In this document: positions 1 through 31,798 of the stretch, one piece after another
How the letters are laid out: each line of letters opens with the position of its first letter
Position numbering within the stretch: position 1 is the first letter of the stretch
IMG/VR virus record: IMGVR_UViG_3300010883_000236
Span: 1 to 31,798 of that record
Length of the DNA stretch: 31,798 nt
Strand: one strand, 5' to 3'
DNA from: a virus
Position numbers and translations under genes: made by a program
Notes under the pieces: model-generated
What the model saw: only the letters and a program-made list of their open reading frames with translations
Told to the model about the DNA's origin: nothing
Databases searched by the model: none

Positions 1-369
1 GAGCTACTATCATGGACTAGCCCCTCAGGGTTCCCCGTGGTTAACCTATACTACCGACAGGCTTCCACCTTGGTACGCACTTCGATTAACAACGAGAGAG
101 TGTGTGCCAGAGTTAACACACCTATCCTAGACAAACTACATGCCAAGGCCGCTCGCCAATCTCTACCCGCCAATCGGGTACACGCTTATGACTCTGCGAT
201 TTTGCATAAGCTCTTGACTAAGGACGAATGGCCCGATATTTTATCTCTCCACGATTGCTACGGGGTTCCTCCTCGCGACTGCCAACGGCTTCAGCAACAT
301 TTAGCTACTGTTTTAGAGGATATTTTCGGGCTTGACATGCCATCCTCCTTGTGTTATGCTGCCTCTTGA
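1..369 (+). CDS. Phage single-subunit RNA polymerase, C-terminal fragment (5' end outside window)
   Basis: The reading frame is open from base 1 and encodes the last 122 residues of a T7-type DNA-directed RNA polymerase, which transcribes the phage middle and late genes. The fragment begins with a segment aligning to T7 gp1 around its TPDGFPVW motif (here SPSGFPVV). It continues with ANRVHAYDSAILHK, matching the T7 PNFVHSQDGSHLRK motif, and then HDCYG (bases 250-264), equivalent to T7 HDSFG, whose Asp is the second catalytic metal ligand (D812 in T7). Only about 34 residues follow HDCYG, against roughly 67 in T7, so the usual C-terminal tail ending in FAFA is not recognisable. A GTG at 37 could be mistaken for a start, but homology extends upstream of it, so this is a truncated gene. 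Family assignment is secure. Confidence 0.93.
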   Translation, partial: ELLSWTSPSGFPVVNLYYRQASTLVRTSINNERVCARVNTPILDKLHAKAARQSLPANRVHAYDSAILHKLLTKDEWPDILSLHDCYGVPPRDCQRLQQHLATVLEDIFGLDMPSSLCYAAS

Positions 370-416
370 AGTTGCGGGGGTTTACTCCACGCATCCACTA
401 ACAAGTAGAGACCAAA
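370..416 (+). other. Short intergenic gap, RNA polymerase to SSB
   Basis: 47 bp with a G-run (GGGGG) and no hairpin, terminator or recognisable T7-like promoter. A phage promoter could lie here, since genes after the RNA polymerase are usually class II, but I see no copy of this sequence elsewhere in the window. Confidence 0.3.
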
Positions 417-1088
417 ATGGAATACCTAAAATTGACTACACCGAAAGGAATCGCTCGATATCCTTATCTCGCTACACCTGACACCCAGTTTTCCGCATTA
501 GGAGACTATAAGATTACGTTAGATGTACCCGCCGAAGCAGCCAAAGAGTTGTTACTTACGTTACGGAAGCTTCATGCTGACAACGTAGATTCCATTACTC
601 AAAAAACTGGCAAGGCTCCGCAAATTACCACCACTAAGCAGGGGGTAGAACGTCCTCTTCCCGTAGATGAAATTACGGATAAGGATGGTAACGCAATTGT
701 ATCATTCAGGTTCAAAATGAAACCTCAATATACAACAAAGACAGGCGATGTGGTCACCCAAAAACCCACTCTGTTTGACTCTAAGGTTCAGCTAATGCCG
801 GTCACCACAATGGTTGGTGATGGGTCAGCGGTAAAAGTTTCGTTTACTGCTGCTGCCTATCTTGCTCCCATTGGGGCAGGCGTGTCCTTACGGTTACAGG
901 CCGTCCAAGTTTTACAACTGGTCAAAAAGAGAGAGTCTGCTACAGATTCTTTTGAAGTGGTAGATGACGCATTTGTTGCGGAAGTAACAGAGGCTCCTCT
1001 TAACAGACCGCCAGAAAAAATTTCTGAAGAAGTTGCTGAGTCTTCTTCAGGAAGTGAAGAGCAAGCGCAAGACGCGACAGGCTTCTAG
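417..1088 (+). CDS. Single-stranded DNA-binding protein (T7 gp2.5-like)
   Basis: This 223-aa protein resembles T7 gp2.5 (232 aa), which coats ssDNA at the fork, promotes annealing and contacts the polymerase and primase-helicase. The N-terminus (TTPKGIARYPYLATPDTQF) matches the gp2.5 start, where a YxYIAKPD segment leads into the OB fold. The central part VSFRFKMKPQY and DSKVQLMP fits the gp2.5 β-strands. The C-terminus from about residue 185 is rich in Glu, Asp and Ser and ends in Phe, as gp2.5 does; that acidic tail with a terminal aromatic residue is the known protein-interaction element. The gene follows the RNA polymerase after 47 bp and precedes endonuclease I, as in T7. No strong Shine-Dalgarno is seen before ATG 417. 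Confidence 0.9.
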   Translation: MEYLKLTTPKGIARYPYLATPDTQFSALGDYKITLDVPAEAAKELLLTLRKLHADNVDSITQKTGKAPQITTTKQGVERPLPVDEITDKDGNAIVSFRFKMKPQYTTKTGDVVTQKPTLFDSKVQLMPVTTMVGDGSAVKVSFTAAAYLAPIGAGVSLRLQAVQVLQLVKKRESATDSFEVVDDAFVAEVTEAPLNRPPEKISEEVAESSSGSEEQAQDATGF

Positions 1089-1108
1089 GAGATTGGTAGT
1101 CATCCTAG
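1085..1108 (+). other. Inverted repeat / small RNA hairpin between SSB and endonuclease I genes
   Basis: CTAGGAGA (1085-1092) can pair with TC-A-TCCTAG (1100-1108), giving an 8-bp stem with one bulged A and a 7-nt loop. It overlaps the SSB stop codon. No T-run follows, so it does not look like an intrinsic terminator; an RNA processing site or chance are the alternatives. The rest of the 47-bp gap up to 1135 holds nothing I recognise. Confidence 0.3.
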
Positions 1109-1135
1109 TGGCTTGACCTTATCCTCCTTGGGATT

Positions 1136-1492
1136 GTGTCTTCATACAAAAATAAACTCGAAATCGGGATGGGACATCTTCTGGAAACAGAGGGTGTCCC
1201 ATTCTCTTATGAAGGAGAGTTTTTTTACTACCTCAAGAAGCATCGTTATACCCCTGACTTTCACCTGACAGGGACAATGATATTTATCGAGGTTAAGGGT
1301 CGTTTTTTACCGTCTGATCGAACCAAGCATCTGCTGATTAGAGAGCAGAATCCAAGCTTGGACATTAGGTTCGCCTTCCAGCAGCCTAACCACAAGATCA
1401 GGCCGGGGTCTACGACAAGCTATGCAGACTGGTGTGACAAGCATGAGTTCAAATGGTGTGGCCTAAAGATTCCTAAATCATGGTTATCTTAA
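1136..1492 (+). CDS. Endonuclease I, Holliday-junction resolvase (T7 gp3-like)
   Basis: A 118-aa homologue of T7 endonuclease I (149 aa), a dimeric PD-(D/E)xK enzyme that cleaves branched DNA and helps degrade host DNA. The active site is intact: E9 (T7 E20), D41 in YTPDF (T7 D55), and E52-x-K54 in IFIEVKG (T7 E65, K67). The block KHLLIREQNPSLDIRFAF matches T7 KHLLIREQHPELDIRIVF almost residue for residue, and TTSYADWCDKHEFKW matches the T7 PTSYGEFCEKHGIKF block. It lacks the basic C-terminal tail of T7 gp3. The start is GTG at 1136, with no clear Shine-Dalgarno. It overlaps the next gene by 13 nt. Confidence 0.95.
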   Translation: MSSYKNKLEIGMGHLLETEGVPFSYEGEFFYYLKKHRYTPDFHLTGTMIFIEVKGRFLPSDRTKHLLIREQNPSLDIRFAFQQPNHKIRPGSTTSYADWCDKHEFKWCGLKIPKSWLS

Positions 1493-1701
1493 GACCGCAT
1501 CGTGCAACACATGCCCTACTCACTACCCCTGACGGGAAGAAGGCTTTGGTTGACATAGATGATCTGGATACCCTGAGGGGTTCTTCTGGTATCATCACAT
1601 GGATGCGCCTGACGCGGAGTTTACGCGAAAGAATTGGAGAGGAATTAAATTTTAACGGAGAAATAGAGGAGATTAAAAGTGACTATCGAAAACAACAGTA
1701 A
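1480..1701 (+). CDS. Hypothetical protein (73 aa) in the T7 lysozyme position
   Basis: I do not recognise this 73-aa protein. It starts with ATG 1480 inside the endonuclease I gene (13-nt overlap), and its last codons overlap the GTG start of the primase-helicase, so it looks translationally coupled on both sides. The N-terminal half contains HALLTTPDGKKALVDIDDL, a β-hairpin-like pattern. The C-terminal half is charged (RSLRERIGEELNFNGEIEEI) and probably helical. T7 encodes its amidase/RNAP inhibitor gp3.5 in this slot, but no zinc ligands or amidase motifs are present, so this is not a lysozyme. It could be a small regulator; there is no evidence for that beyond position. Confidence 0.65.
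   Translation: MVILRPHRATHALLTTPDGKKALVDIDDLDTLRGSSGIITWMRLTRSLRERIGEELNFNGEIEEIKSDYRKQQ
1665..1671 (+). promoter_or_regulatory. Shine-Dalgarno of primase-helicase
   Basis: AGAGGAG lies 7 nt before the GTG at 1679. It supports the GTG start of the primase-helicase inside the end of the preceding gene. Confidence 0.75.
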
Positions 1702-3301
1702 TTTACTTAAACATGCCCCCTGTAAGGAATGTGGGTCTAGTGATGGAGTGGGGGTTTATGATGACAATCATGGCTACTGCTTTGTTTGTGAGGCACACTT
1801 CCCTGACTATGACGGTACAGGCGAAGTAGTGCCTAAGCCGGTGACCAAGGTGGAAGCTACCCAAGGATTAGAAGACCTTGAGTATGCTGCCCTAACTAAA
1901 CGCGGACTAACTGAAGCTACCTGTCGATTTTGGCAGTATCAGGTTGGCCGCTTCAATGGGAGACCTGTTCAGGTTGCCAACTATTTTTCCAATGGTAGCC
2001 TCCCCATAGTGAAGGTCAGGTTTGCCAATAAAGACTTCATGCAACTTGGGAAGGGGAAGCTCCCGCTGTATGGTTCTTGGCTTTGGAACTCGGCTCGATC
2101 CATGAAGCAAGTGATCGTGACCGAAGGCGAGATTGACGCACTCTCTTGCTCTCAAATACAGGATAATAAGTGGCCTGTTGTGTCGGTTCCAAACGGTGCT
2201 GCTGGTGCTGTACGGGCATTCAAAGAAAACCTTGAGTGGCTTCAGAAATTTGAATCAGTTGTCATCATGTTCGACACCGATAAGGTGGGTACTGAGGCTG
2301 CTGAGAAATGCGCTCAAATCCTCCCTGTAGGTGTCGCGAAGATTGCCAAGCTCCCGCTTAAGGATGCTAACGAAATGCTGTTGGCAAAGAAGGGTGGCGA
2401 ACTAATCAATGCCATGTGGAACGCCAAACCTTGGCGACCTGACGGCATCGTTGCTGGGGTTGATCTTTGGGATGCCCTCACTAAGGAAGAGGTAACCAAA
2501 ACCTACCAGTACCCGTGGCCCAGCTTAAACGAGATGACTATGGGCCTGCGTGAGGGTGAGATCACCACGCTCTGTTCAGGGTCAGGCATTGGTAAGTCTA
2601 GTGTGTGCAAGGAAATGTGCTTCTCTCTTCTAAGGGAAGGAAATTCCGTAGGCTATATCTCCCTTGAGGAGTCTACCAAGCGAACAGCCTTGGGCATCAT
2701 GGGGCTACACCTTAATAAACCCATTTACCTCGATCCGAAATCGGCAACTGAGGAGGAGTTTAAGGAAGCGTTCGATGCTACTGTTGGTAGTGGCTCGTAC
2801 TTTACCTATGATCATTGGGGGTCACTAGGTGAGGAGAATCTATTACAGAAGATTCGCTATTTCATAACAGCCCTCGATTGCCGAATTATTTTTCTCGACC
2901 ATTTGTCCATAGTTGTCTCTGGCATGGAGGGTGGTGACGAGCGCAGGATGATCGACAATACAATGACCAAATTGCGTAGCCTTGTTGAAGAGTTAGGCTG
3001 CGCCTTGGTGATCGTCAGTCATCTCAAGAGACCTGACGGGAAGGGTCATGAAGAGGGCGCACAAACTTCTTTAGCTCACCTAAGGGGTAGTGCAGGGATT
3101 GCCCAACTCTCTGACATGGTGATTGGTCTTGAACGAGATCAACAGGATGCAACACTCGGAAAATTTACAACTGTTCGAGTGTTAAAGAATCGGTGGTGTG
3201 GCCGTAATGGTGTCGCCGCTACGCTTGAGTTTGCCGAGGAATCTGGCCGACTCATAGAAGCAGTTAACTTCCAGAAAGAAAATGAGCAGAACGATATTTG
3301 A
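1679..3301 (+). CDS. DNA primase-helicase (T7 gp4-like)
   Basis: A 540-aa bifunctional replication enzyme, close to T7 gp4 (566 aa). The N-terminal zinc ribbon has four cysteines (C15, C18, C34, C37) for primase template recognition. A Toprim segment follows (VIVTEGEIDALS around residues 144-155 and VIMFDTDKVG around 195-204) for primer synthesis. The C-terminal RecA-like hexameric helicase has Walker A GSGIGKSS with K306, a Walker B-like IIFLDHLS around residues 402-409, and the downstream ALVIVSHLKRP motif typical of DnaB/gp4 enzymes. The last residues are acidic and polar (QKENEQNDI), recalling the gp4 tail that contacts the polymerase. The start is GTG with a good Shine-Dalgarno. The gene overlaps the DNA polymerase gene by 20 nt. 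Confidence 0.96.
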   Translation: MTIENNSNLLKHAPCKECGSSDGVGVYDDNHGYCFVCEAHFPDYDGTGEVVPKPVTKVEATQGLEDLEYAALTKRGLTEATCRFWQYQVGRFNGRPVQVANYFSNGSLPIVKVRFANKDFMQLGKGKLPLYGSWLWNSARSMKQVIVTEGEIDALSCSQIQDNKWPVVSVPNGAAGAVRAFKENLEWLQKFESVVIMFDTDKVGTEAAEKCAQILPVGVAKIAKLPLKDANEMLLAKKGGELINAMWNAKPWRPDGIVAGVDLWDALTKEEVTKTYQYPWPSLNEMTMGLREGEITTLCSGSGIGKSSVCKEMCFSLLREGNSVGYISLEESTKRTALGIMGLHLNKPIYLDPKSATEEEFKEAFDATVGSGSYFTYDHWGSLGEENLLQKIRYFITALDCRIIFLDHLSIVVSGMEGGDERRMIDNTMTKLRSLVEELGCALVIVSHLKRPDGKGHEEGAQTSLAHLRGSAGIAQLSDMVIGLERDQQDATLGKFTTVRVLKNRWCGRNGVAATLEFAEESGRLIEAVNFQKENEQNDI

Positions 3302-5111
3302 CATAGAAACGGATGGGCTGCTCGACAAGATGACCACCTGTTGGTGCATTGTGTGTCGAGATGTTGATACTGGTGTAGTCACTACCTTTGGTTTGGGAGA
3401 GATCGAAAAGGCTTTAGCTTTTCTGCTCAAACAGGATGAACTAATCGGTCACAATATTATTCGCTTTGATCTCCCTGCTCTGAAGAAGCTGTACCGTTTT
3501 GAATATGCCGGGAAGGTCACCGATACCTTGGTACTCTCTCGACTGATACACACCAACCTAGCTGACCAAGATCGCTTGGCTAATGTAACGTCTACATACA
3601 TCCCCTATAAAATGGCAGGCTCTCACGGGCTTAAGGCTTGGGGATATCGGCTTGGATGTTTGAAGGGAACCTTCTTGGCTGATCATGGGTTTGATCACTT
3701 CAGCGAAGAGATGATGTGCTACTGCATCAAGGATACTGAAGTCACTTACGAATTGTATCGCCTGTTATCCAAGGAGGGGTGGGACAAGCGATGTCTCATC
3801 CTTGAGCATAAGTTTGCTACCGTTATTCATCTCATGGAACAGAATGGATTCCGTTTTAATATTGAAGCCGCTCGTAAATTATATGTTCAGCTTAGTCAGC
3901 GGAAGCTAGAGCTAAACGAGCAGCTTCAGGAGATGTTTCCTCCTGATGAGCAGGAGATGAAGTCTACCTTCTGGCTCGCAGGAGGAGAAGTGTTCGACAC
4001 AAAGAAAGCCGCTCTTGCTGCGGGACATAAGCAGATAGAGAAAGGCCCGAAAAAAATCAAACTCCTCCCCTTTAATCCTGCGAGTCGAGATCATATTGCA
4101 GATAGACTTCAGCGATTGGGCTGGAAGCCAACGGAATTGACTCCTGAGGAGAAACCTAAGGTTGACGAAGCTGTCCTTATTAAGGTGAACTTTGCTAAGG
4201 ATTCAACGGGTGCAAAGGCTGTTACCCTGCTACGCGAGTTCCTGCTGTTAGGTAAGCGGATGGGTCAACTGGCTGAAGGTAGGCAGGCGTGGCTTAAGGC
4301 CGAAACAGGGGGCCGTATCTTTGGGAGTGTTAATACTAATGGAGCCGTCACGGGACGGTGTACCCACTCAAACCCCAACATGGCCCAAGTTCCTCGCGTT
4401 GGAACCCCCTATGGTAAGGAGTGCAGGAGTTTATTCAGGGCAACAGAAGGCTACAAACTAATAGGTTGTGATGCTTCTGGCCTCGAACTACGTTGCTTGG
4501 CGCACTACCTATCCCCCTATGATGAAGGTGACTATGCGAATAAGATACTGGAAAGCGATATACATGTTGTTAATCAAGAGGCTGCGGGACTTCCGACGAG
4601 AGATGCGGCGAAGACATTTATTTATGCCTTCCTCTATGGAGCAGGAGACCAAAAGGTTGGTACTATCATTGGCAAGGGGGCGAGGGCTGGAAAGGAAATC
4701 AAGGCCACGTTCCTCAAGAGGCTACCGGCTTTAGCTCAACTAAAGGCTTGCATCTCAAGTGCGTTAGGTTCAAGAGACTTCTTGAAAGGATTAGATGGCA
4801 GGCATCTTTTTATAAGGAGTGCTCACTCTGCCCTTAACACATTGTTGCAGGGAGCAGGGGCAGTCGTTATGAAGCAGGCAACTGTCCATCTGTACGAAAA
4901 TCTTATACAGAAGGGGCTGACACATGGGCAGGATTTCGCATTCGTCGCTCATATTCACGATGAATTCCAAGTGGAGGTTAAGCCAAATCGAGTTGAATTG
5001 GTAAAGGAGGAAGCGGTAAATGCCATTAGACAGACAACCGACACGCTCGGCTTCAAATGTCCCCTTGACGGTGAGGCTAGGGTTGGCCCCAACTGGGCAG
5101 AAACACACTAG
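3282..5111 (+). CDS. DNA polymerase, family A with 3'-5' exonuclease (T7 gp5-like)
   Basis: A 609-aa replicative polymerase (T7 gp5 is 704 aa). The proofreading exonuclease has D7 and E9 in FDIETDGLLD, then HNIIRFDLPAL and CIKDTEVTYELY. The polymerase half has motif A GCDASGLELRCLAHYL (D397), motif B RDAAKTFIYAFLYGAG around residues 441-456, and motif C HIHDEFQVEV (H559, D560). Motif B carries Tyr at the position equivalent to E. coli Phe762, as in T7. Alignment with T7 puts the conserved FNPASRDHI block at about residue 264, against about 334 in T7. Part of that difference lies in the segment where T7 has its thioredoxin-binding loop, which is shorter here (about 40 residues). The C-terminus GPNWAETH matches T7 GPNWAICH. 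It overlaps the helicase gene upstream and the next gene by 92 nt. Confidence 0.97.
   Translation: MSRTIFDIETDGLLDKMTTCWCIVCRDVDTGVVTTFGLGEIEKALAFLLKQDELIGHNIIRFDLPALKKLYRFEYAGKVTDTLVLSRLIHTNLADQDRLANVTSTYIPYKMAGSHGLKAWGYRLGCLKGTFLADHGFDHFSEEMMCYCIKDTEVTYELYRLLSKEGWDKRCLILEHKFATVIHLMEQNGFRFNIEAARKLYVQLSQRKLELNEQLQEMFPPDEQEMKSTFWLAGGEVFDTKKAALAAGHKQIEKGPKKIKLLPFNPASRDHIADRLQRLGWKPTELTPEEKPKVDEAVLIKVNFAKDSTGAKAVTLLREFLLLGKRMGQLAEGRQAWLKAETGGRIFGSVNTNGAVTGRCTHSNPNMAQVPRVGTPYGKECRSLFRATEGYKLIGCDASGLELRCLAHYLSPYDEGDYANKILESDIHVVNQEAAGLPTRDAAKTFIYAFLYGAGDQKVGTIIGKGARAGKEIKATFLKRLPALAQLKACISSALGSRDFLKGLDGRHLFIRSAHSALNTLLQGAGAVVMKQATVHLYENLIQKGLTHGQDFAFVAHIHDEFQVEVKPNRVELVKEEAVNAIRQTTDTLGFKCPLDGEARVGPNWAETH
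5003..5010 (+). promoter_or_regulatory. Strong Shine-Dalgarno inside the DNA polymerase gene
   Basis: AAAGGAGG sits 9 nt before ATG 5020. It is the best ribosome-binding site seen in the window. It favours the ATG at 5020 as the start of the PD-(D/E)xK-like gene even though that start lies 92 nt inside the polymerase gene. The same bases encode Lys-Glu-Glu in the polymerase, so coincidence is possible. Confidence 0.6.
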
Positions 5112-5475
5112 GCATGAGGTCGCAGGAATAGCCGCAGAACTAGCCATGAAATCAATATTGACTGACAGAGGCTTCGTCGTTTCTGACCCGCTTCTGTCCA
5201 CCAGTTATGACTTTATTACGGAGTATAACGGGGTAGTGAACACGGTACAGGTAAGGTCTTCGACTCATATTGATACGAATGGCTACCATAGAATTTTAGC
5301 GGGAGATCAGGTAGGAGGTTACTCAGTTCTACTGGCTCACCTTGTCCCTTCAAAGGAGACCTACGTCCTCCCTTGGAATGAGATTTCCCGCAAGTGGATT
5401 ATCATCCACACCGACAGGCCAAGCAGGTATGAAAAATACAAAGAAAACTGGGACTTACTTAAGGAGGCCCACTAA
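5020..5475 (+). CDS. Putative PD-(D/E)xK nuclease-fold protein
   Basis: A 151-aa protein with the layout of small PD-(D/E)xK enzymes such as the group I intron-encoded endonuclease family. A helix GIAAELAMKSILTDRGF (E40) is followed by SYDFITEYNG (D64) and the strand NTVQVRSS (Q77, R79). The canonical final Lys of (E/Q)xK appears as Arg79, so catalytic competence is uncertain. The first 25 or so residues are read from the end of the polymerase gene in another frame and may be dispensable; GTG 5071 or TTG 5083 are possible later starts, but ATG 5020 has the strong Shine-Dalgarno. T7 has no equivalent between gp5 and gp6. Possible roles are host DNA degradation or structure-specific cleavage at the fork. 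It could instead be an inactive nuclease fold. Confidence 0.68.
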   Translation: MPLDRQPTRSASNVPLTVRLGLAPTGQKHTRHEVAGIAAELAMKSILTDRGFVVSDPLLSTSYDFITEYNGVVNTVQVRSSTHIDTNGYHRILAGDQVGGYSVLLAHLVPSKETYVLPWNEISRKWIIIHTDRPSRYEKYKENWDLLKEAH

Positions 5476-5761
5476 GGTTGCCGTCCTTAATCAGGATTTT
5501 AAAGTTGAGTGGCTGACTACAGGTGATGACCACGGTAGCGTGGACTTGAATAATTGTGTTATCCAAGTCGTGACCAAGTACCCAAAAAAGACTATTGTAG
5601 ATACTTTCCTACATGAGTTGGTACATGCGGTGAACCATGTGATGGGGATCGTGGACGCTACAAATGAAGAGGAAGCTACCACTCGATTCGCAACTGGATT
5701 TTGCACCGTGTGGCGACACAACCCTAAAGTTTTTGAGTGGATTAACAAACAGATGCAATGA
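5429..5761 (+). CDS. Putative HExxH zinc metallopeptidase-like protein
   Basis: A 110-aa protein when started at ATG 5429. An in-frame TTG at 5342 would lengthen it, but those extra residues only mirror the preceding gene in another frame. The signature is HELVHAVNH (H62, E63, H66), followed 14 residues later by NEEEATTRFATGF (E80-E82). An HExxH helix plus a downstream E-rich helix is the zincin pattern seen in SprT-like and ImmA/IrrE-like proteins, where the three side chains bind zinc. No signal peptide or membrane segment is seen, so a cytoplasmic role is expected. It overlaps the upstream nuclease-like gene by 47 nt and the exonuclease start by 4 nt. Substrate is unknown; a role in disarming a host protein is speculation. 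Confidence 0.68.
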   Translation: MKNTKKTGTYLRRPTKVAVLNQDFKVEWLTTGDDHGSVDLNNCVIQVVTKYPKKTIVDTFLHELVHAVNHVMGIVDATNEEEATTRFATGFCTVWRHNPKVFEWINKQMQ

Positions 5762-6564
5762 ATAGACCAATTAAGAAGAAAAAAGAAACCGTGTTACTAA
5801 TTGATGGTGACATCTATGCGTATAAGCATGCAGTAGGGGCAGAGGTAGCTACCGATTGGGGGGATGACATGTGGTCTCTGCATACCGATACTGCTCAGGC
5901 AAAAAAGCAAATGGACTCTGCTATTAAAGCATGTGTCCTAGCCCTTCAAGCAGACAGGGTGCGAATTGCATTATCCGATAAGGCTATCTTTAGAAGAGAC
6001 ATTGATCCCTCCTATAAAGCACACCGCAAGAAGACGAGGAAACCCATAGGTTTGCCTTCTTTGAGAGAACATCTCTTAGTCCATTGGCGGGGTTTGATCG
6101 TGCCAGAGTTGGAAGCGGATGACGTTCTGGGAATCTGGGCGACTGACCCTATGTATGAGGTAGGGAACAGGAAGATCATCGTGAGTACCGACAAGGACAT
6201 GAAGACGATACCGGGAGAACTCTGGAATCCAGACCACCCTGAATTTGGGGTAAAAAATATTTCACGGGAATCAGCAGACAGTTTTCACCTGACTCAAACA
6301 TTGATTGGTGATACAGCAGATGGTTACCCCGGTTGCCCTACAGTTGGGCCAACTACCGCCGCCCGCATACTCGAACCCAAATGGGATGGACTAGATAAGG
6401 AGGGCAACACCTTACTCCTCTCGGATTGGGACAAAGTTGTCGCCGCTTATGAAAAACAGAATCTCTCCGAAGACTACGCTCTCGTTCAAGCCCGTCTTGC
6501 AAGGATACTACGGGTTGAGAACTACAACATGAGAAACGGTAAACTTAAATATTGGAACCCATGA
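5758..6564 (+). CDS. 5'-3' exonuclease / RNase H (T7 gp6-like, FEN superfamily)
   Basis: A 268-aa homologue of T7 gp6 (300 aa), which degrades duplex DNA from 5' ends and removes RNA primers. Acidic metal ligands typical of the FEN superfamily are present: LLIDGDIYAYK (D16, D18), ELEADDVLGI (D121, D122), VSTDKDMKTI (D145, D147) and LIGDTADGYPG (D185, D188). The last is followed by CPTVGPTTAARIL, the helix-hairpin-helix-like DNA contact. The ATG at 5758 overlaps the metallopeptidase stop (ATGA). The C-terminus ends RNGKLKYWNP, similar to other phage gp6 proteins. The assignment is firm. Confidence 0.94.
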   Translation: MNRPIKKKKETVLLIDGDIYAYKHAVGAEVATDWGDDMWSLHTDTAQAKKQMDSAIKACVLALQADRVRIALSDKAIFRRDIDPSYKAHRKKTRKPIGLPSLREHLLVHWRGLIVPELEADDVLGIWATDPMYEVGNRKIIVSTDKDMKTIPGELWNPDHPEFGVKNISRESADSFHLTQTLIGDTADGYPGCPTVGPTTAARILEPKWDGLDKEGNTLLLSDWDKVVAAYEKQNLSEDYALVQARLARILRVENYNMRNGKLKYWNP

Positions 6565-7199
6565 AAGTTATAGCATTAGCAGGGAAGAAGCAGTCAGGCA
6601 AAGATACTGTCTTTCAGCTTGCCCGTGATCTGTTTATAAAAGAGGGAGGTGCGCCTCTCGTAAAGACAACGAACGAACAGGTGGTGAAACTCAACGCCGA
6701 CATATCATTAGGTGTGCCTGTTCAGTCTCGTATCGGAAGGGTTGCCTTTGGTGACTCTATTAAACATGAACTCTCTAAGATTACAGGGTTCAGGGTTGAG
6801 CATATCGAAGAGAACAAGAAGGACTTCAGGTCTCTGCTTCAGGTGTGGGGTACTGACTTCCGAAGGAAGTTATGTGGTGATGACTACTGGCTTAAGAAGA
6901 TGGCGGGGATAATCGAACAGAGTACCAACCACTATGACGTTCTCTTTATTACCGACTGTCGCTTTGGGAATGAAGCAGCCTTCATTAAAGAGATGGGAGG
7001 GAAGATTATCAGAGTGGAACGTCGAGTTCAGGTTCATAACCTTACCGACTTGCCTGACCTTGACCCTCACTCATCCGAAACTGATCTTGATGATTATGAT
7101 TATGACTATGTGTTGAACAACGATAAGACACCCGATGATCTATCGAAATCAGTAGAAACTATGCTCATAACTTTGGGCTTGCTAAAAAATGCCTCTTGA
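6561..7199 (+). CDS. Deoxynucleoside monophosphate kinase-like P-loop protein
   Basis: A 212-aa P-loop kinase that probably phosphorylates dNMPs to feed phage DNA synthesis, as T4 gp1 does. MKVIALAGKKQSGKDTV carries the Walker A loop (G8 to T16, K14). The middle contains FGDSIKHELSKITGF and LLQVWGTDFRR (residues about 94-104), both characteristic of phage dNMP kinases, and then VLFITDCRFGNEAAFIKEMGGKIIRVERR, which resembles the core of these enzymes. I chose ATG 6561, which overlaps the exonuclease stop as ATGA, over the in-frame TTG at 6552. It overlaps the next gene by 11 nt. T7 lacks this gene; many marine and enteric phages carry it. Confidence 0.85.
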   Translation: MKVIALAGKKQSGKDTVFQLARDLFIKEGGAPLVKTTNEQVVKLNADISLGVPVQSRIGRVAFGDSIKHELSKITGFRVEHIEENKKDFRSLLQVWGTDFRRKLCGDDYWLKKMAGIIEQSTNHYDVLFITDCRFGNEAAFIKEMGGKIIRVERRVQVHNLTDLPDLDPHSSETDLDDYDYDYVLNNDKTPDDLSKSVETMLITLGLLKNAS

Positions 7200-7383
7200 C
7201 TTACCTCTTAATTTTGCTAACGAGAAGTTGCCTCCTGTGTCAGAGGAGTTGATAATCTGGTTGGAGTCGGTGATCCCTGACAGGATGCCTGACGAAACTG
7301 AGATGTCAGTCATCAGATACAAGCAGGGACAACTTGCTGTTGTTAAGACACTTAAAAGTATATTTGAGGAACTAAATAGATAA
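7189..7383 (+). CDS. Hypothetical protein (64 aa), conserved-looking T7-like phage small protein
   Basis: A 64-aa soluble protein of unknown function. The pattern LIIWLESVIPDRMPDETEMSV, followed by YKQGQLAVVKTLKSIFEEL, resembles a small protein often found just upstream of the portal module in T7-like podophages, but I cannot name it. It is probably all-helical after the Pro-rich start. ATG 7189 lies 11 nt inside the dNMP kinase gene, and the stop TAA overlaps the next ATG (TAATG), so translation is likely coupled. No membrane segment. Confidence 0.7.
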   Translation: MPLDLPLNFANEKLPPVSEELIIWLESVIPDRMPDETEMSVIRYKQGQLAVVKTLKSIFEELNR

Positions 7384-7616
7384 TGTGTATGTCAGGCCCA
7401 ACTATTAAGGCTCCTTTAGCTACCATGAAAGCCCCGTTACAGCAGGCTTTGGCAGCAAAGGTAGATCGTAAGCCTCCTTCAAGGGTGGCCTCTTCTAAAG
7501 GAAAGAAGACTCGCAAGCGGGGAACAGGGATGTCCGATCTAGTTATTGACGGCCCCACCAATCCCGCTGGTGTGAACTCTGGTCTTGGTGGAACTTACTC
7601 TTCTTCTGGAGGCTAA
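7383..7616 (+). CDS. Hypothetical protein upstream of portal (77 aa)
   Basis: A 77-aa basic, low-complexity protein beginning MCMSGPTIKAP. It is rich in Pro, Ala, Lys and Arg (KGKKTRKRGTG around residues 40-50) and ends in a Gly/Ser tail after DLVIDGPTNPAGVNSGLGG. Small proteins starting MCMS with a later TGPxG and a Gly-rich end are common immediately before the portal in podophages, which supports a real virion-associated or assembly gene of unknown role. Start and stop overlap both neighbours (TAATG at each end). It is likely mostly disordered. Confidence 0.7.
   Translation: MCMSGPTIKAPLATMKAPLQQALAAKVDRKPPSRVASSKGKKTRKRGTGMSDLVIDGPTNPAGVNSGLGGTYSSSGG
7607..7612 (+). promoter_or_regulatory. 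Shine-Dalgarno of the portal gene
   Basis: TGGAGG ends 3 nt before the ATG at 7616. Spacing is short, but this is one of few purine-rich sites among the late genes. Confidence 0.5.
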
Positions 7617-9217
7617 TGCACACTTCTTCCCTAAAGCAATACTACGCCCAATGTGAAAGGGGGCGGGATACTTATCTCCGAAGAGCACGGGAGTGCGCTG
7701 AGTTAACGATCCCCTACCTAGTCCCCCCGCAGCAACACGGAGGACAGACCGAGTATCCCACACCCTTCCAAGGGATGGGAGCTAGGGGCGTGAACAACCT
7801 TTCTTCTAAGTTATTGCTCGCCTTACTTCCACCTAACTCACCGTTCTTTCGGTTGATTATAGACAAGTATGAATATGATAAAGCATCTGACGGTGAGGCC
7901 GACCCCAAGCTTAAGACTGAGCTTGAGAAAGCTTTATCTGAGATTGAGAGGGCTGTCCAGAGTGAGGTGGAAACGAGCGCGGTACGAGTGGGAGTCTCTG
8001 AGGCACTCAAGCAACTAATCGTTGCTGGTAACGTCCTGTTATATGTGCCAGACGAGGGAGGGCTAAGGGTATTTAATCTGGATAGATATGTTTGCAAGCG
8101 TGACCCTATGGGTAACGTACAGTCAATCATCGTAAAGGAATCCATTGACCCCGAAGTTCTTCCGACAAGTGTGCGGGCAAGACTTGAAGAGACTCACCCC
8201 GTGGGGGTGGGGAACTCAATGGACAGGAGCGTCGATGTTTATACAGGAATCTACCGTCAAGATGGTAAGTGGATAGCGAGACAAGAGGTTCAAGACATCT
8301 TAATAGAGGAGGCCGGTGGAGAATATGCGATTGATAAGAACCCTTGGATACCTTTAAGGTACACTCGAATTGAGAATGAGGACTACGGGCGGGGCTTCAT
8401 TGAAGAATACTTGGGAGACCTAAGGTCTCTCGAAGGTTTGACTCAAGCGATTGTTGAAGGTTCAGCAGCCGCAGCCAAAGTATTATTCTTAGTGAACCCC
8501 AATGGAACCACACGGCCACGCACTTTATCTAGTTCTCCTAACGGTGCTGTTGTTCAAGGTAACGCGCAGGATGTCACCGTCTTGCAGATGGACAAACACG
8601 CGGACTTCAGGATCGCGAAAGAAACGATAGATACAGTTAACGAGAGGCTAGGGTTTGCCTTCTTGATGAACACATCTATCCAACGTAAGGGAGAGAGGGT
8701 GACTGCCGAAGAAATTCGGTACATGGCACAAGAACTGGAGGATGTCTTAGGTGGTGTCTATTCTATCTTGTCGCAAGAGTTTCAGATGCCGCTTGTTAAT
8801 CGGCTGATGGATCGAATGAGTAAAGCCGGTAGACTTCCTAAGTTACCCAAGAAAATAATCAAGACAACTATTGTAACAGGGCTTGAGGCATTGGGAAGAG
8901 GCCATGACCTAAATAAACTAGACATGTTTGTTCAAGGTGCAGCCCAACTCTTGGGCGAACAGTTTCCGACACTCGTCAACCTGTCTGAGTACCTTAAGCG
9001 AAGGGCTACTTCCTTAGGAATTGATACTGAGGGCTTAGTGAAGAGCGAGGAGGAGATTCAGCAGGAACAGCAGCAACAGCAAGCCCAGCAGATGGCCCAG
9101 CAAGTAGCTCCGAATGTCGCTAACGCTGCCGGTAAGATGGCGCAAGATGACCCGCAGAAACTACAGGCAATGGCCCAATCAGCGGCCCAAAGTATGCAAC
9201 AAGCTCAACAAGGATAA
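7616..9217 (+). CDS. Head-tail connector (portal) protein (T7 gp8-like)
   Basis: A 533-aa protein, essentially the size of T7 gp8 (536 aa), that forms the dodecameric ring at the capsid vertex through which DNA is packaged and ejected. Typical features are the N-terminal RDTYLRRARECAELTIPYL, then GARGVNNLSSKLLLALLPPNSPFFRL, the wing region with LIVAGNVLLYVPDEGG, NPWIPLRYTRIENEDYGRGFIEE, and the long helix ERVTAEEIRYMAQELEDVLGGVYS. The C-terminus from about residue 480 is Gln/Ala-rich (EEIQQEQQQQQAQQMAQQ), as in related portals. The start is ATG in a TAATG overlap with the preceding gene, with GGAGG just upstream. Confidence 0.96.
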   Translation: MHTSSLKQYYAQCERGRDTYLRRARECAELTIPYLVPPQQHGGQTEYPTPFQGMGARGVNNLSSKLLLALLPPNSPFFRLIIDKYEYDKASDGEADPKLKTELEKALSEIERAVQSEVETSAVRVGVSEALKQLIVAGNVLLYVPDEGGLRVFNLDRYVCKRDPMGNVQSIIVKESIDPEVLPTSVRARLEETHPVGVGNSMDRSVDVYTGIYRQDGKWIARQEVQDILIEEAGGEYAIDKNPWIPLRYTRIENEDYGRGFIEEYLGDLRSLEGLTQAIVEGSAAAAKVLFLVNPNGTTRPRTLSSSPNGAVVQGNAQDVTVLQMDKHADFRIAKETIDTVNERLGFAFLMNTSIQRKGERVTAEEIRYMAQELEDVLGGVYSILSQEFQMPLVNRLMDRMSKAGRLPKLPKKIIKTTIVTGLEALGRGHDLNKLDMFVQGAAQLLGEQFPTLVNLSEYLKRRATSLGIDTEGLVKSEEEIQQEQQQQQAQQMAQQVAPNVANAAGKMAQDDPQKLQAMAQSAAQSMQQAQQG

Positions 9218-9218
9218 T

Positions 9219-9464
9219 ATGCCAGCGAAAAGTAAGTTTGGAAGAAACATCCCCTTTGGGAGTCGAAAGTCCCTCACCATAGCACAACGTGGGAGTACGA
9301 AGTACAAACCGGGGGATGAGATGACCCCTAAAGAGCGAAAGGCTTATAAAGATAGAGTTCAAGGCGAACTTAAACTAGAGGCTGGAAAGAAAATAAAGAG
9401 GAAGCCTGTCCCTAAGAAAGGGGCCGGACAACAACCGGGAAAACACAACAAGTATTACAAATAA
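9219..9464 (+). CDS. Small basic protein between portal and scaffold (81 aa)
   Basis: An 81-aa, very basic protein (MPAKSKFGRNIPFG at the start, KKIKRKPVPKKGAGQQPGKHNKYYK at the end). ATG 9219 sits one base after the portal stop, with AAGGA just upstream. The same frame is open upstream within the portal gene, but that part mirrors portal coding sequence and is unlikely to be used. No domain is recognised. The charge suggests nucleic acid or scaffold binding, since the next gene product is strongly acidic, but that is inference. Confidence 0.7.
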   Translation: MPAKSKFGRNIPFGSRKSLTIAQRGSTKYKPGDEMTPKERKAYKDRVQGELKLEAGKKIKRKPVPKKGAGQQPGKHNKYYK

Positions 9465-9470
9465 ATAATT

Positions 9471-10214
9471 ATGGTAGACCGAGTGACCCTAAATGAAGAG
9501 GCCGCTCCTTCTGATGACCCCCAGCTTGATGAAGCTCAAGAAGAGAGTCCTGAGAAGGTAGAGGAACAAACAGAAGAACAAACAGAAGAACAAGAGGAAC
9601 CTTCTGAAAGACCCGAATGGTTAAACTCAAAGTTTGAGACCCCTGAAGATATGGCGAGAGCCTACTCTAACCTCGAAAAGAAGTTAGGGAGTCGGCAGGC
9701 AGAAGAACAGGGACTATTAACCGCTGACGATCTTGATAAATATTCGGAAGAATATGGAGAAGGAGGTTTAACTGATAAATCTTATGATGAGTTAGCCAAG
9801 AAAGGGCTATCGAGGGAGGTAGTTGACCGTTACATTAATGGCCAAGAGCATGTCGCGGCAGGCATGGTATCAGAACTACATGAACTGGCAGGGGGGAAGG
9901 AAGGTTACGAGTCAATGTCCAAGTGGGCAGGCGAGTCCTTAGCCCCTGATGAGTTAGAGGCTTTTAATACTGCGGTTCAAAGCGGTGAAGTGGGGCAGGC
10001 GAAGCTTGCGATTCGGGGACTCTACTCCCAGTATAGGCAGGGGAATCCTGTTCCCCAATTAGTTCAGGGTGGTAAGGCGAACCAAGTAGGTGGGTACGGA
10101 TCACTCATGGAAATGACAAACGACATGAAAGACCCCCGTTATCAAGCTGGTGACAGGAACTTCCACGCACATGTGGAGTCTCGCATCGCTTCGACATCAG
10201 GGGATATCATATAA
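9471..10214 (+). CDS. Capsid scaffolding/assembly protein (T7 gp9-like)
   Basis: A 247-aa acidic protein (T7 gp9 is 307 aa) that directs procapsid assembly and then leaves. The first 45 residues are almost all Glu, Gln, Asp and Pro, and include a Glu-Gln-Thr-Glu tandem repeat. This is followed by RPEWLNSKFETPEDMARAYSNLEKKLG, the motif common to podophage scaffolds. The centre is helical and charged. The C-terminus LMEMTNDMKDPRYQAGDRNFHAHVESRIA fits the capsid-binding end of scaffolds, where a DPRY motif is common. Position between portal and capsid genes agrees. ATG 9471 follows AATAATT with no Shine-Dalgarno. Confidence 0.92.
   Translation: MVDRVTLNEEAAPSDDPQLDEAQEESPEKVEEQTEEQTEEQEEPSERPEWLNSKFETPEDMARAYSNLEKKLGSRQAEEQGLLTADDLDKYSEEYGEGGLTDKSYDELAKKGLSREVVDRYINGQEHVAAGMVSELHELAGGKEGYESMSKWAGESLAPDELEAFNTAVQSGEVGQAKLAIRGLYSQYRQGNPVPQLVQGGKANQVGGYGSLMEMTNDMKDPRYQAGDRNFHAHVESRIASTSGDII
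9564..9599 (+). repeat. 12-bp tandem repeat in the scaffold gene
   Basis: Three in-frame 12-bp units (GAACAAACAGAA twice, then GAACAAGAGGAA) encode the EQTE EQTE EQEE acidic stretch. It probably varies in copy number by slippage and adds acidic length to a disordered N-terminus. Confidence 0.8.
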
Positions 10215-10226
10215 CCAGAAAATAAT

Positions 10227-10361
10227 ATGCTACAAGAAACGCCAGAGACGGCCCCAAAGGGGAAACAGAAATCAGAACCAACAGCCAAACCGGCTCCTGC
10301 GGTGGAACCCCCACCCGCTGACCCGAAACCTTGGCTTAATAATCCGAAAGACGAACGATGA
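10227..10361 (+). CDS. Small proline-rich protein (44 aa)
   Basis: A 44-aa frame starts at ATG 10227, 12 nt after the scaffold stop, and ends in CGATGA, so that its TGA overlaps the next gene's ATG (10358) by the classic ATGA coupling. The product begins MLQETPETAPKGKQKSEP, continues with a Pro/Ala run (AKPAPAVEPPPADPKP) and ends WLNNPKDER. It is probably disordered. No domain recognised. Support comes from filling the only gap between scaffold and the secreted protein gene, the AATAAT-ATG context shared with neighbouring genes, and the ATGA overlap. It might instead be a non-coding spacer. Confidence 0.55.
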   Translation: MLQETPETAPKGKQKSEPTAKPAPAVEPPPADPKPWLNNPKDER

Positions 10362-10684
10362 AAAAAATATTACTTATTATTGGTGTAGCGTTGTTCGCAA
10401 CGACTGCAAACGCAAATGGAAAGAAACCTAGTGTCTTTGGGGCGCACCTTAAGCCTGTCCCAAGTGTCACCTTGTTTGGTCAGACCATTAAGTGGGAGAT
10501 TCCCTCCTTGTGCTTAGGTAAAGCAGCAGGGGTTCTCCCTGACGCTAAGATATCTGCTGAAAGGATCAGCTTTAAGATTCCTTATCTAGCTATAGATATT
10601 CCTCTTCCCTCCCTCGTTCTCGGAGTCGGGACGAACAGGGTTGAGGTAAAGCTAGGAGAAATTAACAAGAGTTCCCAAGAATAA
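10358..10684 (+). CDS. Secreted/periplasmic protein with Sec signal peptide, unknown function
   Basis: A 108-aa protein with a textbook signal peptide: MKK, a hydrophobic core ILLIIGVALFATT, and a likely signal peptidase I site after ANA (residue about 19). The mature part of about 89 residues has alternating hydrophobic and polar residues (VTLFGQTIKWEIPSLCLG, ISFKIPYLAIDIPLPSLVLGVG) suggesting β-strands or membrane-surface association, with one Cys. I do not recognise the family. It sits directly before a holin-like gene, so a periplasmic role around lysis or superinfection control is plausible but unproven. No zinc, Glu-Asp-Thr or other endolysin-like motif is visible. Confidence 0.75.
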   Translation: MKKILLIIGVALFATTANANGKKPSVFGAHLKPVPSVTLFGQTIKWEIPSLCLGKAAGVLPDAKISAERISFKIPYLAIDIPLPSLVLGVGTNRVEVKLGEINKSSQE

Positions 10685-10710
10685 TTTATCAGTCATACAC
10701 AACTATTGAT

Positions 10711-10974
10711 ATGCCTAACACGAAAGTAAGTGTGCCGGTGGTTAACGAAACGGTTAAGAAACCGGGATATAAATCCACCGAGTTCTACATGAGCATGCTG
10801 GCTGTAGTCATTGGAGCCGTTGCTTCCTCTGGAATACTGGATGGAAGCGATGGTTTAACCAAGGTTGTTGGCCTAATCATGGCTGCTTTGGTTGCCCTTG
10901 GCTACACAGGTTCCCGTTTGACCATAAAGAAATTGGATCACGCCAATGGTAGCGGCACTTCTAGCAATTCTTAA
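10711..10974 (+). CDS. Holin-like membrane protein, two transmembrane segments
   Basis: An 87-aa protein with a polar N-terminus ending GYKSTEFYMS, a first hydrophobic segment (MLAVVIGAVASSGIL, about residues 29-43), a short DGSDG turn, a second segment (VVGLIMAALVALGYTG, about residues 54-69) and a basic then Gly/Ser-rich tail (KKLDHANGSGTSSNS). The pattern GYK-S/T-TEF(W/Y) before TM1 and ALGYT-x-SR at the end of TM2 recurs in small phage holins of Gram-negative hosts. A holin would permeabilise the inner membrane at the end of infection. Its last 29 nt overlap the start of the next frame. T7's holin gene (17.5) lies after the fibre gene instead. Confidence 0.75.
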   Translation: MPNTKVSVPVVNETVKKPGYKSTEFYMSMLAVVIGAVASSGILDGSDGLTKVVGLIMAALVALGYTGSRLTIKKLDHANGSGTSSNS

Positions 10975-11119
10975 GGAGATACTTAAGTTACTATGGGATG
11001 AAGCTGCTAAACCTGTTAAAGCAACGGTTGCTCCTGCCGTGCCTCGTAAGTTGCGTGATGCTTGGAAGCAACGGATGCTTGACAAGTGGCAAAAGAGTAG
11101 TCTTCATTCCAACGAGTGA
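10946..11119 (+). CDS. Nested 57-aa protein overlapping holin and lipoprotein genes
   Basis: A 57-aa frame starts at ATG 10946 inside the end of the holin-like gene (29-nt overlap) and ends at TGA 11117-11119, overlapping the lipoprotein gene by 122 nt in a different frame. The sequence begins MVAALLAILKEILKLLWDE, an amphipathic or weakly membrane-seeking helix. It continues with AAKPVKATVAPAVPR and ends in a basic helix RKLRDAWKQRMLDKWQK. The composition looks like a real protein, and similar short post-holin proteins with a Leu-rich start and Arg/Lys-rich end occur in environmental phages as far as I recall. It could be an i-spanin-like or holin-regulating protein, but it is too short for a classical Rz. 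Confidence 0.55.
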   Translation: MVAALLAILKEILKLLWDEAAKPVKATVAPAVPRKLRDAWKQRMLDKWQKSSLHSNE

Positions 11120-11264
11120 CACTTTGGTTCGTATCGGGCCAAGCGTTACAGGTCGAGTTTATTACTGGACAGGTGAGGAGTGGGAACTCTCTAAAAATAG
11201 AGTCACTCTACCTGAAGGTTGGTTAGCTGGGCCGCTAGATTTGCCCAAAGGGGACGCTGAATAG
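10998..11264 (+). CDS. Small lipoprotein, possible o-spanin-like lysis protein
   Basis: An 88-aa protein with a lipoprotein-type signal: basic start MKLLNLLKQR, hydrophobic core LLLPCLVSC, and lipobox LVSC with C19 as the likely lipidated Cys (a second Cys at 27 in SNGC is a weaker alternative). The mature part contains VVFIPTSDTLVRIGP, then GRVYYWTGEEWELS, then VTLPEGWLAGPL, looking like a small β domain anchored in the outer membrane. It starts within the preceding 57-aa frame and runs past it, an arrangement like overlapping Rz/Rz1 genes. The ATG at 10998 has only a distant AAGGAG (10973-10978). Lysis function is inferred from its neighbour and topology, not from a recognised family. Confidence 0.68.
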   Translation: MKLLNLLKQRLLLPCLVSCVMLGSNGCLTSGKRVVFIPTSDTLVRIGPSVTGRVYYWTGEEWELSKNRVTLPEGWLAGPLDLPKGDAE

Positions 11265-11277
11265 CCTGTTGCGACAG

Positions 11278-11343
11278 ACAACTTGACGGCAATCCGAAAG
11301 GGATTGTGGTAAGCCTTAGTGAGTGCTAGGGCTGATTAGTTGT
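11278..11343 (+). promoter_or_regulatory. Candidate three-way-junction RNA element upstream of the capsid gene
   Basis: The 104-nt gap before the capsid gene folds by eye into a three-way junction. P1 pairs ACAACT (11278-11283) with AGTTGT (11338-11343). P2 pairs CAATCC (11290-11295) with GGATTG (11301-11306) around a GAAAG loop. P3 pairs AGCCTTAG (11312-11319) with CTAGGGCT (11326-11333), 8 bp with one G-U, around a 6-nt loop. Joining strands are 5-6, about 5 and 4 nt. There is no T-run, so it is not a terminator. It could be a translational leader, an RNase III site as occurs near T7 gene 10, or a processed 5' end. The 25 nt between P1 and the ATG are A/T-rich. Pairing is seen; function is inferred. 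Confidence 0.45.
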
Positions 11344-11368
11344 AATTGTAACAGAAAGATAAAATATT

Positions 11369-12547
11369 ATGGGTTTTAATGATAATCTATTCAGTATTAG
11401 CGGCAGCAACTTTGCGGGTCGCTTAGGTTCCGACAAGCAAGTCGGTGACGCAACGGCACTTTTCCTCAAGAAATTTGCTGGAGAAGTATTAACGGTATTC
11501 GATCAAAAGAATATCATGAAGCCCCTTCACACGATCAGAACGATCACGAAGGGGAAATCGGCACAGTTCCCGGTAATCGGTACTGCTGCCAGCGGCTACT
11601 ACTCACCGGGTTCAGACATTTTGGCAGTTGCGCCAAACGCTGATGGCTCGTTGGGCGGTCTTAACGCAATCAAAAATAGTGAGCGAATGATTCACATTGA
11701 TAAGGTGCTGATGTCTTCGACATTCATTGCCTCCATTGATGAGTTGGTCTCTCACTTTGATGTACGTTCTCCTTATTCCCACCAGCTAGGTGAGGCTTTG
11801 GCGAATCGGTTCGATAAGAACGTACTGAAGGTTGCGGTCAAGACAGGTGCTAAGGATGGAACAGATGGTGTGGATGCCAATGGTTTGGTTCCTGCTGATG
11901 CGTTCATCTCTGGTGTCACCACGCAAGGTTCGGTTGTGTACTCGCAAACTGCTGCGGGGACTGTCTCGGACTATGATGGAGCTAACACCTCTGGTGCTGG
12001 TGCTGCTGTTGGCAAACTACGCGATGATCCTACTGCATCTTACCTCCGCAAGGCTCTCTTTGAGTCGGCACGGTTGTTGGATGAGAAGGACGTTCCTCAG
12101 AGTGATCGGTACTGTATCCTCACTCCTAAGATGTATTACGAGTTGATCAACAACTCTGAGAATACTGACGTAGTGAACTCCATTATCAACAAAGATGTTG
12201 GTGGTGCTGGTTCGGTCTCGGCAGGAACCTTAGGTCAGGTTGCTGGTATTACCATCCTCACAAGTAATCATCTCCCAAGTGCTGCTGATGTCAGCACGGA
12301 TAACCAATGGGCATCGCAGTCGCCTGCGAATGATTACACCCTGAAGTATCAGGATTGTGCTGGTATCGTCTTCCAGAAGGGTGGCTTTGCTACCTTGAAG
12401 TTGATGGACTTGACGATGGAGTCTGAGTATATGATCGCTCGTCAGGGCAATCTGTTTGTTGCCAAGTACAGCATGGGTCACGGGTCATTGCGGCCTGAGT
12501 CCGTTGTTGTTTGGTCTGACAGTCGCCAACGTGGTGCTGCCTCCTGA
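11369..12547 (+). CDS. Major capsid protein (T7 gp10-like)
   Basis: A 392-aa HK97-fold capsid subunit (T7 gp10A is 345 aa). The N-terminal part LGSDKQVGDATALFLKKFAGEVLTVFDQKNIM and KGKSAQFPVIGTAASGYYSPG is characteristic of podophage capsid proteins, and SERMIHIDKVLMSSTFIASIDELVSHFDVR corresponds to the E-loop to spine region. The C-terminal part KLMDLTMESEYMIARQGNLFVAKYSMGHGSLRPE is also typical. No frameshift extension like T7 gp10B is evident: the stop is followed within 15 bp by a terminator. Ala/Gly-rich insert VTTQGSVVYSQTAAGTVSDYDGANTSGAGA (described here in parts, residues about 183-212) probably forms a surface loop. The gene begins after an ATAAAATATT leader lacking a Shine-Dalgarno. 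Confidence 0.96.
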   Translation: MGFNDNLFSISGSNFAGRLGSDKQVGDATALFLKKFAGEVLTVFDQKNIMKPLHTIRTITKGKSAQFPVIGTAASGYYSPGSDILAVAPNADGSLGGLNAIKNSERMIHIDKVLMSSTFIASIDELVSHFDVRSPYSHQLGEALANRFDKNVLKVAVKTGAKDGTDGVDANGLVPADAFISGVTTQGSVVYSQTAAGTVSDYDGANTSGAGAAVGKLRDDPTASYLRKALFESARLLDEKDVPQSDRYCILTPKMYYELINNSENTDVVNSIINKDVGGAGSVSAGTLGQVAGITILTSNHLPSAADVSTDNQWASQSPANDYTLKYQDCAGIVFQKGGFATLKLMDLTMESEYMIARQGNLFVAKYSMGHGSLRPESVVVWSDSRQRGAAS

Positions 12548-12562
12548 TAACTGATTAACATT

Positions 12563-12598
12563 GGGAACCCTCTGAAATATGGGGGTTCCCTCTTTTTT
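12563..12598 (+). terminator. Intrinsic terminator after the capsid gene
   Basis: GGGAACCCTC (12563-12572) pairs with GGGGGTTCCC (12581-12590), a 10-bp stem with one G-T pair and an 8-nt loop, followed by TCTTTTTT (12591-12598). It sits 15 nt after the capsid stop, the position of Tφ in T7. Partial termination here would make capsid transcripts more abundant than downstream tail transcripts. Confidence 0.9.
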
Positions 12599-12606
12599 AA
12601 AAAATT

Positions 12607-13437
12607 ATGGCTTACGGCGCAACAACACCAAAACTAGAGGCAATCAACCAGATGTTGTCCACCATTGGGCAAGCACGGGTAGCTACCCTGCAAACCTCTG
12701 GTGAAGCTTATGATGCTCAGAAGATTTTAGAAGAAGTAGACAAAGCCGTTCAGTCTGAAGGTTGGCATTTCAATAGACTCTACAATGAGAAGCTTTATAA
12801 AGGCACAGGTACTCTTGCTATAGATGCAATTGCTACTAATGTAAATGTCACTACACAGAAACCTCATTACCTTATCAAGGGTGAGAAGATTACCGTTGGA
12901 ATTATAACCGATGTAACTGTTTCGTCGGTCACGACTGCGGATACCTTTGTGGCTGACCAAACAGTTACCGGGACTGATATTATTTATGCTAATCGTGTGG
13001 TAACCCCTACGACTGCCTTACTGGTAGACTTAAATATTTATGATTATAATAATGCCGACCCCATAGTTAGGGGTAAGTTTATTTATGATAAGAGTGGAGG
13101 AACCTATGAATTTAATGACGATCTAACAGCAGTTGTTGTATATCAGGTTCCATTTGAACAGTCAGAGTCAGGAGAGCCTGCGCTTCCTGAGTATGCTCGG
13201 CGGTTTATTACGATGAGAGCCGCTAGAGTGTTTGCCCAGCGTCATGTTGGTGACCCTCAATTACTTCAATTTTGTATTCAAGAAGAGCGGGATGCCTACA
13301 CCCAGTTTCTCCAAGCGGAAGCCGACAATTCTGACATCTCTATCTTTGATTCGGCACTTCCTTATTACACAGTAGCAAGGAATTCTAGCTCAAACATAGC
13401 ACCCATTAGCAGTCTTTACAGAGTGAAACCAGTATAA
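12607..13437 (+). CDS. Tail tubular protein A (T7 gp11-like)
   Basis: A 276-aa protein (T7 gp11 is 196 aa) that forms the ring between portal and nozzle. The N-terminus KLEAINQMLSTIGQARVATL and the following AQKILEEVDKAVQSEGWHFN are the family hallmarks, and PALPEYARRFITMRAARVFAQRHVGD is the conserved C-terminal helix block. The extra length is a β-rich segment of about 80 residues in the middle (around residues 75-160), with many Thr, Val and Asp residues. The gene starts 9 nt after the terminator's T-run with an A/T-rich leader, and its stop overlaps the next start (TAATG). Confidence 0.93.
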   Translation: MAYGATTPKLEAINQMLSTIGQARVATLQTSGEAYDAQKILEEVDKAVQSEGWHFNRLYNEKLYKGTGTLAIDAIATNVNVTTQKPHYLIKGEKITVGIITDVTVSSVTTADTFVADQTVTGTDIIYANRVVTPTTALLVDLNIYDYNNADPIVRGKFIYDKSGGTYEFNDDLTAVVVYQVPFEQSESGEPALPEYARRFITMRAARVFAQRHVGDPQLLQFCIQEERDAYTQFLQAEADNSDISIFDSALPYYTVARNSSSNIAPISSLYRVKPV

Positions 13438-16400
13438 TGCCTATTGTTAAATATGCAGTTACTAATTTGTCACAAGGGGCGAGCCAGCAAGCTGAGTCTC
13501 AAAGGTTCCCGTCCCAAGCGGCTGAACAAATTAACGGTTACTCATCCCACATTAAGGGATTAGTTAAGCGTCCGCCGCTAAAGCATGTTGCGGAGGTCGA
13601 TGTCAATGCGGGTTCAGCAACTCAATCTTTTCTTCATGTAACCCATCGAGATGCTGACGAGAGATTTGCCGTAGTTATTAACAAGGGGACTGAGGTTGAC
13701 ATTACAGGGGTGGGTACATCAGGTGCGGTTTTGTATTCTCAGGCTGCTCATGCGTTTTCGGTAGGAGATCAGGTTCAGTTTGTCATGCTCGGCCACTCGG
13801 ATGAGATTCCCGCTGGCATCACACAGGGGGTAACTTATTTTGTTCATTCAATAGGAACCGTCTCACCGGGGAATCTATATTTTACTGTTAAAAAACTCTT
13901 AACTGATACCACATTCATCAAGCTAGGGACAACAGAGCTTGTTGCTCAAGGTTTCGGAGATGCAAATGACCAATATAAAGCAGGACTCTTGATCGAGTCT
14001 ATTCAGTTAGATTCAGGAGCATGGATAGATGGTGTCATCACTATTCGGTTCGATGATACGGTAGGTCATACCTATGATGTTGGTGAAAAGATCAACATGC
14101 CCTCTGATAACTGGCAGGGAAGTGCTCAATATTTTAATTGGGGTCGGTGGACTCCGTTTACTTTATTCCAGCCTGCCAAAACTTTAAGCCTCACCTCTTC
14201 AGGAACAAGTGGACAGACGTTGAGAGCCAATGAGCTTGCCAATAAGTTTTGGTTACGACACCAAGACGCTTGGGTTTACTCTAAGGCTGCGAACTACGGG
14301 TTGTTTATTGATGGTGATCAACTTTTCTTTGAGACCAATGCTGAAGGAACAGGACTAGGAGATAAGCTCGTCAGAAAAGAATTAGCGATGAGTGATATCA
14401 TTGGGTTTACCCATAAAGCAGTTCGCTTTTCTGTTAGTGGTAATGTCCTCACTAAGACAGACGGCACTTTAGATTGTACCACGCTTGCCAATGGTTTGCT
14501 TATTAAGATTGGCAATGCAGCTAATAATCCCCGTGCTATTATTATCTCAACGACTACCAACACCATTACGGTTGCTGAAAATGTTAACCTCACGGGAGCA
14601 GTTGAAGATAACTCTGGGGAAAGCTCTTACTTCCTGAAGTATTGGAGCAGCGTAAACAATTCCCAAGCCCAGAGATACTTTGCCCAGAGTGATTATCGTA
14701 CCGCAGGGTCAATCGTTAAGATTGGTGATGCTGGGGGGACTTGCACGGTCTACGGTGGTAGCAAGGGAGTAGGGCCGTATGTTTTTGATTTAGATACAGG
14801 AGCTAAGTATGATGTCGATGTCGATGACCGGCTAGGCATCAATCCCTATAAATATCTTCTGGCTATTAGCGATCCTTCACAGGATATCAAGGCTAAGACT
14901 ATTGGAGACACCACATTCTTAATCAACAAGACGATAGCCACTAGAGAGTCTTCATGGTCAGCTAATTATAGGAGATATGAAGCCTTCATCACCGTTCGAC
15001 AGGCTGACTACGCAAAGTATTATAAGATCAAGATAGGGACTGATGCCATTGAAGCTGCACAACCTGAGATTGGAGAAACCACAGCAACTAAATCGTACAC
15101 CACATTGTACGGAGCAACTGTATCTTCCCAAACTTATAACAACTGCGACAAAGCGGTCTCCCGCCCTATCTGTCGGGTTCAACATACAATAGCTGGAGTA
15201 GGTAACTCGACTTTGATTAGGCTGATGCAGAACTTTCAGTTTGGTTATGGAGTTACTCAAGGTGGGGATGACAGACCTAACGCAGTCTTTGCTAGTTGGG
15301 GAACTGATTCTAAAAGCTTAATGCCCAACGCAGAGGGAGGTGCTTTCTTAGAATCATCTAAGCAAGACCTTCGCAGAGCACAGATGGGTATTGATTTAGA
15401 TAAGTGGCAGAATGAGAAGGGAGCTTACCAGCAGGCTCACCAAGATACTGATCGAGTGGCTCTTTATTATAACCCAACTGAGTCCCAGATATTTCTTTGG
15501 ATTAACTTCTATTGGGGGGACAATAACTATGCCGACAACACAAAGAATCCTTTTAACAATCTGACCACCGTCCGAGACCTTCAAACTTTCTTTAATAATA
15601 ATGCTGTTGGCGATGATTGGGAGATTCTTCTTTGTGATGCGGATGGGCTTGTTTCAACTGATGACGATTATGATTCTGAAACAGTCAGTACACTCGATGA
15701 CATTTTCTTAGATCAAGAACTTGGATCACAGGAAGCAGCAGAAGAACAGGAGTATCGTGATAAAGTTAGAACCGTTTATCCTTATGAAGGCGATGATTAC
15801 TCATGGGGTCTGGATTTCATTGTTAGGGAGACGGGTTACCGCTTCGTAAAAGTTGGACAATTTGAAGAGTACATGAAGATCGGGTTGCAGAATCCTGACT
15901 GCCCCACCCATAGGTTCTTGGATGAGAACCGAGACAGAACCAGCACAGATGGGGCTTCTGGAACAGGAACCCAAACGGGTCTTATCACCGGGGGGACAAC
16001 TGATGACGATTCCTCTGCTAAGTTTTACGATGGTGAGTTTTTCTATCGGAGTCCTAAGTGGACAGGGAATAAGAATCAAACCGCAGTTGGTACTGACAGG
16101 ATTGCTGAGATGCTCGCCAGTAACATGTACATCAACAACGGGCAGTATCTTGTTCATGGGGATGGAACGGCTGCTACCCTAAAACGGGCTGATGGCCGTG
16201 CTTTAACCCATTTCCAGAAAACACTTGGCGATGGTGAGGACGAGGGTCGCTTGGCACAACGAGAAGAGGGGGTTGGTTTAACTTATAATGCAGCAGACCG
16301 AAGCGTCAATGCAGGAGTTAGTCCACAAATTAATCAGGATAGGAATTTTATTCTCCAGAAGCTTAGTGATGAGACTAAGCGTGTTGGTCTCTTTGGTCAG

Positions 16401-18200
16401 GATTGGCATGTCGAACAAAAGGGGAGCACGATTGCTCTCCGCACGTTTAGTCCTACCACTAAATTTGACATCTCCGTTTCAGATGACTTAGGTGGGAACG
16501 GCTTAGAGTTGACTTACTTCGAGGTTGATGAAGCTGCAAAGCTCCCTGAGATATGTAGGCATGGCCATATAGTTAAAGTGGTGGGTAACGCTAGGGAAGA
16601 GGCAGATGATTATTACCTTGAGTTTGTTTCGGATAACAAAGACCCACAGTTTTTATCTCATGGACGGTGGAAAGAGTGTGCAGGCTTTAATATTCCTGCC
16701 GCCATTAATCCCCGGTCTCTTCCTGTAATTTTAACCAGACACTTCAGACCTAATGGTACGAAATTCTTTAAGATTGGTCATCGGGCGTTTAACGAAAGAA
16801 AGGCAGGCGACAAAAACACCAACCCAATGCCATCCTTTGTCGGAAAACCCTTAACAGATATCTTCTTGTTCAAGAACCGACTTGGTTTCATTTCTGACAG
16901 AGAGGTGTGCATGAGTGAGTCAGGTGAGTTCTTTAACTTCTTTAGACGAACCGTTGCTGCGCTGTTAGATTCAGCACCAATCAATGTTTCTGCTGCTTCA
17001 GAGCGTGTGGCAAAAATTAGCTCTGCTCTTACTTATTCCGAGAGACTGCTACTCTTTAGTGACAATCAGCAGTTCGCTTTACAGGGTGATGCCTACTTGT
17101 CCCCAAAGACAGTCAACATCACACCCACTACAGATTTCAACACAAGCACTACAGCTACTCCTGTCTTAGCCGGTAGTTCTGTATTCTTTACCTTTCCCCG
17201 AACTGGTTTTGGAGGAGTATCAGAATACTTCCTGTCGAAAGATCAGCTTGACAGCATGGACGCTAAGGATGTGACTGCTCATATCCCTAAGTACATCAAG
17301 GGAAACATCATCAAGATGGCTACATGTCCCTCAGAAGATGTCCTTGTTGTTCTGACAGATCACGCAACGGTAGCGGGAGAGAAGGCGAGGCTTTATATCT
17401 ACAAGTATTATCTAGCTGACAACAACCAGAAGGTTCAGTCTGCTTGGTTCACTTACGAGACAGGTGATCAATATTCTCAGTTTTTATCAATAGATTTTCT
17501 TGGTAACAAATTATACGCTGTAATCAAGCGAGGCAATGAAGTCTATATTGAATCACTTCTCTTTGAAGATGCCCAGATAGATACTGGTAAGGATTATCAG
17601 ATTCTTTTGGATCGAAGAATCACTAAGGCATCAGGAGATAATACTGTAGTTTTTGCTACGGGTAACACAACCATAACTCTTCCGTATGCTCCATCCGCTG
17701 CGTTCACGGTCATGAAGGCTGACAACACTCCGCTGACTGCCACTTCAGTAACCAGCACAACTGCGGTTTTCAATGGGGTTGATCTGACAGGGCAGGAGTT
17801 AATCATGGGCGAGCCTTACACGATGACCTACGAATTATCTCGTCCGTTCCTGCGGAAGAAACTTCAGGGAGATAGCAAAGGAACCCTCTTGGGAGGAAGG
17901 CATCAACTAGCAAGGGGAACTCTAGAATTTACTAACGCCAGATCGTTCAGCGTGGCTGTCACGCATCAGCCCCAGAATGTTTCTGTTAGCAGTAGTCACA
18001 GTTTTAATGGTGTGGAGTTGGGGTATGCAAGTGGAGTGGAAGGATCAAGCGTATTATCTCAAGGATTTTATTCCTTTGGGATTCAGGGAAAAAATGATAA
18101 GGTGGATATTACCTTGAGCAACGCCACGCCTTATCCTTCAGACTTTTTAAGTATAGACTATGAAGGCCGCGCGTATTCTAGAGGAACCCGTTGGGGGTAG
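13437..18200 (+). CDS. Tail tubular protein B / nozzle (T7 gp12-like), greatly enlarged
   Basis: A 1587-aa nozzle protein, twice T7 gp12 (794 aa). The family core is clear at the N-terminus (VTNLSQGASQQAESQRFPSQAAEQINGY), around residues 463-510 (DRLGINPYKYLLAISD, TIGDTTFLINKT) and from about 1090 (INPRSLPVILTRHF, then KNRLGFISDREVCMSESGEFFNFFRRT, RLLLFSDNQQFALQ and AHIPKYIKGNI). Extra sequence lies at about residues 90-450, where a GDQVQFVMLGHSDEIPAG-type β segment occurs, and at about 560-1000, a long polar, Asp/Gly/Thr-rich stretch. These inserts probably form surface domains on the nozzle. No frameshift is evident. Its end overlaps the next gene by 41 nt. Confidence 0.92.
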   Translation: MPIVKYAVTNLSQGASQQAESQRFPSQAAEQINGYSSHIKGLVKRPPLKHVAEVDVNAGSATQSFLHVTHRDADERFAVVINKGTEVDITGVGTSGAVLYSQAAHAFSVGDQVQFVMLGHSDEIPAGITQGVTYFVHSIGTVSPGNLYFTVKKLLTDTTFIKLGTTELVAQGFGDANDQYKAGLLIESIQLDSGAWIDGVITIRFDDTVGHTYDVGEKINMPSDNWQGSAQYFNWGRWTPFTLFQPAKTLSLTSSGTSGQTLRANELANKFWLRHQDAWVYSKAANYGLFIDGDQLFFETNAEGTGLGDKLVRKELAMSDIIGFTHKAVRFSVSGNVLTKTDGTLDCTTLANGLLIKIGNAANNPRAIIISTTTNTITVAENVNLTGAVEDNSGESSYFLKYWSSVNNSQAQRYFAQSDYRTAGSIVKIGDAGGTCTVYGGSKGVGPYVFDLDTGAKYDVDVDDRLGINPYKYLLAISDPSQDIKAKTIGDTTFLINKTIATRESSWSANYRRYEAFITVRQADYAKYYKIKIGTDAIEAAQPEIGETTATKSYTTLYGATVSSQTYNNCDKAVSRPICRVQHTIAGVGNSTLIRLMQNFQFGYGVTQGGDDRPNAVFASWGTDSKSLMPNAEGGAFLESSKQDLRRAQMGIDLDKWQNEKGAYQQAHQDTDRVALYYNPTESQIFLWINFYWGDNNYADNTKNPFNNLTTVRDLQTFFNNNAVGDDWEILLCDADGLVSTDDDYDSETVSTLDDIFLDQELGSQEAAEEQEYRDKVRTVYPYEGDDYSWGLDFIVRETGYRFVKVGQFEEYMKIGLQNPDCPTHRFLDENRDRTSTDGASGTGTQTGLITGGTTDDDSSAKFYDGEFFYRSPKWTGNKNQTAVGTDRIAEMLASNMYINNGQYLVHGDGTAATLKRADGRALTHFQKTLGDGEDEGRLAQREEGVGLTYNAADRSVNAGVSPQINQDRNFILQKLSDETKRVGLFGQDWHVEQKGSTIALRTFSPTTKFDISVSDDLGGNGLELTYFEVDEAAKLPEICRHGHIVKVVGNAREEADDYYLEFVSDNKDPQFLSHGRWKECAGFNIPAAINPRSLPVILTRHFRPNGTKFFKIGHRAFNERKAGDKNTNPMPSFVGKPLTDIFLFKNRLGFISDREVCMSESGEFFNFFRRTVAALLDSAPINVSAASERVAKISSALTYSERLLLFSDNQQFALQGDAYLSPKTVNITPTTDFNTSTTATPVLAGSSVFFTFPRTGFGGVSEYFLSKDQLDSMDAKDVTAHIPKYIKGNIIKMATCPSEDVLVVLTDHATVAGEKARLYIYKYYLADNNQKVQSAWFTYETGDQYSQFLSIDFLGNKLYAVIKRGNEVYIESLLFEDAQIDTGKDYQILLDRRITKASGDNTVVFATGNTTITLPYAPSAAFTVMKADNTPLTATSVTSTTAVFNGVDLTGQELIMGEPYTMTYELSRPFLRKKLQGDSKGTLLGGRHQLARGTLEFTNARSFSVAVTHQPQNVSVSSSHSFNGVELGYASGVEGSSVLSQGFYSFGIQGKNDKVDITLSNATPYPSDFLSIDYEGRAYSRGTRWG

Positions 18201-18681
18201 ATGGGACTACGGATTAGCTTATGTTACATACAGTAATATCGGAGATGCCGCACATGTCGCAGCCAACTTACGCGCTGCCGACAGGGCAGAGCTTGCTGCC
18301 GTCTCAAGGATCACTCCTTTACGCATCATTGAAGATGGAATCCTTGAGTCCAGCAGAGTTCACACCGTCTGGATCAAGGAATCAGGAAACCCCTGCGCCA
18401 TCTTTGGTGTTCGTGACTCTGGCCATCCCGGCCTTGGCGTTGTCTGGCTCCTCGGAACTGATGATCTCTTTAAATATGCCCATAAATTCCTTAGAAACTC
18501 CCGCCCGTGGGTAGATGTACTACATAATGAGTTTAAGGTTTTATTTAATGTCATTGACGAAAGACAGGATGTCTATATTAAATGGCTTAGATGGGTGGGC
18601 TTTGATTTTGTTAGGAATTTTGAGAACTACGGAGTAGAAGGAAAAGATTTTAGGTTATTTTTAAGACATCATGCTACTTGA
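18160..18681 (+). CDS. Internal virion protein A (T7 gp13-like, GNAT-like fold)
   Basis: A 173-aa protein (T7 gp13 is 138 aa). ANLRAADRAELAAV near residues 36-49, then NPCAIFGVRDSGHPGLGVVWLLGTDDLFKYAHKFLRNSRPWVDVL and YIKWLRWVGFDFVRN, follow the pattern of the gp13 family, which resembles N-acetyltransferases. In T7 it is needed for internal core assembly; enzymatic activity is not established. The start is ATG 18160, 41 nt inside the nozzle gene. No in-frame start closer to the nozzle stop is obvious before the conserved part. It overlaps the next gene by 11 nt. Confidence 0.85.
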   Translation: MKAARILEEPVGGRWDYGLAYVTYSNIGDAAHVAANLRAADRAELAAVSRITPLRIIEDGILESSRVHTVWIKESGNPCAIFGVRDSGHPGLGVVWLLGTDDLFKYAHKFLRNSRPWVDVLHNEFKVLFNVIDERQDVYIKWLRWVGFDFVRNFENYGVEGKDFRLFLRHHAT

Positions 18682-19291
18682 GATTACGCCAATATTAGCT
18701 TGCGAGCCGACAACGATAGCGATGGCTGTCATGTCGATAGCAAGTGCTGCTGTCCAGTATGCAGGAGCCAAGCAGCAGGCGGCTGCAACTGAGAAGCACC
18801 AGAATCTAGTTGGTGAGAACATGCGTGAGCAACATGCTCTTCAAATCACACACCTCAGTACAGATCAGCGTGATAAGCTGGACGCTGCCGCTAGAGTCCG
18901 TGAGCAATACCTTAAGAAATCTATGCAAGTAGCTGGTAGAGCTAGAGCAGCAGGGGGAGAAGCGGGCATAGCAGGAGATAGCTTACAGTTAGCATATCAA
19001 GAGTTTGACCGGCATGACGCTGAATTCCTAGAGGCTTCTTACATGAAGACAGAGCTAGGGATAGCGAAGTTTGACAGAGATTTGGATTACCTGAATCTCA
19101 GCACTACGTCTAGGTTGGTGTCCAACTACAGTCCCATCAATCAACCAGCAGGAGCAGCCTACGCTCTTAAAGGCGCGATGGGGGCCGTTGGGGCTTATGA
19201 CAATTACCTGACCCGTAATCCTAAGTTAAAAACACCTGATGCAATAGGGGCTGAAGCTAGAGCTTCTGGGCTGGTTGAGGGACTAGGATAA
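18671..19291 (+). CDS. Internal virion protein B (T7 gp14-like)
   Basis: A 206-aa protein (T7 gp14 is 196 aa) that, in T7, is ejected and forms a channel in the outer membrane. The N-terminal hydrophobic segment TIAMAVMSIASAAVQYAGAKQQAAA (residues about 16-40) and the following long helix with RVREQYLKKSMQVAGRARAAGGEAGIAGDS and EFLEASYMKTELGIAKFDRDL are typical; the AxGEAGVxGxS pattern is a family signature. Position after the gp13-like gene and before two very large proteins agrees. It overlaps its neighbours at both ends, and the stop shares bases with the next ATG (TAATG). Confidence 0.9.
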   Translation: MLLEITPILACEPTTIAMAVMSIASAAVQYAGAKQQAAATEKHQNLVGENMREQHALQITHLSTDQRDKLDAAARVREQYLKKSMQVAGRARAAGGEAGIAGDSLQLAYQEFDRHDAEFLEASYMKTELGIAKFDRDLDYLNLSTTSRLVSNYSPINQPAGAAYALKGAMGAVGAYDNYLTRNPKLKTPDAIGAEARASGLVEGLG

Positions 19292-22200
19292 TGGCAGCTA
19301 AAAGGAAAAGACTTCAAGGAACCCCTACGGAATACTTAGGGGCCGTCCCGGTTCACCAACCTAAAGGGGGTAGTCCTATGTCTATCCAAGGGCAAGCCCG
19401 TCCCGCTAGAGGGGCTAATGCACTACAACAACTCGGCGCTGTTCTTGAACCGCTCAATAAATCAATTGGTCAGTTCATGAATAACCGCTCTGGAAGAGCA
19501 GAGATTGAGGCTAATCAGTATTATTCCGAGATGGAAGCAGCTATGCGGGATGGTTCCTATGACATCCAATCAGCTTTAAAGAAGGCAGGCTTTTCACAAT
19601 GGGATAACCCATACATCTACCGAAACCAACTGATTAACCTAGCTGGAAACGAAGCTTACAAAGATGCTGATCGCCTTCAAGGTAACGCCGAGTTCATAAA
19701 GGAAGTCTTTGCGCTGAAAAATACCACAAGCTTTGAAGATTATGAACAGGCACTCATTGGAGTAGCAGAGAAGCATCGGCTAAACTTCAGCAAACCCAAA
19801 AATGAAAAGGTAGGTGCGTATTGGGATGTTGGGTATGTTCCTAAGTGGCTAGAAGCACGGAGAAAACTTATTGCGCCTCATTTAGCAGATAAAAAGAAAG
19901 CGCAACAGGTCGAAATCAGGCAGACTTTCTATGAGTCAGGTCGTAATGCCCTTTTAAATAGCATCACTAACTATGGTGCAGTTGATCCTGCCACAGGGAA
20001 GCCGCACGGGATTACTGAGTTTAAAAAGTTTATCTCTGACCAATGGGCAACGCAGGCAGGACATGATCATTCTCTTAATGGAGCAGTTTTTAAAGAGATG
20101 GTCATGCCTGTCTTTAAGACTCTGATTGATCAGCAGCCCCACAGACTTGATGAGCTAGGGAAGGTGTTTGAAGAGGTTGTGGGGATGACGCGACTCACTA
20201 AAGAAGGCTCAAGGGTTTCTATGTTTAACCGCATAGATGATACCGAAAACGGCACATACGAATTCTGGGGAGAACGAGAAGCCGCTTCGGCAAAAGCGTA
20301 TGCCTTTCAAACCAAAGCAAGGGAGGATGCGTTCAATCGAACTAAAAAGATGCTCGTATCTGACATAAATAATTGGCCGGACATTCCTGAATTGGCTGCG
20401 TTAGATGTTAGTTGGCCTCCTAGAGATGGAGCCGAGATACGAAAGATTGCTCTAGCACTCCAGAAAACAAACCGTTATAGCGGTCTTCACTTGGCCGAAG
20501 ACAAGCTCCATAACGACAACACCTTTCGAGACCTTGTTCAGTTGGCAACGGATTCTGTTACTGAGACAAAAAAGACGAGGTACAAAAATGAAGGAGATTT
20601 TGAAGATGAGTTGCTGCTTCACATGTCACGGCAACTTGAAGATTTCCAAACAGAAGCCGACCTCCCCTATTGGGATGAAGTACAAAATATGTTTAGGGAC
20701 GCACTCAAGGGATCGGAGTCGCTACCTGACGCAATCAAGCGAGCCGAGAACCTACTGGAAACAAAAGATTTTTTAGAAGGGTTTAGAAAGCAGAACCCTA
20801 CTTTTACTGAAGAGGGTATTAAGATTGAGACTGCTATTACGCATTTCCTTTGGGAAGAGGCGGCTGGACTCGGTGTTGAGGAAACGAAAACCCTCATCCA
20901 GATCGCCAACAATCTTTCAACTGGCAAGCTGACGGATGACATGAAGGGATGGCACAGCCCTACTTCAATTTTAGAACAGTTGAGAGAGATTCAATCGGAG
21001 TCTTTCCCCGGTGAATTAGATGTAGAGCTAGGTCGAGCGATGGTTCTCTTAGAGGAACACATGGCCGTTGAAGATCAGTTTGAAGCCTTTGCAGCTAATG
21101 CTGAGAACCTTGTGGTCGAGGCAATCAATGGATCGGGTAACGCAGTAATGATGAATGAGGTTATTCCTGCAAATCTCTATAAATCCGATAAGTTAAACGC
21201 GAAGATTACAGGCATAAATATTTCTACTAATACTGTTACAACTTCCCAAAGAAAAGCAGCCACTCTAACAATGGAGATGGTCTTGCGGGACGCTCATAAG
21301 TTTGCTCGTGGAGAGCTTGCTAAGTATCAACGGCAACATCCCAACAAAGAAGAAAGAGATGTGCATTTTGAAGAGCAGGGTGAAGAAGCAATAAATACGA
21401 AAGTTAGAAACTACGTTAGAGATCGAGCTACGATCTATGCGTCTCGTTACAACGACCATGTGAGGCAGGATTCAGAGGAGCAGGAGGAGTTTAAAAGGAA
21501 GACAATAAACACCCTCCCCGCGCAGTTGAGGCAGACTGAGATGGAGCAACAGGCAGATGAGGAGGCACTACAAGAACTGATTGTTGCCCCCGGTTCTCCT
21601 AACGGCCCAACTCCAGCGCAGCAGCCGGGAGAAGAAGAACCGGCAGAGCCGTCATCAGCCGGGGATATCGCTCGCAGCCGCAGAGCCTCGGCATATTCTA
21701 AGCCGCAACAGCCAACGACAAATAAACAGTACCGAGACCGCGAAAGCTCGGCTTCAACTTCGTCGGCTGCTGAGTATTTTACGGGAGAAGCGGGACTAGA
21801 TCGGTGGTCTAAATTAGAAAAAGTTCAAGAGATTCGTGAAACTCAAACCCAAGAGCTTATTGCAGACACTCTGGCTGCTCAATACGAATACGATGCAGCA
21901 AAAGAAGTCGGTGATATATCTAAAATGGCGGGAGCGAAGAAGGATATTAAAGCGAAACAAGATAGCCTTAGGGCAATGATTCTTTTAAATGACGCACTCC
22001 CTTGGAAAACTTTTGTTGAGAACGGTAAGATCAAACCTACCCTTGTGCTGCCCCTAGAATCTGGTGGTCAAACTTATGAGCTACCTTTTGACGTTAAAGA
22101 TATCCGTTTCAACAATCACCTGATGATTAACAATTGGGGTGGATTTCAGGAGATTGAAGATGTTGTCGATAAGTGGGAGGAAGCGATGATCGGGGCGACC

Positions 22201-23328
22201 AAAGAACCATCAGATGATTCGGGTGAAAAATCTGATGAGAGTCCCGCTCCCTCAGTTAATCCTGATGATCTACTCACGGATGAAGTTAAGGGCATGGCTG
22301 CTCTCTTTGAAAAGAGTTCAGGACATAATATCCTTCATCCCGGTGACTCCTCAGAAGACCGGCGCATCCGAAGGAATGCTCATACTGCGTGGGCAAACAT
22401 GGCTCATAAACAACTAGGTATGTTCATGGCTCGTAAACCCTCAGATATGCCGAACGGCGTGAGAGGGGCTATTGCGATGAATCTAACTGAAGCCTTCTTA
22501 AAGAATGATGAGGTGAACTCATATCAAGACGTTTACTTCAGCCCTAGTGATAAAGACTTTATTTCAGGAATCGCGGTACACAATAAGAATATCATTAATG
22601 GGATGGTTAACCTAGAAGATGGTGTCACGCGAAAGCGGTTCTGGGGTATGTACGGTATGCTGACAGGAGGAAAAGCAACCGCTTCATTGTATGAACTTGA
22701 TACTGGAATGGGATTGTCTGTAGGACAATTAAGGACAAAACCTGATACGATTTTTAAAAGGCAGTTTATCTATACGCTACCTGATGAACCAGAATCCACC
22801 GAGGGTGCTGTCGGTAGAGCGACTGAAGCCTCAGTCCGTATGACCGGGATTGGTGATGAGGATGTGCGGAATCGCGCTGCGAATGTCTATCCTCTGGGCC
22901 ATGCTGCACACGCTGCTGCTGGAGATATTTTGATTTACGGGAGAATCGACGCGATGCTAAGTAGGTTCTTACCTGATTGGCTCTGGGGGACAGAGGGAGT
23001 AAAGGATGTCCACACTACCCGCATGGAGTCAGTTGGCCTTACGTCTAGACGGGGGATTGTCGCTCAGGAAATGGCACTAGCTGCCTCTGGTGTTAATCAT
23101 CCTACCCAAATGGACAAAGCTCAGGCTGTGGACGGTGCTGCCTACTCTAAAAATTTAGCTAAATACACAATGATTATGGACTCAGGTAGTCCCCAAGAAT
23201 TAGCACATGCTTGGAATATGCTGTTAAGTAGATCGGGATTAACTGAGCAAGTAACAGGTCGCTTGAGGGATCAGCCGAATCCATTTGCGATTGTACCTCT
23301 GTCCATACCCCACAAACCCAAAAAATAA
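19291..23328 (+). CDS. Internal virion protein C (T7 gp15-like by position), 1345 aa
   Basis: A 1345-aa largely helical, charged protein in the place of T7 gp15 (747 aa), which with gp16 forms the periplasmic tunnel and DNA-ejection motor. The N-terminus (basic start, then NALQQLGAVLEPLNKSIGQFM) resembles gp15-like proteins. Around residues 766-826 is a Pro/Glu/Ser/Gln-rich linker (TPAQQPGEEEPAEPSSAGD and following), separating a long helical N-terminal part from a C-terminal region with LDTGMGLSVGQLRTKP and YPLGHAAHAAAGDILIYGRIDAM. No catalytic motif or signal peptide recognised. Assignment rests mostly on position, size and composition. Its nearly doubled length is unusual. Confidence 0.75.
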   Translation: MAAKRKRLQGTPTEYLGAVPVHQPKGGSPMSIQGQARPARGANALQQLGAVLEPLNKSIGQFMNNRSGRAEIEANQYYSEMEAAMRDGSYDIQSALKKAGFSQWDNPYIYRNQLINLAGNEAYKDADRLQGNAEFIKEVFALKNTTSFEDYEQALIGVAEKHRLNFSKPKNEKVGAYWDVGYVPKWLEARRKLIAPHLADKKKAQQVEIRQTFYESGRNALLNSITNYGAVDPATGKPHGITEFKKFISDQWATQAGHDHSLNGAVFKEMVMPVFKTLIDQQPHRLDELGKVFEEVVGMTRLTKEGSRVSMFNRIDDTENGTYEFWGEREAASAKAYAFQTKAREDAFNRTKKMLVSDINNWPDIPELAALDVSWPPRDGAEIRKIALALQKTNRYSGLHLAEDKLHNDNTFRDLVQLATDSVTETKKTRYKNEGDFEDELLLHMSRQLEDFQTEADLPYWDEVQNMFRDALKGSESLPDAIKRAENLLETKDFLEGFRKQNPTFTEEGIKIETAITHFLWEEAAGLGVEETKTLIQIANNLSTGKLTDDMKGWHSPTSILEQLREIQSESFPGELDVELGRAMVLLEEHMAVEDQFEAFAANAENLVVEAINGSGNAVMMNEVIPANLYKSDKLNAKITGINISTNTVTTSQRKAATLTMEMVLRDAHKFARGELAKYQRQHPNKEERDVHFEEQGEEAINTKVRNYVRDRATIYASRYNDHVRQDSEEQEEFKRKTINTLPAQLRQTEMEQQADEEALQELIVAPGSPNGPTPAQQPGEEEPAEPSSAGDIARSRRASAYSKPQQPTTNKQYRDRESSASTSSAAEYFTGEAGLDRWSKLEKVQEIRETQTQELIADTLAAQYEYDAAKEVGDISKMAGAKKDIKAKQDSLRAMILLNDALPWKTFVENGKIKPTLVLPLESGGQTYELPFDVKDIRFNNHLMINNWGGFQEIEDVVDKWEEAMIGATKEPSDDSGEKSDESPAPSVNPDDLLTDEVKGMAALFEKSSGHNILHPGDSSEDRRIRRNAHTAWANMAHKQLGMFMARKPSDMPNGVRGAIAMNLTEAFLKNDEVNSYQDVYFSPSDKDFISGIAVHNKNIINGMVNLEDGVTRKRFWGMYGMLTGGKATASLYELDTGMGLSVGQLRTKPDTIFKRQFIYTLPDEPESTEGAVGRATEASVRMTGIGDEDVRNRAANVYPLGHAAHAAAGDILIYGRIDAMLSRFLPDWLWGTEGVKDVHTTRMESVGLTSRRGIVAQEMALAASGVNHPTQMDKAQAVDGAAYSKNLAKYTMIMDSGSPQELAHAWNMLLSRSGLTEQVTGRLRDQPNPFAIVPLSIPHKPKK

Positions 23329-23330
23329 AT

Positions 23331-26300
23331 ATGCCAATCGGTGGAATAAAAATAGGTGATCAAAAGAAATCTGAAGTTGACAGATTTGGTGGTAAGTTAG
23401 CTGCTCATTATGGGCAAATTGATGAGGACTATAAGCAGGCTGCTAGAGATGAACGGCATCCTGTCACCAACTTTGTTCTGGGTGGGGTGAAGGGTGTGGC
23501 GAGAACAGCCGAAGCTACTGCTAATCTACCGTTTGATGTGGCAGGTGCGAGCGACAGGATGGCAACCTTTTCTGATTTCATTGATGATAACCCTAACAGC
23601 AACGCTTTCTTTTGGGGAGACTTAGGTGGTCATATTGCTTCCTCTTTAGTGGGTGGTTACAAAGTTACCAAAGGTGCTCAGGCTAAATTTGGTAAGCCAA
23701 AGATGACAAGATCGGCTTGGCATGGGGATAAAACTAAAGGCATCCCCCGCATGAAGAAAAAAGAGAGGGAAATATTTTTACTGAATTACCGCAAGTCTCA
23801 AGACTTTAAGAAAACCAAGGTAGGAAGGTTGTATGAAACTGGAAAAGTGGGCCTTGGTATGGGGGGTGTCGCGGAGGGAGTAGGTTGGCAAGGTCATGGC
23901 CAAGGCAATGAGATGCTCATGACTGAGTGGATTTACGATTTCTTTACTGAAGACGGGATGGAAGAGCATCTCGAATTTGCTATTAAGGGTCACTCTAAGT
24001 ATACGAAAGAATATCCTGAGTCGTGGGTAGATATTCCAACAGAAGAGTTAGCAGATCGTTTCCATTTTAGTTTTGCAAACTCTGTTGACAACGTGTCAGG
24101 AAGGGTCGCCTTTGCCGCTGAAGGTATGCTGTTTGGTTCTCTATTTAACTATGCTATCGCAGGTTTAAAGGTCTCGATGAGGGCCGCAGGGAAGCAGGGC
24201 AAACCGGCCTTAGAACGCATCCTCTATGGAAAGGATGTTGCTGCTGGGAAAGCCATTAGGAAGGTGGCCAATCAAACTAGAAGGGTTGAAAAGGAGTTAA
24301 ACAGAATAGACCCAGATAACCCTTTAAATAAAAAGATTGCAGAAGAAGAGTTGGCAAGTCCAGAGATGACTAAGAATCAAGTCGTTGAAATGGAGAAAAA
24401 ACTTGCTGACTTAGAAAAAAAGAAACGAGCACTAAATAAGGCACTCGCTAAAAGGGCTAAGGACACCGCAAAAAAGAAACAGAAACACAGGCAGAAGCTA
24501 GAGTCAAATGATGCAGCGGCCCCCATTGCTCGAACTAGCGGAGAAGCTGATAAAGCTATCGGCGCAACCGCTGATCGAATGAACGACCCTGCGCTGTATA
24601 AAGAAGGGGCAGCACCCGCTCCTGTCGATAGCCACATCCCAGCAAGAACTCTTGGAGAAACCCCTGAGGGTTCTGTCTTCATTGATATTGAAAAGTCTTT
24701 AGAGGCTGTTGTTAAGTTACAGAGGCACGATAAGGCAATATTTGATAACTGGCTTAAGGGTGCGAAAAAGGGAAGCGGAAAGCCGGGAGACAGCCCCGCT
24801 TCTGAAGCCTACCTAGAGAGAGCAGGGCTTGAAAAGGATCAGATAGCAGACCTTACTCAACTGCGAGAGTTACTTGATATTTTTGGATTCACCCCAACTC
24901 AACTGAAGGGGTTAATGGGTGTTCCTGACGTTGGAAGTAAAACCGGCGCAACAGATGCTCTGCGGGCCGCTGGTGGTCATTGGGACTTATCTGATGCCTC
25001 CCCCGCGTTCAACTGGTTAAGTGATCTAGACAAGATTTTACGACGAGCTAATACAGGTAAGGGGATTAAGGGGGCAAAAGAAACCAAGCAATTTGAAGAG
25101 GATATCCTTAGGATAACGCGAGATTTAATCGAAGAGAATCTAGACGAAGCGGGCGGGGAATCCGTCAAATTTGCTGACAAGATTATTAAGAAGATTAAAC
25201 CGATTGCCAAAAAACTTCGGTCTAAAAATGCTGTTCAGCGTGAGCCTATTAAGGGGTTGGCAAGGTTGCAGGGCGGCGAGGTTGTCCTAGATCAAAAATC
25301 TCTTCGAGAGTATTGGGACAACTGGACTAAGGAAGGTGGTAAGAGTGATGCTTCCAAAGAGGTTTGGGACACTCCTTTACAGATGCGTATCCCGCAAGAT
25401 GTCTTTGATGATATTGATGATTTCTCACGGTTCGTGCTAGAGCGTGAACGTCTCAAAGCTTACTTTCCAAGAGGCGTAAAGGAAACAGCAGAGGGTTACG
25501 CCCTGCGGATAGAGAAAGCAACGATTGATGCTGCCCGTAGAAAAGGTATTGGAAACTTTTACAAGTATGAGTTTGACCCCAAAGCTGCAAAGCATTTGCA
25601 GTTAACTGATGATGAAGCAATAGGAATCCTATTTAAATCAGGCAACACTCCCGCAGGCCGTAAAGCTGGGATGAAGATTGCTCACGAATTAAGAAACCTT
25701 GGTCGAGGCATTGGGAAGAAAGTGGGTAAAGCAGGTAGACCTCTCAGCGAAATCATGAGTGATGCCTCCAGAATTCTTAACCTTGATGCGACTTTTATAG
25801 ATACCCATTCTAAATATTTTACAGGACGTTTGATGTCTTTCTTCATGCACAACATGCGAGAAGGGATGTCACAGCTTTCTGATGATGCCGCTTCATGGAC
25901 AGCTAAAGATGTTGATACTCTTGCGGCTGCTATCGGGTATGTTCGTGATCCCCACCGTAAGGGTGCATTGAAACTCTTACAGGATGATGTAATGGATGGC
26001 ATCGCTGATGTTGCTGATTCCAATACTATGGGCAGGGATGCCATGACTTCGCGTATCGTAGAAAACTTTGGAGATGGACGGCATCTTTACAAGGCAATGG
26101 AGACCACCCTTGATGAGGCTGCTTCACAAGATGTGAAGGTTCTAAAAGAAGCCTACATCCGAATGAATGCTTATAAGATGGATATGGTAATCCAAATGGA
26201 ACGTATACGTCAGATTGTTTATAAGATTACAGATGGTTCACTAGATGAGTTTGCAGCAGGAGGCCAAATGGGTAAATACGCTGACGAGATTGAGCGTTCG

Positions 26301-28838
26301 ATACATAAAGCCTCCACTCTTCAGAAACTAGGAACAGCTTCAGGACGTTTACTGAGAGCAAACGATGATCACCATAAAGAGATGTTCTCTAAGATGGAAC
26401 AGCTTTTGATGGAGTCAGGCCCGAATGGGGACAATGCCAAGCAGATGTTCAAACATGCTAATGCTATGCGAAGCATCTTTGATTCTTATGCTCACGAAGC
26501 TGTTGATGGTGCTATCGCAGCCAAAAAGTTTTTAGCGCAGACTTCATCTGGAATTGAGATTCACAACGAATATTGGCTGAATGCGCTATTGAGCGGAACC
26601 AAGACGCAAAGCGTGAACTTTATCTCTACGGGTCTCCACATGTATTATAAACCGTTTGAAGGTTACTGGGGAGCAAGAGCACTAGGAGAGGCAGGCGAAG
26701 GTGCAAAACGGGCCATGATTGACCAGTTTTTAAAGCAGGGCATGATCAACTTACAGGTTATCCGTGTCTTGGCTGCTTTCGGTTTAAACAAGGCTGGTCG
26801 AATGGGTAAGCTTATAACCGATGACACCTACCATAAGAATCGAACTGCTCTCTACAAGAGAGGACAGGGTGGGCCGGGAGACAACCTAGCTCAAGCTACC
26901 CAATCTGTCGCGGGTGGAAGAAAAGCATTCCGATCTGGAGAGGGAACCTTATCGGATAACTCTGATCTCTTTGATGTCGCACCGGGGCATAAGATTACCA
27001 GCGACATCCTCCCAGATGCTGTGGATGACGTATCCATGCTTGGGCAACCTGTCGGACAATGGGCTAAGGAAACTTTAGATTGGGCAGGGAATATCATCAG
27101 GCTACCCATGAGATCAATGATTGGTATAGATGAACTTTTTAAACAAATCTCATTCCGCGCAAATTCTTATGCCCGCCTTACGATGGAGGCCACAACTAAA
27201 CATGGCATGACTGATGCAGATGCTATTGCTCGGTTTGTTGCTGATGGGATGGACGGCCTAATTCGGAATACCGGGAAGAGGCATACAGGAAGGGCTATTC
27301 GCGAAGAGGCAATAAAAGAGCATCAAAAACTGATGTCTCGGTATAGAAGCTCAGGTGAAGAGGTTCCAACTAAATATTTAGATCAATCCGAGTTTGTGGA
27401 TAATTATCGGACGGCCCACTTTGATCCTAAGAAAAGCGCGTTAGCTGACTCAGCACAGGCTTGGGCTGATGATGTAACCTATACTAGAGGGCTAGATGAT
27501 GACCTGAAAGAGCTACAGGCTGACGGCAGGGTGTCAAAGACTAGACGCGCAATTGGAAAAGAAATACAGGATGCTGTACATAATCACCCTTGGTTCCGTT
27601 TAGTCGTTCCTTTTACAAAGGTTCCTATAAACCTTGTTAAGTTCCCTCTCCAACGTATGAGTATGCCCTTCCTAGCCTCTCCAAAGGGGACGATGCTTGG
27701 TAAGAGAGTGAAGTGGTTAGAGAATCTTCATCTAAAATATCAAGCAGATATGGCTAGTGGTGATCCTATAAGAATGGCCGCTGCTCAAGGACGTATCGTA
27801 GCCGGGAGGTTCTATTGGATGACTACACTTGGCTTGGCCGCTGGTGACGTTATTACAGGTGGTGGGTCAAAAGATCAGGCTCAGTTTAACAACGATTACG
27901 CCACAGGTTGGAGACCTTATTCTTTCAAAATTAACGGTAAATATTATTCCTATGCTCGTCTTGATCCTTGGGCAACTGGTCTAGGTTTTGCCGCTGATGT
28001 CTATGGCACAGCAAAGCGACTCGGAGAAGAGGGTGACTTTGAAGAACACGGTCTCCTTGCTCTCATGCTCTCTGGGGCTGTTGCAATGTCGAATAACATG
28101 GCAGATAAAATCTGGTTAGGAGGAATGAATAGGGTTTTAAAAGCAACGATTAATCCTGAACGTGAGTTGCCTAACTTGTTAAAGAAGCAGGCTGCTTCCT
28201 ATATTCCGAAAATCATTTCTCAATGGACTCCTCTAACGGATGACAACTACATGAAAAAGTCCTATGGAGTGCTGGAGGGAATAATGGCCAAGGTTCCCTC
28301 ACTAGCCAGTAAGGTTAATCCTCAGAGAAACTTTTTAGGGGAGAAGGTTCCTGCCATGTGGGAAGAGTCAATATTGTCATCAGCAATTAATCCGATGATG
28401 ATCAGCGAGGCTACAAAAGACCCCATCTTAAATGAGATTGCTTCGATTAGGTTTGGGTTTAGTCCTCCTTCTCCTAGAATTAATGGCTCGCCTCATCTAG
28501 ATATGAGGAAGTTTAAAAATGAAAAAGGCCAATCTGCATGGGACAGGTATCAAGAGAACATAGGAAAAGTAAAGATCAATGGCGTAGGTATCAGAGAAGC
28601 CTATGAGAAACTCTTTGCGTCTGTCCCCTACAGAAAAGCCACAGTCTTAGCGGAGAGAAAGCTTTTGATACACCAAGGAACTCATAAAGATCAACGGGTT
28701 AAAGCGATAAAGGGAATCATGGGGAAATATCGAGAGTACGCAAAACTTGCAACTCTGGAAGAATACCCTAATTTGGCCAGAGCAAAACGGGGTTACGACT
28801 ATGCAACCCAGAAACAATTACAGGAACTCGTACAGTAA
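23331..28838 (+). CDS. Internal virion protein D / ejection protein (T7 gp16-like), 1835 aa
   Basis: An 1835-aa protein, larger than T7 gp16 (1318 aa), which inserts into the host inner membrane and pulls in DNA. The N-terminus has hydrophobic helices (TNFVLGGVKGVARTAEA, DLGGHIASSLVGGY). A Lys/Glu coiled coil spans about residues 319-394. The C-terminal part carries PFTKVPINLVKFPLQRMSMPF (about 1426), GRFYWMTTLGLAAGDVITGGG (about 1491) and GWRPYSFKINGKYYSYARLDPWATGL, a block shared by many large podophage ejection proteins. I do not see the lytic transglycosylase motif that T7 gp16 has at its N-terminus. It starts 2 nt after the upstream stop with an AATAAAT leader and overlaps the next gene (TAATG). 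Confidence 0.83.
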   Translation: MPIGGIKIGDQKKSEVDRFGGKLAAHYGQIDEDYKQAARDERHPVTNFVLGGVKGVARTAEATANLPFDVAGASDRMATFSDFIDDNPNSNAFFWGDLGGHIASSLVGGYKVTKGAQAKFGKPKMTRSAWHGDKTKGIPRMKKKEREIFLLNYRKSQDFKKTKVGRLYETGKVGLGMGGVAEGVGWQGHGQGNEMLMTEWIYDFFTEDGMEEHLEFAIKGHSKYTKEYPESWVDIPTEELADRFHFSFANSVDNVSGRVAFAAEGMLFGSLFNYAIAGLKVSMRAAGKQGKPALERILYGKDVAAGKAIRKVANQTRRVEKELNRIDPDNPLNKKIAEEELASPEMTKNQVVEMEKKLADLEKKKRALNKALAKRAKDTAKKKQKHRQKLESNDAAAPIARTSGEADKAIGATADRMNDPALYKEGAAPAPVDSHIPARTLGETPEGSVFIDIEKSLEAVVKLQRHDKAIFDNWLKGAKKGSGKPGDSPASEAYLERAGLEKDQIADLTQLRELLDIFGFTPTQLKGLMGVPDVGSKTGATDALRAAGGHWDLSDASPAFNWLSDLDKILRRANTGKGIKGAKETKQFEEDILRITRDLIEENLDEAGGESVKFADKIIKKIKPIAKKLRSKNAVQREPIKGLARLQGGEVVLDQKSLREYWDNWTKEGGKSDASKEVWDTPLQMRIPQDVFDDIDDFSRFVLERERLKAYFPRGVKETAEGYALRIEKATIDAARRKGIGNFYKYEFDPKAAKHLQLTDDEAIGILFKSGNTPAGRKAGMKIAHELRNLGRGIGKKVGKAGRPLSEIMSDASRILNLDATFIDTHSKYFTGRLMSFFMHNMREGMSQLSDDAASWTAKDVDTLAAAIGYVRDPHRKGALKLLQDDVMDGIADVADSNTMGRDAMTSRIVENFGDGRHLYKAMETTLDEAASQDVKVLKEAYIRMNAYKMDMVIQMERIRQIVYKITDGSLDEFAAGGQMGKYADEIERSIHKASTLQKLGTASGRLLRANDDHHKEMFSKMEQLLMESGPNGDNAKQMFKHANAMRSIFDSYAHEAVDGAIAAKKFLAQTSSGIEIHNEYWLNALLSGTKTQSVNFISTGLHMYYKPFEGYWGARALGEAGEGAKRAMIDQFLKQGMINLQVIRVLAAFGLNKAGRMGKLITDDTYHKNRTALYKRGQGGPGDNLAQATQSVAGGRKAFRSGEGTLSDNSDLFDVAPGHKITSDILPDAVDDVSMLGQPVGQWAKETLDWAGNIIRLPMRSMIGIDELFKQISFRANSYARLTMEATTKHGMTDADAIARFVADGMDGLIRNTGKRHTGRAIREEAIKEHQKLMSRYRSSGEEVPTKYLDQSEFVDNYRTAHFDPKKSALADSAQAWADDVTYTRGLDDDLKELQADGRVSKTRRAIGKEIQDAVHNHPWFRLVVPFTKVPINLVKFPLQRMSMPFLASPKGTMLGKRVKWLENLHLKYQADMASGDPIRMAAAQGRIVAGRFYWMTTLGLAAGDVITGGGSKDQAQFNNDYATGWRPYSFKINGKYYSYARLDPWATGLGFAADVYGTAKRLGEEGDFEEHGLLALMLSGAVAMSNNMADKIWLGGMNRVLKATINPERELPNLLKKQAASYIPKIISQWTPLTDDNYMKKSYGVLEGIMAKVPSLASKVNPQRNFLGEKVPAMWEESILSSAINPMMISEATKDPILNEIASIRFGFSPPSPRINGSPHLDMRKFKNEKGQSAWDRYQENIGKVKINGVGIREAYEKLFASVPYRKATVLAERKLLIHQGTHKDQRVKAIKGIMGKYREYAKLATLEEYPNLARAKRGYDYATQKQLQELVQ

Positions 28839-29419
28839 TGGCTTTCTCTAGATATTATGCGGCTCAGGCAACTAACGGCTCAGGCGTGTTGGCACACACT
28901 ATTGCTAATCCCGATAATGCTTCTTTTGGGTATCTTCATCTTCACCATCTGGAGTTTCGCATCTCTTCAGCAGGCCAAAGCTTGGTTGCATTCAAGACTG
29001 CTCTAGATGCAGGCATAGCTAAGCTAACAAATTACAATGATTACACGATTGCTGATGGAGTTTTCACAATTCCAGCCGATTACGGCTTAACCGAAAGCGC
29101 AACGTATCAATTACAAATCAAGCGGGTTACCCCTAAATTAACCCACTATGTTAATTTCAATGCTGGAGCACCAATAACTGAGACTGATCTTGACAACTCA
29201 AACAGTTATGCTCTATTCCGTTCGCAGGAGCTTGAAGACGGAATTCAGGATGTCATTGATTTTGGTTTTGTACTGACACTTGCCGAAATGAAATCAGTAG
29301 CAGGCATAACGGGAGAATTTACTGGAGATACAGACACACAAATAATGACAAATAAAGCATTCACGGCTGGAACCGCGATCACATCAACATTTGATCTTGG
29401 TACAGCCTCATGGCAATAA
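28838..29419 (+). CDS. Tail fibre adaptor with T7 gp17-type N-terminal domain (193 aa)
   Basis: A 193-aa protein matching only the virion-anchoring N-terminal domain of T7 gp17 (553 aa). FTIPADYGLTESATYQLQIKRVTPKLTHYVNFNAGAPITETDLDNS and the following ALFRSQELEDGIQDV reproduce the family pattern of an I-x-R-x-T strand, a V-x-F-x-x-G turn, a DLN-like helix start and a QE-x-x-D helix. The C-terminus ends shortly afterwards in TDTQIMTNKAFTAGTA and a Trp-Gln. No receptor-binding domain is present, so it likely acts as the adaptor to which the following fibre proteins attach. Start ATG 28838 overlaps the upstream stop. Confidence 0.85.
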   Translation: MAFSRYYAAQATNGSGVLAHTIANPDNASFGYLHLHHLEFRISSAGQSLVAFKTALDAGIAKLTNYNDYTIADGVFTIPADYGLTESATYQLQIKRVTPKLTHYVNFNAGAPITETDLDNSNSYALFRSQELEDGIQDVIDFGFVLTLAEMKSVAGITGEFTGDTDTQIMTNKAFTAGTAITSTFDLGTASWQ

Positions 29420-29425
29420 AATATT

Positions 29426-30898
29426 ATGGCTAACGTAGCACAGGTAAAACGAAGCGCAACCGCAGATCACGCATCCACAACTATTCCCACAACAAGTGGC
29501 GCACAGTTGAGTCACGGTGAGTTTGGGTGGGTAGATGGAAGCAGGCAGTTGTTTATAGGACGAAACTCGGCAAACCCAGAGGCAATCGTCATTGAGGAGA
29601 TAATTGGTAGGGCCGCAACCTTATCAAATGCCACGACCCCCAAGAGAGGTGTCGCTTGCTTCAATTCAGATGACTTCGCCATGTCAGCCCATAATTTGGG
29701 TGCTGATTCGGGAGGAGTGATTTCCCTTGTATCTATAGCCAACACCCACCTGACTAACAGTACCGTTTCTTACGGTGGAGTCGTGGTTGCATTAGGAGCA
29801 GCCGATGCCACTCCAGCGTTTAATCTATCGGATGCCACAGCTTATCCCACCAGTGCTTTAACTGGAACAATAACTAATACTCAGTTAGCTGGAAGCGTTG
29901 CTAACGCTAAGTTGGTTAACCCTAAATGGGTTATTAGTGACGGAAGCAATGCAAGCGATATTGCTTTAGGAGGCACATGTACGATCCAAGGAACCGCCAA
30001 TGAAGTGACGGTGGTAGAGAATGCAGGAACTGTTACGGTAAGCTTACCTTCTACCGTAAATCTTTCAGCCCTTACGGTGAGCGGTGATCTGACCGTTAGC
30101 GGCGCAACAACCACTACCCTCGCTCAGACCCTTGAGATTGAGGATAAGTTCATCATGTTGGCGAAAGGCAACACCACAAGGGCCACAGCAGCGTCAAGCC
30201 CCGCAGCGGGTCTTTTCGTTCAATGTACCACAGCAGGACAAACTGATCCCTCACTATACTGGACAACAAGTGGCTGGAAAACCGATGAAGCCTTTATTTC
30301 TGGAGGCGTTGTTACCGCTACTGGAGGTAATTCGGGTGAGTGGAACACGGCATATACTGACCGGCTCAAGTGGGACGGTGGGACAGGAGGGTTAACTGCT
30401 GGTACAGCCAGAACAAGTTTAGGTTTGGTCATAGGCACAGATGTCCAAGCCTATGATGCTACCTATCTGGTGGGATCAGATATTGGTGGAACTGTTCAAG
30501 CATATGATACTGATCTAGCTGCAATTGCTGGCCTCAGTAATGCTAATGGAAACTTTATTGTTGGTTCAGTTAGCGGCTGGATTGTTGAAAGTGGGTCAAC
30601 CGCCAGAACAAGTTTAGGTTTGGTTATAGGTACAGATGTCCAAGCCTATGATGCTACCTATGTGGTAGACGCAGACATTGGGGTTAATGTCCAAGCCTAC
30701 GATGCCACCATTGTGGTAGACGCAGATTTAGGAACTTCAGCCTTATTGGATACAGCGGCGGTTACTGACGCAGCGACTACAGTAGCCACAGGAAATCAGA
30801 TTTATGACTTTGTTATTGGCCTTAGTTATATAACGGCTTCCAGTACAGACACGTTGACCAACAAAACGCTTGCGTCAGACTCCGTTACTTGGTCATAA
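29426..30898 (+). CDS. Tail fibre shaft protein with internal repeats (490 aa)
   Basis: A 490-aa Thr/Ala/Gly/Ser-rich fibre protein. The N-terminus (MANVAQVKRSATADHAST..., with LSHGEFGWVDGSRQLFIGR) is the common phage-fibre opening module in which a GE-x-x-x strand is followed by LFIG/IWVG. The middle contains alternating β segments (LSALTVSGDLTVSGATTTTLA). The C-terminal third has the repeat TARTSLGLVIGTDVQAYDAT, found twice and followed by degenerate VQAYDA copies, a sequence style widespread in environmental phage fibres. It ends abruptly after TDTLTNKTLASDSVTWS. Probably trimeric, located at the tail. It starts with the same 14-nt ATAAAATATTATGG context as the capsid gene. Confidence 0.85.
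   Translation: MANVAQVKRSATADHASTTIPTTSGAQLSHGEFGWVDGSRQLFIGRNSANPEAIVIEEIIGRAATLSNATTPKRGVACFNSDDFAMSAHNLGADSGGVISLVSIANTHLTNSTVSYGGVVVALGAADATPAFNLSDATAYPTSALTGTITNTQLAGSVANAKLVNPKWVISDGSNASDIALGGTCTIQGTANEVTVVENAGTVTVSLPSTVNLSALTVSGDLTVSGATTTTLAQTLEIEDKFIMLAKGNTTRATAASSPAAGLFVQCTTAGQTDPSLYWTTSGWKTDEAFISGGVVTATGGNSGEWNTAYTDRLKWDGGTGGLTAGTARTSLGLVIGTDVQAYDATYLVGSDIGGTVQAYDTDLAAIAGLSNANGNFIVGSVSGWIVESGSTARTSLGLVIGTDVQAYDATYVVDADIGVNVQAYDATIVVDADLGTSALLDTAAVTDAATTVATGNQIYDFVIGLSYITASSTDTLTNKTLASDSVTWS
30407..30661 (+). repeat. 60-bp direct repeat in the fibre gene
   Basis: Bases 30407-30466 and 30602-30661 are 60-bp direct copies differing at two positions by my reading. The copies are 195 bp (65 codons) apart and in the same frame. 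Each encodes ARTSLGLVIGTDVQAYDATY. A shorter, decayed copy (GTCCAAGCCTACGATGCCACC) follows near 30688. Confidence 0.85.
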
Positions 30899-30915
30899 GA
30901 AAATGAGAGAACCGA

Positions 30916-31798
30916 ATGGCAAACACAATACAGTTAGCACATAGTAATACAGCAGACGAAACCCCCTCTTCTCTCGGAGCGGGTGAGGTTGCCATAAACA
31001 GCAGCAACAGGAAAATCTGGGTTGGTGACGGTACGGCCAACCAAGTGATCTTTCAACATGCCGATTACCTTCAGTTATCCGGGGGAACACTTACGGGTGC
31101 GCTGACAACTGGAGGAATCCTAGATCACGGCGGCTTCCCCACGGTTAACAGCAGCACGGTGCAGGGGCTTCAGGACGGGGCTTGTTACGACTTTGATGGG
31201 ACTGATGATTATGCCAAAGTGACAGGTGTAGACCCTACGGCATTCACTACAATCACAGTTTCAGCATGGGTTAAAATTGCGGCTCAATCCAACTGGGGAA
31301 CGATTGCCATGCAGGCTGACGACAATTCCTTTAATGCAGGTTGGGGTCTTGGCTTTAGCGGCAGCACCAACAACCTTACTTTTTGGGTTGATTTGTATTC
31401 TGATTCAGCGAGTGCAGATGTTTCAGCACACTACGGCAAGTGGCTTCATGTTGTTGGGACTTATGACGGAACAGATCAAAAGTTATATTTTAACGGGGTT
31501 GAGGTAGCTTCAAACGCAGATACTTGGAGTAATAAAGGTGCAGCTACAAACAACATACACATTGGGGCGGGAATTGGCACGAATAACGCCACACCCAATT
31601 ATTATCTGAATGGCCAAATCCGAGACGTAAAAATCTTCCCCTCCGCATTGGAGGATACAGACGTTCGCAAATTGTATTCGGGGGAGAACCCGAAAAAGAA
31701 TCTTAATGTTGAGTTGATACCTAATGGTACGTTTGACTCCAACTATACTGGCTGGGTCAAACAGTCTGGAGGCTCAACTGCTTCTGTTGTTAATGGGA
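30916..31798 (+). CDS. Tail fibre protein with LamG-like lectin domain (3' end outside window)
   Basis: A frame starting at ATG 30916 stays open to the window end, giving 294 codons. The N-terminal module MANTIQLAHSNTADETPSS, then GAGEVAINSSNRKIWVGDG, parallels the start of the preceding fibre gene. Residues about 91-255 form a concanavalin A/LamG-like domain: YDFDGTDDYAKV, then TITVSAWVKI, GKWLHVVGTYDGTDQKLYFNG, NIHIGAG, and NGQIRDVKIFPSALEDTDV with LYSGE. This is the usual LamG strand order. It is followed by VELIPNGTFDSNYTGW, resembling the start of a carbohydrate-binding module. The likely role is binding host surface glycans. The gap after the previous stop is 17 nt, with AGAGAA as a weak ribosome site. 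Confidence 0.88.
   Translation, partial: MANTIQLAHSNTADETPSSLGAGEVAINSSNRKIWVGDGTANQVIFQHADYLQLSGGTLTGALTTGGILDHGGFPTVNSSTVQGLQDGACYDFDGTDDYAKVTGVDPTAFTTITVSAWVKIAAQSNWGTIAMQADDNSFNAGWGLGFSGSTNNLTFWVDLYSDSASADVSAHYGKWLHVVGTYDGTDQKLYFNGVEVASNADTWSNKGAATNNIHIGAGIGTNNATPNYYLNGQIRDVKIFPSALEDTDVRKLYSGENPKKNLNVELIPNGTFDSNYTGWVKQSGGSTASVVNG

Follow-up and report, generated by a model that had tools for sequence, protein, structure and literature searches.

We found a cassette of three small overlapping genes in an uncultured aquatic phage, and all three occur together in every one of the 61 distinct loci that we compared. The genes code for a holin-like protein, a 57-aa cationic two-helix protein and a predicted lipoprotein. 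Judged by PHROGs and Pfam, no described family covers these proteins, and the last two form a conserved pair that is so far unannotated. We consider the chances about even that this is a late lysis cassette, with a two-TM holin-like protein and a compact overlapped pair resembling a two-component spanin. The window, meaning the whole stretch of DNA that we analysed, is a 31,798-base viral record (IMGVR_UViG_3300010883_000236). It has the following features:

10711..10974, + strand: holin-like protein, 87 aa (ORF, hydropathy, conserved in relatives)
10946..11119, + strand: 57-aa two-helix protein, net charge +5, candidate minimal i-spanin or membrane-active peptide (ORF, 61/61 loci, codon tests, AF2)
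10949..11005, + strand: N-terminal hydrophobic/amphipathic helix of the 57-aa protein, residues 2-20 (AF2; KD19 1.27, hydrophobic moment 0.46)
10998..11119, + strand: 122 nt shared by two frames, coding both for the C-terminal part of the 57-aa protein and for the lipoprotein's signal peptide and linker
10998..11264, + strand: predicted outer-membrane lipoprotein, 88 aa, mature part ~62 aa, candidate o-spanin (ORF, alignment)
11045..11095, + strand: C-terminal cationic helix of the 57-aa protein, residues 34-50, within the overlap (AF2, alignment)
11076..11078, + strand: codon of Cys27, the invariant predicted lipobox cysteine (alignments; SNGC in the window, LTGC, LAGC, LLAC etc. in relatives)
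11124..11225, + strand: predicted small beta domain of the lipoprotein, residues 43-76 (AF2, pLDDT ~75-87 there and 67 overall)

A preliminary description of this DNA, made from the letters alone, had listed these three ORFs in three different frames with overlaps of 29 nt and 122 nt, and we confirmed the ORFs, the frames and the overlaps. The lipoprotein frame is +1 relative to the 57-aa frame. Scanning viral contigs gave 23, 74 and 27 loci, the lipoprotein family having 74 viral loci; the 61 are the distinct loci after duplicate removal, each with at least 450 nt of upstream sequence. A 57-aa-type ORF is kept in the same register over the lipoprotein in 61/61 loci and the third frame is open in 0/61. 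The holin-like gene is upstream in all of them (58 by motif and three, L080, L086 and L092, by reading). Among close relatives, all three ORFs are unbroken in the 15/15 other loci examined, with a lipoprotein overlap of 119-122 nt; across all loci listed, including the divergent ones, the overlap is 77-176 nt and in the +1 frame. The preliminary description had named two ways in which the pair could fall, either a 57-aa frame broken where the lipoprotein is kept or a missing lipoprotein signal together with absence of the genes from related phages. We saw neither of these, as the frame is unbroken at every locus, the signal is there and the genes are kept in relatives.

We also looked at codons in both frames of the overlap, as had been proposed. 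When synonymous codons were redrawn with one protein fixed (20 diverse loci), the log10 products for the other frame staying open were -14.6 and -13.8; these assume independent loci, and since the loci are related the exponents are overstated. Counted by lipoprotein codon position, substitutions change from 16:11:45 in the tail outside the overlap to 13:32:32 within it (P = 0.0018). Position 2 of the lipoprotein codon falls on the wobble base of the 57-aa frame, and its release in the overlap is what purifying selection on the 57-aa protein would produce. These results indicate that selection acts on both frames of the overlap. We rejected a chance ORF as an explanation of the 57-aa frame, given the register kept throughout and the codon-position and synonymous-redrawing tests. 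As a separate observation, the window has a two-codon mini-ORF at 10993-11001 (ATG GGA TGA) that ends in a stop overlapping the start of the lipoprotein gene, which could mean reinitiation, and some relatives have a similar one (ATG GAA TGA).

For the lipoprotein, the lipobox had originally been assigned to an LVSC motif ending in Cys19. This assignment does not hold. Cys19 is replaced by Tyr in L016 and is missing in L021 and most divergent members, while Cys27, which follows a hydrophobic stretch, is invariant in 39/39 aligned sequences. On these alignments the lipobox cysteine is Cys27, not Cys19, and the protein has the signal peptide and lipobox of an o-spanin lipoprotein. The window's SNGC box is less canonical at -3; relatives have the canonical LTGC or LAGC. 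The AF2 model consists of a signal helix, a disordered linker and the small beta domain. The beta domain is coded just past the stop of the 57-aa frame, and the overlap contains the signal peptide and linker only.

We found no fold match for the lipoprotein model in the PDB with Foldseek, and a PDB sequence search returned frataxin and WW-domain matches only, none significant. The motifs GRVYYW and LPEGW (coded within 11151-11222) resemble WW-domain motifs in reversed order, the PDB matches being non-significant. The pair had no significant PHROG or Pfam match to a described spanin family; phrog_456, labelled "Rz-like spanin", gave weak matches in 6/39 lipoproteins (best E 0.014), and the one that we inspected was to the signal region. 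Neither the lipoprotein nor the holin-like protein had a match among INPHARED phages when the window and divergent members were the queries. A homology search of genome contigs yielded one partial MAG match, and our literature search found no paper on the cassette.

The AF2 model of the 57-aa protein has its two helices at residues 2-20 and 34-50 with a mean pLDDT of 81. In the window, hydropathy peaks at KD19 1.27 and the segment contains KE and K; the helix is amphipathic and not a clear TM. There is no positive charge at the N-terminus and no coiled coil, and the C-terminus is cationic. Of the 20 family members tested, seven have a KD19 above 1.6 (three above 2.1), and all 20 have a positive net charge, which is located in the tail. 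Some divergent orthologues (L053, L065, L091) do have a clear TM-like segment, with a KD19 of 2.2-2.4. The earlier remark that this protein has no clear TM is therefore right for the window, though it does not extend to these orthologues.

The first ORF had been called a two-TM protein, and hydropathy supports this with peaks at residues 25-43 and 48-70, followed by a cationic stretch beyond the second hydrophobic segment. By hydropathy, this small protein with two TM segments has the form of a class II holin. We could not place it in a described holin family, as its holin PHROG matches were all non-significant, and it has no significant PHROG or Pfam family of any kind. Only a superinfection-exclusion family recurs among its PHROG matches (14/16 members, best E 0.02), and this match is also non-significant.

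The window has T7-like podophage genes by Pfam and PHROG (SSB, endonuclease I, dNMP kinase, portal, scaffold, major capsid protein, nozzle and gp14), and by this gene content the phage is a member of an uncultured aquatic T7-like podophage group. Its portal matched 2,535 phage records, every one at less than 60% identity, with LUZ100 and Rhizobium phages the best. The cassette is flanked by the scaffold (9471-10214) and capsid (11369-12547) genes. Our scan of window proteins, which covered the gp15/gp16-like virion proteins, detected no endolysin domain, and there was none adjoining the cassette; none was recognised by reading in long relatives. Two small ORFs also lie in this interval. One is proline-rich (10227-10361, 44 aa) with an ATGA overlap with the next gene. 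The other, directly upstream of the cassette (10358-10684), is a 108-aa protein without a family that has a Sec-type signal peptide; it is present in some relatives (L048, G001) and was not seen in L042, L043 and L046.

Pseudomonas phage LUZ100 offers the closest comparison of position. In the interval between its capsid assembly and capsid genes, a gene for a small membrane protein is followed by an unannotated overlapped pair (L124:7140-7482), and the lipoprotein of this pair matches PHROG 1275 "Rz-like spanin" with an E of 2.4e-12. The two phages thus share the genomic site in a T7-like phage, the small membrane protein upstream and the overlapped membrane/lipoprotein genes. The LUZ100 partner differs in being 78 aa with a long charged region, and we detected no homology between its pair and the window proteins beyond the signal peptide. 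LUZ100 also has an annotated T7 gp17.5-like holin, located near the terminase. The presence of an Rz-like spanin pair at the same site supports the scaffold-capsid interval as a location for lysis genes.

In the spanin-like reading, the 57-aa protein would sit in the inner membrane through its N-terminal helix, and its cationic second helix would contact either the outer membrane on its inner face or the beta domain of the lipoprotein. Once the holin has triggered and peptidoglycan is lost, the pair may then fuse or destabilise the outer membrane. Overlapped inner-membrane and lipoprotein genes are one of the three standard architectures of two-component spanins, whose total periplasmic length is 62-300 residues (PMC6139136). 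The cassette has such an architecture (77-176 nt of overlap in a fixed register), and its combined periplasmic length would be ~100 aa, inside this range. The preliminary description had called the inner partner too short for an Rz/Rz1-type spanin; we rejected the 57-aa length as disqualifying, since known pairs go down to 62 periplasmic residues in total (PMC6139136).

The cassette shares with P2 LysB/LysC-type and lambda Rz/Rz1-class spanins (PMC6139136) a small inner-membrane-type gene overlapped in +1 by a lipoprotein gene that runs past its partner, a place among late genes and a periplasmic total in range. It differs from them in that we found no sequence homology, in its amphipathic 57-aa partner without a coiled coil, and in its place between scaffold and capsid genes without an adjacent endolysin. 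PHROG, Pfam and fold searches did not place the pair in a described spanin family, and hydropathy gives a clear TM in some orthologues of the 57-aa protein but not in the window, so we call it spanin-like and not a family member. Counting for the reading are the same gene order and +1 overlap at 61/61 loci, the sole convincing lipoprotein found in eight divergent contigs (see below) and the LUZ100 synteny; counting against it are the amphipathic 57-aa helix, a second terminase-proximal lipoprotein, the lack of an endolysin among the proteins searched and the lack of spanin homology. The original suggestion of an Rz/Rz1-like and perhaps distinct or minimal system thus survives in its overlap architecture, late position and synteny with LUZ100, and fails in its lipobox.

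We searched relatives for other lipoproteins. A strict scan missed the window's own lipoprotein, so we used a relaxed one, which still missed those of G007 and G030, and absence from the scan is therefore not proof. In the divergent terminase-containing contigs (G003, G004, G005, G006, G011, G013, G021, G022), the cassette lipoprotein is the sole convincing lipoprotein on the coding strand; G006 and G011 have one further weak pattern match each, which we took as chance. All five window-like contigs that reach the terminase (G001, G002, G033, G034, G009) have a second, proline-rich lipoprotein near it, which we located as follows:

L128:5942-6362, - strand: terminase-proximal proline-rich lipoprotein
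L138:2715-3162, - strand: the same
L177:17598-17825: the same
L182:12502-12762: the same
L183:1447-1665: the same

In 4/5 of the contigs (G001, G002, G033, G034) this lipoprotein overlaps a ~100-aa protein with an N-terminal TM and a coiled-coil-like stretch, whose PHROG similarity to an Rz-like spanin is weak (E 0.11). The family of this membrane protein has 24 loci, and the overlapping lipoprotein is absent from L153, L157 and L164 while the membrane protein stays. In the same phages, then, there are two overlapped pairs of a candidate inner-membrane protein and a lipoprotein. The terminase-proximal one differs in its longer coiled-coil-like partner and proline-rich lipoprotein, this partner is unrelated in sequence to that of the cassette, and by its layout it is the more canonical spanin candidate of the two. 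The window record stops short of this region, and we would expect the lipoprotein at the right end of the window phage, beyond the record.

It is possible, though we think it unlikely, that the cassette is a second outer-membrane-disruption system besides the terminase-proximal spanin, in which the cationic two-helix peptide and the beta-domain lipoprotein would act as a coupled pair, by a route other than coiled-coil spanin fusion. Such a double system in the window-like clade, if functional, would be more surprising than the cassette alone as a variant of a known architecture.

We also think it unlikely that the 57-aa protein acts like a disruptin, permeabilising the outer membrane after holin release as the phiKT peptide does, with the lipoprotein an accessory or a docking site. 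The peptide has the features of a cationic amphipathic helical disruptin, with a net charge of +5, a moment of 0.46 and two helices in the AF2 model, and in the window and its close relatives it lacks a clear TM. The window-like clade also has a further spanin-like lipoprotein or pair. The phiKT disruptin was reportedly found in a phage without spanins and we know of no lipoprotein coupled to it, both of which count against this reading, as do the clear TM-like segment in L053, L065 and L091 and the strict coupling to the lipoprotein (61/61 loci). The archetype disruptin is a short amphipathic helical peptide resembling LL-37, which counts in favour (PMC12819732). The likeness of the 57-aa protein to it, as another short cationic amphipathic helical phage peptide, is one of description (PMC12819732), and the 57-aa gene differs in its coupling to a lipoprotein and a holin-like gene.

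We regard it as improbable that the genes serve late envelope modification or superinfection exclusion instead of lysis, in which case the lipoprotein would block an outer-membrane receptor. The more canonical spanin candidate near the terminase of the window-like clade would fit this, along with the recurrent exclusion match of the first ORF and the Sec-type-signal protein just upstream. However, the PHROG matches are not significant, a late position and coupling to a small membrane protein are what one more typically sees in lysis genes, and the divergent relatives would be left without any spanin candidate that we found. Very improbable is that the 57-aa protein is an antiholin-type regulator of the overlapping holin, with the lipoprotein an independent late gene; the 29-nt overlap and the amphipathic membrane helix suit it, but in divergent loci (e.g. 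L052, L053, L074) the holin overlap is only a few nt and the lipoprotein overlap is still 77-176 nt.

Returning to the spanin-like reading, this conserved overlapped pair gives concrete genes from uncultured aquatic phages for testing outer-membrane disruption, and the scaffold-capsid interval is a place to look for such genes, as in LUZ100. Whether spanin functions can be redundant or sequential could be tested directly in the phages that have two lipoprotein systems.

We note two further observations on these genomes. Two contigs that are otherwise T7-like have proteins of 331-336 aa (L135:11938-12933, - strand, and L132:176-1186) that look integrase-like, by eye only. In the window, the nozzle (tail tubular B) protein (13437-18200) is 1587 aa, roughly double the 794 of the Pfam nozzle profile, and its profile match is split into three stretches, which points to large insertions.
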